Origin: an uncultured Lachnospiraceae bacterium
Lineage (GTDB): Bacteria; Bacillota; Clostridia; Lachnospirales; Lachnospiraceae
Reading direction: 5' to 3'
Assembly: GCA_947175035.1 (NCBI GenBank)
Contig: CAMWLG010000004.1
Coordinates: 1 to 64,000, forward strand
Length of the DNA: 64,000 bases
Translations under genes and position numbers: made by a program
The notes under the pieces: generated by a model
What the model was told of the DNA's origin: nothing
The model's input: only the letters and a program-made list of their open reading frames with translations
Database searches by the model: none
In this document: positions 1 through 64,000 of the stretch, piece by piece
Layout of the letters: every line of letters starts with the position of its first letter
Numbering within the stretch: position 1 is the stretch's first letter

Positions 1-36
1 CAGGCTAATCAGGGTGTATTGTCATTGCTTGGTTAA
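1..36 (+). CDS. Flagellin, C-terminal end only (cut by window edge)
   Basis: The first 36 bases read QANQGVLSLLG then TAA. They are identical, base for base, to the last 36 bases of the complete flagellin gene ending at 3996. This is therefore the 3' end of another flagellin gene whose body lies before the window. It encodes the end of the C-terminal D0 helix, which packs in the filament core. A strong hairpin terminator follows. The perfect nucleotide match suggests recent duplication or gene conversion between flagellin copies. Confidence 0.85.
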   Translation, partial: QANQGVLSLLG

Positions 37-68
37 TAGTGAACGAATCATGACAGAGATTATGGGAA

Positions 69-97
69 TAGGGTTGGCGATAGCCGACCCTATTTCT
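69..97 (+). terminator. Rho-independent terminator after the first flagellin gene
   Basis: A 10-bp stem (TAGGGTTGGC with GCCGACCCTA, one G-T pair) closes a GATA loop and is followed by TTTCTT. It has the same build as the terminator after the flagellin at 3184-3996. Confidence 0.8.
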
Positions 98-145
98 TAT
101 GGAAATATTTAAACGCAATGTGGTGAGAATATAGGAGATGTATGG

Positions 146-1873
146 TTGGAAAAGATTAAGATTATATCGATGTCAGAAGATAAAGCGGAGTGCTGCAGGG
201 AGAAAAATGTTTATCTAGAGGGTTGCATGGATGATTATTTGGCTTTTTTGTATCAGAACAAGCTGTCAGAGGCGCGATTCGTGGAATATTGTGAGCGGGA
301 GAAACCTTTGGATTATGGTGAAGTGATAGTTTTCTGCGCAGGTGAGGAGCAGGATGCAATGCAATTGTCCTTGGAGGATGTCTTGCAGTGTTTCTATCTG
401 CAGATCGTGGGATTGGTCTTTCGCAGGGATCTGTTGGAACAGACGGGCGGCTATAATGAGAGACTACATGCTCTATCGGATTATGAGCTGTTGTGCAGAT
501 TGGCGGAAAGTGTCGGCAGCTGTCTTCTAATCTTTCCGGGTATTCAGGAGGATGCTCTGGTAATTGGAAAAGAAGATGTATTTTCGTATGCATATTTGAT
601 TCGCAGGTATTCGGTGAAACTCCAGGCCAAGGGGATGTTAGAGTCTGTCTTATCACAAATGTACCAGATAGCGGAGAGCGCCAGTCAATTGCCAATTCTG
701 CAGGATTTTCTGAATCAATTGCTTACATCGGCGGATGCGTATGAACGGATTGAGGCGGCCACCGCCCCTTTCCTGATATTTCGCGGCGACGATACCTGTT
801 ATGGGGTATTAAGGAATTTTGCAGATAGTTTGGCGGAAGAATTGCGTCGACTGGGGCAGGCGGTGATCATGGCAGAGGCCGATATGATAGATTATGAATA
901 TCTTCAGAATCATGTATGTAAGGGAATCATAGGTTTTCAAGCTGTAGCACTTGGGAATGATTTTTTTAAATCCCTTCATGGACCGAGAATGCAATTTTGG
1001 GTGGACAATCCCGCCTTTTTCCAAAAGGGATTTGAACGCTTAGGCAATGATTGTTATATTCTGTGTCACGATTCTAAGTCTGTGGAATATATCCAAAAAT
1101 ATTATCATATGGAAAATGTGGTACAGATGCCTCCCGGAGGTCATGCTTTGACAGATGCGTCCGAAGCAGAGATATTTGGGGAGCGTCCCTATGATATTGT
1201 GTTTGTAGGGAGTTATTACCCGGACCGGGAGGAGATATTGGAGGAATTTCCAAGGGGCTATTTTGAATATATGATAGAACATTCGTGGATGAACTTTAGT
1301 CAGGGACTGCAGGCATTTCTGTCAGAACAGAATATTGCCATGGATGTGTCGGAATTCATGGACAATCTTGCGGCTTTGAAACCGGTGTGTCACAAGGTCA
1401 TCCGATATTATAAGAAGAAGGTGATTGACACGATCTTGGAGGCGGGATACGAACTTCATGTATATGGGGATACTTGGGATGCATATGATTCCCCATATGC
1501 TGACAGGCTGGTTCGCCATCCCGAGGTGACTGTGGAGGAGTCCCTGTCAGAGTGGCGGAAAGCCAAAATCGGGCTCAATATCATGAGCTGGCATAAAGGG
1601 GGCATGACGGAACGGGTGGCGAATATCATGTTATCCGGAGCGGTCTGTCTGTCTGATGAGACGGAGTATTTGAAAGAGCATTTTGTGGACGGGGAACAAA
1701 TCGTGTGTTACCGTTTGGATCAATTGGAGGAACTGCCACACAAGATATCGGATTTGTTAGAGGGGGAGAAATGTGCGGAGATTGCCCGCGGCGGTTATGA
1801 GATCGCATTGCGGGAGCATACATGGGAGCGGCGGGCAAGGCAGCTTCTGGAATTAGTCAATGAAATATGGTAA
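146..1873 (+). CDS. CgeB-family glycosyltransferase with an N-terminal GT2-like remnant
   Basis: This 575-residue protein has a C-terminal CgeB/YkvP-type GT-B glycosyltransferase half. Visible pieces are YDIVFVGSYYPDREE near residue 350, the acceptor-like stretch KIGLNIMSWHKGGMTERVAN near 470, and a following NIMLSGAVCLSDETEYLKEH segment. Such enzymes transfer a sugar from a nucleotide donor in the cytoplasm. Around residues 90-125 it carries RRDLLEQTGGYNERLHALSD, which looks like the end of a GT2 catalytic domain, so the protein may be a fusion or have an internal deletion. The start is a TTG at 146 with AGGAG eight bases upstream; the nearby ATG at 142 hits a stop at once. It lies directly behind a flagellin gene and overlaps the convergent gene by 17 bp. 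Family assignment is firm; sugar and acceptor are unknown, with flagellin the likely target. Confidence 0.8.
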   Translation: MEKIKIISMSEDKAECCREKNVYLEGCMDDYLAFLYQNKLSEARFVEYCEREKPLDYGEVIVFCAGEEQDAMQLSLEDVLQCFYLQIVGLVFRRDLLEQTGGYNERLHALSDYELLCRLAESVGSCLLIFPGIQEDALVIGKEDVFSYAYLIRRYSVKLQAKGMLESVLSQMYQIAESASQLPILQDFLNQLLTSADAYERIEAATAPFLIFRGDDTCYGVLRNFADSLAEELRRLGQAVIMAEADMIDYEYLQNHVCKGIIGFQAVALGNDFFKSLHGPRMQFWVDNPAFFQKGFERLGNDCYILCHDSKSVEYIQKYYHMENVVQMPPGGHALTDASEAEIFGERPYDIVFVGSYYPDREEILEEFPRGYFEYMIEHSWMNFSQGLQAFLSEQNIAMDVSEFMDNLAALKPVCHKVIRYYKKKVIDTILEAGYELHVYGDTWDAYDSPYADRLVRHPEVTVEESLSEWRKAKIGLNIMSWHKGGMTERVANIMLSGAVCLSDETEYLKEHFVDGEQIVCYRLDQLEELPHKISDLLEGEKCAEIARGGYEIALREHTWERRARQLLELVNEIW

Positions 1874-3026
1874 GGATCTCTTCTGCCCGATGTACATAGG
1901 TATGTCGGGCAGCGATCTTTTGAAATCCATTGTGTGCGATATCTGACCGTTCCTTCTCGTGTTCCAGATAATAGGCAATCTTATCCAATAAATCCGCCTG
2001 ATTCTCATAAAAGACCAAGTCTTCCCCCGGCACAAAATCGTCCAAGAAGTCTGCCTGATAATTGGTCAGCAGGAAACCGCCCGCTCCCATGATATCAAAG
2101 GCGCGTAGGGGGATACCGCTCAGGATGCTGCGCAGGGTGATGTTTAGATTGATTTTTGCCTGTTTAAACACATAGGGGGCATAGTCATAGTAATCCACGG
2201 GGCCGTGGTTGGTGCAACCTTTTAGCTTGGTGTTTTGCTCCGGTGTGTACAGATCCAAAGAAAAACGTTCCGCCACAGCGGTAAGCATCTCCTGGCGCTC
2301 TATGGCGGTCAACTGCCTGTTGATCACATATTGGGCGAACAGATACTCCACGCTCTCCACACTATCGTTTCCGGGTTGAAGCGGCAGAGAGTTCTGCATA
2401 TCCCGGATCACAGGCTCAGGAAGGGATGACTGTATAAAATTATAACCATATACCTGTTTTTGGGCGGCCATCAGTCCCTCGAGGTAACCTCTTGTGTAGG
2501 GGGATATTTTGTCCATGCGCTGATAGAATTGATGCTTTTCTGTGTACAGGGAGCCCACGAATGCCACGGAATGGCGATTGTACCAAGGGGTGTTTCGAAA
2601 CCGTTTCAAATCCTGCATGGCGGACAAACGCTTGGTATTGGCTGCCATGGGAAGGTAATGTACGGTCTGTATCCCTGCATTGTGGAATTCCAGGTATTGC
2701 TCTTTGTCAAAAGTAAACACATGATTGGTGGGATAGTTGATGGTATAGTGATAAAGCCTCACATAAGGGCTGTCATAGATCCAAGCCACATAGGGCAGGG
2801 CGATCTCCTTACACACGAAGGCCGCTGCAGGGAAATAATTAAAGGAAAACAGGAAGTCGGGGGTATGGGTTTGGATGGCTTGGTTCAGCTCCTGCCGCAG
2901 TTCCTCATCGGTTTTTTGACCGTTGTCGGCGAAGGGGTGGGAGATCACCTCATGTCCAAGCTCCTGAAACGCCTCTGTGATATCTTCATTGCCAAAGCTC
3001 TTCCAAGCCAGAATCATTATTTTCAT
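1857..3026 (-). CDS. CgeB-family glycosyltransferase
   Basis: This 389-residue predicted GT-B glycosyltransferase belongs to the CgeB/DUF3880 type. The N-terminal half starts MKIMILAWKSFGNEDITEAF, a Rossmann-like strand-helix start. The C-terminal half has ITLRSILSGIPLRAFDIMGA followed by GGFLLTNYQADFLDDF and a helical end with RHTYVHRAEEIL, as in its paralogues at 38414 and 42866. A longer frame opens at 3068. The ATG at 3026 is preferred because GGGAG sits nine bases upstream, while the alternative ATG at 3032 leaves only three. It is transcribed away from the flagellin promoter at 3088 and converges on the larger CgeB gene at 146-1873. Role in flagellin glycosylation is inferred from position only. 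Confidence 0.82.
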   Translation of the reverse strand: MKIMILAWKSFGNEDITEAFQELGHEVISHPFADNGQKTDEELRQELNQAIQTHTPDFLFSFNYFPAAAFVCKEIALPYVAWIYDSPYVRLYHYTINYPTNHVFTFDKEQYLEFHNAGIQTVHYLPMAANTKRLSAMQDLKRFRNTPWYNRHSVAFVGSLYTEKHQFYQRMDKISPYTRGYLEGLMAAQKQVYGYNFIQSSLPEPVIRDMQNSLPLQPGNDSVESVEYLFAQYVINRQLTAIERQEMLTAVAERFSLDLYTPEQNTKLKGCTNHGPVDYYDYAPYVFKQAKINLNITLRSILSGIPLRAFDIMGAGGFLLTNYQADFLDDFVPGEDLVFYENQADLLDKIAYYLEHEKERSDIAHNGFQKIAARHTYVHRAEEILTIFH

Positions 3027-3058
3027 TGCCATATGCTCCCATCTCGTTTTGTATGAAA

Positions 3059-3087
3059 ATTTTATCATATTTTTTTTGTAAAGTCAC
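3059..3087 (-). promoter_or_regulatory. Weak candidate SigA promoter for the leftward CgeB gene
   Basis: On the minus strand GTGACT, 17 bases, then TAAAAT. The -10 is good and the -35 matches four of six. Its -35 abuts the flagellar promoter at 3088, so the two would face away from each other. Confidence 0.4.
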
Positions 3088-3114
3088 TAAAGTTTCAAAA
3101 AAAGACTCCGATAA
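3088..3114 (+). promoter_or_regulatory. SigD/FliA (sigma-28) flagellar promoter of the flagellin gene
   Basis: TAAAGTTT (3088-3095), 11 bases, then TCCGATAA (3107-3114). This differs by one base from the consensus TAAAGTTT-N11-GCCGATAA. Transcription would start near 3121, giving a leader of about 60 bases before the flagellin ATG. Confidence 0.88.
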
Positions 3115-3138
3115 ATAAATTAGAACAAAACAAATAAA

Positions 3139-3157
3139 GTGCTTCAGGATGAAGCAC
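3139..3157 (+). promoter_or_regulatory. Leader hairpin presenting AGGA: likely CsrA binding site
   Basis: A perfect 7-bp stem GTGCTTC/GAAGCAC holds the loop AGGAT. A second GGA-type motif, AAGGAGGA at 3169-3176, is the ribosome binding site itself. A hairpin-loop GGA upstream of a GGA at the Shine-Dalgarno is the arrangement by which CsrA represses hag translation in Bacillus subtilis, relieved by FliW. The csrA and fliW genes are not in this window. Confidence 0.6.
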
Positions 3158-3183
3158 AAAACAAATTCAAGGAGGAATGAATT

Positions 3184-3996
3184 ATGATCGTAAAACACAA
3201 CCTTACAGCAATGAACTCTAACAGAATGCTTGGCTTGACCACATCTACACAGGCTAAGTCCACCGAGAAGCTGTCTTCCGGTTACAAGGTAAACCGTGCA
3301 GCAGATGATGCTTCCGGTCTGGCTATTTCCGAGAAGATGAGACGTCAGGTTCGCGGCCTGACCCAGGCTTCCGCTAACGCACAGGATGGTATCTCCATGG
3401 TGCAGACAGCAGAAGGTGCTTTGAACGAAGTACATGACATGCTGCAGCGTCTGAACGAGTTGGCAGTTAAGGGCGAGAACGGCACTCTGATGAGTGAGGA
3501 TCGCGGCTACATCAACAGCGAGGTACAGCAGCTGATGAGCGAGATCGACCGTGTTGCTTCCACCACGACCTTCAACGAGAAGAACCTGTTGAACGGTGAT
3601 TGCGCTTCTGGTGTTGATTTGCAGGTAGGTGCAGAGTCTGGTCAGCACATTTCGGTTAAGATTAAGAAGATGAACTGCTCAGGCTTGACCCTTTCCGGTG
3701 ACACCAAAACAGCTACTAACGCTGGTAAGTTTAACAAGTCCGTTAAGGATGCTATCAAGAATCTGAATGAGCAGAGATCTGAGCTTGGTGCTGTTCAGAA
3801 CAGACTTGAGCACACGATCAACAACCTTGACAACATTGCTGAGAATACCCAGTCCGCAGAGTCCGCTATCCGTGATACCGATATGGCTCTTGAGATGGTT
3901 TCCTATGCTAACAACAACATCCTTGCTCAGGCAGGACAGTCCATGTTGGCTCAGGCTAACCAGGCTAATCAGGGTGTATTGTCATTGCTTGGTTAA
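3184..3996 (+). CDS. Flagellin (filament protein)
   Basis: This 270-residue flagellin polymerises into the filament after secretion through the flagellar type III apparatus. The N-terminal D0/D1 region is canonical (KLSSGYKVNRAADDASGLAI, then the SANAQDGISMVQTAEGALNE helix). The C-terminal D1/D0 region is also canonical (GAVQNRLEHTINNLDNIAEN, SAIRDTDMALEMV, NILAQAGQSMLAQANQANQG). The central part is only about 60 residues, so there is little or no D2/D3 surface domain. The ATG has AAGGAGGA at ideal spacing. A SigD promoter and CsrA-type leader lie upstream and a strong terminator follows. Codon use is more optimised (GCT, CGT, AAC) than in neighbouring sugar genes, as expected for an abundant protein. 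It is adjacent to LicD and CgeB genes that probably modify it. Confidence 0.97.
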   Translation: MIVKHNLTAMNSNRMLGLTTSTQAKSTEKLSSGYKVNRAADDASGLAISEKMRRQVRGLTQASANAQDGISMVQTAEGALNEVHDMLQRLNELAVKGENGTLMSEDRGYINSEVQQLMSEIDRVASTTTFNEKNLLNGDCASGVDLQVGAESGQHISVKIKKMNCSGLTLSGDTKTATNAGKFNKSVKDAIKNLNEQRSELGAVQNRLEHTINNLDNIAENTQSAESAIRDTDMALEMVSYANNNILAQAGQSMLAQANQANQGVLSLLG

Positions 3997-4010
3997 TATC
4001 GCACAAAGAT

Positions 4011-4045
4011 ATAGGGTAGGCGCGAGTCTACCCTATATTTTTTTA
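4011..4045 (+). terminator. Rho-independent terminator after flagellin
   Basis: Stem ATAGGGTAG (4011-4019) pairs with CTACCCTAT (4028-4036), followed by ATTTTTTT. The next gene starts 28 bases later, so the two LicD genes may depend on read-through. Confidence 0.85.
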
Positions 4046-4072
4046 GCAAAAAGCGGGTAGAGGAGAATAAAT

Positions 4073-5011
4073 ATGCTTAGTTTTCCCCAAGGGTTCTTAG
4101 AAACAGAGGAGAGAGAAGGGTTCGTGGTGGATTCCACCATGAAAACAGTGTGGGCGGCGGGACTTGAAGTGTTGGCGGTTGTGGCGGATGTGTGTGAAAA
4201 GTATCAACTGCCTTGGTTCGCAGGTTATGGTACGCTCTTGGGAGCGGTGCGGCATGGGGGATTTGTTCCTTGGGATGACGATATTGATATTTGTATGCTG
4301 CGGGAAGATTATGACAAGTTGGTGAATGTCCTGCGGGATGAATTGCCGAAGGAGTATTGTGTCACCAATATCATATGCGGAAGGAAACAAGAATATTTCT
4401 GGTGCTGTGTGTTGAATTCCGACTGTGTCAGCATCGATGAGGAACGTTTACAGCGGTACCATGGATGTCCCTTTATCGTGGGAGTGGATATTTTCCCCTT
4501 GGATTATATTCCGAGGGATTTGAAGGAAGCAAACATGGAGAGGAATTTGTATGACTTGATATATAAGGCGGTGCAGTTAGCTAAAATAGAGGAACCTACC
4601 AAGCAAGATCGCAGGACACTAAACGATGCGCTGCGGACGCTTGAAGATTTTTGTAATGTCAAATTTAGCAATTCGAAGGACTTGGTGGGGCAGCTATGGC
4701 GTTTGGGGAATCAGGTCTGCGCATCTTATGGGGATGCAGATGGGGATTATATAACAAATTACTTCGATTATAATAAAGACCCTAATTTTGTGTTCGACAA
4801 GCATTGGTTCGATGATGTAGAATATTTGCCCTTTGAATCTGTGCTTGTGCCGGTGCCTAAGAACTATTTGGATGTTCTGAGGATAGTATATGGAGAGGAC
4901 TGGCGGACTCCTATCAGGGGAGGCGCGGATCATGAGTATCCATATTATAACAGGCAGTTGAAAGAGATGAGAGATTTGATAGCAAAGATGGAAGCGCGGG
5001 TTGGAAAGTAA
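4073..5011 (+). CDS. LicD-family phosphotransferase
   Basis: This 312-residue LicD (PF04991, nucleotidyltransferase-fold) protein shows the family signature AGYGTLLGAVRHGGFVPWDD followed by DIDICM near residues 50-75; the paired aspartates bind metal. LicD proteins transfer a phosphorylated group, such as phosphocholine, from a CDP-activated donor to a sugar. The eukaryotic relatives FKTN and FKRP transfer ribitol 5-phosphate from CDP-ribitol. A second LicD of the same length follows 29 bases later (about 40% identical by eye), so this is a tandem duplication behind the flagellin gene. Start is an ATG with GAGGAG upstream. The transferred group is not known; CDP-ribitol is plausible because two sets of CDP-ribitol-type genes lie in the island. 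Confidence 0.9.
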   Translation: MLSFPQGFLETEEREGFVVDSTMKTVWAAGLEVLAVVADVCEKYQLPWFAGYGTLLGAVRHGGFVPWDDDIDICMLREDYDKLVNVLRDELPKEYCVTNIICGRKQEYFWCCVLNSDCVSIDEERLQRYHGCPFIVGVDIFPLDYIPRDLKEANMERNLYDLIYKAVQLAKIEEPTKQDRRTLNDALRTLEDFCNVKFSNSKDLVGQLWRLGNQVCASYGDADGDYITNYFDYNKDPNFVFDKHWFDDVEYLPFESVLVPVPKNYLDVLRIVYGEDWRTPIRGGADHEYPYYNRQLKEMRDLIAKMEARVGK

Positions 5012-5040
5012 GGAGCTGTAATCAAAGAGGAGGGGAAAGG

Positions 5041-5967
5041 ATGTTTTTGGATTTTCCGGAAGAATATTACAGAAGTGAGGAGCGGGAAGGATTCTATGTG
5101 GATACACTCATGAAGCGATATTGGGCTTGTCTGATGGAAATGCTGAGTGTGATAGATATGACCTGTCAGAAGTACGGACTCACGTATTACGCCAGCTGGG
5201 GAACTCTGTTGGGGGCCGTCAGACATCAGGGTTTTATTCCTTGGGATGATGATATAGATTTGATGATGAAGCGTCCCGATTATGAGAAATTACTGAAAGT
5301 GCTGCCTCAGGAAATGCCGGAGGAATGGTGGCTGTCAACTCCATTCAGCAGAGAGGATCATACGGAGTTTTTTAGCGGATTGTCCAGCGGTAGAGCGGTT
5401 GATATCTCCAAGGAACATTTAGCGTTATATCACGAATGTCCTTTCGTGGCAGTTCTTGATATTTTTCCATTGGACTATCTGCCCAGAGATGAGAATGAGG
5501 CGGAGGTGGTACGCTCTCTTTATGCTGTCATCTGGGCGGCGAATGATTTGATCAAAGCAGAAGCTCCTGAGGAGGAGATTGAGAAGGCGCTCCGGAATGT
5601 GGAGACGTATTGCAATGTGAGAATAGACCGCACCAAGAATCTGAGGAACACTCTATGGAGATTAGCGAATCAACTGGTGATGTCCTATGAAGAGAGCGAG
5701 GGTGATTATTTGGTGCAATGGTGGGCGTATGTGAATCGGGGACATAAATTGGATAAGCATCTGCTGGACGAGGTGGTCAGGCTGCCTTTTGAAACTATGT
5801 CAATTGCTGTACCAAAGGAGTATGAAAAGATTCTGGATATTATATATGGTGATTGGAGAGTTCACAGACGAGGAACCGCCGGTCATGAGTATCCATGTTT
5901 TAAGAAACAATATGAATTGCTTAGAAGGAAGGCACAAGAACTAAAGGAAGAGGCGGGAGCGCTTTAG
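5041..5967 (+). CDS. LicD-family phosphotransferase (tandem paralogue)
   Basis: This 308-residue protein is a paralogue of the preceding gene, with signature ASWGTLLGAVRHQGFIPWDD and then DIDLMM. The start MFLDFPEEYYRSEEREGFYV lines up with MLSFPQGFLETEEREGFVV of its neighbour, supporting both start sites. It also shares the end motif around GHEYPCFKKQ. It probably attaches a CDP-activated phospho-alcohol to a glycan. AGGAGGGGAAAGG precedes the ATG, and the next gene follows after 11 bases, so it sits in an operon with the GT2-methyltransferase fusion. Confidence 0.9.
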   Translation: MFLDFPEEYYRSEEREGFYVDTLMKRYWACLMEMLSVIDMTCQKYGLTYYASWGTLLGAVRHQGFIPWDDDIDLMMKRPDYEKLLKVLPQEMPEEWWLSTPFSREDHTEFFSGLSSGRAVDISKEHLALYHECPFVAVLDIFPLDYLPRDENEAEVVRSLYAVIWAANDLIKAEAPEEEIEKALRNVETYCNVRIDRTKNLRNTLWRLANQLVMSYEESEGDYLVQWWAYVNRGHKLDKHLLDEVVRLPFETMSIAVPKEYEKILDIIYGDWRVHRRGTAGHEYPCFKKQYELLRRKAQELKEEAGAL

Positions 5968-5978
5968 AAGGAGTGTTT

Positions 5979-7724
5979 ATGTGGGACAACATCAGGGAAC
6001 AGATTGAAAATGGCGATTATGTATCGGCGAGGATGCTGCTGGAAGAGGAAAAGTGTTTGCAAAGGGACTGCATTGACGATACGTTTGCGATTCTGGATGC
6101 CAGTGTGTATGAGGCAGAGGCGGACAGAGTGGGAATGTTTGACGCCATTGCGGCGGGACTTGGAGTCAATCCGTTCAATTATGAACTCTATTATATGCTC
6201 GGATGCTATTATCTGGATGTAAATCCACAGCAGGCTTTTTTGTGTTTTGAAAATGCGGAATATTATTGTAATCAGGAAGAGGACAGGGATATCATATCCA
6301 AGGAAAAACAGCGCTTGGAAGATTCAGGGGTTTTTGTTCCGCAGTTGTCCATCATCATTTTATCCTATAATGCAAAGAAGGAAATGGGAATCTGCCTTGA
6401 CAGCATCAGAAAATACGGGGGGGCGCCGAATTCTTATGAAGTGATTGTCATTGACAATGCCTCCACGGATGGTATTGCGGAATATCTGAAAGAGCAGGAA
6501 GATATCCTGTTGTTCTGCAACACAGAGAATGTGGGATTTCCCGCAGGATGTAATCAGGGGATCAAGATGGCACAACCATACAATGACATATTCCTGTTGA
6601 ACAATGACACTATTGTCACGCCCAATTCTATTTTTTGGCTGAGGATGGGATTGTATGAGAATGCTTCCGTGGGAGGGTCAGGCAGCGTTACAAACTACGC
6701 TTCCAATGGTCAGTCAATTGTGGAAATCTTTGATACGACAGAGGAATATTTCAAGTATGCCGTAAGTCATAATATACCTATGGAGAATCCTTATGAGAAA
6801 AAATACTGTTTAACCGGTTTTGCCTTTATGATAAAAAGAACGGCATTGGATGCCGTCGGCTTGTTGGATGAAAGATTTTCTCCCGGGAATTATGAGGACA
6901 ACGATTTATCTCTTCGGTTGATTGGGGCGGGCTATCAACTTTTGCTGTGCCGCAATTCTTTCATCTATCATTTTGGAAGCCGCGGTTTCGCCAAGGACAG
7001 GGTGAAGTATGAGAATCTGATGTGGGTAAATAACAGGAAATTTAAGGAAAAGTGGGGGATCGATTACGACTATTACAGAGAAGAGCGGCGGGAGATAACT
7101 GCATATATAGAAGACGACCAGACAAGCCCTTTGCATATTTTGGAAGTGGGTTGTGGTCTGGGTGCGACTCTGGGGTATCTGCAGAATAAGTATCCCAATG
7201 CGAAAGTGTATGGCATAGAGCTGAATGAACAGGTCGTCAGCGTGGCACAGAAATATATTCCCACGATCAGACAGGGAAATATTGAAACCATATCTTTGGA
7301 ATATCCGGAAGGATTTTTTGACTATATTATCTTTGGGGATGTGTTAGAACATCTGCATGATCCGCAAAAGGTATTGGTCAGGATGCATAAATACCTCAAA
7401 TCCTCAGGAGCTGTCATTGCAAGCATCCCCAACGTGCTCCATTATACGGTTGTTTTGGATTTGTTAAAGGGAAATTTCCGATATGAAGATTCCGGGATAT
7501 TGGACAGAACCCATTTACGATTTTTTACATATAATGAGATTGTCCGTATGTTTCAAGAGTCAGGTTATGTGGTGGAAAGCGTGTTACAGAAACAACTTGT
7601 GGGAGAGGTGACTAAGGAACAAAAAGAAATGTACGATGCGCTGCTAAAGGTTCCGAACATTGTCCCGGAGGACGAGTTAAAGACTTTTCAATATTTGGTA
7701 AAGGCACGAGAAAATGGAGCATGA
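5979..7724 (+). CDS. Glycosyltransferase family 2 fused to a SAM-dependent methyltransferase
   Basis: This 581-residue cytoplasmic enzyme has three parts. Residues 1-110 are a helical, TPR-like region (NPFNYELYYMLGCYYLDVNP). Residues 115-345 are a GT2 domain with LSIIILSYNAKKEMGICLDS, IDNASTDG, LNNDT and the late motif GNYEDNDLSLRLI. Residues 385-540 are a class I methyltransferase with HILEVGCGLGATLGYL (motif I), YGIELNE (motif II acidic residue) and FDYIIFGDVLEHLHDPQKVL. It probably adds a sugar and methylates it. An in-frame GTG at 5973 lies inside the ribosome binding site AAGGAG, so the ATG at 5979 is used. It ends 5 bp from the convergent gene at 7730. Confidence 0.9.
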   Translation: MWDNIREQIENGDYVSARMLLEEEKCLQRDCIDDTFAILDASVYEAEADRVGMFDAIAAGLGVNPFNYELYYMLGCYYLDVNPQQAFLCFENAEYYCNQEEDRDIISKEKQRLEDSGVFVPQLSIIILSYNAKKEMGICLDSIRKYGGAPNSYEVIVIDNASTDGIAEYLKEQEDILLFCNTENVGFPAGCNQGIKMAQPYNDIFLLNNDTIVTPNSIFWLRMGLYENASVGGSGSVTNYASNGQSIVEIFDTTEEYFKYAVSHNIPMENPYEKKYCLTGFAFMIKRTALDAVGLLDERFSPGNYEDNDLSLRLIGAGYQLLLCRNSFIYHFGSRGFAKDRVKYENLMWVNNRKFKEKWGIDYDYYREERREITAYIEDDQTSPLHILEVGCGLGATLGYLQNKYPNAKVYGIELNEQVVSVAQKYIPTIRQGNIETISLEYPEGFFDYIIFGDVLEHLHDPQKVLVRMHKYLKSSGAVIASIPNVLHYTVVLDLLKGNFRYEDSGILDRTHLRFFTYNEIVRMFQESGYVVESVLQKQLVGEVTKEQKEMYDALLKVPNIVPEDELKTFQYLVKARENGA

Positions 7725-7729
7725 TAGCT

Positions 7730-9265
7730 CTATATCCTCAATGCCTCCACAATCCTCCTACAGTTATTGTCATCTCCGTATTGAAGCAGCTTTCCCCTTA
7801 ACATCTTCCTCTTTTCCTTTGCAGAGTCTATATCTGCCCCAATCTCCCTGACAAAGGAGCAAAAGTCCTCAAAGGAAAACAACTCTTTACCAGGCAGCCA
7901 TTCTTTAATATCAGGAAATACAAACCCTCTGCTTTCCTCATATTCCTCTGCATCATCCAGCGTGAAGGCGATTGGCCGGTCCAGCACCAGATAGTCCACT
8001 GCAGCCGAGGAATAATCACTGATCATGGCGTCAGCATGTCCCAGCAGCTGATTGATCTGTATATCCAGATCCGCAAGCTGTTCATTGTCCAACACCACAA
8101 TATTTTCCATATCAACCCTGCCAATTTTTTCCCTGTCCTGGAACGGGTGCAGCTTTAAGACCAGCACCATGTCAAGGCTCTGTAAAAGTCCATCCAGCTG
8201 TGATAGTTCTTCATATGTACGGACTATGGGGAGCCCTGTCTGCCCCTTCAGATCATACTCGTTCAAATCCTCAAGCCCTGGTCTCGCCATACGGAATGTA
8301 GGCAGCCAGAAAATGTATTTCTGCGCTTTTGCGACTCCCAGTTTCTCCTGCCAATCTCCAGTGGGAGAGAAGAGCCAGTCCTGTTTTGCATATCCCGTCA
8401 CAAGCATCTGGTCGGCACGGAGTCCGTAGACATCCTGGTGGATCTTTGAATAGACCTCACTGACCACTGTCGTATATTCATATCTTTTCTCGCAGCGTAC
8501 GAAATTCACCCTCGTCTTGAAACCGCAGCCATGCCACAGTTGAACGCGCGTCTGGTCCGGGCGACAATTCCTCGCAAATCCGTATGCGTCTGTGAAAAAA
8601 AGGTACTTAGCAAGGCAGAGCACCCTAAAATACCGGTCTCGCTCTTCCCTGTTTTCTGAGACGGCCCAGTCAAAGGATAAAAACTCGACGTTTTTATAGT
8701 TCCTCCACTTATCAAACTCCTGTGGGTTCTTTACCAGCCAGACCAGCTTGTACCGCTGGTTATACCCCTGCGCAAGCATGTATTCAAACAAAGCCCGTGC
8801 GTTGTCCGCGAAATCCATCCCCTTCACATAGACTGAGGTTTGGGGACCACTGCGGAATACGATTATATCTTCCAGTGCATAATTCTGATAATGCTCCCGA
8901 TATTCAAGCTCGCATTCTGTATTTTGATTTGGAAAAAAATAAATAGTATCTACTTTTTCCGTGACACAGTTGTTCCGGCATAAAGCCTCATAATGCTCTC
9001 TATAATAGCCGTCGGTGATCAGAAGGATGTTCTCACTCCAGTCAATCCGTGAAAGAGCGGACGAGTCCATTACCGGCAGCTGTCTGCCACAGAATAACAA
9101 ATCCCCCTGGCTGCGCTTATTGTCATCTATAATCCCCCGAAGCTTATCCTGTAATGGGAATCGGGCACACAGTTCCCTGAGATAGGATTCGGATCGTCCA
9201 TAACAGACAATGCCCTTACCCGTAATCCTCTCTATATTTTCCTGCACTAAACGTTCCAGTTTCAT
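7730..9265 (-). CDS. TagF/TarL-like CDP-polyol phosphotransferase (inverted duplicate 1)
   Basis: This 511-residue protein has two parts. Residues 15-115 form a small Rossmann-like module (GKGIVCYGRSESYL, GIIDDNKR). Residues 150-511 are a CDP-glycerol/CDP-ribitol glycerophosphotransferase domain (PF04464, GT-B fold) with VQLWHGCGFKTR, IFWLPTFRMA, VLVLKLHPFQD and MISDYSSAAVDYL. The family moves glycerol- or ribitol-phosphate from CDP donors in teichoic acid synthesis. No membrane segment is visible, so it would act in the cytoplasm or at the inner face. It is the last gene of a minus-strand operon that also makes a CDP donor. It is close to 90% identical to the gene at 28659-30194 on the opposite strand. 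Whether it uses CDP-ribitol or CDP-glycerol cannot be told from sequence. Confidence 0.88.
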   Translation of the reverse strand: MKLERLVQENIERITGKGIVCYGRSESYLRELCARFPLQDKLRGIIDDNKRSQGDLLFCGRQLPVMDSSALSRIDWSENILLITDGYYREHYEALCRNNCVTEKVDTIYFFPNQNTECELEYREHYQNYALEDIIVFRSGPQTSVYVKGMDFADNARALFEYMLAQGYNQRYKLVWLVKNPQEFDKWRNYKNVEFLSFDWAVSENREERDRYFRVLCLAKYLFFTDAYGFARNCRPDQTRVQLWHGCGFKTRVNFVRCEKRYEYTTVVSEVYSKIHQDVYGLRADQMLVTGYAKQDWLFSPTGDWQEKLGVAKAQKYIFWLPTFRMARPGLEDLNEYDLKGQTGLPIVRTYEELSQLDGLLQSLDMVLVLKLHPFQDREKIGRVDMENIVVLDNEQLADLDIQINQLLGHADAMISDYSSAAVDYLVLDRPIAFTLDDAEEYEESRGFVFPDIKEWLPGKELFSFEDFCSFVREIGADIDSAKEKRKMLRGKLLQYGDDNNCRRIVEALRI

Positions 9266-9296
9266 ACAAGTCTCCTTTGTGACCTGGGATCTTGGT

Positions 9297-9998
9297 TTAC
9301 TTTATTTTTTGCCGCACAACAATATTTTGTCCATCTATACAATTACCACCTTCTCCTATGAGATTGCAAATGATTCTTGCCACATCCTCCGGCTGCATAA
9401 TCGTACTGGGATCTTCGTCAGGAGCAAGCTTTTTTCTTAGATTTGTTGCACACCGCCCTGGAGATATGCAATAAACCTTGATGCCGTATTCAGCTAATTC
9501 TTCTGTCAGCGTTTGGGAAATGGATATCATTGCAGCTTTTGAAGATGCGTAACTAACCCAACCGGGTCTTGGTGACATGCCTGCTGTAGACGCAATATTT
9601 AATATTTTTCCGCCTTTTTTCTTCATATACTTAGCGCATTCTCTCATTAAAATAAAAGGAGAAAAGCAATTTATCGTATATGTGGCTTGAATATTTTCAT
9701 ACGTAGTCGAAAATATTGATGCCGGTTCTGTATATCCCGCGATATTGAGCAGACAGTCAATGGTACCGTACTTTTCAGCTATCTCATCAACAATGTGAGG
9801 TAAGTTTTCTGGAGTACTTAAATCTGCATTTATAATGTACACATTAATATCCGATGCCATATTTTGGGCGGTTTCTTCTAAACCTTTTATGTTTCTTCCA
9901 ATCAGTGCATAATTGTCATACTCTCTCGTTTGACTAAGCATTATGGCGCTTGCGCGCCCTATCCCTGAAGAAGCTCCTGTGATAACACATGTTCTCAT
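9297..9998 (-). CDS. Short-chain dehydrogenase, probable ribulose-5-phosphate reductase
   Basis: This 233-residue classical SDR starts with the NAD(P) motif VITGASSGIGRASA, has NIAG at the end of strand 4, catalytic serine in NIASTAGMS and YASSKAA (YxxxK), all intact. It starts one base after the stop of the IspD-like gene, with AAGGAG at seven bases. In Haemophilus, Acs1/Bcs1 fuses an IspD-like CDP-ribitol synthase to an SDR that reduces ribulose 5-phosphate to ribitol 5-phosphate. Here the same two domains are adjacent separate genes, so ribitol-5-phosphate formation is the best guess. The SDR family is broad, so this remains an inference from the neighbour. Confidence 0.8.
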   Translation of the reverse strand: MRTCVITGASSGIGRASAIMLSQTREYDNYALIGRNIKGLEETAQNMASDINVYIINADLSTPENLPHIVDEIAEKYGTIDCLLNIAGYTEPASIFSTTYENIQATYTINCFSPFILMRECAKYMKKKGGKILNIASTAGMSPRPGWVSYASSKAAMISISQTLTEELAEYGIKVYCISPGRCATNLRKKLAPDEDPSTIMQPEDVARIICNLIGEGGNCIDGQNIVVRQKIK

Positions 9999-10679
9999 TT
10001 ATCTTCTCCTTGCGATGTACTCCTTATATATGATTTCCCCGATCAGCATGTCCAAAGCTTCGGTAAGCTTTATATTGTAGTTGCTGCCTTCAACGATTTC
10101 AATATTACTTTTCTCATAATAAAACAATAAGCTTGCATCCTCTGTAAATTTGCATCCTTCTCTAAAAGCTTTTTCATGGGCTTGTAATAATTCAGATTTG
10201 GAGAATTTCTGAGGCAGCTGCACATTGATCAGTTTTGAACGATCTAATATTCCGTCAAGCTTTTTGTCGCCTTCCACTACAGTGTACGGAATAGAGTATC
10301 CGAGCAAAGCGTTTTCCGAGTTTGCAGCAATAAGTCTCTTGAAATCATTTATAGTCGCAAAGGGTCTTGCCGCCTCATGAATGATAACCATTGAGTTTTT
10401 CGCCTTTTTCAACCCATTGTACACGGATTCCTGTCTTGTCTGTCCGGCCAAGGCAAAAACAACTTCCTTTGCAATATTGTATTGGGTGAGCAGTTGTGTA
10501 ATAGTTGCGGTATATTCACGCTCGCAGACCACAACGATTTCTGATATCTCATCTAATTCATCCAGCCGCTCAAGAGAATGAATTATTACCGGTTTGCCAG
10601 CCAGTAACAAATATTGCTTGGGAACAGATTTCTGCATTCTGGTTCCTTTGCCCCCTGCCAACAGAATCGCTGAGTACAT
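9999..10679 (-). CDS. IspD/TarI-family cytidylyltransferase, probable CDP-ribitol synthase
   Basis: This 226-residue protein has the nucleotidyltransferase signature AILLAGGKGTRMQKSVPKQY at the N terminus, VVCERE, GQTRQESVYNGL and IIHEAARPF, all as in IspD, TarI and Bcs1. These enzymes couple CTP to a sugar-alcohol phosphate. Next to an SDR and TagF-like transferases, and away from other isoprenoid genes, CDP-ribitol synthesis is far more likely than MEP-pathway IspD. A GTG at 10688 would extend the protein by three residues; the ATG at 10679 has GGAGG eight bases upstream and is preferred. A second enzyme of this family is at 32709-33431. Confidence 0.85.
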   Translation of the reverse strand: MYSAILLAGGKGTRMQKSVPKQYLLLAGKPVIIHSLERLDELDEISEIVVVCEREYTATITQLLTQYNIAKEVVFALAGQTRQESVYNGLKKAKNSMVIIHEAARPFATINDFKRLIAANSENALLGYSIPYTVVEGDKKLDGILDRSKLINVQLPQKFSKSELLQAHEKAFREGCKFTEDASLLFYYEKSNIEIVEGSNYNIKLTEALDMLIGEIIYKEYIARRR

Positions 10680-10696
10680 CTCTGCCACCTCCAGTT

Positions 10697-12235
10697 CTAA
10701 ATGTTAAGCATATCCAAAACCCTTTGGCTGTTATTTCCATCGTGATATTTTAATAACTTATTCCTTAAGTTCTGACGCTTGTGCTTGTCAAAGTCCAACC
10801 CGTCAGCGATCATACCGGCAAAAGAAATATAATCAGTCATATTCCAGATCTCTTTGCCTGGCAGCCAATCACAGATATTATCAAACATAAAACCTCTGCT
10901 CTCTTTGTATTCATCAATATCGTCTAATGTAAAAGCAATAGGTCTGTCCAACAGCAAATAATCCGTGGTGACAGAAGAGTAGTCAGAGATAAGCGCATCA
11001 GCATAAGCCAGTAAACGGTTTATCATAATATCGTGTTTGCAAAGCTCCGCATTATCCAGTAAAAAAATATTGCTGGGATTTCCACAATCAATATCTTCCT
11101 TATTTTGAAATGGATGCAGTTTTATTACAAGTTGGATATTTCGAGCTTTTAAATAACTATTCAGCTCATCCATTTTTTCATAAGTATCCACAACCGGAAG
11201 CCCGGTCTCAGAAAAGTTTGAATATTCGTTCAGAAAGGATAATCCTTCATTAGATACCATTCTGTAAGTAGGCAGCCAAAATATGTATTTTGAAGCCGGA
11301 GGAATATTTAACAGTTCCAAATAATCAATTTCTGATTTTTCTAATAACCAATCAGCTTTTGGATAACCCGTAACAAGTATTTGGTCTTTTCTCAAACTAT
11401 TTATTTTTTGAAATAAGTTTCCGTATATATCACTTACTACAGTGTAATATTCATACCGTTTTTCATGATAATTACGTCCCTTTGAATACTTATAGCCGCA
11501 TCCGTGCCATAGCTGTATTCGGAGCTGATCTGTTCTTGCTTCTCTGCAAAACCCATACGCATCCGTAAAAAATATATATTTAGCAAGACATAATGCCCGA
11601 TAATATGCGTCCCTTTGTTCTACATTATCCGTTTCCGCCCAATCGAATGACATAAAAGTAACATTTTTTATGCCTTCATAATCCGTATGCTTTTGTGGGT
11701 CTTTTACAAACCATACAAGCTCATATTTTTCGTTATATTTGTTTTTTACCATGTGTTCAAACAAAGCTCTTGCATTGTCATAAAAATCCGTTCCCTCTAT
11801 GTAGGCATCCTTAGATGGTCCGCTTCTGAAAACAATGATGTTATCCAACGGTTGATTCTTGTATTTATCTTTATAGTACAAATAAAATTCCGTATTTTTA
11901 TTAGGAAAAAAATAAATTACACGATCAGATGTATTTATCGATTTGAACTGCCCAACCCGTTCATAGATTTCTCTGTAGTAACCATCCGTAATAATAAATT
12001 CATACTCATCTGTACAAATGGTATCAAGATATGAATACTCATAAATCGGTATTGTTTTATCCCGTATTATCAGGTTATTTACTTTGAAAGATTTTTTGAT
12101 AATCATTTCAACGTTTTCCAATACCCCATATTTTTGCTCCAATTCCTCAGTATATCTTTTGCCCGCTTGGAAGAGGCATAATTTTTTCCCTAAAATCTTC
12201 GATATATTCTCAGGTGATAATTGCTCGAGTTTCAT
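10697..12235 (-). CDS. TagF/TarL-like CDP-polyol phosphotransferase
   Basis: This 512-residue protein has the same two-part build as the genes at 7730 and 28659: an N-terminal Rossmann-like module (KLCLFQAGKRYTEELEQKYG) and a PF04464 GT-B domain with IQLWHGCGYKYSKG, IFWLPTYRMV, LVIKLHPFQNKED and LISDYSSVTTDYLLLDRPIA. It is much more diverged (roughly half identical) and AT-richer than that near-identical pair. Start and preceding stop overlap as ATGA, with AAGGAG upstream, so it is translationally coupled to the beta-propeller gene. With two such transferases in one operon, one may prime and the other extend, or each may decorate a different site; this is inference. Confidence 0.87.
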   Translation of the reverse strand: MKLEQLSPENISKILGKKLCLFQAGKRYTEELEQKYGVLENVEMIIKKSFKVNNLIIRDKTIPIYEYSYLDTICTDEYEFIITDGYYREIYERVGQFKSINTSDRVIYFFPNKNTEFYLYYKDKYKNQPLDNIIVFRSGPSKDAYIEGTDFYDNARALFEHMVKNKYNEKYELVWFVKDPQKHTDYEGIKNVTFMSFDWAETDNVEQRDAYYRALCLAKYIFFTDAYGFCREARTDQLRIQLWHGCGYKYSKGRNYHEKRYEYYTVVSDIYGNLFQKINSLRKDQILVTGYPKADWLLEKSEIDYLELLNIPPASKYIFWLPTYRMVSNEGLSFLNEYSNFSETGLPVVDTYEKMDELNSYLKARNIQLVIKLHPFQNKEDIDCGNPSNIFLLDNAELCKHDIMINRLLAYADALISDYSSVTTDYLLLDRPIAFTLDDIDEYKESRGFMFDNICDWLPGKEIWNMTDYISFAGMIADGLDFDKHKRQNLRNKLLKYHDGNNSQRVLDMLNI

Positions 12236-13350
12236 TTGTTTTGTCTCCTTTGCTCTCGCATAGCTATATGTTCTAGAAAATCTTTTAATTGAAATAAACT
12301 ATTTTCTTTCATTGCATTTGACTGCTGTATTTGGTCGCTGAAGAACATTTCTTTTCCCTGTGTCAGCAAAAATTCAAATGGTCTGATTTTCATAGAAGTG
12401 TAATCCAGATAAAAGTAGCTTTTCCGTGCATTAGACCTCAGTCTTAAATAAGCTTTATGCGTATCCTCAAACATAAAACCAAGTGTTTCATCATCCTTTA
12501 CATTTAAAGTTTCCCATTGTGACAGCACTCCCGATTCGGTATCCACAATTATTCCCATGTTTGCTCTGACGGGTATTAAATATAGATTTTTGCCCCTGCA
12601 AAAAATTTTTGAAAAAGCAAAGTCTCTACCGCAGAACCCCTTTGGAAAAGCATCATACTCCTGAACTTCGTGAGATAGTAGATTCCATCTGATGACCGGC
12701 CCCGGATTTTTCGGTGCCAGCCAAAGGTGATCACCTACAATACACCCACTCCAGCATCCATGATTATTATCTCCAATATGCCAAAATTTCCCATCTCCAT
12801 TATCCATATTAAATTCAAGTACCTTGTTGTCGCAGGTATCCGGAATATATAGCATATTGCCATATTTTGCCGGACTTCTTCTGAAAATAAAGGATTGTCC
12901 TTGTGCCCAGCTGTCAAAATATTTAATATCATATTCGCCATTGACTTGTGATATTTTTAATATTCCCGGATATGTACAGCCTATCATATATACACTGTTT
13001 TTATAGACGATGGCCTCATTAAATTTTGCTCCATTTTTATAATATGTATTGTCAGACAATACAGGGGAGGCTATGGAAAGCTTTTCGACCTCGTAGGATG
13101 ATGTATCTATCACCGCAATCTCATTGGCGGATGAAGGGACTAAATAAATTTTATCGGAACAGACAACCGCTTTTGTATAGAGCCTGTTTTGACTCATTTT
13201 TTCATTTGGAATAAATCCCAGATATTCACAGTTTCCGGTATTTAAATCCGCTCTGAATATTGCGTTGTATTCTGTACTAATACCTATCCCAATGTTCGAA
13301 TTTACTTCTGCAAACGTCTCAAAGTCAAGTTGAATATATTCCACAATCAT
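12232..13350 (-). CDS. Beta-propeller-like protein of unknown function
   Basis: This 372-residue protein has repeating short units of the type YTKAVVCSDKIYLVPSSANE, MLYIPDTCDNKVLEFNMDNG and LWLAPKNPGPVIRWNLLSHE, with recurring Gly-Asp and aromatic-Leu-Pro patterns. These fit blades of a Kelch- or WD-like propeller. No signal peptide or membrane segment is visible, so it is probably cytoplasmic. A paralogue lies at 26043-27176 in the mirror-image part of the island. It is the first gene of the minus-strand operon. The ATG at 13350 has AGGAG upstream; an in-frame extension to 13422 would run across the 25-bp recombination-like site and is rejected. It may be a scaffold or sugar-binding partner of the transferases. 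Function is not known. Confidence 0.7.
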   Translation of the reverse strand: MIVEYIQLDFETFAEVNSNIGIGISTEYNAIFRADLNTGNCEYLGFIPNEKMSQNRLYTKAVVCSDKIYLVPSSANEIAVIDTSSYEVEKLSIASPVLSDNTYYKNGAKFNEAIVYKNSVYMIGCTYPGILKISQVNGEYDIKYFDSWAQGQSFIFRRSPAKYGNMLYIPDTCDNKVLEFNMDNGDGKFWHIGDNNHGCWSGCIVGDHLWLAPKNPGPVIRWNLLSHEVQEYDAFPKGFCGRDFAFSKIFCRGKNLYLIPVRANMGIIVDTESGVLSQWETLNVKDDETLGFMFEDTHKAYLRLRSNARKSYFYLDYTSMKIRPFEFLLTQGKEMFFSDQIQQSNAMKENSLFQLKDFLEHIAMREQRRQNK

Positions 13351-13391
13351 GAGTCTCCTGTTGTAACCCAATATTTCAGTAGCAACGAGTT

Positions 13392-13416
13392 TTCGCAGAA
13401 TGAACCCATCTGCGAA
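13392..13416. repeat. Left copy of a 25-bp dyad site (candidate inversion site)
   Basis: Arms TTCGCAGA and TCTGCGAA are perfect 8-bp inverted repeats around the 9-bp asymmetric spacer ATGAACCCA. This is the usual form of a tyrosine-recombinase crossover site. An exact copy (26 bp including one flanking base) lies in opposite orientation at 16832-16856. The left copy is in the 5' leader of the beta-propeller operon. Confidence 0.85.
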
Positions 13417-13465
13417 AAGCAATCTACAGATTTGCTCTGTACCATTATTAAATATATCGGTTTAT

Positions 13466-13494
13466 ATTTTACACTATTTAAGTCGGACTTGCAA
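13466..13494 (-). promoter_or_regulatory. SigA promoter facing left, for the 13350-to-7730 operon
   Basis: On the minus strand TTGCAA (13494-13489), 17 bases, TAAAAT (13471-13466). It lies inside the segment bounded by the two 25-bp sites and reads out across the left site into the beta-propeller gene. Inverting the segment would point it at the GT2 operon on the right. Confidence 0.75.
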
Positions 13495-13551
13495 TAATTT
13501 AAATATTTCCGTTTTTTCCCACAACTTTCACCAGTTCAAAGTAGTAATGAA

Positions 13552-13580
13552 TTCACGATTAGTTACGTTTTGTGTAAAAT
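13552..13580 (+). promoter_or_regulatory. Candidate promoter of the recombinase gene
   Basis: TTCACG, 17 bases, TAAAAT, about 95 bases ahead of the recombinase ATG. The -10 is good and the -35 matches four of six positions. Confidence 0.45.
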
Positions 13581-13672
13581 GAAAAACACAAATTGAAGAA
13601 AACCGTTATTTTTCAGTCAGTTTTGGGGTCAAAATCTCAGGGGTATGTATCATCAAATGAAAGGAGCAAAAT

Positions 13673-14818
13673 ATGGCAAGACATGGAGAGAATATCAGGA
13701 AGAGAACCGATGGACGGTGGGAAGGGCGCTATAAGACGTTTGATGAGAACAGAGGAAGCTATATCTATCGTTCGGTATATGGCAGCGCATATGAGGAGGC
13801 AAAGGAAAAGCTATCCAAAGCCAAGCTAAGTCTTGTAACCACGGCTGCCGGGGAACGCCAGACGCGGACCGAGACAGGGAATAGCACTACAGTTTTGTTC
13901 TCACAGGCTGCTCAGGAGTGGCTTGCAGAGATCGCAGACAAGCGGAAGTATTCGACCTATGTGAAATATGAAACAGTATACAGAATCCATCTTGCCGGAA
14001 TTATCGGTTTCTGCCAACTTTCCAATACTGCCGCCTCAGAGATACAGGCAAAGATTTTTGACCACTTATCGGAAGCGGCGCTTTCAGAAAGCCTGCAAAA
14101 GAGTATCTGCGGCATTGCAAATCAGATATTGGTCTTTGCAAACAGGAGATATTCGGTCGGTGTCCCCACATTGGAAAAGCCTGGAATAAAGCAAAAGTAC
14201 AAGCCTATCAGGACATTGTCCAAGGCAGAGCAGGCCAGACTGCTCTCCAGTATCTATGGCGAACCGAATCCGTTCAAAATTGCGCTGCTGCTATGCCTGT
14301 ACACAGGTTTGCGGCTCGGAGAGTTATGTGCGCTTAAATGGACAGACTTTGATCTCAAAAATATGTCCCTGACAGTGAGCAGGACGGTACAACGGATTGC
14401 CGCACAGGACGGTATGAGCAAAACCATTCTGCTGGAGACTGCCCCTAAAAGTGAAGGTTCCAAAAGAACGATCCCTCTGATGGTCGAAATCATGGAACTG
14501 CTTTCCCGGCTGGATCAAGGCCTCCCTTATGTATTTGGCGGGAATAAGCCACTGGAACCGAGAACCATGCAGTACAGATTCAAGAAACTGTTGAAAGCGG
14601 TGGATGTTGGTGACAGAAATTTTCATATTCTTCGCCATACCTTTGCCACAAACTGCATTGAAAACGGTATGGATGTGAAAGCCCTGAGTGAAATCCTAGG
14701 ACATTCCGATGTGAAGATCACCTTGAATCGTTATGTACACCCGACAATGGAATCTAAGAGAAAGCAGCTCGGACTGCTCCCCGACTTTTATGGTCAGATT
14801 CTGGGTCACGTTTCCTGA
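13673..14818 (+). CDS. Tyrosine recombinase (phage/Tn916-type integrase family)
   Basis: This 381-residue site-specific recombinase has an N-terminal arm-binding-like region (NIRKRTDGRWEGRYKTFDEN), a SAM-like core-binding domain at about residues 75-165, and a catalytic domain with all expected residues. These are Arg in YTGLRLGELCALKW, Lys in the beta-hairpin around KSEGSKRTIPL, His and Arg in HILRHTFATNC, His in LGHSDVKITLNRY and Tyr in the same stretch. GAAAGGAG precedes the ATG. It lies between two inverted 25-bp sites, so it is the obvious candidate to invert the segment carrying its own gene. It could instead be a leftover integrase of a mobile element; no excisionase or other transfer genes are visible. 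Confidence 0.93.
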   Translation: MARHGENIRKRTDGRWEGRYKTFDENRGSYIYRSVYGSAYEEAKEKLSKAKLSLVTTAAGERQTRTETGNSTTVLFSQAAQEWLAEIADKRKYSTYVKYETVYRIHLAGIIGFCQLSNTAASEIQAKIFDHLSEAALSESLQKSICGIANQILVFANRRYSVGVPTLEKPGIKQKYKPIRTLSKAEQARLLSSIYGEPNPFKIALLLCLYTGLRLGELCALKWTDFDLKNMSLTVSRTVQRIAAQDGMSKTILLETAPKSEGSKRTIPLMVEIMELLSRLDQGLPYVFGGNKPLEPRTMQYRFKKLLKAVDVGDRNFHILRHTFATNCIENGMDVKALSEILGHSDVKITLNRYVHPTMESKRKQLGLLPDFYGQILGHVS

Positions 14819-14828
14819 TAAGCAGGAT
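14780..14828 (+). repeat. 49-bp direct repeat, copy 1 (3' end of recombinase gene)
   Basis: This copy covers the last codons of the recombinase (DFYGQILGHVS and stop) plus 10 bases beyond. It matches 16762-16810 at 47 of 49 positions. The two copies flank the ATPase/nuclease gene. Confidence 0.85.
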
Positions 14829-14832
14829 ATCT

Positions 14833-14867
14833 GCAGGCGGCTGCACACGGTTCTGCCGCCTGCTCCT
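14833..14867. terminator. Terminator between convergent recombinase and ATPase genes
   Basis: Stem GCAGGCGGC (14833-14841) pairs with GCCGCCTGC (14855-14863), followed by TCCTTTT. It ends next to the stop codon of the minus-strand gene at 14869. Confidence 0.75.
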
Positions 14868-14868
14868 T

Positions 14869-16554
14869 TTATGCCTGTGCCGTCGTACCAATCAGCACTT
14901 TTTTACCACAAAACGCAAATCCATACTTACGGATTCGCTCTTGTGGGATCCCCTTGGCAATCAGGGATGCCTGGTAATCCTTCTCCTCAATCTGGCGCAA
15001 CGCCGCAGAAACTGTGTCAGCCAAATCCGCCTCTTCTTCATCTTGCACCTTGAACTCTATAATAATAGCATCACATATCTTCCGAGGCTCCAGCATGATG
15101 TCATAACGGCCAAAACCACTCTCACGGTTGGAAGTGACTATATATTTATCAGTCAGCTCCACCATCAGCCCCAGAACAAATCCATGGTAGAAGCGCTCCG
15201 GTTCGCTCCAAGCACTTTTGCCCGTATCAAAATAACTGAACATCTCCGTCGTCACCCTGTTCATATAGGTGTTCATGGCTTTTACATCCCCCAGCAGCAG
15301 AGCCTTGATGAAGTCATTGTAATCATCATTTCCAGAGAACCAGTCCATAATCATGCTCTCGAACATAACATGGACTTCCCTGTTGGTCAACATCAGTTTA
15401 TAATATGTCCGTCCCAAGCTTTCCACAAAGGTGGTATCTACCACTTTCAGATATCCGCTGGCGAGCAGGAGACTCCAGATAGCGTTCTTCTTTATGGACA
15501 GCTGGCTGTATATGATCTGCTCATCAATCTCCATGTCCAGCACTCCGCCACATAATAATATTTCAAAGGTTTTCTTGACATTAGCGTTCCCTTCCTTGAT
15601 CAGATTCCCTACTAACCGGTTGGAGCTGGTGTTAGCCCAATAGGTTCCTGCTTTTTTCTTATCCAAAAAGTTAATGATGGACCATGGATTATAAATATCC
15701 CTTCTACTGCCAAAGGTAAATCCATTGTACCAATCCTTAACTTTCTGTTTCTCTCCTGTCAGGCCAAATGCTTCCAAGGCAGTGAACACTTCGCTTTCTG
15801 TGAAGCCAAAGCAATCCGCATATTTTTCCGAGGTGGTCGTCACCACCTCCAGGTTGTTCAGATCCGAGAAAATAGACTCCTTACTGACTCGGGTAATCCC
15901 TGTCATAATAGCACGTTCCAGATAGGGGTTTGTCTTAAAGGTGGCATTAAAAAGACTCCTGGTAAACGCTGTCAGTTCCTCCCAGTATTCATCCAAATAT
16001 GCTTCCTGCATGGGCGTGTCGTACTCATCCAGAAGAATGATTGCTTTTTTGCCATAGTAGCGCATCAGATAATTTGAAAGCGTTCTCAGAGAATCTGCCG
16101 CAATATATTCCTCCATATCAATCGAAACCTTCTGGTAAAATTCCTTTTCCTTTTCGTTTAATATCCCACTGTCTATCAGGAAATCATACTGATTGTACAA
16201 TTCCGTGATGGTCTGACATATCCTCTTCTGGGCATTCCGCCACGAGGTCTCCTTGATGTTGGCAAAGCTCAGCGAAATCACAGGGTACGTTCCCTGTATC
16301 TGACGGTATTTTTCCTCCTGCCAAACAGAAAGTCCCTCGAACAAATCACCGCGCCCCGCGTATTGTACGGAGAAAAACTTCTCCAACATACTCATGTTCA
16401 GAGTCTTGCCGAACCGTCTGGGACGGGTGATCAGGGTCACGCTGTCTCCGCTTTCCCACCACTCCCGTATAAAATGTGACTTGTCAATATAAAAATAATT
16501 CTCCCGCCGAACCGTTTCAAAATCCTGATTTCCAATTCCTACTGTTCTCGCCAT
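14869..16554 (-). CDS. AAA-ATPase_like / PD-(D/E)XK nuclease-domain protein
   Basis: This 561-residue protein is of the AAA-ATPase_like (PF09820) plus PDDEXK_9 (PF08011) type. The N terminus has YIDKSHFIREWW, the P-loop-like TRPRRFGKTLNMSML and the Walker B-like AIILLDEYDTPMQEAY. The C terminus has a degenerate nuclease core, RYDIMLEPRK then AIIIEFKVQDEEEAD (Asp and Glu-x-Lys). Such genes occur in many copies in Lachnospiraceae and Bacteroidota; their function is not established. AGGAG lies upstream of the ATG. It sits between the recombinase and the right-hand 25-bp site, flanked by 49-bp direct repeats, so it looks like later cargo. A second family member is at 30308-31888. Confidence 0.87.
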   Translation of the reverse strand: MARTVGIGNQDFETVRRENYFYIDKSHFIREWWESGDSVTLITRPRRFGKTLNMSMLEKFFSVQYAGRGDLFEGLSVWQEEKYRQIQGTYPVISLSFANIKETSWRNAQKRICQTITELYNQYDFLIDSGILNEKEKEFYQKVSIDMEEYIAADSLRTLSNYLMRYYGKKAIILLDEYDTPMQEAYLDEYWEELTAFTRSLFNATFKTNPYLERAIMTGITRVSKESIFSDLNNLEVVTTTSEKYADCFGFTESEVFTALEAFGLTGEKQKVKDWYNGFTFGSRRDIYNPWSIINFLDKKKAGTYWANTSSNRLVGNLIKEGNANVKKTFEILLCGGVLDMEIDEQIIYSQLSIKKNAIWSLLLASGYLKVVDTTFVESLGRTYYKLMLTNREVHVMFESMIMDWFSGNDDYNDFIKALLLGDVKAMNTYMNRVTTEMFSYFDTGKSAWSEPERFYHGFVLGLMVELTDKYIVTSNRESGFGRYDIMLEPRKICDAIIIEFKVQDEEEADLADTVSAALRQIEEKDYQASLIAKGIPQERIRKYGFAFCGKKVLIGTTAQA

Positions 16555-16585
16555 GATCAGACTCTCCTAATAATTTCAAACCTTT

Positions 16586-16666
16586 TCAATCACACAGCCA
16601 TCTTATTTCGCTTTCCGTAAAACCGGTAAACTCATCAAATCCGTCCGGATCCAAGTATGTTCCCAT
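16586..16666 (-). pseudogene. Remnant of a second ATPase/nuclease gene (start joined to an internal piece)
   Basis: A 26-codon frame reads MGTYLDPDGFDEFTGF then TESEIRWLCD. It joins the N terminus of the 30308 gene (MGIYLNPG) to that gene's internal segment FVEFTGFTERDVQLLCE. About 230 codons between are missing and a stop follows. The promoter and leader upstream (16664-16755) match those of the 30308 gene closely. Confidence 0.7.
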
Positions 16667-16697
16667 TAAAATTACCCTCCATAAATACCTTATGCTT

Positions 16698-16725
16698 ATT
16701 ATATCAGTTTACTTGGTAAATACAA
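16698..16725 (-). promoter_or_regulatory. SigA promoter for the ATPase/nuclease gene and the remnant
   Basis: On the minus strand TTGTAT, 16 bases, TATAAT. It is nearly identical to the promoter at 30249-30276 and is followed by the same GGAGGGTAATTT leader. Confidence 0.7.
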
Positions 16726-16761
16726 ATCTTTTTTGTTAATCCGAAAGAAACTGAAACATTT

Positions 16762-16810
16762 CCCAACTTTTATGGTCAGATTCTGGGTCGCGTTTCCTGA
16801 TAAGCAGGAT
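16762..16810 (+). repeat. 49-bp direct repeat, copy 2 (orphan recombinase tail)
   Basis: This is a second copy of the recombinase 3' end without the rest of the gene. It directly precedes the right 25-bp site. This suggests that the original unit was site-recombinase-site and that the ATPase gene was inserted between the recombinase and its right-hand site. Confidence 0.8.
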
Positions 16811-16831
16811 GTATGCAGACTTTTGGAGGGT

Positions 16832-16856
16832 TTCGCAGATGGGTTCATTCTGCGAA
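16832..16856. repeat. Right copy of the 25-bp dyad site (inverted)
   Basis: This is the exact reverse complement of 13392-13416, with arms TTCGCAGA/TCTGCGAA and spacer TGGGTTCAT. It lies just ahead of a GT2 pseudogene and the plus-strand GT2 operon. Confidence 0.85.
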
Positions 16857-16863
16857 TGTGAGT

Positions 16864-17580
16864 ATGTGTAAGAAGATGGAGAATGCACTGATCAGTGTGA
16901 TAATTACTGTTTATAATGCGGAAAAAGACAGCCGCGTTCATGTAATACATAAGAGAAATGAAGGTGCGCCGAAAGCAAGAAAGGTCGGATGTGAGTTTCC
17001 CAAAGGGGCATATCTGTTGATTATCAATGCTGATGATTGACTGGAATCTGATATGATTGAAAAGTTATACAGAACGGCCATCGGGCAGAATGGCCAGATA
17101 GCACTGTGCGGTCGGTTTGAGGAAAGCGACCGCGGAAGCATGCCGGTAAAACAGGAAAAGTTTAAAGAAAAAGAATATTCAAAAGAACTGTGTGCTCAAT
17201 TAGATGAATATATGAGGTATATGATTTGGATGGGAATACCGGGAGGCATTGATGAAAGCGGAAAATATATTTTTCCGTTTGCCAAAGTGCCATGTGGTGC
17301 AAAGATTGTGTTATATGGAGCCGGAAATGTGGGGAGGATATACTTTCATCAAGTTAAAAAACAAGATATTGTGATGTTGCGGTGTGGATAGACAGATCTT
17401 ACCAAAGAGCAGAATTACAGGAAGAGGGGTGTTGGATTAGAAGCGCTAAGGCAGAAAGAGTATGAATATGTAGAAATTGCAATTGCAGCAGAGGAAATAG
17501 CAATGGCGATAAGAGAAGAGTTACATAGAGATTATGAGATTCCATATCATAAAATAGTTTGGCAGAATCCAGTGATATGA
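16864..17580 (+). pseudogene. Decayed GT2 glycosyltransferase with C-terminal Rossmann-like module
   Basis: Pieces match the intact GT2 paralogues downstream. ISVIITVYNAEK is followed at once by DSRVHVIHKRNEGAPKARKV, so the DDGSTD donor-binding region is deleted. An in-frame TGA at 17038-17040 interrupts INADD-LESDM, where the paralogue at 27428 has DDW. The module KIVLYGAGNVGRIYFHQVK follows near 17300, and the frame shifts near 17391 before the tail HKIVWQNPVI. It is non-functional as read. It is the first gene to the right of the candidate switch. Confidence 0.8.
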
Positions 17581-17607
17581 GGAAATACAGTGGATTGGGG
17601 AAGTATG

Positions 17608-18930
17608 ATGGTTAAAGTTTCTGTTATTATGCCGGTATATAATTCTGAAAGCTATCTGTCTGTTGCTTTAGATAGCGTGATAAATCAAACTCTAAAGGAT
17701 ATAGAGATTATATGCGTTGATGATGGCTCAACTGATCGGTCTATTGAGATACTGCAGTCTTATCAAAAGCGTGATGAAAGAATCGTTGTGTTAAAGCAAA
17801 AACAATCTTATGCAGGGGTTGCGCGAAATTATGGAATGTCTGTGGCAACGGGGAAATACTTATCATTTTTAGACTCTGATGATTATTTTAAACCGGAGAT
17901 GCTGGAAAAAGCGTTTGAAAATGCAGAAAAGCAAAATGCAGATGTTGTTATTTTTGGAGGGAAATGTTTTGATGGTGATATGGAAAATGCGATTTCCTAC
18001 CCTGCGCTTTTGAGAGAAGAATTCATTCCGGAGGGGATTGGATTTGATAATCATGAGAAAATCGATAATTTAATGTCGATCACAACGCCTGCACCGTGGA
18101 ATAAGCTTTATCTCTATTCGTTTATCAAAAAACATCAGTTAAAATTTCAAACCTGTAAAAGAGTCAATGATGCTTATTTTGTGGAATTGGCAATTGCTAA
18201 CGCTGATAGAATAGGAGTTGTAAGAGAGGAATTAATTTATTACAGAACAGGAAATGGCAATAGTCTTCAAGGAACCGGAAGTGAATCGCCGGAGCAGTTT
18301 GCAGAAGTGTTTTTAAGTATTCAGGATAAATTACAGGAATTAAATATTTATAAAAAAGTAGAAAGAAGCTTTCGAAATTTATGTTTGGCAAATTGTATTT
18401 ATAACTTAGAAAATATGAAAAATGCAGAGAGCTTTGAAAAACTATTTGTGGCGTTAAAAACATACATTTTTAAAAATCTGCATATTGAGGGAACCTTGCG
18501 GAATGATTACTATAACACATACGCATATGATCTGTATTTATACATTATGTCCCATTCACCGTTACAGTACTGGATGGATAAGTGTGATGGAGAGGTGAAA
18601 AATGCAGCTGATAAGCAATATTTATTTCCATTTGAAATGATATTAAAGGGCAGCAGTATTATCTTATATGGTGGAGGCAGGGTAGGAAAAGTCTATTATA
18701 GACAAATTGAGAAAAGTCAGTATTGTATTTTAACAGCATGGGCAGACAAAAAAGTAAAAGAATATAACGGATATTCCTTATGTGCGCCGGAAAAGATAGA
18801 TTGGTGTAAGTGTGATTATATTGTAATAGCCATAGAGTCAGAAAGAACAGCAAAGTTAATAAAAAAAGAATTATATGAGGATTTTGGCATTCCGGATACT
18901 AAAATTGTATGGCAAAGTCCATTGCTATAA
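17608..18930 (+). CDS. GT2 glycosyltransferase with C-terminal Rossmann-like module
   Basis: This 440-residue protein has a GT2 (GT-A) domain at residues 1-230 with VSVIMPVYNSESYLSVALDS, ICVDDGSTDRS, FLDSDDYF and the acceptor-side stretch APWNKLYLYSF. The C-terminal module at residues 340-440 starts SSIILYGGGRVGKVYYRQI and continues with AWADKK, a nucleotide-binding-like fold without obvious catalytic residues. It transfers a sugar from a nucleotide donor; specificity is unknown. ATGs at 17605 and 17608 are both possible; 17608 has better spacing from GGGGAAG. It is the first intact gene of a long plus-strand operon and markedly AT-rich compared with sections a and h. Confidence 0.88.
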   Translation: MVKVSVIMPVYNSESYLSVALDSVINQTLKDIEIICVDDGSTDRSIEILQSYQKRDERIVVLKQKQSYAGVARNYGMSVATGKYLSFLDSDDYFKPEMLEKAFENAEKQNADVVIFGGKCFDGDMENAISYPALLREEFIPEGIGFDNHEKIDNLMSITTPAPWNKLYLYSFIKKHQLKFQTCKRVNDAYFVELAIANADRIGVVREELIYYRTGNGNSLQGTGSESPEQFAEVFLSIQDKLQELNIYKKVERSFRNLCLANCIYNLENMKNAESFEKLFVALKTYIFKNLHIEGTLRNDYYNTYAYDLYLYIMSHSPLQYWMDKCDGEVKNAADKQYLFPFEMILKGSSIILYGGGRVGKVYYRQIEKSQYCILTAWADKKVKEYNGYSLCAPEKIDWCKCDYIVIAIESERTAKLIKKELYEDFGIPDTKIVWQSPLL

Positions 18931-18952
18931 AAAGGAGATTTACACGGAAAAA

Positions 18953-20257
18953 ATGAAAAAAATTTCAGTAATTATGCCGGTCTATAATGCAGAAAAATAT
19001 TTACAAATTTCTATGGACAGTATACTTAACCAGTCTTTGAGAGAAATAGAGGTTATTTGCGTAGATGATGGTTCCACGGATAATTCATATAATATTTTAT
19101 TGCAGTATCAATCCAGAGATGACAGGGTTATTGTTTTGCAGCAAAGCAATCAATATGCGGGAGTTGCAAGAAATACCGGAATGAAGATTGCGAAAGGAGA
19201 ATACTTGTGCTTTTTAGATGCAGATGATTTTTTTGAAGATAATATGTTGCAAAGGTTATATGAAAAAGCAAAAATATCGAATTCTGATATTATAATATGC
19301 GATGCCTATCATTATAATGATAAAACTGGAGAAATAATGGAGGATGTTGGAATTGTAAGCAAAAAATATTTGAATATGGCAGGTACACTTTCGTATAAAA
19401 TGATTCCCGAACACATTTTTCAAGTAACAAGTCCAGTGCCATGGAATAAGATATTCAAGAGAGAATTTGTTCAAAGATATCATTTGAAGTTTCAAAGTAC
19501 AAGGAAATCTAATGATGAATACTTTGTAAATATAGCGCTGATTTATGCTGATAAAATAGACTTTATTGATGAACGGCTGATATATTATCGGGTTAACAAT
19601 GCGAAAAGTTTACAAGGTATGGGAGAAGAACCATCATTTGATTTTTTCGATGCGCTTAAAGCAATAAAAAATGAACTTATAAAGGCAGGAATTTACGATT
19701 CTGTAGAAAGAAGTTTTATAAATAAAGGACTATCTATCTGTATTTCTATGTTGAGAAAACAGAAGAATCTGAAGAATTTTATTCAAATATACGAGTGTAT
19801 TAAGCAAGAAGTATTTATATGGTTGAATATTCCTGAAAGAGAAAAAGAATTTTTTTATGCAAATTATCATGAAGTGCAGGATATTCTAATGCTGGAACCT
19901 GAAGAATATATATACGAAAAACTTTTACTGTCAAGAGAAGCCGGATGTCACAAAATACCCTATAAATCAGTAGGAAAGGCAAGAAAAATTATATTATATG
20001 GGGCAGGAAAAGTGGGAAGAGAATATATGCGTGAAATCATAAAAAGTGATTATTATTCTCTCGTTGCATGGGTAGACCGAAATTATTTCCACTATACTGA
20101 CAGATATCCGAAAATTACTGATCCGGAGAAAGTGAACGAATTGGATTTTGACAAGCTAATAATTGCGATCGCAAATGAACAAACACGAATAGAGGTGAGA
20201 AACTATTTGGTGAAGCAGGGAATTGAAGGAGAAAAAATAGTGCATGAGTTAATTTAA
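18953..20257 (+). CDS. GT2 glycosyltransferase with C-terminal Rossmann-like module
   Basis: This 434-residue paralogue has MKKISVIMPVYNAEKYLQIS, ICVDDGSTDNSYN, FLDADDFF and SPVPWNKIFKREF. The C-terminal module starts RKIILYGAGKVGREYMREII and has AWVDRNYF. The frame is open further upstream, but the extra residues overlap the preceding gene; the ATG at 18953 aligns with the other GT2 genes. Its ribosome binding site is weak (AAAGGAG lies 15 bases away), so translation may depend on the preceding gene, which ends 22 bases before. Predicted cytoplasmic sugar transferase; substrate unknown. Confidence 0.87.
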   Translation: MKKISVIMPVYNAEKYLQISMDSILNQSLREIEVICVDDGSTDNSYNILLQYQSRDDRVIVLQQSNQYAGVARNTGMKIAKGEYLCFLDADDFFEDNMLQRLYEKAKISNSDIIICDAYHYNDKTGEIMEDVGIVSKKYLNMAGTLSYKMIPEHIFQVTSPVPWNKIFKREFVQRYHLKFQSTRKSNDEYFVNIALIYADKIDFIDERLIYYRVNNAKSLQGMGEEPSFDFFDALKAIKNELIKAGIYDSVERSFINKGLSICISMLRKQKNLKNFIQIYECIKQEVFIWLNIPEREKEFFYANYHEVQDILMLEPEEYIYEKLLLSREAGCHKIPYKSVGKARKIILYGAGKVGREYMREIIKSDYYSLVAWVDRNYFHYTDRYPKITDPEKVNELDFDKLIIAIANEQTRIEVRNYLVKQGIEGEKIVHELI

Positions 20258-20311
20258 ATGAATTACAGCTATCAACACCCCCAATATATATTGTGTTTAA
20301 TAGGAGAAGCA

Positions 20312-21538
20312 ATGAATATAGAAAGACATAATAAAATTATTGTATCACTTACTTCATATCCTAAAAGAATTAGCTGTGTCGATCGTGTAATAAAGACTCT
20401 TTTAATACAGACTTTGAAGCCGGATAAAATAATAATTTGGTTATCCAAAGAAGAATTTCCAAATCAGAATATGGATCTGCCAACAGATTTAATTGAATTG
20501 TGTCAATATGGTTTGGAAATTCGTTGGGTATCAGGAGATTTAAAATCACACAAAAAGTATTTTTATGCAATGCAGGAATTTGAGGGCGAAATCATCATCA
20601 CCGTTGATGATGATACTTACTATAATCCGGAGTTAATAGAATGTTTATATAATTCGTATATCTCCCATCCTCATGCAGTATCTTGTACGCGGACAAATCT
20701 GATTTGTAAGGATGACATGGAAGATTTGTCACCTTACGGGGATTGGGAAAAGAAATATTCATTTTATGTAGACATGGAAATGATGGATTTGTTAGCGGTG
20801 GGGTGTGGTGGAGTGTTGTATCCGCCCAATTGTTTTGAGTTAGATACTTTGTGTGATGAATACAGTATAGAGAAATATTGCTTATTTCAAGATGATTTAT
20901 GGTTAAAAATAAATGAAATAATAGCTGGGATACCTACTGTTTTAATAAAAGAGTATAAACGCCTCCTTATTTCGGAAATAGGGGGGAGTCAGGAGGTAGC
21001 CTTGTATACCAACATTAATCGTGGTGGTAACGATGAAGCATTAAGCAAATTAAATAGTTATTTTCTTGCGCGTACAGGCGAATCTCTGTATGAAGCAATT
21101 TTTTTAAACCCCAATACGGTTTTCAATTGGTTACAGGAGAGAAAAGCAAATATAGATATTATCTTAGAAAAAACTAATAACTATGGTATATACATATTTG
21201 GAGCGGGAGAAGGTGCAAAATCAACATATGAATGTTTGATGGTCTGCAATCAGGAGGAGCGGGTTACGGGATTTACTGTTACTAATATGACTGGAAATCC
21301 TTCGATGTTATATGGACATCCTGTAGTTGAAATAGATGCAGTAAAAGATTTGGAGTGTCTGATGCTGGTATCCACAGATGATAAGTTGCAGAAAGAAATT
21401 GTAAGACTTTTAAAAAAACGTGGATTTAAATACATTTTAGCAGTCGATAATCGAATGATAGGCTCTTATAATTCTTATCAAAAGGACATTATTAAGAATG
21501 TGAAGAATGATTTTATGGCATTGTGTAAAAGATTTTGA
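20312..21538 (+). CDS. GT-A-type glycosyltransferase with C-terminal Rossmann-like module
   Basis: This 408-residue protein starts NKIIVSLTSYPKRISCVDRV and has KPDKIIIWLSKEEFP and the metal-binding EIIITVDDDTYYNPEL, as in a group of capsular glycosyltransferases distinct from the DDGSTD type. YCLFQDDLWLKI is a likely catalytic-side motif. A C-terminal module starts GIYIFGAGEGAKSTYECLMV. The ATG at 20312 follows AGGAGAAGC; the frame extends to 20258 but that start lacks a binding site. It is part of the plus-strand operon. Sugar and acceptor are not known. Confidence 0.78.
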   Translation: MNIERHNKIIVSLTSYPKRISCVDRVIKTLLIQTLKPDKIIIWLSKEEFPNQNMDLPTDLIELCQYGLEIRWVSGDLKSHKKYFYAMQEFEGEIIITVDDDTYYNPELIECLYNSYISHPHAVSCTRTNLICKDDMEDLSPYGDWEKKYSFYVDMEMMDLLAVGCGGVLYPPNCFELDTLCDEYSIEKYCLFQDDLWLKINEIIAGIPTVLIKEYKRLLISEIGGSQEVALYTNINRGGNDEALSKLNSYFLARTGESLYEAIFLNPNTVFNWLQERKANIDIILEKTNNYGIYIFGAGEGAKSTYECLMVCNQEERVTGFTVTNMTGNPSMLYGHPVVEIDAVKDLECLMLVSTDDKLQKEIVRLLKKRGFKYILAVDNRMIGSYNSYQKDIIKNVKNDFMALCKRF

Positions 21539-21596
21539 AGAGCCATGGAGAACAGGATATGAGAAATAAAAAGTATAAGATGTGAGGACAAATCCT

Positions 21597-22985
21597 ATGT
21601 GTAAAATTTCTGTGATTATGCCGGTTTTTAATGCCGAGAAGTATGTAGGAATAGCTTTAGACAGTCTGTTAGAGCAAAGTTTTAAAGATATGGAAATCAT
21701 ATGTGTGGATGATGGATCTACGGACCAATCTTTAAAGATATTGCAGCAATATCAGAAAAAGGATGTACGCATTACTATTCTGCAACAAGAGAATAAATTT
21801 GCAGGTGTGGCAAGAAATTTGGGAATGTCAGTGGCACGAGGGAAATATCTGTCCTTTTTGGATGCAGATGATTATTTCAGACCTGATATGCTGCAAAGAG
21901 CTTATGAATGTGCCGAAGAAGAGAATGCAGATATTGTAGTGTTCGGTGGGGAAATGTTCAGTGAAGATATAAATAATGTAGATCCATATCCTGCTTTGCT
22001 GAGAGGAGAATTGCTGCCACCTGCAATTAAGAACAGTTTCGAAAATAAAATTAAAATTGAAAATATTATGAATTTTACGATTCCGGTGCCATGGAACAAA
22101 TTATTTCGTAGGGAATTTATTCTAAATCAACAGTTGCAATTTCAAAATTATAAGAGAGCTAATGATTCATATTTTGTTTTGATGGCTTTAGTGTTAGCCC
22201 AAAAAATTGGAATAGTACATGAAAAGCTGATTTGTTACAGAACAGGCAATGCAAACAGTTTACAAGGAAGCAGAAATGAAGCACCAATGCAGTTTGCGGA
22301 TGTATATTCGGATATTCAGAATAAACTTATGGAACTGAATCTATATGAGCAGGTGGAAAAAAGTTTTCGAAAAAGATGTTTATCTACATGTGTATATATG
22401 TTAGAGGCACTGACGAATGCGGATGCTTTTGAAAAACTTTATTTAAAATTACAAAGTGAATTATTTGCAAGGTTTAATATAATTGGTTCTCCAATGTCTG
22501 ATTATTATGATAGATATGCTTATAACCAGTATCTATATATTTGTTCGCATACGCCTATGGAGTATTTGATGGACAAGCTTAAAAACAAAAATAAACAGAA
22601 AATGGAAGAATTGAATGAAACAATAAAAAAGGATAATAAAATTTTGAATCTATATGAAAGATGGCTAAGGTTAAAGGACAATAATTCAGGAATTTATACA
22701 TTTTTTCAGGATAATGATTTTGAAAAAGTAGCTGTCTATGGAATGGGAAGTCTTGGAAGAAGTCTTTGCAGCGAATTAAGAAGCCATAATATTGATATTA
22801 CATATGTAATCGAACAGAACAGTGATAGGAAAAATAAAGATTTTACGTTTTATTCGATACAGGATGAATTGCCGGAGGCAGATGTAATTATCATTACACC
22901 AATTACATTTTATGAGGAAATTGCAGAGCAGTTGGCTAAGAAAGTAAAATGTCCTTTGTTATCTTTTGATGATATAGTGCCATAG
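21597..22985 (+). CDS. GT2 glycosyltransferase with C-terminal Rossmann-like module
   Basis: This 462-residue protein has CKISVIMPVFNAEKYVGIAL, ICVDDGSTDQSL, FLDADDYFRPDM and PVPWNKLFRREF. It resembles the gene at 17608 most (QGSRNEAPMQFADVYSDIQN against a like stretch there), so the two are recent duplicates. The C-terminal module FEKVAVYGMGSLGRSLCSEL differs in its second half and is preceded by a lysine-rich linker. The ATG at 21597 has GAGG nine bases upstream, better than the GTG at 21582. Predicted sugar transferase of the island glycan. Confidence 0.87.
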   Translation: MCKISVIMPVFNAEKYVGIALDSLLEQSFKDMEIICVDDGSTDQSLKILQQYQKKDVRITILQQENKFAGVARNLGMSVARGKYLSFLDADDYFRPDMLQRAYECAEEENADIVVFGGEMFSEDINNVDPYPALLRGELLPPAIKNSFENKIKIENIMNFTIPVPWNKLFRREFILNQQLQFQNYKRANDSYFVLMALVLAQKIGIVHEKLICYRTGNANSLQGSRNEAPMQFADVYSDIQNKLMELNLYEQVEKSFRKRCLSTCVYMLEALTNADAFEKLYLKLQSELFARFNIIGSPMSDYYDRYAYNQYLYICSHTPMEYLMDKLKNKNKQKMEELNETIKKDNKILNLYERWLRLKDNNSGIYTFFQDNDFEKVAVYGMGSLGRSLCSELRSHNIDITYVIEQNSDRKNKDFTFYSIQDELPEADVIIITPITFYEEIAEQLAKKVKCPLLSFDDIVP

Positions 22986-22995
22986 GGGGGATTGG

Positions 22996-24159
22996 ATGAT
23001 TCGTATAGGTATTTTAACTTATTTTGCCAGTATAAATTATGGAGCTTTTTTACAGGCATATGCGCTGCAGAAATGTCTGGAAAGTAGGTATGAACATATT
23101 GCTGAGGTTGAAATCATTGATTATGATGCCAAGAGTGCCCATGATTATTATTTGAACAGACTTACAAGATTTGGTGTGACGGCAGGTGATAAGCTTTCTA
23201 AACAATATGAGGCGTTTATACAGGAAAGAAAAAGGCTAACATTATCGAAGGACAAGCTTATTTCTGATAATCTTGATGAGTTGAGACAATTTCTTCAAGG
23301 AAAATACGATATTATCATTGCCGGAAGCGATCAGATTTGGAAAACGGATTCTTTTAGGGGATTTCCAAATGCGTACTGGTTAAATTTTGATTTGGGAGAG
23401 ACGGTATATATGGCATATGCTGTTTCCGGAAGAAATTCTTATGAAGAGATGTCTTGGGATCAGCAGGAATATATTCGGAATGCTCTGAAACGGTTTATGT
23501 ACATAGGAACCAGAGATGCAGTGACGAGAAATGAACTTTTGAAAATAGACAGCAGAATTGCGATTCAACGTAATTGTGATCCTTGTTTTTTAATGCCGCA
23601 GTTATTTAAGGTATCGGATGCAGATAAGAGAAAGATACGAGAAAAATATGGTATAAGCGATAGTCAGCCAATGATATCTATTATGATGAAAAATATAGAT
23701 ATAGGAAACAGATTGTATAGAATGTTGAAATATGATAATACGGCACTGCACTTGTACGATGCTAATGGAAATATGCGGGAAAACAATCTGGTGGAAGTCT
23801 CGCCTTTTGAATGGAGTAGTTTAATTGCGGCATCGGATTTGGTCATTACAGATTTTTTTCATGGAACCGTATTTTCTATTTTGCATTGTGTTCCGTTCAT
23901 ATCAGTAGAATGGGAAGAAAAAGGTAGGGGAAAGATTGAGAATCTTTTATTGGAAAACGACATGAGGGATAAGTTTGTATATCGGAGTGATTATAATGGT
24001 AATAATAGGGCTTTGGCAATAGACTTATATACGAGAGGGAGAAAATTGATAAAAGATTACACTCCTGATATGGCAGAAAGGGCGATGACAAGGGAGTTGC
24101 AAAAGTCAAATACTTTTTTTGCGGAATTGGATAATGTGATAGATTCAATACAAAGGTGA
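22996..24159 (+). CDS. Polysaccharide pyruvyl transferase-family protein
   Basis: This 387-residue protein starts IRIGILTYFASINYGAFLQA and has DIIIAGSDQIWKTD, FVYRSDYN and the SDLVITDFFHGTVFSI motif (PF04230, CsaB/WcaK type). Known members transfer pyruvate from phosphoenolpyruvate to a sugar as a ketal, giving a negative charge. GGGGGGATTGG precedes the ATG. The adjacent gene is a MurB homologue, an enzyme that reduces an enolpyruvyl ether; no MurA is visible. The assignment to the family is firm, while the acceptor sugar is unknown. Confidence 0.87.
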   Translation: MIRIGILTYFASINYGAFLQAYALQKCLESRYEHIAEVEIIDYDAKSAHDYYLNRLTRFGVTAGDKLSKQYEAFIQERKRLTLSKDKLISDNLDELRQFLQGKYDIIIAGSDQIWKTDSFRGFPNAYWLNFDLGETVYMAYAVSGRNSYEEMSWDQQEYIRNALKRFMYIGTRDAVTRNELLKIDSRIAIQRNCDPCFLMPQLFKVSDADKRKIREKYGISDSQPMISIMMKNIDIGNRLYRMLKYDNTALHLYDANGNMRENNLVEVSPFEWSSLIAASDLVITDFFHGTVFSILHCVPFISVEWEEKGRGKIENLLLENDMRDKFVYRSDYNGNNRALAIDLYTRGRKLIKDYTPDMAERAMTRELQKSNTFFAELDNVIDSIQR

Positions 24160-24176
24160 TTATTGGAGACAGAGTG

Positions 24177-25013
24177 ATGCAAATTAAACAGAACGAAAGT
24201 CTAAAAGAGCATACAACTTTTAGAATGGGCGGAAATGCTATCCGATATGTTATCCCCGAAAATCTTAATGAATTAGTAAGTGCCTGCAATTCGGAGGAAA
24301 ACATAAAATTTATAGGAGGTGGGTCGAACATATTAATTGCTGAGCATGAGTATGAGATAGTAATTGATTTGGGTAAATTTGATACATCTATACAGCGATT
24401 AGAGGACGGGAAATACAGAGTTGGCGCCTCGGTGAGATTACAAAATTTAATAAATAGCATTAATAAGGATGAAAATGGAGGAATAGAATATCTGTTTTCT
24501 GTGCCGGGTCTTGTTGGGGGGGCTGTTACGATGAACGCAGGCAGAGGAAGAAAATATAATAAATGTATTTCGGATTATATTGTGTCTGTAGATGCCCTTG
24601 TAGATGGTAGTATTAAAACATTTATAAAAGAAGAGTGTGGATTTGGCTATAGAAATTCGATTTTTAAGAATTCCAATATGATAGTGGTAGCTGTTGTATT
24701 CGATTTTCCAAAGGTATCCGTATCCGAAAGCGAGAAATTGAAAAAAGAGAGAATAGAACTTTGCAAGGAGAATCAAGATAATTCTCTACCTAATTTTGGC
24801 TCTGTTTTTATGGAGTACGATTTTAAAATAATGAATTTTGTAAAAAAGATATCCTTGAGAAGCGGTGGATGTCATTTTTCCCGAAAAACGAGTAATTGGT
24901 TGCTGAATGACGGGGGAAACTATAAGAAAGCGCTGAAGTGTATTAAAAGAGTAGAATTACTTCACAAAATATTTCGGAGAAAATGCAAAAGGGAAGTAAT
25001 TATTTGGGAATAG
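24177..25013 (+). CDS. MurB-like FAD oxidoreductase (UDP-GlcNAc-enolpyruvate reductase family)
   Basis: This 278-residue MurB homologue has the FAD-binding start LKEHTTFRMGGNAIRYVIP, FIGGGSNILIA, GIEYLFSVPGLVGGAVTMNA, the mid-domain FGYRNSIFK (Tyr and Arg of the active site) and LRSGGCHFSRKTSNWLLN near the C terminus. It is somewhat shorter than typical MurB (about 300), and the NFGSVF segment stands where MurB usually has AGSFFKNP. The ATG at 24177 has TTGGAG upstream. A housekeeping murB would not be expected inside a sugar-transferase operon, so it probably reduces an enolpyruvyl group on an island sugar to a lactyl ether. That role is inferred. Confidence 0.82.
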   Translation: MQIKQNESLKEHTTFRMGGNAIRYVIPENLNELVSACNSEENIKFIGGGSNILIAEHEYEIVIDLGKFDTSIQRLEDGKYRVGASVRLQNLINSINKDENGGIEYLFSVPGLVGGAVTMNAGRGRKYNKCISDYIVSVDALVDGSIKTFIKEECGFGYRNSIFKNSNMIVVAVVFDFPKVSVSESEKLKKERIELCKENQDNSLPNFGSVFMEYDFKIMNFVKKISLRSGGCHFSRKTSNWLLNDGGNYKKALKCIKRVELLHKIFRRKCKREVIIWE

Positions 25014-25069
25014 ATTAGGTTGTTGCAATATGCGGACAAAGAATGAATTTGAATAAGGAGGACGACAAA

Positions 25070-25984
25070 ATGAACAATTATGACGATGTAGAGAGGCAAT
25101 ACGAGGCATATACCAAAAAGCGAAAAGACATGCTGTATTATAAATACATAAGAAGTTTGATTGCGGTCTGCTCTTCAAATACAGAGGCTATTTTGGACGT
25201 GGGGTCAGGCGGCATTGACGTGCTTTCACATTGTAGCAATATACCTTATAAAGTAAGCTTGGATATGAGATATCCTGTATGTGGAGAGGACATTGAAGCA
25301 ATTAGACAAGATTTTTTGGAATATGAACCGGAGAGGGTATTTGACATAGTATGTTGTTTTCAAGTTCTTGAACATATTCAGGATGTAGAAATTTTTTGTC
25401 GGAAATTAATGCGATTATCCAGGAATCTTGTAATTGTATCCGTTCCATATATGTGGAAAGAAGGACGGTGCAAATCTCATGTTCAAGATCCGGTCGATTA
25501 TGATAAGCTGGTTGGCTGGTTTGACTGTGCACCCGCTTTTTGCAATATTGTTGAAGAACGTATGGTTGCAGTTTTCTTAAAGGATAAAAACATAAGAGAA
25601 AATCTGCTTGAACAGAACGGAAGAGAATTCGCTGATTTTGACCAGCATTTTCTGACTGCATCAGCCAATGCCGAGTTGAAATTTGAGTGCTCAGAGGGGG
25701 AACGAAAGATTGTTTTGTGGGGAAACGGTAATTGTTTGGCAAGAAATCTTTCCAAAGTGCTCGAGCGCTGCGAAGTCAAATATGTCTGCGACAACGATCC
25801 TAATAAATGGGGAGATGTTGTGGGGGGGTTAGACATCAAGTGTATTCCGCCACAGGCATTGGTCGGGCTGAAAAATATTTTTGTGATTATTATGATTGAT
25901 GATTCAGGAATTGCAATTCAGGTAGCCAATCAGTTGTTGAATATGGGAATCAGAGAATATGAATATCTTCATAATTGGCTGTGA
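25070..25984 (+). CDS. SAM-dependent methyltransferase with C-terminal Rossmann-like module
   Basis: This 304-residue protein has a class I methyltransferase domain at residues 1-180: AILDVGSGGIDVLSH (motif I), VSLDMRYP, VFDIVCCFQVLEHIQDVEIF and LVIVSVPYMW. The C-terminal module at residues 210-304 begins RKIVLWGNGNCLARNLSKVL and has VCDNDPNKWGD, as on the neighbouring glycosyltransferases. AAGGAGG lies eight bases from the ATG at 25070. It would methylate a sugar or amino group of the glycan. Sharing an accessory module with GT2 enzymes suggests a common partner or common complex. Confidence 0.85.
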   Translation: MNNYDDVERQYEAYTKKRKDMLYYKYIRSLIAVCSSNTEAILDVGSGGIDVLSHCSNIPYKVSLDMRYPVCGEDIEAIRQDFLEYEPERVFDIVCCFQVLEHIQDVEIFCRKLMRLSRNLVIVSVPYMWKEGRCKSHVQDPVDYDKLVGWFDCAPAFCNIVEERMVAVFLKDKNIRENLLEQNGREFADFDQHFLTASANAELKFECSEGERKIVLWGNGNCLARNLSKVLERCEVKYVCDNDPNKWGDVVGGLDIKCIPPQALVGLKNIFVIIMIDDSGIAIQVANQLLNMGIREYEYLHNWL

Positions 25985-26042
25985 AGCATTACTGCTAATT
26001 AAAATGGGGAAGAGACTTGAGCAGATAGGGAGAAATTATTAG

Positions 26043-27176
26043 ATGAGATATGAACCACAGGCGGATAAATATTATTTAACTGCAGAAAATTTTATGTTTT
26101 ATCAGAATAAAATCTGGTTCTCAGAGATTCAGTGTAATGAATTGTATTATTATGATATCCAACAGCAAAACTCGCATTTGGCATGCAAATTCCATGATGA
26201 GGTTGAGTATCAAACCAGATTGTTTGGCGATTTGATTCCTGTCGAAGATAAATTGTACATGACGCCATATGCAGCGGGAAAACTGTATGAGGTGGATATT
26301 GCAACGGGCAATATCAGAGGGATTGAAATAGATCTTCATCCAAAGACGGTGAAGCATTTGTATAACGAAGCAGTAAAATTTTTATCAGGTCATGCCTATA
26401 AAGACTGTATCTACTTAATGCCGGTATCTTATCCCGCAATCATTGAATATAATTGTCTTACTGGAAAAATAAGTTATTATGATGAGTGGATAAGCCAATT
26501 AGAGGAAAGTCAACGGGGAGTTTTTTTCCGAAAAACGATTATGGTTGGAAGTAAAATATATGCGCCCGGCTGTATGGGAAATTATGTCTTGGAATTTGAT
26601 GTTGAGACAAAACAATATCATTTTTTTGAAGTAGGGGATAAAACATGTTCTTATTCCTCAATTTGTCAGGTTGGTGAATGGTTTTGGCTGTCACCTCGTG
26701 GAAGAGGACCTATCGTGAAATGGAAGGTGGATACCAATCAGTGGGAAGCATATCGGAACTTTCCGGCTGCATATGTACCATGTGAATTCAGTTATGCTGA
26801 TATTGTTTATTTCGGGGGTTATATTTACTGTATTCCGTTATCCTCGAAAGTTGTTATGAGAATTGAGGAACGAAATAATTTAATAGAAAGCTTTTATGCG
26901 GAAAAGTTACATGCACAAGTAAATGCATGTATCGTTAATCATAAAATATATTTTTTCTCCCGAATGACAGGAGAGATGATGATTGTTGATGCTGAAGGAA
27001 ATTATGAATGCAGGGAATTGCTTATGCCGGAAAAGCAAAAACAATATCATCAAAAAAATACTTCCGGTACATATCGGGTACTGGTAAAGAATGAACCCCA
27101 AAAGGAAGGGGATATTTTGCAGGAAGATTATTCGGAAGCTCTGAATGATTATTTACAATATGTGTTACAGAATTGA
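26043..27176 (+). CDS. Beta-propeller-like protein (paralogue of 12232-13350)
   Basis: This 377-residue protein has repeats such as NKIWFSEIQCNELYYYDIQQ, DKLYMTPYAAGKLYEVDIAT, SKIYAPGCMGNYVLEFDVET and EWFWLSPRGRGPIVKWKVDT. The last two align with MLYIPDTCDNKVLEFNMDNG and LWLAPKNPGPVIRWNLLSHE of the minus-strand paralogue. No signal peptide is seen. The ATG has GGGAG at a slightly long spacing. It is placed in the plus-strand operon much as its paralogue is in the minus-strand one. Function is unknown; a substrate-binding or scaffold role is possible. Confidence 0.7.
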   Translation: MRYEPQADKYYLTAENFMFYQNKIWFSEIQCNELYYYDIQQQNSHLACKFHDEVEYQTRLFGDLIPVEDKLYMTPYAAGKLYEVDIATGNIRGIEIDLHPKTVKHLYNEAVKFLSGHAYKDCIYLMPVSYPAIIEYNCLTGKISYYDEWISQLEESQRGVFFRKTIMVGSKIYAPGCMGNYVLEFDVETKQYHFFEVGDKTCSYSSICQVGEWFWLSPRGRGPIVKWKVDTNQWEAYRNFPAAYVPCEFSYADIVYFGGYIYCIPLSSKVVMRIEERNNLIESFYAEKLHAQVNACIVNHKIYFFSRMTGEMMIVDAEGNYECRELLMPEKQKQYHQKNTSGTYRVLVKNEPQKEGDILQEDYSEALNDYLQYVLQN

Positions 27177-27179
27177 AGA

Positions 27180-27415
27180 TTCCTGTCGCGGCGACAACGC
27201 AGTGATCCGACGCATCAGCGGACAAGGTTTCCCGTTGGTTATCGCCTTTCCGATGGAGTTGACAATAGTAAAGAAAAACAAAGAGAGGGATTTCATGGGA
27301 AAAAGGTCTACTCCCCTGAAGAATATGTGCCTGCCAACGAGGGTGCGATAATAGTTGCAAACATTGCACACTCCACTGAGATTCGCGATCAGCTGAAAGA
27401 ACTGGGCGCCAGATA
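27180..27415 (+). pseudogene. Remnant of a Rossmann-like module from a lost sugar enzyme
   Basis: In the second half the frame ending at 27415 reads VDNSKEKQREGFHGKKVYSP then EEYVPANEGAIIVANIAHST. This resembles the end of the C-terminal modules nearby (compare NAPEYIRTADYDYVLVAVAD at 28450). Upstream, another frame gives DNAVIRRISGQGFPLVIAF, which resembles the module's first half, so a frameshift near 27250 and loss of the catalytic domain are likely. It lies between the propeller and the next GT2 gene. Confidence 0.55.
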
Positions 27416-27427
27416 AAGGAGACTTCT

Positions 27428-28639
27428 ATGATACTTTCTGTCATTGTACCTGTTTACAATACCAAAGCCTACCTTCCCCGCTGCCTTGACAGTATCTTAA
27501 AGCAGCAAATTTCGGATATGGAGATCATCTGTGTTGATGACGGCTCCACGGATGGCTCCGGCGAGATTTTGGATCAATACGCTGCCAGGGATACCAGAAT
27601 CCAGGTAATCCATAAGGCCAATGCGGGCTTAGTGGCGGCAAGAAAAAGCGGGCTGGAGGTTGCCAGAGGAACGTATACTGCGTATGTGGACAGTGACGAC
27701 TGGATTGAACCTGAAATGTATAAAACGCTGTGCGATGTGGCAAAGCAGTATGGAGCAGATATGGTTTGCAGCGATATTATTCATGAAAGAGGTATTTCTG
27801 TAGTGTTCTGTAACGGTTTTCCCGAGGGGCTATACATAGGTAAGGAGTTGGATACTTTGCGAGATCAGACTTTCTTCTATGAGAGTAGCAAGATAACCGG
27901 AATCAATCCTTCCCTCTGTATCAAGCTCTTTTTGACCTCCATGCTGCAAAAAGCACAGTCTGCCGTACCAGATGAGGTGGACTATCTCGAGGATCGCCTA
28001 TGTACCCTTGCCTGTATGCTGGAGGCAAAGTCCGTCTATATCTTGAAGAAAGCCTTTTACCACTATGTATTTTACGACGACTCCATGAGCCATCAGGAGG
28101 ATACATATCATTTGGATAAGCTGGGAAAGGCATACCGGGCTTTCCAATCCATGTATCAGCATCCGAATTTTTCGGAAAAGCTACGAGTACAATGCGAAAT
28201 ATATATGATAAAAATGATACATGAAGGCATGAATAACCGCCTAGGGTTCTCCATATCTGACCTGATGTGGATCAACCCCAGGTGGACAGAGAGATTCCCT
28301 GCGGGATCAAAAATAATATTGTACGGAGCCGGAAAACTGGGCAAGGTTTACTACCGTCGAATTGCATCCGATCCCACAGGAAGACTGCTGCTCTCCGGCT
28401 GGGTGGATCGGAATTATAAGAATCTAACCGGATATCCGCAGGATATAAATGCCCCGGAGTACATCCGTACTGCGGATTACGACTATGTATTGGTGGCTGT
28501 GGCGGACAGGCAGCCTGCCCAGGAAATATGTGAGCAATTGATAAATGACTATAAGGTGGATGCGGAAAAAATCGTCTGGTTGGAGCCTCAGGCAGTATTC
28601 TGGGAATATGCCGAGGCAGCCGGACTGCTAAAGGGATGA
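27428..28639 (+). CDS. GT2 glycosyltransferase with C-terminal Rossmann-like module
   Basis: This 403-residue protein has ILSVIVPVYNTKAYLPRCLD, ICVDDGSTDGSG, YVDSDDWIEPEMY (the DDW motif that the 16864 pseudogene has lost to a stop) and a C-terminal module SKIILYGAGKLGKVYYRRIA with WVDRNY. AAAGGAG precedes the ATG. It is more GC-rich than the GT2 genes at 17.6-23 kb, so it may have a separate origin. The next gene follows after 19 bases, so it is in an operon with the TagF-like transferase. Confidence 0.88.
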   Translation: MILSVIVPVYNTKAYLPRCLDSILKQQISDMEIICVDDGSTDGSGEILDQYAARDTRIQVIHKANAGLVAARKSGLEVARGTYTAYVDSDDWIEPEMYKTLCDVAKQYGADMVCSDIIHERGISVVFCNGFPEGLYIGKELDTLRDQTFFYESSKITGINPSLCIKLFLTSMLQKAQSAVPDEVDYLEDRLCTLACMLEAKSVYILKKAFYHYVFYDDSMSHQEDTYHLDKLGKAYRAFQSMYQHPNFSEKLRVQCEIYMIKMIHEGMNNRLGFSISDLMWINPRWTERFPAGSKIILYGAGKLGKVYYRRIASDPTGRLLLSGWVDRNYKNLTGYPQDINAPEYIRTADYDYVLVAVADRQPAQEICEQLINDYKVDAEKIVWLEPQAVFWEYAEAAGLLKG

Positions 28640-28658
28640 ATGTGCATAGGAGGCTTAT

Positions 28659-30194
28659 ATGAAACTGGAACGTTTAGTGCAGGAAAATATAGATAGGATT
28701 GCGGGCAAGGGCATTGTATGTTATGGGAAATCCGAAGCCTATCTCAGAGATTTGTGTGCCCGATTCCCATTGCAGGATAAGCTTTGGGGAATCATAGATG
28801 ACGATAAGCGCAAACAGGGGGAATTGCTGTTTTGCGGCAGAAGACTGCCGGTAATGGACTCGTCCGCTCTTTCACGGATCGATTGGAAAGAGAATATCCT
28901 TCTGATTACTGACGGCTATTATAGAGAGTATTATGAGGCTTTATGCCAAAACAGCTATATTGTGGAAAATGTAGATACTATTTACTATTTTCCAAACCGT
29001 GATACGGAATATGAGCTTGAATATCGGGAGCATTATCAGAATCATGCGTTGGAAAATATAATTGTATTCCGCTGTGGTCCCCAGGCCTCTGTCTATGTGA
29101 AGGGAATGGATTTTGCGGACAACGCACGGGCTTTGTTTGAATATATGCTTGCGCAAGGGTATAACGAGCGGTACAAGCTGGTCTGGCTGGTAAAGCATCC
29201 GCAGGAGTTTGATAAGTGGAGGAACTATAAAAATGTTGAATTTATGTCCTTTGACTGGGCTGGTTCAGAAAACAGGGAAGAACGCGACCGTTATTACAGG
29301 GCACTCTGTCTTGCAAAGTACATTTTTTTCACAGACGCATACGGAGTTGCGAGAAACTGCCGCCCGGATCAGACGCGCGTTCAACTGTGGCATGGCTGTG
29401 GTTTCAAAACGAGGACAAATTTTGTGCGCTGCGAGAAAAGATATGAATATATGACGGTGATCAGCGAAATCTATTCAAAGATCCACCAGGATATCTATGG
29501 ACTTAGGGCCGACCAGATACTTGTGACAGGATATGCAAAGCATGATTGGCTTTTCCACCCTATCACGGACTGGCAGGAGAAACTGGGAGTTGCAAAAGCG
29601 CGGAAGTATATTTTCTGGCTGCCAACGTTTCGCAGAGCGAAAACAGGGCTTGAGAATCTGAGCGAGTATGATCTGGAGGGGCAGACAGGGCTGCCCATAG
29701 TCCGTACATACGAGGAGTTATCACAGTTGGATGAGCTTTTACGGAGTCTGGATATGGTGCTTGTCTTAAAGCTGCATCCAGTGCAGGACAGGGAAAAGAT
29801 CGGCAGGATTGATATGGAAAATATAGTGGCTCTGGACAATGAGCAGCTCGTGGATCTGGATATACAGATCAATCAACTGCTGGGGCATGCGGACGCCATG
29901 ATCAGTGATTATTCCTCGGCTGCAGTGGACTATCTGGTGCTGGACCGGCCCATCGGATTTACACTTGATGATGTGGAAGAATATGCGGAAAGCAGAGGGT
30001 TTGTATTTCCTGATATTAAAGAATGGCTGCCCGGTAAAGAATTGTTTTCCTTTGAGGACTTTTGCTCCTTTGTCAGAGAGATTGGGGCAGATGTAGACTC
30101 TACGAGGGAAAAGAGGAAGATGTTAAGGGAAAAGCTGCTTCAATACGGAGATGACAATAATTGTAAGAGAATTATAGAGGCGTTGGGGATATAG
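28659..30194 (+). CDS. TagF/TarL-like CDP-polyol phosphotransferase (inverted duplicate 2)
   Basis: This 511-residue protein has the same length and domains as the gene at 7730-9265: N-terminal Rossmann-like module GKGIVCYGKSEAYLRD, then the PF04464 GT-B domain with VQLWHGCGFKTRTN, IFWLPTFRRAK, VLVLKLHPVQDRE and MISDYSSAAVDYL. The two are close to 90% identical in protein, and the first 35 bases of the genes are identical, but they lie on opposite strands. Similarity stops at the start codon, so only the coding region was duplicated or kept alike. It should transfer glycerol- or ribitol-phosphate from a CDP donor. One difference is the residue after LHP (Val here, Phe in the other two copies). 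Confidence 0.88.
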   Translation: MKLERLVQENIDRIAGKGIVCYGKSEAYLRDLCARFPLQDKLWGIIDDDKRKQGELLFCGRRLPVMDSSALSRIDWKENILLITDGYYREYYEALCQNSYIVENVDTIYYFPNRDTEYELEYREHYQNHALENIIVFRCGPQASVYVKGMDFADNARALFEYMLAQGYNERYKLVWLVKHPQEFDKWRNYKNVEFMSFDWAGSENREERDRYYRALCLAKYIFFTDAYGVARNCRPDQTRVQLWHGCGFKTRTNFVRCEKRYEYMTVISEIYSKIHQDIYGLRADQILVTGYAKHDWLFHPITDWQEKLGVAKARKYIFWLPTFRRAKTGLENLSEYDLEGQTGLPIVRTYEELSQLDELLRSLDMVLVLKLHPVQDREKIGRIDMENIVALDNEQLVDLDIQINQLLGHADAMISDYSSAAVDYLVLDRPIGFTLDDVEEYAESRGFVFPDIKEWLPGKELFSFEDFCSFVREIGADVDSTREKRKMLREKLLQYGDDNNCKRIIEALGI

Positions 30195-30248
30195 GTTTGC
30201 ATGAAGCTGTTTCAGCTTCCCATTTCAGTTTCCTATTGGAAAAAAGAT

Positions 30249-30276
30249 TTGTATTTGCCCGGTAAACTGTTATAAT
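30249..30276 (+). promoter_or_regulatory. SigA promoter of the second ATPase/nuclease gene
   Basis: TTGTAT, 16 bases, TATAAT, then GGAGGG ahead of the ATG at 30308. The stretch 30215-30310 is closely similar to the reverse complement of 16664-16755. Confidence 0.72.
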
Positions 30277-30307
30277 AAGCATAAGATATTTGTGGAGGGT
30301 AATTTCA

Positions 30308-31888
30308 ATGGGAATATATTTGAATCCGGGCAATGAAGGATTTCGAGAAATCCTGCAGTCGGAATATGTGGATAAAACAGGCTTGATCGCATTGGTCAAT
30401 AACACTGCGGGGACAATGGGAAAGCTGATCTGCATCAGCAGGCCGAGGCGTTTTGGTAAGTCTTATGCGGCAAAGATGCTGTGTGCGTATTATGACTGTT
30501 CCTGTGATTCACGGGCACTTTTTGATGATAAGGAGATTGCAAAAACGGAGGGGTATCTGACTCACTTAAACCGGTATCACGTGGTCAATCTTGATATTAC
30601 CGGATTTATTTCCGAAGCGGCAAGGATGAACATGCCGCTCTCCCATGTGCCCAATATGATTGTTGACGCGGTTTACAGGGAACTGACGGAGAGTTATCCG
30701 GAACTGGACGGGAAAAGCCTTACAGATGCTATGATCAGTTGTGTGGAAAAGACAGATACAGAGTTTGTGTTTATCATTGATGAATGGGATGCGCTGATCC
30801 GTGAGGCGAAGAATGATACAGAGGTACAGAAGAAGTACCTGCACCTCCTCAGGGGATGGTTTAAAAATAACAACTTCACGCCAAGGGTAGTGGCGGCGGC
30901 TTATATGACGGGGATTCTGCCGATCAAGAAGGACGGCTCACAGTCGGCAATCTCGGATTTTAGGGAATATACCATCCTGGATCCCGGAAGATTTGTGGAA
31001 TTCACAGGCTTTACAGAAAGAGATGTTCAACTACTGTGTGAAAAATACGGGATGGATTTTGAGAAAATCAGACAGTGGTATGACGGATATGATTTTCCCG
31101 GATACGGAGCCATTTATAATCCCTATTCTGTGATGTGTGCCATGCAGGATCAGAAGTGTAGGTCATACTGGCAGAAGACATCAGCTTCGGAATCGCTGAT
31201 GACCTATATCAACATGGATTTTGAAGGGCTGCAGGAGACTATTGCGAGACTGATAGCCGGTGAAGAGGTTGAGGTCAGAACCGACAGGTTTGAAAATGAT
31301 TTTGAGACTTTTAAGAGTAAGAATGACGTGCTGACGCTGCTGATCCATCTGGGGTATCTTACCTGGCGTGAGGAAGATGGGACGGCGCAAATCCCTAATG
31401 AAGAGGTACGGATGGAGTTTGAGAAGATCCTTGAGGGGACGGGAGTGAGCAGAAAGTGGATGGAACTGATCAGCCGTTCCAGAAAGCTCTTGGAGGATAC
31501 GATTGCAGGCAATGCAGAGGCGGTAGCTAAAGCAATAGAGGAGATCCGCGACACACAGTATGCGCCTATGTTTTACAATGATGAACAGGCATTGCGGTAT
31601 GTGATTAAGTTTGCATATATTGCGGCGATTGACCAGTATTTGAAAGTAGAAGAGCTTCCGTCAGGGAAAGGGATTGCGGATGTGGTGTATCTGCCGAAAC
31701 GGAAATCCGTGCTCCCGGCGTTAGTCATTGAGTTGAAATGGAACCAGTCATCCGAGGGAGCAATACAGCAGGTCAAGGAAAGAAATTATCCAGCGGTATT
31801 AAAGGATTACGGCGGCGAGGTGGTGATTGTCGGAATCAATTATGATGCGAAGACGAAAGAGCATAGCTGTGTGATTGAGAAGGTGTGA
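30308..31888 (+). CDS. AAA-ATPase_like / PD-(D/E)XK nuclease-domain protein
   Basis: This 526-residue protein is of the PF09820 plus PF08011 type: MGIYLNPGNEGFREILQSEY, the P-loop-like CISRPRRFGKSYAAKM, Walker B-like FVFIIDEWDALIREA and a C-terminal nuclease-like core IADVVYLPKRKS then ALVIELKWNQSSEGA. The ATG at 30308 is chosen over a GTG at 30290 because GGAGGG is eight bases upstream. It has its own promoter and a hairpin after it, so it is a separate unit inserted between the GT2/TagF pair and the ribitol gene set. Function is not known for the family. Confidence 0.87.
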   Translation: MGIYLNPGNEGFREILQSEYVDKTGLIALVNNTAGTMGKLICISRPRRFGKSYAAKMLCAYYDCSCDSRALFDDKEIAKTEGYLTHLNRYHVVNLDITGFISEAARMNMPLSHVPNMIVDAVYRELTESYPELDGKSLTDAMISCVEKTDTEFVFIIDEWDALIREAKNDTEVQKKYLHLLRGWFKNNNFTPRVVAAAYMTGILPIKKDGSQSAISDFREYTILDPGRFVEFTGFTERDVQLLCEKYGMDFEKIRQWYDGYDFPGYGAIYNPYSVMCAMQDQKCRSYWQKTSASESLMTYINMDFEGLQETIARLIAGEEVEVRTDRFENDFETFKSKNDVLTLLIHLGYLTWREEDGTAQIPNEEVRMEFEKILEGTGVSRKWMELISRSRKLLEDTIAGNAEAVAKAIEEIRDTQYAPMFYNDEQALRYVIKFAYIAAIDQYLKVEELPSGKGIADVVYLPKRKSVLPALVIELKWNQSSEGAIQQVKERNYPAVLKDYGGEVVIVGINYDAKTKEHSCVIEKV

Positions 31889-31959
31889 TAAGAAAACTGA
31901 TGCACAAAAATCACCAACGAAAATCGTTTGTTATCGGAAATGGATTTTATGGTAGACAG

Positions 31960-32003
31960 AGAGGACACACACAAGTTATAATATGGTTGTGTGTTCTCTT
32001 TAT
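31960..32003 (+). terminator. Hairpin after the ATPase/nuclease gene, probable terminator
   Basis: AGAGGACACACA (31960-31971) pairs with TGTGTGTTCTCT (31988-31999) with one G-T pair, followed by TTATT. The T-run is short, so a regulatory leader for the ribulose-phosphate epimerase gene, 21 bases on, is possible. Confidence 0.5.
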
Positions 32004-32024
32004 TGTTATGCAGGAGGTATACAG

Positions 32025-32687
32025 ATGGATTTTGAATTAACAGCGTCCATGATGTGCGCCAATTATGGTAATCTGGAGCAGGAAGTAAAAAATCTGGAAG
32101 AGGGTGGCATCGACTCTTTTCACATAGACATAATGGACGGCCGATTCGTGCCCAATTATGCCATGTCCTTAAACGACATGCGTTACATAGCCGGTGCAGC
32201 GACAAAGCCCTTGGATGTACATTTGATGGTGGAGCACCCCAACAATACAATTGAGCTGTTTATCAAACCCTTGCGGAAAGGGGATACCATATACATCCAC
32301 CCGGAGGCGGAATATCATCCTTCTACGACGCTGCAGAAAATCATCAATGCGGGTCTGGTGCCGGGGATTGCCATCAATCCTGGGACTTCCGTGGAGATGG
32401 TGATGGAGATGCTGCGTATTGTGAAGAAAGTTCTTGTCATGTCTGTTAACCCGGGAAATGCCGGACAGATGTACTTACCCTATGTAGGGAAAAAGATTAC
32501 AAAGCTGCTTTCGATCAAGGAGGACATGGACTTTGAAATCTATTGGGACGGAGCCTGCAGTGCTGACAAGATTCTGGAGTTTGCACCGAAAGGTGTGAGG
32601 GGATTTGTGTTGGGAACAACGCTTTTATTCGGGAAAAATACACCCTATGGGGAAACTTTGCATAATATACGGGAACTAAAGTTTTGA
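32025..32687 (+). CDS. Ribulose-phosphate 3-epimerase family protein
   Basis: This 220-residue TIM-barrel protein has ELTASMMCANYGNLEQEVKN (usually SILSADF), SFHIDIMDGRFVPNYAM, PLDVHLMVEHP, VLVMSVNPGNAGQMYLPYVG and EIYWDGACSADKI with the second catalytic aspartate. The family interconverts ribulose 5-phosphate and xylulose 5-phosphate, so it could feed ribulose 5-phosphate to the TarJ-like reductase three genes on. The changes NPGNAGQ for NPGFGGQ and WDGACS for VDGGI mark a diverged, probably dedicated copy. AGGAGGT lies upstream of the ATG at 32025. The next gene is in the same operon. Confidence 0.85.
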   Translation: MDFELTASMMCANYGNLEQEVKNLEEGGIDSFHIDIMDGRFVPNYAMSLNDMRYIAGAATKPLDVHLMVEHPNNTIELFIKPLRKGDTIYIHPEAEYHPSTTLQKIINAGLVPGIAINPGTSVEMVMEMLRIVKKVLVMSVNPGNAGQMYLPYVGKKITKLLSIKEDMDFEIYWDGACSADKILEFAPKGVRGFVLGTTLLFGKNTPYGETLHNIRELKF

Positions 32688-32708
32688 TTGGAGGATGAGG
32701 TTTTAGCC

Positions 32709-33431
32709 ATGGTGACGGCGCTTATTTTATCCGGCGGCATAGGCAGCCGCATGTGCAGCGACATACCCAAACAATATATCGAGGTTGGCGGTATCCCTGT
32801 GATTGCCTACTGCATCAGGACATTATCGGAGAGTGACAGGATTGATGCCATATGGATTGTTGCAGCATCCGAATGGCAGGAAAAGATACACCAGTGGCTT
32901 GGCGCATCTGACACCTATAGGAAATTCAAAGGATTCTCAATGCCGGGAGCAAATAGGCAGATGTCTGTATTGAACGGAATAAGGGATATCAAATCCTCGC
33001 TCCCTGATACGGAATATGTGATGATACATGATGCGGCGAGACCCATGATCACAGCAGCCGATATAGAGAAATATATAGCGGCAGCAGAGGGACACGATGG
33101 CGTGCTGCCCGTGCTTCCCATGAAGGATACGGTATATTTAAGCGATGACGGTGCAAGAGTGAGTGGACTTCTTGATCGAAACCAAATATTTGCAGGACAG
33201 GCTCCCGAGGTTTTTGCGTTGGATAAATATCTGAAAGCAAATGAAAGTTTGATTGACAATGCCAAGGGGGATGCGGACTCGGCCATTATGAAGATCAATG
33301 GCTCCACAGAGCCTGCTATTATGGCGGGAATGGATATTGTAATGGTTCCCGGAAGTGAAGACAATTTTAAAATAACTACAATGGCGGATTTAAACAGATT
33401 TCAAGCAATGATAGAAAAAGGGATGGCTTAA
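32709..33431 (+). CDS. IspD/TarI-family cytidylyltransferase, probable CDP-ribitol synthase
   Basis: This 240-residue protein has TALILSGGIGSRMCSDIPKQ, AANRQMSVLNGI, MIHDAARPMIT and the IspD-type tail GSEDNFKITTMADLNRFQ. It would make CDP-ribitol from CTP and ribitol 5-phosphate in the cytoplasm. It sits with an epimerase, a LicD fusion and a TarJ-like dehydrogenase, the same logic as the tarIJL loci. The annotated TTG at 32688 directly follows the previous stop; the ATG at 32709 (GAGG eight bases upstream) fits the family start better. True MEP-pathway IspD is not excluded by motifs, only by context. Confidence 0.85.
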   Translation: MVTALILSGGIGSRMCSDIPKQYIEVGGIPVIAYCIRTLSESDRIDAIWIVAASEWQEKIHQWLGASDTYRKFKGFSMPGANRQMSVLNGIRDIKSSLPDTEYVMIHDAARPMITAADIEKYIAAAEGHDGVLPVLPMKDTVYLSDDGARVSGLLDRNQIFAGQAPEVFALDKYLKANESLIDNAKGDADSAIMKINGSTEPAIMAGMDIVMVPGSEDNFKITTMADLNRFQAMIEKGMA

Positions 33432-33453
33432 CTTGGCCGGGGAGAACTATAAT

Positions 33454-35754
33454 ATGATTTTTTCAACCGACTTTTTCAGGGACGAGGTAAGATGCGGCTT
33501 TTATGTTCCTACAGCTATTAAGCAGGTATGGGCGGCAGAGCTGATGGTACTGGGGGAAATAGATCGCATCTGCAGAAAATATGATATCAAATATTATGCA
33601 GAGTGGGGAACTCTGTTAGGAGCCGTGCGTCATGGAGGATTTGTCCCGTGGGATGATGACATGGATATCGGTATGCTCAGGAAGGATTATATTCGGTTCA
33701 GGGAGGTGGCGGAGAAGGAGCTGCCAAAAGAATATGTCATACATGATTATGCGTCTAAGGACGATCACTGGATGTTTTTATCCAGGGTGGTCAGCAGGAA
33801 TCAGATCTGTTATGAAGAAGAGCATTTGAATAAATATCATAATTTCCCCTATATGGCGGCTATAGACATATTTGTTTCGGATTATTTATATAGGGATGAA
33901 GAAAAAGAAAAAGAGCGCTGTGACGAGATATTGTATATTCTCGCCGTTGCGGATTTGATCGTTCAAAAGGGGATAGACGATAACTTAAAAGAGATTTTAA
34001 AGAAGCTGGAGATAAAATATCATACGAGATTGTCGGGGAGTGGGTCTGCAAGAGATTTAGGTGTCCGGCTATATCGCCTTGCGGAACAGCAAATGGCGAG
34101 GGTTCCGGAATATGAGGCGGATTCTATCGGGCAGATATTTCCATGGATATTAAAGGGGAGGAAGGGAGTGGCAAAGGAATATTATGCCAAGACAGTGCGA
34201 CTGCCTTTTGAAAACACGACGATTCCGGTGCCTGCTGATTATTGCACGATTACAGGTAAGCGATATCGTAATTTCCTGACAATCCGCAAAGTATGGGGCG
34301 GACATGGTTATCCCGCTTTTGAAGGACAGCGAAATGCTCTGCAGGCAATAGCGGATTTTAAGCTTCCTGAATATACATTCAGTCCGGAGATGCTTGCCAA
34401 TAAGCAGCCTGTGGATAAGGGCTTTAAGGAAATCGTAAAGGAATATATCGGGGTATTGGATGGGCTGATGAACGGTCTGAAAGAAAATGCGGCTGAAAAT
34501 ACGTGGGGAGAAAGCCTTGATATATTGCCGGAATGTCAGCAGCTTGCAGTTGATTTGGGAACCCTGATTGAAGATATCAAGGGGGAGAACAACCAAAATG
34601 TGAGAGAGATCGTTGCCTGTGTGGAAGCCTATTGTGAAGCTGTTTATGAAACTTACAGGTTGCTCACGGATATGGATAATGCTTTGGATCATCAGAAGAT
34701 TGGAGACAGTGTGGTGGCTTCCCAAAATGCATATGATGTGATGAGAAGGGCAATTGATGAAAGACTTCTTCAAAAGAAGGTGATATTATTTATCACTACC
34801 GGTTCAAAGCAATGGAATGGATTTAAAAATCTATGTCAATCCTGTATGGACGATGAAAACAATGAAGTTTATGGCGTTCTCGTGCCGGTTGTCTTTAAGG
34901 ATTGTGCAGGAAATGCTGATTTTAGTAATATAGAGCAGCCGGAGGATAATGAATTTTTCCCAAGGGAAATAGAAGTGAGAGGATGGAAGGATATTGATGT
35001 AAGTCTATTGCAGCCGGATATCATCTATATTCAGGATCCGTATGACAATGTAAATCCGTGTCTTACCATTCCGCCGCAGTTTTATTCAAGTAATTTGAGG
35101 AACTACACCGCTTCCTTAATTTATGTGCCGGCATTTTATGTGAATGAATTTGGTGAGGAGGATACCAACGATGTCTACAATATGAAACATTACGTAACGG
35201 CACCAGCAGTTATGTATGCGGATTATATACTGCTTCAATCGGAAAACACCAAAAAAATGTATATGGAAAAGCTGGTGGAGTTTGCAGGAGAGGAAGCCCG
35301 TGAGGTTTGGGACGGAAAGCTTAAGGTTGCAAAACTGTATGATGAAATTACAGAATTGCCAGCCAAAACAAAAGAGAAAAATAAAGATTTAAATAATAAA
35401 AAAACAATTGTGTATTGTATCGGTTTAAATGAACTCGCCCAAAAAGGGATGATTGCCGTAGATACAATCAGGGAGAAGCTTGAAATTTTTGAAGAAAACA
35501 GAACAAGGCATAATCTAATGGTTGGTTTGTATCCGCCCGATTTAGATACATGGAAAAATGCAGATGGTGGTGTTACACAACAAATTACAAAGCTTCTTGA
35601 GAAATACACCAAGCAGGAATGGTGTGAAATCTGTGACATAAATTATGCGAACATGAAGGATATTGCAGAGGAAAGCGATGCATATTATGGTTCTCCATCA
35701 CCGCTTGTACTTATGTTTACCGCAGTTGGCAAGCCTGTTATGATTGCAAGGTAG
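33454..35754 (+). CDS. LicD phosphotransferase fused to a TagF-like GT-B domain
   Basis: This 766-residue fusion has residues 1-280 as a LicD domain with AEWGTLLGAVRHGGFVPWDD followed by DMDIGM. Residues 310-430 are a helical linker. Residues 440-766 are a domain of the CDP-glycerol phosphotransferase-like type also seen at 36825: KKVILFITTGSKQWNGFKNL, QPDIIYIQDPYDNVNPCL, and the end AEESDAYYGSPSPLVLMFTA. The GT-B part lacks the clear LKLHP and SDYSS motifs, so it may be structural or diverged. The ATG at 33454, with GGGGAG nine bases upstream, aligns with the other LicD starts. It lies directly behind the CDP-ribitol synthase gene, so ribitol-phosphate transfer is a good hypothesis. Confidence 0.82.
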   Translation: MIFSTDFFRDEVRCGFYVPTAIKQVWAAELMVLGEIDRICRKYDIKYYAEWGTLLGAVRHGGFVPWDDDMDIGMLRKDYIRFREVAEKELPKEYVIHDYASKDDHWMFLSRVVSRNQICYEEEHLNKYHNFPYMAAIDIFVSDYLYRDEEKEKERCDEILYILAVADLIVQKGIDDNLKEILKKLEIKYHTRLSGSGSARDLGVRLYRLAEQQMARVPEYEADSIGQIFPWILKGRKGVAKEYYAKTVRLPFENTTIPVPADYCTITGKRYRNFLTIRKVWGGHGYPAFEGQRNALQAIADFKLPEYTFSPEMLANKQPVDKGFKEIVKEYIGVLDGLMNGLKENAAENTWGESLDILPECQQLAVDLGTLIEDIKGENNQNVREIVACVEAYCEAVYETYRLLTDMDNALDHQKIGDSVVASQNAYDVMRRAIDERLLQKKVILFITTGSKQWNGFKNLCQSCMDDENNEVYGVLVPVVFKDCAGNADFSNIEQPEDNEFFPREIEVRGWKDIDVSLLQPDIIYIQDPYDNVNPCLTIPPQFYSSNLRNYTASLIYVPAFYVNEFGEEDTNDVYNMKHYVTAPAVMYADYILLQSENTKKMYMEKLVEFAGEEAREVWDGKLKVAKLYDEITELPAKTKEKNKDLNNKKTIVYCIGLNELAQKGMIAVDTIREKLEIFEENRTRHNLMVGLYPPDLDTWKNADGGVTQQITKLLEKYTKQEWCEICDINYANMKDIAEESDAYYGSPSPLVLMFTAVGKPVMIAR

Positions 35755-35790
35755 TGCATAATTATTTGAAATGCGGAAGGATTGTATATT

Positions 35791-36855
35791 ATGAAAGCAT
35801 GGGTGTTGCATGGGATAAACGATATAAGATATGAGGAGGTTACACTGCCGGTTCCCGGTGAAAATGAGGTTTTAGTAGCGGTAAAATCGGCAGGTATCTG
35901 CGGCTCTGATATTCCCCGTATTTATAAGAATGGAGCACATGTCATGCCATTGATACCGGGGCATGAATTCTCGGGACAGGTGGTTGATGTCTGTAATCAG
36001 GCAGATCAACCATGGATAGGCAAAAGAGTTGGTGTGTTTCCTTTGATACCATGCAGAAAATGCAGAGCATGTCTTAATAAAAAATATGAGATGTGTGAAC
36101 ATTACAGCTATTTAGGGTCAAGGAGAAACGGTGGATTTGCAGAATATGTATCTGTGCCAAAATGGAATCTGATAGAGCTTACGGATGAGGTAAGTTATGA
36201 TGCTGCAGCGATGCTTGAACCGATGGCGGTAGCAGCTCATGCCATGAGAAGACTGTCAATCAGCAACGAATCAAGTGTTGCAGTCTGCGGACTGGGAACA
36301 GTTGGTTTGCTTCTGGTTATGCTGTTATTAGAAAGAGGATTTAAAAACATATATGCAATCGGTTCAAAGGAAATTCAAAAGAAGATGGCAGTATTACTGG
36401 GGGTGCCGGAAGAAAATTGTTGTGACTGTAGAATAGATAATGTAAATGAATTTATTGCCGGTAAAACAGGACATAGAGGAGTGGATGCTTTTTTTGAGTG
36501 TGTTGGCAAAAATGAGACAATCACTGAAGCTGTCGAATTCACCGCAGCCGGAGGGCAGATTTGTTTTGTAGGCAATCCCTATACGGATCTGATAATGGAT
36601 AAAAACGTATATTGGAAGATATTACGAAATCAGCTTACAATCACCGGAACGTGGAATTCCTCTTATTTGGGGCAGCAGGATACAGATGCCGCGGGGGATG
36701 ATTGGAATTATGTATTGAACAGGCTAAAAGACCATAGGATTCATCCGGAAAAGCTTGTAACGCATAGCTTTGAGTTAAATGAGCTAAATCAAGGCTTTGA
36801 CATTATGCGCAATAAAACGGAGGATTATATAAAAATTTTATATAGGTCTTTATAA
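35791..36855 (+). CDS. Zinc-dependent medium-chain alcohol dehydrogenase, TarJ-like
   Basis: This 354-residue MDR protein has the catalytic zinc region GICGSD and GHEFSG, structural zinc cysteines in CRKCRACLNKKYEMC, and the NAD(P)-binding VAVCGLGTVGLLLVMLLLER. TarJ enzymes reduce ribulose 5-phosphate to ribitol 5-phosphate, the substrate of TarI. It is in the same strand run as a ribulose-phosphate epimerase, a TarI-like enzyme and a LicD fusion, which supports that role. GGAAGG lies upstream of the ATG at 35791. Its 3' end overlaps the convergent gene by 31 bp. Sorbitol-type dehydrogenases look similar, so the substrate is inferred. Confidence 0.85.
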   Translation: MKAWVLHGINDIRYEEVTLPVPGENEVLVAVKSAGICGSDIPRIYKNGAHVMPLIPGHEFSGQVVDVCNQADQPWIGKRVGVFPLIPCRKCRACLNKKYEMCEHYSYLGSRRNGGFAEYVSVPKWNLIELTDEVSYDAAAMLEPMAVAAHAMRRLSISNESSVAVCGLGTVGLLLVMLLLERGFKNIYAIGSKEIQKKMAVLLGVPEENCCDCRIDNVNEFIAGKTGHRGVDAFFECVGKNETITEAVEFTAAGGQICFVGNPYTDLIMDKNVYWKILRNQLTITGTWNSSYLGQQDTDAAGDDWNYVLNRLKDHRIHPEKLVTHSFELNELNQGFDIMRNKTEDYIKILYRSL

Positions 36856-38270
36856 ATATACTCGCTGGCAGAGCAACCATTATCACTGACATAATCCAGA
36901 GCATCGGAAAAAGCTTTTTTCCGATGTTCCTTTAATTCGTCATTTCCATTTATCACTGTATCAATTATGAATTTTTCTATTGCCATATAATCGCTGCCCT
37001 CCGCCTTGCAATAAGCGGACAAACATTTCTTCCCCAGCTCTGAAAATATTTGTTCCGGCCTTGTAAGATAGAGTAGTGGTTTGTCCGCATACATATATTC
37101 AGCGATAAAGGACAGGGAGTCCATAATCATAGCGTCTGATGTCGCAAACAATTCCAAATAACTATCCTCAGTGATTACTTTTGCGTTTGGCAGCGCATTC
37201 CACTTTTCAATATAGGCATCGTACTCGGCACTATTTTTAAACACTCCCGCTTCCACCGATCTGAGGCGCAGATTGGGGTGCGGTTTAAAGACAAATGCAA
37301 TCTGATCCTGATACTTTTGTGCCAGATATATCCAGAAATGTGCATTTTTGGCAAAGGTAGAAAATATCAGCCCTGCATAACCCAAAAAAGAATGATGAGG
37401 TGCAATGATAACCTTCTTGATCTTGCGCGCGTCAGCCTGAGCAGGAATCTTCCAAATCCGTCGGATATCAGCCTCCTCAAAAGTATGTTCCTGATAAAAA
37501 TAGTCCATTTTAGCATAGCCGGAATATACAATATTCTGCCCTTGGAGCAACTGATACTCCTGATATCGTTCCACATCCAGCTTCGTATTCATATAAGCAC
37601 GACCGACTATGTTGAAAAAGGCATTGTTGCAGGAAGTATTGTAAAGAAATTGACCACTGGCACTATTTTCCACATTAAATGAATACGGGATATATAAATT
37701 TACATACCTGAAAGGAAAGTTACTGATTCTATAACTTTCCGGAAGAGATTCCTGCCAATAGGTCAGATGGACCACAATGTCCGGTATTTCCCCCAGTTCC
37801 TCCCACGTATATACTTTATCCTCACTCACAGAATAAGTATCCAGAATCCGGTATCCCCTGCCCTCAAAAAACCGTTTGTTCTGCTCATAGGTCATAGTTC
37901 TGTCATCGATATTGCGATCCGTCAGGGGAACATTCGTCACAGATACATCAAAACGATTATCCTGCTCCAGAATGCGATATAACTCGTCCGCTGGCCATTC
38001 CGCCGCAGAAATCGCCAAAAAAGTAATCTTGACCGTTTCACCTCGTGAAAATTTTTCCTTCACAGCTAAGATCCCCGCTTGGCGGGCGTATGTATATAAC
38101 TGTTGGTAAAGCTCTTTTCCGCCGTCCAACTGGTTCGCATAACAAAAAAGCGCTGTCAGATGCTCATATGTATATTTTACAGGGATTTTGTCATCATATT
38201 GAAAATCCCCTCTGTCAACCCCTTCTATCAATTCTTCCAACAATTGCGCATTCTTTTCCTGAAGGTTCAT
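36825..38270 (-). CDS. TagF-like CDP-polyol phosphotransferase family protein
   Basis: This 481-residue GT-B protein of the CDP-glycerol phosphotransferase type is diverged from the other three. An N-terminal helical part is followed by VKITFLAISAAEWPADELYR, FRYVNLYIPYSFNVENSASG, VIIAPHHSFLG, IAFVFKPHPNLRLRS (the K-x-HP motif) and ATSDAMIMDSLSFIAEYM, where the usual SDYSS is replaced by MDSLS. No membrane span is visible. ATG with AGGGAG upstream. A SigD-like promoter at 38339-38366 faces this gene, pointing to co-expression with flagella. Confidence 0.82.
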   Translation of the reverse strand: MNLQEKNAQLLEELIEGVDRGDFQYDDKIPVKYTYEHLTALFCYANQLDGGKELYQQLYTYARQAGILAVKEKFSRGETVKITFLAISAAEWPADELYRILEQDNRFDVSVTNVPLTDRNIDDRTMTYEQNKRFFEGRGYRILDTYSVSEDKVYTWEELGEIPDIVVHLTYWQESLPESYRISNFPFRYVNLYIPYSFNVENSASGQFLYNTSCNNAFFNIVGRAYMNTKLDVERYQEYQLLQGQNIVYSGYAKMDYFYQEHTFEEADIRRIWKIPAQADARKIKKVIIAPHHSFLGYAGLIFSTFAKNAHFWIYLAQKYQDQIAFVFKPHPNLRLRSVEAGVFKNSAEYDAYIEKWNALPNAKVITEDSYLELFATSDAMIMDSLSFIAEYMYADKPLLYLTRPEQIFSELGKKCLSAYCKAEGSDYMAIEKFIIDTVINGNDELKEHRKKAFSDALDYVSDNGCSASEYIYKDLYKIFI

Positions 38271-38338
38271 CCTATTTCTCCCTAAACTAAATAATCATAA
38301 TTTGTTCGTATTCCATTCACTGTCAATAATTGCAATTT

Positions 38339-38366
38339 ATATCGGCATATTTGTTCCCTTTTTTTA
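38339..38366 (-). promoter_or_regulatory. SigD/FliA-type promoter ahead of the TagF-like gene
   Basis: On the minus strand TAAA (38366-38363), 16 bases, GCCGATAT (38346-38339). The -10 octamer is a perfect SigD match; the spacer is one base over the usual 15. A SigA-like TTGACA also lies just downstream, near 38320. Confidence 0.7.
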
Positions 38367-38413
38367 GATGAAATATAAAACTATTATTGTATGAATGGTC
38401 ATCATGTAATTGC

Positions 38414-39574
38414 TCAACCAAGGGCGGCCGTTTCAAGAATCTGCTCCAATCTGTCCTGTAAAGAGTATTCTTTCAGTACTTTTTCCCGTCCGGTTTGGGC
38501 AATCTGCAGGCGAAGCTCCTCATGTTCCAAGTAAAACGCTGCCTTTTCCAGAGCGTCTTCCACGCTTTCATAGATTGCCAGTTCCTGTCCGTCTGCAAAC
38601 TGTTCCGCCAATTCGGGCTGGTAATTGGACAGCAAAAAACCGCCGGCCCCCATGACATCCAGCGCCCTTAAGGGGATACCGCTCTGGATACAGCGCAGGG
38701 ACGGATTAAGATTGATTCCGGTGCAGGCAAAGACCTTCGGCATTTCCGTCACATAATCAATCGGCGGAAAGCATTTGACTTCCTGTAAGATCTCGCTGGA
38801 TTGAAAAGAATACAGCCTGGTATCAAAACGCCTTCCGAACAGGGTCAGCAACACCAATCTGTCCTTTCTGGTGACTTCGCTGGCCATGGCAAAGGTCAAA
38901 GCCTCTCTTAACAGGCGGAAGGTACTGTCCGGATGCATTTTGCCAATATATTGATTGATATCCTCTACCAATTGTTCCGTCACTAATTCATCAAAGAGAT
39001 AACAGCCATACAGATTCTGCTGTGCGGTCATCGCCGCATCCAGATATCCTCTGGTATGGTCATCCATCAAGGCGCGCAGATCCTGCATGCGGGATTCGTA
39101 CAAACTGCCCACTAGCGCAACATCGGAAGCATACTTCTTGCGGTCTTTCTCAGAAATCTGCAAACCGCGCAGTCTGGAAGCATTGACACCCAGCGGAAGG
39201 TAATAAACCGTGTCAAAGCCTTTCTGAATATAGTGTTCTGCTTGGATTCTGTCAAAAAAGAATACATAATTATTCGCATTGCCCAATGTCTCCTCCGGGC
39301 GCACTACATTCAATGGATTATCATAACACCAGGCAATATACTTCATGTTCTTCGCTTTTGCTGCTTTGGACAGCATCGGCCAATAATTTATGCTGAGCAG
39401 TGCGTCGAACCGGTTTGCATCCACGTTCTGTTGAAACCATCGCTCAAACGCTTCATCTTCATTCTTATTGCTAAATTTCCAATCGAAGGATTCCCATTGG
39501 ATATTTTTTTCTTGGCAGATTTCCTTTAAATCATATTGAAGGTATGATGACCATTCATATAATAATAGTTTCAT
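38414..39574 (-). CDS. CgeB-family glycosyltransferase
   Basis: This 386-residue GT-B glycosyltransferase is a close relative of those at 1857 and 42866. It starts MKLLLYEWSSYLQYDLKEIC and has YDNPLNVVRPEETLG, VALVGSLYESRMQDLRAL and SLRCIQSGIPLRALDVMGAG followed by GFLLSNYQPELAEQ. The ATG at 39574 is five bases after the stop of the radical SAM gene. GGAGG is rather far upstream, so coupling to that gene is likely. It is the last gene of a minus-strand operon of CgeB, radical SAM and CgeB genes driven by a SigD-like promoter. Sugar unknown. Confidence 0.82.
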   Translation of the reverse strand: MKLLLYEWSSYLQYDLKEICQEKNIQWESFDWKFSNKNEDEAFERWFQQNVDANRFDALLSINYWPMLSKAAKAKNMKYIAWCYDNPLNVVRPEETLGNANNYVFFFDRIQAEHYIQKGFDTVYYLPLGVNASRLRGLQISEKDRKKYASDVALVGSLYESRMQDLRALMDDHTRGYLDAAMTAQQNLYGCYLFDELVTEQLVEDINQYIGKMHPDSTFRLLREALTFAMASEVTRKDRLVLLTLFGRRFDTRLYSFQSSEILQEVKCFPPIDYVTEMPKVFACTGINLNPSLRCIQSGIPLRALDVMGAGGFLLSNYQPELAEQFADGQELAIYESVEDALEKAAFYLEHEELRLQIAQTGREKVLKEYSLQDRLEQILETAALG

Positions 39575-39579
39575 AAGCT

Positions 39580-40707
39580 TTACACCCAATCCTCCAGATT
39601 ACTGTGCCTTCCCACAATTTCCCAAGGTTTTGCATCTCCGTCAATACAATATCGGCAGCGCTCCATGGGCAGCAGGAGTCCGGCCTTTATCATGGGAGCG
39701 CTCAGGTCTTCCGCATAGAGGTCAATTCCTTCGTCCACCGGCAGTTCCTGTTGAAATGCCTGATTAAAATATTTGGTGGTGAAGGGAGCGTAGCAGGGAG
39801 CCACTTTTCCCTGATGCAGACAGGTACAGGTTGCCTGAAAGCATTGATAGAAAAACTCTCCGTCCGCGCGGGGCGCGAGGGTCTGGGTTTGATTAAATTC
39901 TGTAATTTGAGCTGTGATCGTATAGGGAATCCCCAGCTCATAAAGATGCTTCTGTATTTCCCCTATTTTCGCTTCCATAGGCGGATAATAGGAAATATGG
40001 AAAAAGGCTCTACATTCTTTCATAACTTTTACCAGTTCTTCCTTAAGGCTTGGAATCAAGAGCCCGTTGGTCACCACCGTGATAATGCTTGCGGGGTAGA
40101 GACTCCGCACATATTTTATGTATTCGTCCAACTGCGGGTTTAACAAAGGCTCGCCGCCCAAAATACGGATGACTCCGATATCCACAATGTATTTTCTAAG
40201 CTGTGCCAGATCTTTGGAAAACTGCTCATAGTCGGTAAAAACGGGTTCCTGCACCAGAGGGGAATAATGGGTGCAGTATTTGCAGTTTAGATTACAATGA
40301 TCCGCCACATGAAACTCCAGATAGGACAGATAAGGATCCAACATGATGGGGGTCAACAGTTCCGGAAGCACTTCCGGCGTTTGGGCAATCTCTTCATACA
40401 GCCGCATTCCGTCATAGATATCATCCAGTTCCACACCCTCTCGAATCAGGGCAAACACCAAGTCGTTCTGCTGTATATAGTATTCCTTGGGAATTACAAT
40501 GGCGGAGAGTCTTCCGTCCCGGTAGCGTTTTCCAAATTCTGCCACGGTAATCTCACCCTCCTGTGCTGCACCCCCCAGAGTCACAAAGGTATCCACCACA
40601 ATGGCGTCCCCGCCCTGTTCTACCACCAGATTGGAATATTCGTTTTCTATCAGTCGTTTCATTAAATGACTCCACTTGGAAGTCCCAAATACACCTATTT
40701 TTAACAT
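39580..40707 (-). CDS. Radical SAM protein with an N-terminal Rossmann-like module
   Basis: This 375-residue protein has an N-terminal module IGVFGTSKWSHLMKRLIENE at residues 1-110, then a radical SAM domain with the cluster motif FHVADHCNLNCKYCTHYSPL (CxxxCxxC), the GGEP motif (IRILGGEPLLNPQLD) and VVTNGLL. The C-terminal part holds more cysteines (YQCFQATCTCLHQG, CYAP, ERCRYCIDG) that may bind auxiliary Fe-S clusters in a SPASM-like way. It needs anaerobic conditions and may oxidise, epimerise or crosslink a sugar or peptide. It lies between two CgeB glycosyltransferases, with 2 bp to the upstream gene. Its product is unknown. Confidence 0.82.
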   Translation of the reverse strand: MLKIGVFGTSKWSHLMKRLIENEYSNLVVEQGGDAIVVDTFVTLGGAAQEGEITVAEFGKRYRDGRLSAIVIPKEYYIQQNDLVFALIREGVELDDIYDGMRLYEEIAQTPEVLPELLTPIMLDPYLSYLEFHVADHCNLNCKYCTHYSPLVQEPVFTDYEQFSKDLAQLRKYIVDIGVIRILGGEPLLNPQLDEYIKYVRSLYPASIITVVTNGLLIPSLKEELVKVMKECRAFFHISYYPPMEAKIGEIQKHLYELGIPYTITAQITEFNQTQTLAPRADGEFFYQCFQATCTCLHQGKVAPCYAPFTTKYFNQAFQQELPVDEGIDLYAEDLSAPMIKAGLLLPMERCRYCIDGDAKPWEIVGRHSNLEDWV

Positions 40708-40709
40708 AA

Positions 40710-41882
40710 TTATCCCCCTAATAAATCCTGATGCAGTTCCATGGCTCTCGCCTGCCAGGTGTGTTTTTCTTTGGCCAGTGCATATCCCCTGTCGGCAATC
40801 TCCTGCATAGCATCCGTGTCTTGCAGCAGCGCTTGTATTCTCTCAGGCAGACTGTCTATGGTGGAGGGGTCATAGGGTACCCATACGTCAGGGGGCAGTT
40901 CCTCTTTCAAATAGTTTGAAGTTTCGGAACACACCACGGCACCCCGCAGCATCCCGTTAAACACCCTTTCGTGGCTGCCGTCCCGAAACCAAGGCATGGT
41001 ATTCAGCACGATTTTGGTATTCTCCATTTTGCGCAGCACTTCTTCAGGGGAAATCCGTCCCCCATAATGAACGTTCGGCAGTTTGATGAAACTGCATTCG
41101 CCCCATCCGTCCCCATACAGTTCCAGGGGGATTCCTGCCTGGGCGACGGCAGCCACCGCCTTTTCCCGAAAATAAGAACTGACTACCCGCTCGATATAGA
41201 CACAAGAGCTGATGAATGCCTGAAGTTCTGCGTCTGACATTTGGACTTGGTGGTCTCTCAAAGTATTTTCCAAGACTTGTTCAATAATTAAATGGGGATT
41301 TTGCAAAAGCTTTTGTATTGCGGTTTCACAGATTGCTTCCGCCGGAAAATCCCATTGTGTAAAGTCGGGTTTTTGCTTCTCTGCATATTCTGCAAGCAGG
41401 GAGCCGGCATAAAGAACTTCTATCGTCCGTTCCCTGATGGGTTTTGGCATACCCTCCATGGGGGTTCCTCCATGGGGTAAAAATCCAGTCACCTCTATCT
41501 CCGGATAAAAGCGGTTCACATAGTCCATATGCCCGCGATCCACGCAGAGAACCACTCCCACAGAAGGTGTCTTCCGCAAAATATCAGGATACCAATAGGG
41601 ATGATCTACCAAGATATTGATACAGGGGATCCGCAGTTGTTCGCACATATTGACCCCGGAAGGAAGCGTCATACCATAGAAGGTGCTGTTAAATGCAATC
41701 ATTGCGGTTATGGAACCGTCCTGCAGAAAAGTATAAAGCCCCCCCAATCCTTTTATCATATCCCGTAAATCAACTTCGTATATTTCGTAACCGCCCAATT
41801 GCTCAAATCCTTTCCTAAGCTGTGCACTGAACAAGTTGAGCGTGTCTAATTTTCCTTTGAAAAGGACAATTCGTTTCATCAT
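40710..41882 (-). CDS. CgeB-family glycosyltransferase
   Basis: This 390-residue protein is closest in the window to the C-terminal half of the gene at 146. It starts MMKRIVLFKGKLDTLNLFSA and has IPCINILVDHPYWYPDI, KIVLNTMPWFRDGSHERVFN and GMLRGAVVCSETSNYLKEEL. It is a predicted GT-B sugar transferase in the cytoplasm. The ATG has AGAGG seven bases upstream; a second ATG one codon on is equally possible. It is the first gene of the operon behind the SigD-like promoter at 41922-41948, and a divergent GT2 gene starts 139 bp away. Confidence 0.83.
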   Translation of the reverse strand: MMKRIVLFKGKLDTLNLFSAQLRKGFEQLGGYEIYEVDLRDMIKGLGGLYTFLQDGSITAMIAFNSTFYGMTLPSGVNMCEQLRIPCINILVDHPYWYPDILRKTPSVGVVLCVDRGHMDYVNRFYPEIEVTGFLPHGGTPMEGMPKPIRERTIEVLYAGSLLAEYAEKQKPDFTQWDFPAEAICETAIQKLLQNPHLIIEQVLENTLRDHQVQMSDAELQAFISSCVYIERVVSSYFREKAVAAVAQAGIPLELYGDGWGECSFIKLPNVHYGGRISPEEVLRKMENTKIVLNTMPWFRDGSHERVFNGMLRGAVVCSETSNYLKEELPPDVWVPYDPSTIDSLPERIQALLQDTDAMQEIADRGYALAKEKHTWQARAMELHQDLLGG

Positions 41883-41921
41883 GATAATCCTCTATATGTT
41901 GCAAGTTTCCTATCTTTAAGT

Positions 41922-41948
41922 ATATCGGTTCCCGTGAATTTGTTCTTA
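41922..41948 (-). promoter_or_regulatory. SigD/FliA-type promoter of the CgeB-radical SAM-CgeB operon
   Basis: On the minus strand TAAG (41948-41945), 15 bases, ACCGATAT (41929-41922). Spacing is exact and ten of twelve positions match TAAA-N15-GCCGATAT. Transcription would start about 35 bases before the ATG. Confidence 0.65.
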
Positions 41949-41969
41949 ACTCAAGGGAGGGTGCTTTTG

Positions 41970-41998
41970 TTGCAATATTGTCATTTATAGAGTACAAT
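41970..41998 (+). promoter_or_regulatory. SigA promoter of the GT2 gene at 42022
   Basis: TTGCAA, 17 bases, TACAAT. It faces away from the SigD-like promoter, so the two operons are divergent. Confidence 0.72.
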
Positions 41999-42021
41999 GT
42001 AGAAAGACGGAGGATAAGAAA

Positions 42022-42843
42022 ATGCAGCAGGATTCCTTGATCAGTGTTGTGATTCCCACATATAACAGAGAGCAGTATATAGAGCGCGCAGTACAGAGTG
42101 TCTTACAGCAGACTTATTCCAATTTGGAGCTGATTATAGTGGATGACGGCTCCACTGACCGGACGGAAGACATTGTTGCGGCGATGGCAGATCCTAGGAT
42201 TCGTTATGTCAGACAAGGGACGAATCGGGGGGCGTCGGCGGCGCGGAACAAAGGAGTGGAGTGTGCCAATGGTGAGTTGGTGGCTTTTCAGGACAGCGAT
42301 GATTGCTGGTATCGGGATAAGCTCTCTATGCAGATGGAATATTGGGAAGCGCACCCGGAGTGCAGTCTGATCTATAGCGCGTATGTATTGCACCGCCTTG
42401 ACGGGGAGGCGGTACGGGTGCCTTATGCGGGGACATGGGGGAACCTGGAGGGCGATATCTTTTCCACTTTGCTTGTGAACAATACAGTGGGGACTCCCAC
42501 GATGCTCTTTAAGAAATCATGTTTTATGGAACTGGGCGGTTTTAATGAGAACATGGAGTGTCTGGAGGATTGGGAGCTGGCGTTGCGTTTTGCCGAGAGA
42601 TACCGTATTGGTTTTGTGGAGCAGCCATTGATGGAAGCATTTCTATTGAATGGCGGAGTGTCTTCCAGTGCGGGAGATTTTTATTTGAACAGGTGCAGAA
42701 TGATTGTGAGATACAAAGAGGTTTTGATAGAGAGAGGGCTTTTTGACAAGGTGGTGGGAGATATTCTGCTGAAAGCAAAGGACTGGGGTGTGCTGGAACA
42801 GGTTCAGGCCATGCTGACAGCCATGTTGTCCGGAGCAATGTAA
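42022..42843 (+). CDS. GT2 glycosyltransferase
   Basis: This 273-residue single-domain GT2 has ISVVIPTYNREQYIERAVQS, LIIVDDGSTDRTED, NRGASAARNKGVE, FQDSDDCWY and MECLEDWELALRFAERY. It lacks the C-terminal Rossmann-like module of the GT2 genes at 17.6-28.6 kb. It is a monocistronic gene with its own SigA promoter and ACGGAGG upstream, between two convergent or divergent CgeB genes. Acceptor unknown. Its VDDGSTD catalytic region is complete. Confidence 0.92.
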   Translation: MQQDSLISVVIPTYNREQYIERAVQSVLQQTYSNLELIIVDDGSTDRTEDIVAAMADPRIRYVRQGTNRGASAARNKGVECANGELVAFQDSDDCWYRDKLSMQMEYWEAHPECSLIYSAYVLHRLDGEAVRVPYAGTWGNLEGDIFSTLLVNNTVGTPTMLFKKSCFMELGGFNENMECLEDWELALRFAERYRIGFVEQPLMEAFLLNGGVSSSAGDFYLNRCRMIVRYKEVLIERGLFDKVVGDILLKAKDWGVLEQVQAMLTAMLSGAM

Positions 42844-42865
42844 GAGCCTCCCATGAGATAATATC

Positions 42866-44038
42866 TCATAAGATAGCCCCGATCATCTCCTTTAGCCGAT
42901 GAGTGTAAGTATGGTTTTCGCATACTTTGTGATAGCCATTCAGGGCAATCTGACGGCGCTCGTCTTCATGTTTCAGGTAATAGGCGCATTTATCTACAAG
43001 CTCCTCCATACTGGAGTATGCTTCCAGATCCACACCGATGTCAAAGTATTCGGGAAGTTCCTCCTGATAATTGGTCATGAGGAAACCGCCGCAGCCCAAG
43101 ATGTCAAAGATACGCAGGGGCAGACCTGTCTGGATGGGTTTGACGGTCATGTTCAGGTTAATCTTGCACAGATGGAAGATTTTTGGCATTTCCGTGAGGG
43201 TTGCAACACCACCATGCACATTGACATTGTGCAGAGCAGAAGTGTCGCTTCGGGTAAACAGATCCACGGGAAAGAACTGTGCCAAGGTGTTGAGAGTGCG
43301 GATGCGCTCGGTTTCGGCAATCTGCATTCCAACATAGCTGTGGGCAGCCACGTAGCGGTCGGAATCTGTCACGGAGTCCTTGAGCGTGTAGAAGCTTGGG
43401 AAGACGGCTTTGAGTTCCCTGATGAGTTCATCTGTCATGGCTGCCTCTGTGATGTTGCAGCCGAATAGTTTCAGGGCAGCTTCCGTCAGACCGTTGATAT
43501 ATCCTTTTGCATAATCGGACAAATGTGTCAAATCGTGCAGGGGATTTTTCTCGTTATAAAGGGAGCCTATGAAGGCGATCTCCTTGCTATAGTTCGCCCT
43601 GTCGCGGCTTGTGATAGAGGAGATGACATGATCAAAGCGGTCGGTGCAGGACGCAAGAGGAAGGTGATAAATATTTGCCGGGTTGTAGGGAGAGAAGGTA
43701 TCGTGCTGTGCCCGGTCAAACAGAAACACGCGGTTGGTTTCATGGCGGATGGAAGACGAGAAGAGCTCCGGCACGGGGGAGTCCACCGTCCAGCACAGAT
43801 ACAATGTTTTGTATATATGGCAAATTTCTGCAATCACGGGATAGAAGTTGATGCTGAACACGAAGAGGGGATGTTCCGTTTTCAGGATGTTCTCCACCAG
43901 CTGCACCCGTTCCGCGGAGGACAGGCGCTTATTGCTCATCTCGGTGTTTTCCTCTATCACGGTGAGACCCAACTGACGAAATGCGTTGATGATATCCGGT
44001 TCACAGATACTGCCATAGCGATATATTAATATTTTCAT
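42866..44038 (-). CDS. CgeB-family glycosyltransferase
   Basis: This 390-residue protein starts MKILIYRYGSICEPDIINAF and has LYLCWTVDSPVPELFSSSIR, IAFIGSLYNEKNPLHDL and TVKPIQTGLPLRIFDILGCG followed by GFLMTNYQEELPEYF. It is of the same subgroup as 1857 and 38414. A longer frame opens at 44080, but GGGGG lies six bases before the ATG at 44038. It is divergent from the giant flagellin gene, whose SigD-like promoter starts about 100 bp away, so placement next to flagellins is repeated for the family. Likely sugar transfer to flagellin (inference). Confidence 0.82.
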   Translation of the reverse strand: MKILIYRYGSICEPDIINAFRQLGLTVIEENTEMSNKRLSSAERVQLVENILKTEHPLFVFSINFYPVIAEICHIYKTLYLCWTVDSPVPELFSSSIRHETNRVFLFDRAQHDTFSPYNPANIYHLPLASCTDRFDHVISSITSRDRANYSKEIAFIGSLYNEKNPLHDLTHLSDYAKGYINGLTEAALKLFGCNITEAAMTDELIRELKAVFPSFYTLKDSVTDSDRYVAAHSYVGMQIAETERIRTLNTLAQFFPVDLFTRSDTSALHNVNVHGGVATLTEMPKIFHLCKINLNMTVKPIQTGLPLRIFDILGCGGFLMTNYQEELPEYFDIGVDLEAYSSMEELVDKCAYYLKHEDERRQIALNGYHKVCENHTYTHRLKEMIGAIL

Positions 44039-44139
44039 GTCAATCCCCCGTATCTCCATATTGGTTCTATCTGAGGTCATAATAGCATTTTTGGTTGAGA
44101 AAGTCTAATAAATTTATAGGAATTTGTTAAATTTTACCC

Positions 44140-44166
44140 TAAAGAGATAAAAAATTATTACGATAT
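44140..44166 (+). promoter_or_regulatory. SigD/FliA-type promoter of the giant flagellin gene
   Basis: TAAAGAGA, 11 bases, TACGATAT. TAAA and the CGAT core fit SigD with exact spacing. The predicted leader of about 85 bases ends in CACGGAGGA, which includes a CsrA-type ACGGA at the ribosome binding site. Confidence 0.6.
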
Positions 44167-44258
44167 ACAAAATGGCTGATTATACCAATTTTTTAATTGC
44201 ATATAAATGTGATTACAAAATAATGAGATTACAACGAATTGTCACGGAGGACTCGAAA

Positions 44259-47200
44259 ATGATTTCAGTACAAAACAACATGGAAGCATGGTATGCAAAC
44301 AGACAATTTCAGATAAACAATAAAAATAAAGCAAAGATGGCAGAGAAACTTTCTTCCGGTTATCGTATTAATCGTGCGGCAGATGACGCAGCGGGATTGG
44401 CGATATCGGAGAAAATGCGTAAACGTATCCGGGGACTTGCCCAGGGAACCAGAAACGGACAGGATGGCATTTCCTGGGTGCAGACGGGGGATGGCGCACT
44501 CAACGAGGCGGACGAGATCATGCACCGGATGACAGAGTTGGCTGTCAAATCCCGCAATGACACCAACAGCCAGGATGACCGTGCGGCGATGGATGCGGAG
44601 TTTGAGAAGCTGAAAGTGGAGCTTGACAGGATCAGCGACACCACGACTTTTAATGAACTGAATATCTTCTCTGACCACGAGCCGACTTATTACGAATGCG
44701 AGGGCGGCGCTATCTGGGAATCCGGCCAGAGGCATGTGGTGACGGCGGGGAAGAATGAGATTACATTTACATATCGTGTGAAGGAGGACGAAGCGCCCAA
44801 GCAGGTGACGTTTTCCATTCCCCCTGGGGAATACACGACCATAGAGATTTTGGATGAGTTTGAGGAGGTGCTGTCCAAGGATAACGGCGACGGCACCCGG
44901 TTTGTGATGGATTATAATGAGGGCGGATTCATCAATGTCAGCTTGGAGAATGGAGAGAGCATCGACTCCATCACGGGCAATATGTCCTATTTGATCTATG
45001 ACATGTATCAGGGGGGAAGCTTTGGCGCCCTGATCGGTACGACGGTGTTTCCTAGCGAGGATGCAAGATTGGATATCGCCACCGGTATGAATGATGAAAT
45101 GCAATTTACGGTGGAGTACTTTAAGGGCGGACGCGTCGAGCAGCCAACAATAAAGATTCCCGGACGCGACCAGGGCTATACCAGGCAGGAATTGCTGGAT
45201 ATCATTAATCAACAGCTTCAGACTCAGCTAGGTGACGATAGTGTACGTGCGGTTGCCTTTGGAACAGGTGTCAAATTGGAATGTCAGACGGGTATCGTGA
45301 CGGGATTCAAAGGCAATATGTTCAAGATTGACGGCGGAGATTACACTTCCGTATTTTACGACAATGTTCATTACGGCAGCGTGAAGCAGACGGCGGCCTG
45401 GTTTGAGGGCGGTGCGGTGCTGACCACGGATTCCCGCGACATGGAGCATGCCAAGCTGATCATAGACGATTCTAATGACACGTTGACTTTGCGGCCGAAC
45501 GGCATGGAAAACAGTGTGACCCTGAAGCTTGACCACAAGGAATATACAATGTCGGAGATGAGGGATCACTTGAATACCTTGCTGAAGCAGAAAGGCATTG
45601 GTGAGACGGATGCCAATGGTCTGGTAGTAAGCTTACGCAAATCTGAATCGGTATATTTGGATCGCTCCGTTACCTTTGAAGGACTGCGTATTGATTCCAA
45701 CTTGAAGGGACCGGACAGCGCAGTCAATATAGATGAGAACAGCAGCGCTTACAATACTTTGTTTGTGACGAGAGAGTATAACTACTATGGCGATAAGGCT
45801 ATCCGGATCAATGAAACCAGACCGGATGTAGACGCGCAGTATACAGGGGGCAGGAATTTGGCGTCGGTGTCTTCCACTGCACAGTTGACTTTGAAATCAG
45901 ATAACAATAAGTTCTCTATCACCATAGAGGAGACGGATGCCGCTTCTCCCACAACGGTGGAGATTACGTTAGCTGCCAAAGCATACAACAGTGCGGATGA
46001 GATCATTGCAGAGATCGATAATCAACTGAAGAGTAATGCCAAGACGAAGGATAGCATAGAGGTTTCCTTGGATGATGGCAGGATTGTGTTTAAGGAGAAA
46101 ACTGGGAAAGGTCTTAAGTCCATTAAGGTGTCACCCTCCAGCAGCAGTTATGACACTCTCTTTCGCGGGATGACAATGAGTTTTCTTCCGACCACTAAGA
46201 GCGGTACAGGCTCCATCACGTTCAGTACGGATAAGGTAACGTCTAACACTATGACGATTTCCATAGGCGGAAATCCCGTGACAGTGACGTTTCCCAGCAG
46301 TAATCCAACGAAGGAAGAGATCCAGCAGGCGATAGAGGCTCAGTTGAAGGCGTCAACTTCTTACCAGAATATTACGTTTCCAAAACAGTCGGATACGGGA
46401 ACCATCAGCGACCGTAATTTCTCCGGCACGAGGAGAGGATCCGAGGTTGTCAGTGACTGGAAAGGAGAGGAGTGGGGCAATTCTGACAAGGTGGAGGGTA
46501 TTGTGGGATTCTCCTACAGCAATCCTGCAGTTTTGGACATTGAACCAAAGTTGAAGGACGGTCCGATGGAGATTAACTCCAGCAACAACACGCTGAGGCT
46601 GAACTTGAACGGTACCGCAAAGGAAGTGGTGCTCGATGCGGGAACTTATAACCAAGAGCAGCTTAAGGATGCGCTGCAAAATAAAATTGATGAGGCATTC
46701 GGTAAGAGCTGGGGAGGGGCTATCGTGTCATTGAAAGACAATCAGCTTACCCTGACTTCCAGATTGCCGGACGGATACGATGGTAAAAAGGCGAGCATTC
46801 AATGTTCCACCAACGACAGCAGCTTGTTGAAATATTTAGCCACGGAGAAGAAACCGGCAGAGTACTCCAGCGCCCGTATGCTTGCTTCCGATATTAAAAT
46901 CGATGGCAGCAATAACGAGTTTAAGTGCACCTATGAGTACAAGGATGCTGATGGCAAGACTCAGAGAAAGGATGTCTCCGTTACCCTTGATGCGGGAACC
47001 TATACCGCTTCCTCGTTCATTACGCATCTCAACACAAAGCTTAGCGGAACCGGGGTCTCGGCTTCCCTTGACAATGGAAAGCTAAAGCTGACAACGGATA
47101 GGACGGGAAGCGATGTAAGCGTAAGCTATGACTCGCGAAACGGGGGCAGTTCAGGGAGTGTCATCTTCGGAGAATTGACGGGAGCCTCTGCGGCGAGTAT

Positions 47201-49181
47201 TGTGGTGCCTGTGGATATTCAGAACTCGTTTACGGTGACTGCGGATAAAAATATCTTCCAGATATTCGTAAATGGTCAAACGCAAAATATAGAATTGACC
47301 CCAGGGTCTTATGATAAGAACAAACTGGTAACCGAGATCAATAAATGGTTCGCCGATCATTCCGTGGAGGCCAAAGCGGATCTGTCGGGGAACAGACTTC
47401 GCCTCACCACCACTACGACGGGAACAAACGCAAAGATTACGGCTGAGTATGACAGTAGCAGCAAGAGCGCCATGGGAGCTATCTATGGCCAGGCGACGAT
47501 GATTACGCCCGGTGTGAAGGCAGATTGGAACGGGGATGATATAACGCTGCGGGTTGTGGATGGGAGTGGAAATCAACTGAACAGGACAATCTCCATTTCG
47601 TCCAGCACCAGTGGTGGATTACTGCCGCCGATCGCCACCCCCAATTATACTGATCCGACTTCCATAGAGGGATATCATTCAAAGATATATAGTAATGTGG
47701 ATGGCGTCAATCTGTCAGGAGACGTGACGATTGATAAGTGGAATAATGACTTGCTATTCACCTTTTCGGACAATGGTACTACTAAGAATATCAATGTCGT
47801 TTTGGATGATGGGAAGTATACTTATGCTGAATTGGCGGAGGCATTAAAGAATAAGATCAACAACAGTGCGATAGAAGTGACTGTGGACGCGAGCGGTGTC
47901 AGGCTGCAGGCGGCCAGTGTGGGGAATAGGTACCAGTTTAGCAATTTAGATGGTGATTTCTATTACAAGGTAATGTGTTCTTGCGAAGAGAAAACAGCCG
48001 AGCAACAGGAAAAATTCAAGGATGGGTCACAGCAGGTGGAGCCTTCGGCATATGTCGTGGGACGTAGAAACGTGTTGACGGAGAAAGTTTCTATAGGTGA
48101 TAACGTGAATGATATACTGTCATTAGACTTTACCTATGGAGGAAAGGTTCATAAGCTCGTGATGGATCTTGATGCGGGTGAGTACCAAGGAGACAGCTTG
48201 AAAAAGCATGTCCAGGAGAAACTGAACGAGGCGCTTAAGAATGCAGGGCTGAAGGAGAATCTGATTATCGTTGGCGTTGGAGGCATTAACAGCGGTGTAA
48301 CAGGCGGAAATGATGACAAGGCTTTGAACTTTAGACTCGCAGACGATGTGGCGGCTCCGGCGGAGGGACAGGTCATTATTGACGGAGTCAGCGGTAATGC
48401 CGCATTTGACATCTTTTATCAGACAGATGGTAAAATGATCCCGGCATATATTACGGGAACCAAGGATGTCAGGGATGGTGTGACTGTCAAGGCAGGCGAG
48501 AATGACTTGATCTTTGACGTGGACGGTACGAAATACCGGATCGAGATTGACGTGCCGGCAGACCCTGACACCGGAGAGGCTACGGAGAAGTTCTATACGG
48601 CACAGGAGTTTGTCAAGCAGATCAATGAAAAGCTGGAGGCGGCAGGGGCTCCCCTGGCGGCTAACGTAAACGTGACTGACGGTCGGCTGCGTGTCTCCCA
48701 TAAGGAGATAGATGCGCATGAGATCCGCGAGGTGTCCGGCGGGGCAAAGGAGGCCGTGTTCTTTGAGGAGCATGGGCGGAAGGAAGATGTGGAGCGGTAC
48801 GTGAAGTTGAGTGATGCCGTGGATGATAAGATAGACTTGCCGAGAAGCGAGTTCAGCACGGCGGTTCTTGGCATCCATTCCGTCTGCATTACAAGGCCTA
48901 AATATATAGATAAGGCGATTGACAGATTGAAATCCGCGTTGGGTAAAGTCGCTGAGCTTCGCAGTAATTTTGGAAGCACTCAGAACAGATTGGAGCATGC
49001 GCTCAACAATAACAGGAATGCCGAGGAGAATATGCAGTCATCAGAGGCTGCGATCAGAGACACCGATATGGCGAAGCAGATGGTGGCATACGCTAATCAG
49101 AATATTCTGGAGCAGGTAGGGCAGGCAATGCTGGCTCAGGCAAACGGGAAAAACGAGATTATTTTGGCGTTGTTGAGATAG
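44259..49181 (+). CDS. Giant flagellin with about eleven tandem surface domains
   Basis: This 1640-residue flagellin has a typical N-terminal D0/D1 region (AKMAEKLSSGYRINRAADDA, TRNGQDGISWVQTGDGALNE) and C-terminal D1/D0 (LRSNFGSTQNRLEHALNNNR, SEAAIRDTDMAKQMVAYANQ, EQVGQAMLAQANGKNE). Between them about 1400 residues hold roughly eleven diverged repeats of 110-140 residues. The pattern is N-N-x-F strand, then LDAGTYT, a helix L..xINxxL, and VSLDNGxLxLTT, which resembles Flagellin_IN units. Repeat starts are near nt 44720, 45065, 45460, 45885, 46210, 46550, 46895, 47235, 47725, 48085 and 48480. The frame is open to 44172, but the ATG at 44259 has CGGAGG eight bases upstream and gives the usual flagellin start. 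It would form a thick filament or sheath-like surface. It heads an operon with a LicC-like fusion and glf. Confidence 0.93.
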   Translation: MISVQNNMEAWYANRQFQINNKNKAKMAEKLSSGYRINRAADDAAGLAISEKMRKRIRGLAQGTRNGQDGISWVQTGDGALNEADEIMHRMTELAVKSRNDTNSQDDRAAMDAEFEKLKVELDRISDTTTFNELNIFSDHEPTYYECEGGAIWESGQRHVVTAGKNEITFTYRVKEDEAPKQVTFSIPPGEYTTIEILDEFEEVLSKDNGDGTRFVMDYNEGGFINVSLENGESIDSITGNMSYLIYDMYQGGSFGALIGTTVFPSEDARLDIATGMNDEMQFTVEYFKGGRVEQPTIKIPGRDQGYTRQELLDIINQQLQTQLGDDSVRAVAFGTGVKLECQTGIVTGFKGNMFKIDGGDYTSVFYDNVHYGSVKQTAAWFEGGAVLTTDSRDMEHAKLIIDDSNDTLTLRPNGMENSVTLKLDHKEYTMSEMRDHLNTLLKQKGIGETDANGLVVSLRKSESVYLDRSVTFEGLRIDSNLKGPDSAVNIDENSSAYNTLFVTREYNYYGDKAIRINETRPDVDAQYTGGRNLASVSSTAQLTLKSDNNKFSITIEETDAASPTTVEITLAAKAYNSADEIIAEIDNQLKSNAKTKDSIEVSLDDGRIVFKEKTGKGLKSIKVSPSSSSYDTLFRGMTMSFLPTTKSGTGSITFSTDKVTSNTMTISIGGNPVTVTFPSSNPTKEEIQQAIEAQLKASTSYQNITFPKQSDTGTISDRNFSGTRRGSEVVSDWKGEEWGNSDKVEGIVGFSYSNPAVLDIEPKLKDGPMEINSSNNTLRLNLNGTAKEVVLDAGTYNQEQLKDALQNKIDEAFGKSWGGAIVSLKDNQLTLTSRLPDGYDGKKASIQCSTNDSSLLKYLATEKKPAEYSSARMLASDIKIDGSNNEFKCTYEYKDADGKTQRKDVSVTLDAGTYTASSFITHLNTKLSGTGVSASLDNGKLKLTTDRTGSDVSVSYDSRNGGSSGSVIFGELTGASAASIVVPVDIQNSFTVTADKNIFQIFVNGQTQNIELTPGSYDKNKLVTEINKWFADHSVEAKADLSGNRLRLTTTTTGTNAKITAEYDSSSKSAMGAIYGQATMITPGVKADWNGDDITLRVVDGSGNQLNRTISISSSTSGGLLPPIATPNYTDPTSIEGYHSKIYSNVDGVNLSGDVTIDKWNNDLLFTFSDNGTTKNINVVLDDGKYTYAELAEALKNKINNSAIEVTVDASGVRLQAASVGNRYQFSNLDGDFYYKVMCSCEEKTAEQQEKFKDGSQQVEPSAYVVGRRNVLTEKVSIGDNVNDILSLDFTYGGKVHKLVMDLDAGEYQGDSLKKHVQEKLNEALKNAGLKENLIIVGVGGINSGVTGGNDDKALNFRLADDVAAPAEGQVIIDGVSGNAAFDIFYQTDGKMIPAYITGTKDVRDGVTVKAGENDLIFDVDGTKYRIEIDVPADPDTGEATEKFYTAQEFVKQINEKLEAAGAPLAANVNVTDGRLRVSHKEIDAHEIREVSGGAKEAVFFEEHGRKEDVERYVKLSDAVDDKIDLPRSEFSTAVLGIHSVCITRPKYIDKAIDRLKSALGKVAELRSNFGSTQNRLEHALNNNRNAEENMQSSEAAIRDTDMAKQMVAYANQNILEQVGQAMLAQANGKNEIILALLR

Positions 49182-49228
49182 TGCATACGGTGCAGATTAA
49201 ATTTATTTTGGCAGAGGGGATGAAACAT

Positions 49229-51061
49229 ATGCAGGCATTGATTTTAGCAGCAGGTATGGGAAAGCGGCTGCAGAAATATACACAAAATCAGACAAAGTGC
49301 ATGATTCGGATTGCAGGAAAGACTTTGTTGGAACATGCTTGTGACGCTCTCAAGTCAGCTGGAATCCATAAGGTGATTCTCGTAGTGGGGTATCACGGGG
49401 AAGAATTGGTGGAGTACGCCCGGCACAATGTGGCGGATATAGAATTTGAGTTTGTTTATAATACGATATATGACACAACCAACAATATTTATTCACTGTA
49501 TCTGGCAAGGGATTACCTGCGCAGGGATGATACAGTGCTTTTGGAGTCGGATTTGATCTATGAGCCAACGGTGATACAGCAGTTGGTGCAAAATGAGCAG
49601 CCGAACCTGGCAGCAGTGGCGAAGTATGAATATTGGATGGACGGGACGGTATGTACGTTGGATGCCAGCGGGAATATTGTGGAGTTTGTGGAGAAGAAGG
49701 ATTTTGATTACGCTAATGTGGAGCAATATTATAAGACAGTGAATATCTATAAGTTCAGTAAGAAATTTGCTGCAGAAAGGTATATTCCTTTTCTGGAGAC
49801 TTATATTCATGTATATGGCTCTAATCAGTATTATGAGTCTGTCTTGAGAATTATTGCCCACATCAATAAATTGGATTTGGTTGCGTTTGACATAGGAGAC
49901 AGCAAGTGGTATGAGATAGATGACACTAAAGATTATAATATCGCGGGCACGATGTTCCAGAGCGAGGAGCAGAAGCTTGGCAGTTATGAATCGCAGTTTG
50001 GGGGATATTGGCGTTTTCCCAAGATGTATGATTATTGCTATCTGATCAATCCGTATTTTCCAACAGGGCATTTACAGGAGCAGTTGAAATATATGTTTGA
50101 GGCTCTCTTGACGCAGTATCCCTCGGGGATGAGGGTACAGCGGATCAATGCGGCAAGAATTTATGAGATTGATGAAAATTGTCTCTTGGTAGGGAACGGG
50201 GCAGCAGAACTGATCAATGTATTAGGGCGGGTTTACAGTGGGACGATCGGCGTTCCCGTGCCTGCATTCAATGAATACCTGCGTTGTTTTGAAAACAGTG
50301 AGAAGGTCCCCATTGTGAGTGAACGGGATAATTTGGCTTTGGATAAACAGCAGATTCTCGATGTTTTGGACAAGATAGATATGCTGGTTCTGGTGAATCC
50401 GGATAATCCAAGCGGAAGCTTTCTTTCCAAGGAGGATCTATTGGATATTATCACGGAGTGCCAGCGAAGGGAAAAGATGTGTGTGGTGGACGAGTCCTTT
50501 GTGGATTTCGCGGATCCGGATGTGCGCTACACATTGCTGAACCAGCGGATATTGGATCAGTATAACAATTTGATTGTGATCAAGAGCATCAGTAAATCTT
50601 ATGGAATCCCAGGGGTGAGGCTTGGTGTCTTGGCCACAAGTAATATAGAGTTATTGGAGAAGATACGTTCTAACTTGGCGATATGGAATATCAATTCTTT
50701 TGCAGAGTATTTTTTGGAAGTTTTTCCTTTGCATGCGCAGGACTATGTCAGGGCTTGTGACCGTCTGGCAGAAGAGAGAGTGCGTTTCGTGGAGTGTTTG
50801 GGGAAATTCAAATTCTTAAAGGTGTATCCTTCCCAAGCCAATTATTTGATGTGTAAGGTGGAGAAAATCTCATCAAGACGATTGGCAAATCTATTGCTGG
50901 ATAGGTACAATATTCTGATCAAGGATTTGTCAACCAAGAGAGGCTTTGATGGAAGGCAGTATATTCGCATTGCGATAAAGAATAAGGAAGAAAATGATTT
51001 CCTGCTGAAAGCTCTGGCGGAAATAGAAAAAGAGTGTGGAGATATGAAAAATGAAATATGA
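49229..51061 (+). CDS. LicC-like cytidylyltransferase fused to a class I/II aminotransferase
   Basis: This 610-residue fusion has residues 1-235 as a nucleotidyltransferase of the LicC/PntC type with ALILAAGMGKRLQKYTQNQT then KCMIRI, VGYHGEELVEYA, LLESDLIYEP and WYEIDDTKDYNIA. Residues 265-605 are a PLP-dependent transaminase or decarboxylase (HisC/CobD-like) with LLVGNGAAELINVLGR, LVNPDNPSGSFLSKEDL, VVDESFVDFADPD and the PLP lysine in IKSISKSYGIPGVRLG. It would make an amino alcohol phosphate or amino acid and activate it with CTP. PntC in Treponema is a comparable fusion, but no phosphonate mutase gene is visible. The ATG at 49229 lies nine bases after GAGGGG; an ATG at 49220 abuts that site. 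It follows the giant flagellin by 47 bases and overlaps glf by 11. Confidence 0.85.
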   Translation: MQALILAAGMGKRLQKYTQNQTKCMIRIAGKTLLEHACDALKSAGIHKVILVVGYHGEELVEYARHNVADIEFEFVYNTIYDTTNNIYSLYLARDYLRRDDTVLLESDLIYEPTVIQQLVQNEQPNLAAVAKYEYWMDGTVCTLDASGNIVEFVEKKDFDYANVEQYYKTVNIYKFSKKFAAERYIPFLETYIHVYGSNQYYESVLRIIAHINKLDLVAFDIGDSKWYEIDDTKDYNIAGTMFQSEEQKLGSYESQFGGYWRFPKMYDYCYLINPYFPTGHLQEQLKYMFEALLTQYPSGMRVQRINAARIYEIDENCLLVGNGAAELINVLGRVYSGTIGVPVPAFNEYLRCFENSEKVPIVSERDNLALDKQQILDVLDKIDMLVLVNPDNPSGSFLSKEDLLDIITECQRREKMCVVDESFVDFADPDVRYTLLNQRILDQYNNLIVIKSISKSYGIPGVRLGVLATSNIELLEKIRSNLAIWNINSFAEYFLEVFPLHAQDYVRACDRLAEERVRFVECLGKFKFLKVYPSQANYLMCKVEKISSRRLANLLLDRYNILIKDLSTKRGFDGRQYIRIAIKNKEENDFLLKALAEIEKECGDMKNEI

Positions 51062-52226
51062 TTATTTAATAGTAGGCACGGGGTTGTTTGGCTCCGTGTT
51101 TGCCCATGAGATGAAGAAGGCAGGGAAACGGTGTCTTTGTATTGACAAGCGTGAAAATATCGGCGGCAATATCTATACGAGGGAGCAGAACGGTATCCAG
51201 GTGCACAAGTACGGTGCCCATATTTTCCATACTTCTAATAAGGAAGTTTGGGAATATGTGAATCAGTTTGCCGAGTTCAACAATTATATTAATTCGCCGA
51301 TTGCGGTTTATGGGGATGAGACCTATAATCTGCCCTTTAATATGAACACATTCAGCCGGATGTGGAATATACGCACACCCAGGGAGGCACAGGAGATCAT
51401 CGAGAGGCAGCGGGCCGAATGCCAGGTGGAGGAGCCGGGGAACTTGGAGGAGCAGGCGTTGAAGCTGGTTGGGCGTGACGTGTATGAGAAACTGGTGAAG
51501 GGGTATACGGAGAAGCAGTGGGGCAGAGACTGCAAAGAGCTTCCGGCGTTTATCATCAAGCGTCTGCCAGTGAGATTTACCTATGACAATAATTATTTTA
51601 CAGATCGCTATCAGGGGATTCCTGTGGGGGGATACACTGCGATGATAGAGAAGCTCTTGGAAGGAACGCCGGTAAAGCTGGGAATCTCTTATGAGGAGTT
51701 TGTGAGACAGACGGGAGCCAAGGTGCCGGGGCGCGGCGCCATGAATTGTTCCGGCGAGTTGGAGAGCACGGACAGGGCGGATTCTTTTGAGAAGGTGCTC
51801 TACACGGGAATGATAGATGCCTATTTCCATTATGAGTTGGGGGCGTTGGAATGGCGTTCCCTGCGCTTCGAGGAGGAGACACTGCCCGATTGTGATAACT
51901 ATCAGGGAAATGCGGTGGTGAATTACACGGAGCGGGAGGTGCCATATACGCGGATTATTGAACATAAGCATTTTGAATTTGGCACCGGCAAGGGCACTGT
52001 GATCACCAGGGAGTATCCGGCAGATTGGAAACAGGGGGATGAACCCTATTATCCGATCAATGACGAGAAGAATAACCGGCTGCTTACGGAGTATCAGGAA
52101 CTGGCGGCGAAAGAGCGGGGAGTTCTCTTCGGCGGCAGGCTGGGTCAATATAAGTATTATGATATGGATAAGGTGATTGAGGCGGCGCTTCAGATGGTGA
52201 AGGAAGAATTAAATATCAATGCATAA
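51051..52226 (+). CDS. glf: UDP-galactopyranose mutase
   Basis: This 391-residue flavoenzyme converts UDP-galactopyranose to UDP-galactofuranose in the cytoplasm. It starts with the FAD motif YDYLIVGTGLFGSVFAHEMK, has KRENIGGNIYT, the diagnostic KYGAHIFHTSNKEVW, NLPFNMNTFSRMW, KQWGRD and VNYTEREVPYTRIIEHKHF with the active-site arginine region. It ends GGRLGQYKYYDMDKVIEAAL. Length and motifs are full. It overlaps the upstream fusion gene by 11 bp, so it is translationally coupled in the giant flagellin operon. This implies that galactofuranose is part of a surface glycan, possibly on flagellin. No Galf transferase can be singled out. Confidence 0.96.
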   Translation: MKYDYLIVGTGLFGSVFAHEMKKAGKRCLCIDKRENIGGNIYTREQNGIQVHKYGAHIFHTSNKEVWEYVNQFAEFNNYINSPIAVYGDETYNLPFNMNTFSRMWNIRTPREAQEIIERQRAECQVEEPGNLEEQALKLVGRDVYEKLVKGYTEKQWGRDCKELPAFIIKRLPVRFTYDNNYFTDRYQGIPVGGYTAMIEKLLEGTPVKLGISYEEFVRQTGAKVPGRGAMNCSGELESTDRADSFEKVLYTGMIDAYFHYELGALEWRSLRFEEETLPDCDNYQGNAVVNYTEREVPYTRIIEHKHFEFGTGKGTVITREYPADWKQGDEPYYPINDEKNNRLLTEYQELAAKERGVLFGGRLGQYKYYDMDKVIEAALQMVKEELNINA

Positions 52227-52231
52227 AAAAT

Positions 52232-52276
52232 CCCTGCGGTTAGGTATTTGTTCAATATCTAACCGCAGGGAAAATT
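52232..52276. terminator. Bidirectional terminator between glf and the FliD-like gene
   Basis: TCCCTGCGGTTAG (52232-52244) pairs perfectly with CTAACCGCAGGGA (52260-52272), with AAAAAA before and AAAATTT after. It serves glf and possibly the convergent gene at 52300. Confidence 0.85.
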
Positions 52277-52299
52277 TGTAATGTAACTATTCAGAACCA

Positions 52300-53598
52300 T
52301 TAACAATAGCTGTTAAACATCATGCCGCTGTACGAACTGGAATTATAAGGACTCACAAAATTGCGTTGTCCGGGTCTCTTGTATGCCACCATGGTTTTTT
52401 CCACATAATCCATGGGGTTTAAGGAAACCTGACGGCTCTTGCGCAGCAGTGAGTTGGAGAAATCCTTCAGATAAGAGAAGGTCTCCGGAATATCCTCCGA
52501 CTGCATTGCGGCTTGTGTGATCAGGTTCTTGTCGAACTCAAGGGTACCATCCTCCGCCAGATTGACTCCCATGGATTCCATAGGGTTGCGGTACAGGGAA
52601 GCGATGCCCTTCATCTCTTTCACCAAGTTGCTGCTCTTGGACTGGGACTCGAGATAGGAGGAGGCAGCCTTCATAAATTCATTGTAACCGCTGATCAAAT
52701 GGGTGACATTGTCGGTTAGGGAGTCGATATCCGCCTTCAGACCAATCTGAACGCTTTCCCCATCACTATTGACGCCGTTCAACTGTACCTCAAACGCTTT
52801 GCCTACCGTGAACCGGTTGGAGGCAGAGGTGCGGGCGTCTCCGTTGATGGTAAAATGTGCATTGGCGGCTTCTCTCGTAGTATAATCCAATCCAAAGTAA
52901 TCAACAATACCGCTTGTTTTGCTGGTGTGATTATCAGAGACTTTAAATACATAGGATTTACCATTGGAAAGTCCCGTGGTCTCGGAGGTCATCCGCAGTG
53001 ATGTCTTGCCTTCCGAATCCATCAAATCAGCCTTTATGCCAATGTTCGCGTTGTTGATCAGGCGCACTAATCTTGACTGCACCTCTTTGTTGGTATCGTC
53101 CTCATTCACAGTGAACTGGAATTCATAGTTCATATCGTTGATGGCCACGTCAAAGGAATAGGTGTCGGGGGGGAGGGCAAATTGCTCATCCTCCATAAAC
53201 AGTCCCATATTCTCCTGACGGGAAGCCAGGGATTGTACCTCGATATTGAATTCCATTGTGGTGTTTTCAGGAGCATTATGCCCGACATAGGTAACAGTGG
53301 CAACATCCTCGTTGGAGGAATAGGCGCTCCTTTTATCCCACAGACCATCTGAATCCGTGCCGCCCAACTGCGCAATGGTATTGTGAAGCTCACGGGCATT
53401 TTCCTTAATGTTCACCGCATAGTTTTGAGTAGCTTTGCTGGTGACCGGAAGATACCAAGGAGCATCTTTATTCATTTTGACAATGGAATTGTACAAACCG
53501 CGCAGCTCTGACTTCTTGTGAGTGTCATAGCGTGTCATGCGCTTCGGCGTATAAGTGGTCAGATAATTGTTGTAGACGGCATTTAAAGCAAAACTCAT
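52300..53598 (-). CDS. FliD-like flagellar filament protein
   Basis: This 432-residue protein has a C-terminal part like FliD: KADIDSLTDNVTHLISGYNE, a helical region, then MGVNLAEDGTLEFDKNLITQ. A middle part holds a Flagellin_IN-like unit (YEFQFTVNEDDTNKEVQSRL then VRLINNANIGIKADL). It lacks the usual FliD start for the hook junction and ends in a Ser/Tyr-rich tail YNSSSYSGMMFNSYC. It may cap or anchor the giant filament, or be a FliD relative with another role. The ATG at 53598 is preferred to the GTG at 53604, as AAGGAGG spacing fits. A CGATAA element lies upstream (53696-53703), but its SigD spacing is wrong. It is the last island gene before the core operons. Confidence 0.7.
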   Translation of the reverse strand: MSFALNAVYNNYLTTYTPKRMTRYDTHKKSELRGLYNSIVKMNKDAPWYLPVTSKATQNYAVNIKENARELHNTIAQLGGTDSDGLWDKRSAYSSNEDVATVTYVGHNAPENTTMEFNIEVQSLASRQENMGLFMEDEQFALPPDTYSFDVAINDMNYEFQFTVNEDDTNKEVQSRLVRLINNANIGIKADLMDSEGKTSLRMTSETTGLSNGKSYVFKVSDNHTSKTSGIVDYFGLDYTTREAANAHFTINGDARTSASNRFTVGKAFEVQLNGVNSDGESVQIGLKADIDSLTDNVTHLISGYNEFMKAASSYLESQSKSSNLVKEMKGIASLYRNPMESMGVNLAEDGTLEFDKNLITQAAMQSEDIPETFSYLKDFSNSLLRKSRQVSLNPMDYVEKTMVAYKRPGQRNFVSPYNSSSYSGMMFNSYC

Positions 53599-53793
53599 AG
53601 CCACGCCTCCTTTCTTCCTTGAATTAGCGTGTAGCGTGTTTTATCTGTTGGGGTAAAAAGTTTGTGAAAATCCATTTTCTGAAACTCCCCCACTCTTATC
53701 GTTGTATAGACCTAGTTTACCACATGTTATAGGAAGAAACAAGGATTTTTTTAAAAATTTTCAAAAATTTGGCGGAAAAAGATGTGAAAATAG

Positions 53794-53822
53794 TTGACGG
53801 GACATTTGTCATGTGATATAGT
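53794..53822 (+). promoter_or_regulatory. SigA promoter of rpmG-secE-nusG
   Basis: TTGACG, 17 bases, TATAGT, about 60 bases ahead of the rpmG ATG. Confidence 0.8.
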
Positions 53823-53882
53823 ATTCAAGCGAGATGAGATTTAGGTCTTTTTTTTATGCTTAAAAAACATGGAGGTAGACAA

Positions 53883-54032
53883 ATGCGTACAAAGATTACA
53901 TTGGCATGTACTGAGTGCAAGCAGCGCAACTACAATACAACCAAGGATAAGAAAACCCATCCTGACAGAATGGAGACCAAGAAATATTGTAGATTCTGCA
54001 AGACGCATACGATGCACAAAGAGACAAAATAA
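53883..54032 (+). CDS. rpmG: Ribosomal protein bL33
   Basis: This 49-residue protein of the large subunit is [20 protein letters not shown], then [20 protein letters not shown] and a basic tail. CxxC pairs (CTEC and CRFC) make it the zinc-binding type. GGAGGT lies upstream of the ATG. It heads the same strand run as secE and nusG, the usual Firmicutes order. Confidence 0.95.
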
Positions 54033-54093
54033 CGTCTCTTCGGAAACAAAGTAATGTTTCTCAGAAACAAAATAAAACAAGTGGAGGCTAAAA

Positions 54094-54297
54094 ATGGGAG
54101 ATTCCGCAGAAAAGCAGACGGGCCCTGGATTTTTCCAAGGGGTGAAGTCTGAGTTCAAGAAGATTATATGGCCTGACAGACAGTCAACCTTAAAGCAATC
54201 TGTGGCAGTGGTTGTGATTTCACTTATCATGGGGATTCTGATTGCAATACTGGATTCCGTGTTCCAGTATGGTGCGAATTTCCTGACATCTTTATAG
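54094..54297 (+). CDS. secE: Preprotein translocase subunit SecE
   Basis: This 67-residue SecE has the amphipathic stretch GVKSEFKKIIWPDRQSTLKQ followed by one membrane span (SVAVVVISLIMGILIAILDS). It clamps SecY in the SecYEG channel. It lies between rpmG and nusG with GGAGG upstream, as in most bacteria; the length is typical for the short Gram-positive form. Confidence 0.95.
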   Translation: MGDSAEKQTGPGFFQGVKSEFKKIIWPDRQSTLKQSVAVVVISLIMGILIAILDSVFQYGANFLTSL

Positions 54298-54313
54298 GAG
54301 CGAGGGTGAGTGT

Positions 54314-54832
54314 ATGGCAGAGGCAATGTGGTATGTAGTTCATACCTATTCCGGATACGAAAATAAGGTCAAAGCCAATATTGAGAAGACCATTGAGAAC
54401 AATCCCCATCTTGCGGAGCAGATTCTGGAGGTCAGAGTGCCTATGCAGGATGTGGTGGAGATGAAGAATGGCGCCAAGAGAACTGTTCCCAAGAAGATGT
54501 TCCCTGGGTATGTGCTTCTGAATATGGAGATGAATGACGATACTTGGTATGTTGTGCGCAACACCCGCGGCGTCACGGGGTTTGTGGGGCCGGGAAGCAA
54601 GCCGGTTCCTTTGACAGAGGCGGAGATGAAGCCTCTGGGCATTAAGACGGAGAATGTCACAATTGATTTTGTGGAGGGAGACAGCATTGCAGTGGTTGCC
54701 GGTGTCTGGAAGGACACGGTTGGTATTGTGCAGAAGTTGGATTTTGGCAAACAGACCGCAACCATCAATGTGGAGCTGTTCGGACGAGAGACTCCCGTGG
54801 AGATCAGCTTTGCGGAGGTGCGCAAGCTTTGA
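54314..54832 (+). CDS. nusG: Transcription termination/antitermination factor NusG
   Basis: This 172-residue NusG has an NGN domain (MWYVVHTYSGYENKVKANIE, KKMFPGYVLLNMEMNDDTWY, TRGVTGFVGPGSKPVPL) and a C-terminal KOW domain (FVEGDSIAVVAGVWKDTVGI, VELFGRETPVEISFAEVRKL). It binds RNA polymerase and affects pausing and elongation. It follows secE by 16 bases. Confidence 0.97.
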   Translation: MAEAMWYVVHTYSGYENKVKANIEKTIENNPHLAEQILEVRVPMQDVVEMKNGAKRTVPKKMFPGYVLLNMEMNDDTWYVVRNTRGVTGFVGPGSKPVPLTEAEMKPLGIKTENVTIDFVEGDSIAVVAGVWKDTVGIVQKLDFGKQTATINVELFGRETPVEISFAEVRKL

Positions 54833-54937
54833 TTAACATAAGGGCAGTTCGCGAAGCGTACTGACCGTTGTTTGGTATTTCCCGGTTGACGGGTCAAGTT
54901 CTGGCAATCGGTAAATATATTGTAACAAGAGGAATGT

Positions 54938-54998
54938 GTTTGGCAAAATGATTTGCAGACATTCCGCGTGGGAGCGGGAAGTGATTCCTGCGCCAAAC
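54938..54998 (+). promoter_or_regulatory. Structured leader ahead of rplK
   Basis: The 190-bp gap between nusG and rplK contains a long-range stem GTTTGGC (54938-54944) with GCCAAAC (54992-54998) around inner GC-rich hairpins. It ends just before the rplK ribosome binding site. It may be the L1 autoregulation target of the rplKA operon, but the L1-site consensus was not clearly recognised. Confidence 0.4.
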
Positions 54999-55022
54999 TA
55001 CCACATTATAGGAGGTGCCACA

Positions 55023-55448
55023 ATGGCAAAGAAAGTAGAAGGATATATTAAGTTACAGATTCCTGCCGGCAAAGCTACACCGGCTCCCCCTGTTGGTCCT
55101 GCATTGGGTCAGCATGGTGTGAACATTGTTGAATTTACGAAGCAGTTCAACGCAAAGACAGCAGACAAGGGTGATGTGATCATTCCTGTTGTCATCACTG
55201 TATATGCAGACAGAAGCTTTAGTTTCGTTACTAAGACTCCTCCTGCAGCAGTATTGTTGAAGAAGGCCTGCAACATCAAGTCTGGTTCAGGTGTTCCCAA
55301 CAAGACCAAAGTTGCTACCATTTCCAAGGCGAAGGTTCAGGAGATTGCCGAGATGAAGATGCCGGATTTGAACGCGGCAAGCCTTGAGGCTGCTATGAGC
55401 ATGATCGCCGGAACAGCGAGAAGTATGGGTATTGTTGTAGAGGACTAA
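55023..55448 (+). CDS. rplK: Ribosomal protein uL11
   Basis: This 141-residue L11 is complete, with [40 protein letters not shown] and the RNA-binding C-terminal domain [13 protein letters not shown]. It belongs to the GTPase centre of the 50S subunit. The frame is open upstream to 54936, but AGGAGGT precedes the ATG at 55023 and the family start is MAKK. Confidence 0.97.
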
Positions 55449-55527
55449 TGTTGCATAAAAATTGGGAGGCAATTCTTTTGAGATAGCAATCTTAAAATTT
55501 GCCGTCGGAACCTAGGAGGTAAAGTAA

Positions 55528-56217
55528 ATGAAACATGGTAAGAAATATAACGAGGCTGCAAAGCTTGTAGATCGTGCGACTCTGTATGAGCCCGAGGAAG
55601 CTATTGCACTGGTAAAGAAAACAGCAACCGCTAAGTTTGACGAGACGATCGAAGTACACATCAGAACAGGATGTGACGGACGTCATGCTGAGCAGCAGAT
55701 CCGTGGTGCGGTGGTACTGCCCAACGGAACAGGTAAGACCGTTAAGGTTTTGGTTTTTGCAAAGGGTGATAAGTTGAACGAGGCTGAGGCTGCGGGCGCT
55801 GATTATGTGGGTGGCGAGGAGCTGATCCCCAAGATTCAGAATGATGGATGGCTTGATTTTGACGTAGTGGTAGCTACTCCCGATATGATGGGCGTGGTTG
55901 GTCGTCTGGGTAAGGTTTTGGGACCTAAGGGTCTGATGCCCAACCCCAAGGCAGGAACCGTCACCATGGATGTGACCAAAGCCGTGGCTGATATCAAAGC
56001 AGGTAAGATCGAGTACAGACTGGACAAGACAAATATCGTGCATGTACCCGTCGGCAAGGCTTCTTTCACCGAGGAGGCCCTGAAAGAGAACTTTAACGCA
56101 TTGATGGATGCCATTGTCAAGGCAAGACCCAGCGCACTTAAGGGTCAGTACCTGAGAAGCATCACTCTGACCAGCACCATGGGTCCCGGCGTGAAGGTCA
56201 ATGTGGCGAAGTTTTAG
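55528..56217 (+). CDS. rplA: Ribosomal protein uL1
   Basis: This 229-residue L1 has [60 protein letters not shown] (the L1 signature) and [20 protein letters not shown]. It forms the L1 stalk and commonly represses its own operon. AGGAGG lies upstream. It follows rplK by 79 bases. Confidence 0.97.
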
Positions 56218-56231
56218 GTAACAGTTCAGCC
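56218..56231. repeat. Single copy of the 14-bp repeat GTAACAGTTCAGCC
   Basis: It is identical to both ends of the 174-bp element at 57701-57874. It starts immediately after the rplA stop codon and lies just ahead of the rplJL promoter. It may be the remains of a second element. Confidence 0.6.
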
Positions 56232-56238
56232 AAATGTC

Positions 56239-56267
56239 TTGACAGATATTGTATAACATGTTATTCT
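56239..56267 (+). promoter_or_regulatory. SigA promoter of rplJL
   Basis: Perfect TTGACA, 17 bases, TATTCT. It starts the L10 leader transcript. Confidence 0.8.
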
Positions 56268-56284
56268 TAACACTGTTCCAAGAT

Positions 56285-56480
56285 CCACATTTGTGGATAT
56301 CGGAATATATGCCGAAGACAGCAGGTCCCAAAACTTGCGGACAAGACTATCATAGCAAATCAATTGATTTGTGATTGGTAGGTTTGATGCAGGGAAGAGG
56401 GGTAAGCATAGGACGCCTGCCGAGGAAAGAGTTGATTGCAAAGCAAACTGCGTCTTCCTGTCTTGGGAAGACGCTTTTTT
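56285..56480 (+). ncRNA. L10 leader (ribosomal protein autoregulatory leader)
   Basis: The leader upstream of rplJ contains the conserved segment CCGAAGACAGCAGGT near 56311-56326, typical of the L10 leader RNA family. Several helices follow, then an attenuator. L10(L12)4 binds such leaders and lowers rplJL expression. The exact start was not determined. Confidence 0.75.
56450..56480 (+). terminator. Attenuator hairpin ahead of rplJ
   Basis: GCGTCTTCC pairs with GGGAAGACGC around TGTCTT and is followed by TTTTTT. It lies 52 bases before the rplJ start and would end transcription when the leader is in its repressed fold. Confidence 0.85.
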
Positions 56481-56532
56481 CAAACCTTCGGCTTTGAACG
56501 CAAGTTCAGAAAATCTAAAAGGAGGTAAAAAA

Positions 56533-57120
56533 ATGGCAAAGGTTGAATTAAAGCAGCCTATCGTAGAAGAGATTTCTGCTAATATCAAGGATGCCCAGTC
56601 AGTGGTTTTGGTTGATTACCGTGGACTTACTGTTGAGCAGGACACACAGCTTCGTAAGAGTCTGCGTGAGGCGGGAGTCACCTACAAGGTGTACAAGAAC
56701 ACTTACATGACCCGTGCTTTTAAGGGCACTGATTTTGAAGCTTTGGCTCCTTATCTGGAAGGCCCCAGTGCAGTAGCTATCTCCACTGAGGATGCAACGG
56801 CTCCTGCAAGAGTGCTTTCCGAGTTCGCCAAGAAGGCGGATAAGCTGGAGATCAAGGGTGGAGTAGTAGAAGGCACCGTTTACGATGCAAAGGGAATGGC
56901 TAGAATCGCAAGCATCCCTTCCAGAGAGGTGCTTATCTCCAAGTTGCTTGGCAGCTTGCAGAGTCCGATCACCAATTTTGCCCGTGTGATGAATCAGTTG
57001 GCGGAGAAAGGTGGCGCATCCGCATGTGCTGCACCCGCGGCAGAAGCTCCCGCAGAGGAGGCACCTGCAGCAGAGGCTCCCGCTGAGGAAGCTCCCGCAG
57101 CAGAGACCACCGCTGAGTAA
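56533..57120 (+). CDS. rplJ: Ribosomal protein uL10
   Basis: This 195-residue L10 has AKVELKQPIVEEISANIKDA, VVLVDYRGLTVEQDTQLRKS, YKVYKNTYMTRAF and the L12-binding C-terminal helix. An added tail of about 30 residues is built of Ala, Pro and Glu (APAAEAPAEEAPAAEA), which is flexible and acidic. AAAGGAGG precedes the ATG at 56533; the open frame further upstream overlaps the leader and is rejected. Confidence 0.96.
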   Translation: MAKVELKQPIVEEISANIKDAQSVVLVDYRGLTVEQDTQLRKSLREAGVTYKVYKNTYMTRAFKGTDFEALAPYLEGPSAVAISTEDATAPARVLSEFAKKADKLEIKGGVVEGTVYDAKGMARIASIPSREVLISKLLGSLQSPITNFARVMNQLAEKGGASACAAPAAEAPAEEAPAAEAPAEEAPAAETTAE

Positions 57121-57214
57121 TAGGCGGCGGATGTGTGTTGTCCGGGCCGGATGACATGCACTAAGTAATTGGAATCTTAATTAACAGAAAATTTTGAAAA
57201 TGGAGGAAAAAGAA

Positions 57215-57592
57215 ATGGCTAAGTTAACAGCACAGGAATTGATTGATGCTATCAAAGAGTTGTCTGTATTAGAGTTGAATGATTTGGTAAAGGCTTGCGA
57301 GGAGGAGTTCGGCGTATCTGCAGCAGCAGGCGTTGTAGTTCAGGCGGCAGGCGCAGCAGATGGCGGTGCAGCAGAGGAGAAGACCGAGTTTGATGTAGAG
57401 CTGACCGAGGTTGGCGCTGAGAAGGTTAAGGTAATCAAGGTTGTTCGTGAGATTACTGGTCTTGGCTTGAAGGAAGCTAAGGACGCTGTTGAGGGTGCTC
57501 CCAAGGTAATCAAAGAGGGCGCTTCCAAGGATGAGGCTGAGGAGATCAAGAAGAAACTTGAGGAAGTTGGCGCTAAGGCTACCCTTAAGTAA
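57215..57592 (+). CDS. rplL: Ribosomal protein bL12 (L7/L12)
   Basis: This 125-residue L7/L12 has an N-terminal dimerisation domain ([20 protein letters not shown]), an Ala/Gly hinge ([17 protein letters not shown]) and a C-terminal factor-binding domain ([20 protein letters not shown]). It recruits elongation factors. GGAGG lies upstream of the ATG at 57215; the frame to 57194 is not needed. Terminator follows. Confidence 0.97.
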
Positions 57593-57638
57593 GGTGATTT
57601 TCAAAGCGGCACAAGAGAACAGAGATCAAATGTTAAAA

Positions 57639-57670
57639 CGGCTCCCGTATATTGACGGGGGCTGTTTTTA
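57639..57670 (+). terminator. Terminator after rplL
   Basis: CGGCTCCCGT pairs with ACGGGGGCTG (G-T pairs included) and is followed by TTTTT. It separates rplJL from rpoBC. Confidence 0.8.
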
Positions 57671-57700
57671 GGTACACTCCGATGCATAGTGGAAAAGTTT

Positions 57701-57874
57701 GTAACAGTTCAGCCCTCACATTCATAAAAGCGTCTGCTTCGCATCCGTCGCCGCTTTGCGGCTCACCTTTTATTTCATATGAGGGCGCTCCGCTCATGAA
57801 ATAATTTATAATCAGTGCTTTGTGTGCAAGCACCCACGCACAGCTTACAAATTATTTCATGGCTGAACTGTTAC
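57701..57874. repeat. 174-bp intergenic element with 14-bp terminal inverted repeats
   Basis: It starts GTAACAGTTCAGCC and ends with the reverse complement GGCTGAACTGTTAC. Inside are two further stem-loops: CCTCAcatTCATAAAAG with CTTTTATTTCATATGAGG, and CATGAAATAATTT with AAATTATTTCATG. No coding frame is convincing. It looks like a MITE-like or REP-like repeat and lies immediately ahead of the rpoB promoter. Confidence 0.65.
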
Positions 57875-57903
57875 AAAAATTTTGAAAATTCATAAAATAT
57901 TTC

Positions 57904-57932
57904 TTGACCGCTTTTCCAATTTGTGCTAATAT
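57904..57932 (+). promoter_or_regulatory. SigA promoter of rpoBC
   Basis: TTGACC, 17 bases, TAATAT, about 75 bases ahead of the rpoB start. Confidence 0.8.
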
Positions 57933-58005
57933 GGATGATGCACTATTGTGTATAGTGCGCTTATTTTGCGTATATGTAAATCAAGAAAAACGGGGTGAAA
58001 TGTCA

Positions 58006-61000
58006 ATGGAAAAGAACAGAATACGTCCCATGGCCGGCAGTAAGGTTATGCGTATGAGTTACTCAAGACAGAAAGAGGTTCTGGAGATGCCCAATCTGAT
58101 TGAGGTTCAGAAGGACTCTTATCAGTGGTTTTTGGATGAAGGCTTAAAAGAAGTCTTCGACGATATCTCCCCAATCGCTGATTACAGCGGTTCCTTGAGC
58201 CTTGAGTTTGTGGACTTTGAGCTGTGCAGGGATGATGTGAAGTATTCTATTGAGGAGTGCAAGGAGAGAGATGCTACTTACGCGGCTCCCTTGAAGGTAA
58301 AGGTGCGCCTTTACAACAAGGAGAAGGAGGAGATCAGCGAGCATGAGATTTTCATGGGTGATCTGCCGTTGATGACGGAGACGGGAACTTTTGTGATCAA
58401 TGGCGCGGAGCGTGTCATCGTAAGCCAGCTGGTGCGTTCTCCTGGAATCTATTATGGCGTAGGCCATGATAAGATTGGTAAGAAACTGTTCTCCTGTACG
58501 GTGATTCCCAACCGTGGCGCATGGTTGGAGTATGAGACGGATTCCAATGATGTTTTTTATGTGCGTGTGGATAGAACCCGTAAAGTGCCTATCACCGTAT
58601 TGATCCGTGCGCTGGGCATTGGTACCAACGACGAGATTCGTGAGGTGTTTGGAGACGAGCCCAAGATTGAGGCAAGCTTTGGCAAGGACACTGCTGAGAA
58701 TTATCAGGAGGGTCTGCTTGAGCTGTATAAAAAGATTCGTCCCGGCGAGCCTTTGAGTGTTGAGAGCGCGGAGAGCCTGATCAACGCTATGTTTTTTGAC
58801 CCCAGAAGATATGATTTGGCCAAGGTTGGCAGATATAAATTTAATAAGAAGCTGGCATTTAGGAATAGAATCCGGCATCAGATCCTGGCGGCTGACGTCA
58901 TCGATCCCTCCACGGGAGAGGTATTGGCAAGCGCGGGGGACAAGGTGACGGTAGAGCTTGCGGATGCTATTCAGGATGCCGCCGTGCCCTTTGTCTACAT
59001 TCAGACGGAGGAGAAGAATGTCAAGGTTCTCTCCAATATGATGGTGGATATCACTAATTTCATTGATTGTAATCCCAGAGACTTCGGTATTCGCGAGCGC
59101 GTTTATTATCCTGTTTTGGCGCAGATTTTGGAGGAGTTCTCTGAGGATCCCGAGAAGCTTGGCGAGGCAATCAAGAAGAATGTACATGAGTTGGTGCCCA
59201 AGCATATCACCAAGGAAGATATCATTGCTTCCATCAATTATAATATGCATTTGGAGTATGGTCTGGGAAATGATGATGATATTGACCATCTGGGCAACAG
59301 ACGTATCCGCGCGGTGGGTGAGCTTTTGCAGAATCAGTACCGCATCGGTCTGTCCAGAATGGAACGTGTGGTTCGCGAGCGTATGACCACCCATGATGCG
59401 GAGGATATCTCTCCCCAGAGCCTGATCAATATTAAACCTGTCACAGCGGCAGTGAAGGAATTCTTTGGTTCTTCCCAGTTGTCACAGTTTATGGATCAGA
59501 ACAATCCGCTGGGCGAGTTGACCCATAAGAGACGTCTGTCAGCGTTGGGCCCTGGTGGTCTCTCCAGAGACCGTGCAGGATTCGAGGTGCGTGACGTGCA
59601 TTATTCCCACTATGGAAGAATGTGCCCCATTGAGACGCCTGAAGGACCCAACATTGGTTTGATCAACTCTCTTGCCAGCTATGCAAGGATCAATGAATAT
59701 GGATTTGTGGAGGCCCCTTATCGCAAGATTGACAAGTCCGATACCGCCAATCCCCGTGTAACGGAGGAGGTGGTATATATGACCGCCGACGAGGAGGATA
59801 ATTTCCACGTGGCTCAGGCAAATGAAGCGTTGGACGAGAACGGACATTTTGTCCGCAACATGGTTTCCGGCCGTTACCGCGAGGAGACGCAGGCTTATCC
59901 AAAGGCCATGTTTGACTACATGGACGTGTCTCCTAAGATGGTGTTCTCCGTAGCTACCGCATTGATTCCTTTCTTGGAGAATGATGACGCAAACCGTGCG
60001 TTGATGGGTTCTAACATGCAGCGTCAGGCAGTGCCGCTTTTGACCACGGAGGCTCCTGTGGTGGGTACCGGTATGGAGGTTAAGACTGCCGTGGACTCCG
60101 GTGTCTGCGTGGTGGCTAAGAAGGCGGGCACGGTTACTTATGTGTCTTCCAGTATGATACGTATCGCCTATGATGACGGTGAGAAGGCGGAGTTCCATTT
60201 GACGAAATTCTCCCGTTCTAACCAGTCAAACTGCTACAATCAGAAGCCCATTGTGTTCAAGGGCGATCATGTGGCAGAGGGACAGGTGATTGCGGATGGA
60301 CCTTCTACCTCCATGGGTGAGCTGGCATTGGGTAAGAACCCGTTGATCGGTTTCATGACATGGGAAGGCTATAACTACGAGGATGCCGTGCTTTTGAGTG
60401 AGAGATTGGTGCAGGAGGATGTGTATACCTCCGTGCATATTGAGGAATACGAGGCGGAGGCCCGCGATACCAAGCTGGGGCCTGAGGAGATCACACGTGA
60501 TGTGCCCGGTGTGGGTGATGACGCTTTGAAGGATTTGGATGACAGAGGCATCATCCGTATCGGAGCGGAAGTTCGTGCCGGAGATATTCTGGTGGGCAAG
60601 GTGACTCCCAAGGGAGAGACCGAGCTGACCGCTGAGGAGAGACTGCTCCGCGCCATTTTTGGCGAAAAGGCGAGAGAGGTGCGCGATACCTCTTTGAAGG
60701 TTCCTCATGGAGAATATGGAATTGTTGTGGATGCCAAGGTATTTACCAGGGAGAATAGTGACGAGTTGTCTCCGGGGGTAAATCAGGCAGTTCGTATTTA
60801 TATTGCACAGAAGAGAAAGATTTCCGTGGGTGACAAGATGGCTGGCCGTCACGGTAACAAGGGTGTGGTTTCGCGTGTGCTTCCCGTGGAGGATATGCCT
60901 TACCTGCCCAATGGACGTCCTCTGGATATCGTGCTGAATCCTTTGGGTGTGCCTTCCCGTATGAACATTGGACAGGTATTGGAGATTCATTTGTCTCTGG

Positions 61001-61935
61001 CTGCCAAAGCTCTGGGATTCAATGTGGCTACCCCCGTGTTCGACGGTGCAAATGAGCATGATATCATGGACACGCTGGATTTGGCGAATGATTTTGTAAA
61101 CCTTCCTTTTGACGAGGCAGAGGCAAAGGAATGGAAGGCGGAAGGGACTACCCTCACCGCGGATGGCAAGGAGTGGAACGGGGAGACTTTTGAGAGCAAG
61201 CATAAAGCAGAATTGCTTCCCGAGGTGCTGCAATATCTTTCCGAGAATAGAGAACACAGAGGACTTTGGAAGGGGGTTCCCATCTCCCGCGATGGTAAGG
61301 TGCGTCTGCGTGACGGCAGAACCGGAGAATATTTCGACGGGCCTGTTACCATTGGCCACATGCATTATTTGAAGCTGCACCATCTGGTGGATGACAAGAT
61401 TCACGCGCGTTCCACTGGACCGTATTCGCTGGTAACACAGCAGCCCTTAGGTGGTAAGGCGCAGTTTGGCGGACAGCGTTTTGGTGAGATGGAAGTTTGG
61501 GCTTTGGAGGCATACGGGGCGTCCTACACATTGCAGGAAATCCTGACTGTGAAATCCGATGATGTGGTGGGTCGTGTAAAGACTTACGAGGCAATCATCA
61601 AGGGTGATAATATCCCTGAGCCTGGAATCCCCGAGTCCTTTAAGGTGCTGCTTAAGGAACTGCAGGCACTGGGTCTGGATGTGCGTGTCTTGCGTGAGGA
61701 TCAGACAGAGGTTGAGATCATGGAGACCATTGATTATGGTGATACGGATTACCGTTATGAGATGGAGGGTGATCGCAAGTATGATGACTATGATAACAAT
61801 TCCTTGGGCGAGTTGGGTTATCAGGCACAGGAATTCGATTCGGAGAGCGGTGAATTGATAAGCTCCGAGGACGAGGCTGACTATGCGGATGATGATTATT
61901 TAGATGATGACTTTGACGGCGACGATGAATTGTAA
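58006..61935 (+). CDS. rpoB: DNA-directed RNA polymerase subunit beta
   Basis: This 1309-residue catalytic subunit starts [20 protein letters not shown]. The rifampicin pocket is wild type: [20 protein letters not shown] then [10 protein letters not shown], with Asp, His and Ser at the usual resistance positions. It continues with [20 protein letters not shown] and [19 protein letters not shown] and ends with a very acidic tail ([14 protein letters not shown]), common in Clostridia. The frame is open to 57904 across the promoter; ATGs at 58000 and 58006 are possible and GGGGTG spacing favours 58006. rpoC follows after 20 bases. Confidence 0.97.
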
Positions 61936-61955
61936 AATAGAAAGGGAGTGCCAAC

Positions 61956-64000
61956 ATGCCAGAAACAAGAACGGAAAATTACCAGCCCATGACATTTGAT
62001 GCTATTGAGATCGGATTAGCGTCACCCGACAAGATTCGTGAGTGGTCCCACGGCGAGGTGTTAAAGCCGGAGACGATCAACTACAGAACCTTGAAGCCCG
62101 AGAGAGACGGCTTGTTCTGTGAGAAGATTTTCGGCCCCAGCAAGGATTGGGAGTGTCATTGTGGTAAATATAAGAAAATTAGATATAAGGGCGTGGTCTG
62201 TGACAGATGCGGCGTGGAAGTGACCAAGGCCAGCGTCCGCAGAGAGCGCATGGGACATATCGAGCTTGCAGCTCCGGTGTCTCATATCTGGTACTTTAAG
62301 GGAATCCCCAGCCGTATGGGATTGATTCTGGATTTGTCGCCCAGGGTGCTGGAGAAGGTGTTGTATTTTGCATCCTATATTGTGTTGGATGCGGGAGAGT
62401 CTAATCTGGAATATAAGCAGGTGCTCTCCGAGAAGGAATATCAGGATGCCAGGGAAACATGGGGCAATAAGTTCCGTGTGGGAATGGGTGCGGAGGCAAT
62501 CAAGGAATTGCTGCAGGCAGTTGACTTGGAAGCCGAGGCTGTAGAGTTGAAAGCAGGGCTTAAGGAATCCTCCGGTCAGAAGCGTGCCCGCATCATCAAG
62601 AGACTTGAAGTGGTGGAGGCTTTCCGCGGTTCAGGCAATCTTCCCGAGTGGATGATTATGGACGTGGTGCCCGTGATCCCGCCTGATTTGCGGCCTATGG
62701 TTCAGTTGGATGGCGGTCGTTTTGCCACCTCCGATTTGAACGATCTGTATAGAAGAATCATCAATAGAAACAATCGTTTGAAGAGATTGTTGGAGCTGGG
62801 GGCGCCTGATATTATCGTGCGCAACGAGAAGCGTATGCTGCAGGAAGCTGTTGATGCGCTGATCGACAATGGCAGGCGCGGACGTCCGGTTACCGGACCT
62901 GGCAACAGAGCGCTCAAATCCCTGTCTGATATGTTGAAGGGTAAATCCGGACGTTTCCGTCAGAATCTGTTGGGTAAGCGTGTGGACTACTCGGGACGTT
63001 CCGTTATCGTGGTTGGACCTGAGTTGAAGATCTATCAGTGTGGTCTGCCTAAGGAGATGGCGATTGAGTTGTTTAAGCCCTTCGTGATGAAAGAATTGGT
63101 TGCAAAGGGAATCAGTCAGAATATAAAGAATGCAAAGAAGTTGGTGGAGAGATTGGATACCAGCGTATGGGATGTGCTGGAGGAGGTCATCAAGGAGCAT
63201 CCCGTGATGCTGAACCGCGCACCGACATTACACAGACTGGGCATTCAGGCATTTGAGCCCATCTTGGTAGAGGGTAAGGCAATCAAGCTGCATCCTTTGG
63301 TTTGTACCGCGTTTAATGCGGATTTCGACGGAGACCAGATGGCGGTGCATCTTCCCCTGTCTGTTGAGGCTCAGGCGGAGTGTAGATTCCTCCTGCTGTC
63401 CCCCAACAATCTTTTGAAGCCTTCCGATGGAGGCCCCGTGGCGGTTCCTTCCCAGGATATGGTGTTGGGTATCTATTATCTGACCCAGGAGAGAGAGGGT
63501 GCGAAGGGCGAAGGGAAGTTCTTCAAGAGTGTCAACGAGGCAATCCTGGCATATGAGAACCAGGTCATCACACTGCATTCCAAAATCCTTGTGCGCGTGA
63601 CTAAGACGGATGCCGAGGGCAATGTAGTTACGGGCAATGTAGAGTCCACTTTGGGAAGATTTCTTTTCAATGAGATTCTTCCTCAGGATTTGGGATTTGT
63701 GGAGAGAAACACACCGGAGGATCTGTTGAAGCTGGAGGTTGACTTCCATGTGGGCAAGAAGGGACTGAAGCAGATTCTTGAGAAGGTTATCAACACCCAT
63801 GGTGCATCCAGAACCGCCGAAGTGTTGGATGATGTGAAGACGATCGGTTATAAATATTCCACGAGAGCTGCTATGACAGTATCCATTTCCGATATGACAG
63901 TGCCTGCCAAGAAGCCGGAGATGCTGGCGGCTGCCCAGGCGACAGTTGACAAGATTTCCGCGAATTTCCGACGCGGTCTGATCACCGAGGAGGAGAGATA
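61956..64000 (+). CDS. rpoC: DNA-directed RNA polymerase subunit beta' (3' end outside window)
   Basis: Roughly the first 680 residues are present and open to the window edge. Visible are the start [20 protein letters not shown], zinc cysteines in [20 protein letters not shown] then CGVEV, the bridge to the active site [20 protein letters not shown], and the metal-binding [16 protein letters not shown] near nt 63320. AAAGGGAG lies upstream. Beta-prime holds the catalytic magnesium. Confidence 0.97.

Follow-up and report, generated by a model that had tools for sequence, protein, structure and literature searches.

Promoter switches that carry the recombinase gene within the inverted segment are already known from the Hin system, as are tyrosine-recombinase switches from Clostridioides difficile and TldR loci with Hin inversion. 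In the H-segment of Salmonella, an outward promoter toggles the neighbouring operon, and Hin is a serine recombinase that works with an enhancer. RecV of C. difficile is encoded away from its switches. One account (PMC5903667) places the Hin gene inside its invertible segment, and describes the RecV switches as a tyrosine recombinase with inverted repeats at surface and motility genes. In the hCom2 survey, inverton group 139, 32 of whose 33 members come from Clostridia, is linked to tyrosine recombinase/integrase group 35 (PMC11892184). A further report describes promoter inversion by Hin at csrA-fliC TldR loci in Flavonifractor and Oscillibacter, where a serine Hin lies beside an inverted stretch of ~120 bp (PMC13418256). 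Among the matches listed for literature on invertible promoters, invertons and invertases, tyrosine recombinases, and TnpB or TldR (titles and abstract openings), the cassette described below did not appear.

In the window, by which we mean the whole stretch of 64,000 nucleotides analysed here, the segment at 13392-16856 is best read as a self-contained promoter switch that is flipped by the recombinase it encloses, a reading to which we assign a probability of roughly 0.8. Like the Hin switch of Salmonella, it would combine a recombinase gene and an outward promoter in one segment, the flipping of which toggles a neighbouring operon; unlike Hin, it relies on a tyrosine recombinase and on sites of 8-9-8 architecture. 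With the RecV switches it shares a tyrosine recombinase, inverted repeats and surface genes in a gut bacterium of the Clostridia. However, cassettes of the window type each carry their own recombinase, though integrase-free site pairs exist as well. The hCom2 groups 139 and 35, compared here by their description in that survey, may or may not be the same family as the window cassette.

The proposed mechanism, which is well supported, runs as follows. The recombinase made inside the segment would bind the 8-bp arms of both inverted sites, and strand exchange within the spacer, over a putative 7-bp overlap at positions 2-8, would invert the whole segment. The promoter upstream of the recombinase would always point outward through the upstream site (the U site). 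In the orientation shown it would drive the beta-propeller/TagF/IspD/SDR/TagF operon on the left (ON), while inversion would deprive this operon of its promoter (OFF) and turn the promoter to the right, where it would meet a GT2 relic first and then an intact GT operon. Since the recombinase gene travels with the segment, its expression would be expected in both states.

The segment is bounded by a 26-nt inverted repeat, the arms of which are 100% complementary and separated by 3413 nt. The left site (U site; 13392..13417, plus strand) lies upstream of the recombinase and is composed of the arms TTCGCAGA and TCTGCGAA around the 9-bp spacer ATGAACCCA, and the right site (D site; 16831..16856, minus strand) is the same sequence inverted. 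The preliminary description had reported two exact sites of 25 bp in opposite orientation; the exactness and the orientation stand, and the match extends to 26 bp. The arm pattern, with up to three mismatches allowed, occurs three times in the window as compared to 0.26 expected, and the two exact occurrences are the two sites. In the draft genome (3.55 Mb in 151 contigs, 92.7% complete), no further copy of the 26-mer with three or fewer mismatches was found. The end sites are inverted; an integrative element would have direct repeats at its ends. The segment has the inverted site pair and the linked intact tyrosine recombinase of an inverton.

The recombinase (13673..14818, plus strand) is 381 residues long and is encoded by a complete open reading frame, in agreement with the preliminary description, which had called it complete. 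It matches the tyrosine family PF00589 (E 2.2e-28) and is not a serine recombinase, as a Hin-type invertase would be. R214, K259, H318, R321, H344 and Y354, which we take to be the catalytic residues, are invariant across 15 homologues, and the related solved structures include the Int proteins 6en0 and 6emz. A search of its own genome (E 1e-10) returned the recombinase itself as the single match, while 42 of the 138 genomes in the genus, its own among them, gave matches at E 1e-40. In 915 phage and 133 plasmid records, every homologue fell below 60% identity, with the eight listed in each set at 31-38%. These homologues point to no mobile source of the cassette.

The same arrangement recurs in relatives. 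Removal of duplicates from a set of twenty loci, a second set (the best 80 of 539) and the window locus left 91 distinct integrase loci, most of which belong to Lachnospiraceae by the titles of their records. In 71 of the 91, the window included, the recombinase lies between two inverted 8-9-8 sites (69 were scored automatically, and L118 and L060 were added by hand); these 71 are not all independent, L120/L129 and L103/L104 being near duplicates. The remaining 20 do not have a complete pair: at three (L073, L077 and L123) the contigs are too short upstream, six have one site only (L059, L076, L081, L098, L121 and, weakly, L043), and eleven have none (L050, L070, L071, L072, L074, L085, L093, L094, L096, L097 and L122). 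The right site of L053, the nearest relative, has a degenerate outer arm, with 13 of 16 arm bases matching.

The automatic selection of pairs by similarity (at least 20/25), on which the promoter, size and per-position counts are based, favours matching spacers. To remove this bias, sites were also called by the arms alone, on each side separately. Of the 90 loci whose flanks were long enough, 68 then had sites on both sides, and their spacers, compared in inverted orientation, agreed at 9/9 positions in 58 loci, at 8/9 in nine and at 2/9 in one. The spacers match in 67 of 68 loci; in the exception, L106, two cassettes stand in tandem. Spacers of different loci agree at 8/9 or better in only 2.5% of cases. 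Tyrosine recombinases usually exchange strands over an overlap of 6-8 bp. Among 70 pairs, with L106 left out, the differences within a pair number 50 in the outer arm and 11 in the inner arm; in the spacer there are nine at position 1, two at position 9 and none in between, and this absence at positions 2-8 is the pattern that strand exchange over a 7-bp overlap would be expected to leave.

The arms are also abundant in genomes that hold the recombinase, from which two sets with one genome in common were chosen. With at most one mismatch, the pattern occurs in all 21 genomes of the first set, at 1-10 sites per genome, as compared to 1/21 for a reversed control, and among the matches listed in at least 35 of the 41 genomes of the second (reversed control, 2/41). 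In one genome (G139), the single site had no matching partner nearby in the stretch examined, and single matches of this kind may be chance.

The predicted outward promoter (TTGCAA-17-TAAAAT; 13466..13494, minus strand) reads left through the left site and has 9 of 12 consensus bases. It had been described as a good SigA promoter; it is indeed present and conserved in relatives, but the bare match is at chance level, with 11 promoter-like sites found as compared to 9.3 expected. Seven relatives (L036, L053, L054, L055, L056, L057 and L060) have the same hexamers with equal spacing at a distance of 43-49 bp from the site, and L061 and L105 have them with one mismatch. The sequence around the hexamers has diverged in the eight aligned relatives, L053 excepted. 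By our own count, the exact hexamers are found in eight of 18 sited loci above 55% identity, the window included. Between the upstream site and the recombinase of the 71 sited loci, outward promoters with at least 11/12 consensus bases were detected in 16 loci, eleven of them perfect, and inward ones in 1/71, where shuffles predict 0.75. By this conservation, the window segment contains a predicted and presumably active outward promoter. At the right end of the segment, the promoter scan agreed with the preliminary description in that no outward promoter stands out.

Junctions of both orientations were observed in the assemblies of three relatives. In G138, an isolate record (C49_72_CC_BP) without a MAG prefix, a contig end joins the downstream end of the cassette to a flank that also borders its upstream end, with 74 bases identical, and a second contig joins the upstream end to a different flank. 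The first contig alone could be mimicked by a true long inverted repeat, an explanation that the second contig makes unlikely. The difference at spacer position 1 stays with the outer flank in this genome, which fits a 7-bp overlap at positions 2-8. In G140 two contigs join one flank to both cassette ends, while in G153 two flanks join an identical 51 bases of one cassette end. Both of these are metagenome bins, and mixed strains could supply the two orientations; both orientations would nevertheless exist. The contig-end junctions were inspected by hand in a few genomes, and the three cases do not amount to a rate. A contig of another genome (C117 of G142) was inspected as a further candidate and gave no evidence of both orientations.

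Flank comparisons between loci carry less weight. In some pairs of loci, homologous flank DNA adjoins opposite cassette ends, for example in L053 and L054 (90% over 2167 bp) and in L103 and L107 (78% over 3004 bp), and among alignments starting within 80 bp of both sites, 21 were cross-side and 31 same-side. However, such cross-side matches could stem from re-insertion or reshuffling, and we give them little weight. With 3-kb flanks (blastn, E 1e-8), no locus pair had both flanks swapped, and the four pairs sharing both flanks, two of them near duplicates, were all in the same orientation. Because the cross-side matches share one flank only and these four pairs agree in orientation, we lowered our estimate for the switch from 0.83 to 0.80. 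The core of the invertible promoter proposed in the preliminary description is strongly supported in relatives, by matched spacers, both-orientation junctions and the conserved promoter. For the window copy itself flipping is a prediction, and the draft genome shows one orientation only.

The cassette lies in a surface-sugar island with LicD and glycosyltransferase genes; a gene for flagellin (3184-3996) stands on one side of it and a FliD-like gene (52300-53604) on the other, a setting that suggests flagellin or surface glycosylation as the switched trait. The left operon, on the minus strand, begins with a gene (12232..13350) that has no Pfam match and takes the label beta-propeller from the preliminary description alone; its ATG lies 41 bp beyond the left site. 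It is followed by genes for a TagF-like glycerophosphotransferase (10697..12235, PF04464), an IspD-like cytidylyltransferase (9999..10688, PF01128), a short-chain dehydrogenase (SDR; 9297..9998, PF00106) and a second TagF-like glycerophosphotransferase (7730..9265, PF04464). The operon starts with a recurrent target type, and homologues of its first gene occur among the first six genes of either side in 17 of the 71 sited loci, the window included (phmmer, E 1e-5). Switching of this operon is likely, and an effect on glycans would follow.

On the right, the first gene is a GT2 relic (about 16864..17577, plus strand) with an internal deletion and in-frame stops, as revealed by tblastn with an intact GT2 protein. 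Its broken state had been missed in the preliminary description. The right operon has its first intact GT2 gene at 17590..18930 (plus strand, PF00535), which starts 733 bp past the right site. Since the first right-hand gene is broken, control of this second sugar operon is uncertain, and the alternation of two glycan modules that had been proposed is the weaker part of that reading. A stronger form of the promoter switch, in which the left operon alternates with the right GT operon and the relic is no bar to read-through, is possible, with the balance tilting somewhat against it. Both neighbours of the window cassette point away from it, as in 29 of the 71 sited loci, and the GT genes are intact from 17590 on. 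However, the first 700 bp would be transcribed as a relic with stop codons, and such untranslated transcription may end early. The right flank also offers no close copy in the genus for comparison: among 138 genomes searched, its own included, none of the others had a close copy of either flank, and the best other matches were 30 and 134 bases long.

The window segment differs from its relatives in size. It is 3465 bp long, while the 70 other sited cassettes span 1357-1929 bp, which makes it the sole outlier. Its greater length is due to a gene for an AAA-ATPase_like/PDDEXK_9 (PD-(D/E)XK) protein (14869..16554, minus strand; PF09820, PF08011) between two 57-bp direct repeats, and only the window copy, of the 71 sited cassettes, is enlarged by such a 2-kb insertion. 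The repeat search placed the first copy (14780..14836, plus strand) over the terminal part of the recombinase gene, extending 18 bases beyond it, and the second, 93% identical, at 16762..16818 (plus strand), which probably represents the original right end of the cassette. This inserted gene had been overlooked in the preliminary description.

The insertion bears on the possibility that the window holds a locked relic, an ancestral switch fixed here by the 2-kb insertion or by loss of the right-hand target gene. The single orientation in the draft, the longest segment of all 71 and the GT2 relic on the right would all fit such a history. However, decay would be expected to touch the sites and the recombinase, and the two 26-bp sites match each other exactly, the reading frame of the recombinase is unbroken and its catalytic residues are invariant, so that we regard a locked copy as improbable.

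Certain kinds of neighbouring gene recur beside the cassettes. No case of both nearest genes facing the cassette was found among the 65 sited loci with a gene on each side, as compared to three among 17 unsited loci. The cassettes precede glycan, capsule, CsrA-flagellin and TnpB-like operons, and at 56 of the 71 sited loci at least one of the two genes nearest the cassette on a side belongs to one of five recurrent families: TnpB-like proteins in 33 (PF07282), a single-linkage group containing the first left gene of the window in 30 (no Pfam match), a second integrase in seven (PF00589), CpsB in six (PF19567) and CsrA-like proteins in four (PF02599), the Pfam assignments being based on one or two members each. 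The neighbours are mechanical open reading frames of at least 90 residues grouped by single linkage, and the cluster of the window gene also holds proteins that are tied in only via fused ones.

The TnpB-like genes lack the third RuvC aspartate, a loss that we take as a sign of nuclease inactivation; judged from these residues, the proteins are probably nuclease-dead. In 10 sited loci they are found next to the promoter (U) end of the cassette and in 23 at the opposite end. Provided that the promoter at the U end is the principal one, a switch sampled in both of its states would be expected to show such a split. The cassettes of relatives resemble the TldR loci in preceding such genes or CsrA-flagellin genes; unlike them, they have a tyrosine recombinase inside a ~1.5-kb stretch in place of a serine Hin beside a ~120-bp one. 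In the genome of the window, a search run without a positive control found no match to a TnpB-like gene, and a TldR-linked switch is not indicated there. The 22 bases after the conserved block by the TnpB-like genes had no convincing guide-RNA target in the same loci; short matches with one or two mismatches appeared in five of 35 rows. A loose pattern was used to set the end of the block, which is uncertain in some rows. Four TnpB-like loci had no match in Rfam at gathering scores.

Short pairs of sites without an integrase, 258-429 bp apart, precede genes of similar kinds as well, as judged by eye among the matches listed. Three genomes with such pairs (G170, G183 and G191) also hold unsited integrases (L070, L096 and L122, respectively), which suggests that the short pairs are flipped in trans.

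That the inverted sites are instead the termini of a small integrase transposon, with inversion a side effect of mobility, is very improbable: several sites in many genomes (1-10 in each of 21), cassettes adjoining different operons, cross-side matches limited to a single flank, as expected from re-insertion, and two cassettes side by side in G144 speak for mobility, but sites that match within cassettes and differ between them, the recurrent families at 56 of 71 loci, the integrase-free pairs ahead of the same gene kinds (by eye) and the conserved outward promoters speak against it. Long-term spreading of the cassettes is compatible with switching.

Beyond the window, we tentatively propose, at close to even odds, that a lineage of compact promoter-plus-recombinase cassettes has become widespread among gut Lachnospiraceae, where they would act as exchangeable on/off modules placed ahead of surface operons. 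Its own spacer would restrict each cassette to its partner site, and the short integrase-free pairs may be flipped in trans. The commonest target operon would be headed by a TnpB-like protein, probably nuclease-dead, and a conserved block resembling a guide RNA, so that random inversion of the DNA would turn an RNA-guided regulator and the genes that follow it on or off as a unit, and the window copy would represent a branch that drives glycan genes directly.

As the family offers a site that is easily recognised, a recombinase that can be tested and relatives in both orientations, the switching rate, the privacy of the spacers and action in trans are open to experiment. The TnpB-like link in relatives would join phase variation and RNA-guided regulation. 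If the promoter switch is real, cells can probably turn the surface-sugar genes of the window on and off at random, and the cassette would account for variation of surface sugars, and perhaps of flagellin decoration, in a large group of gut Lachnospiraceae, a variation that matters for immune recognition and phage attack.

Thirty-five TnpB-like genes adjoin cassettes in the relatives of the window, including those at L034, L057, L060, L089 and L124, and both of the two such neighbours tested against Pfam matched PF07282. By motif matching, the third RuvC aspartate is absent from all 35 of these TnpB-like genes. A conserved non-coding block lies 3' of them and resembles a guide-RNA scaffold; a search for guide targets of these blocks within the same loci found no convincing one.

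Six further loci (L144, L145, L146, L147, L148 and L149) carry inverted site pairs that are separated by 258–429 bp and enclose no integrase, and these pairs are possibly flipped in trans. As read by eye, the genes downstream of the short pairs are TnpB-like, CpsB-like or second-integrase genes, while at L145, where the contig ends past the pair, no such gene is visible. L106 (genome G144, contig C23, 97669–100528) holds two adjacent cassettes in opposite orientation, with four sites in total and a common spacer.

Within the window cassette, the end of the recombinase gene occurs twice (14780–14836 and 16762–16818), once on each side of the AAA-ATPase/PDDEXK_9 gene (14869–16554, minus strand). 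A second gene of this AAA-ATPase/PDDEXK_9 family is located at 30290–31888 of the window, and further members lie close to cassettes or integrases at L064, L088, L098 and L109.

The first gene past the site is CsrA-like at L058, L068, L069 and L075, and the one tested, that of L058, matched PF02599. In three of these four loci the CsrA-like gene is followed by flagellin, and the set echoes the published csrA-fliC loci. At L083, L084, L088, L090, L099, L102 and L109, the first gene beside the cassette is a second, different integrase directed away from it; that of L083, the one tested, matched PF00589. At these seven loci, one recombinase switch may control another recombinase.
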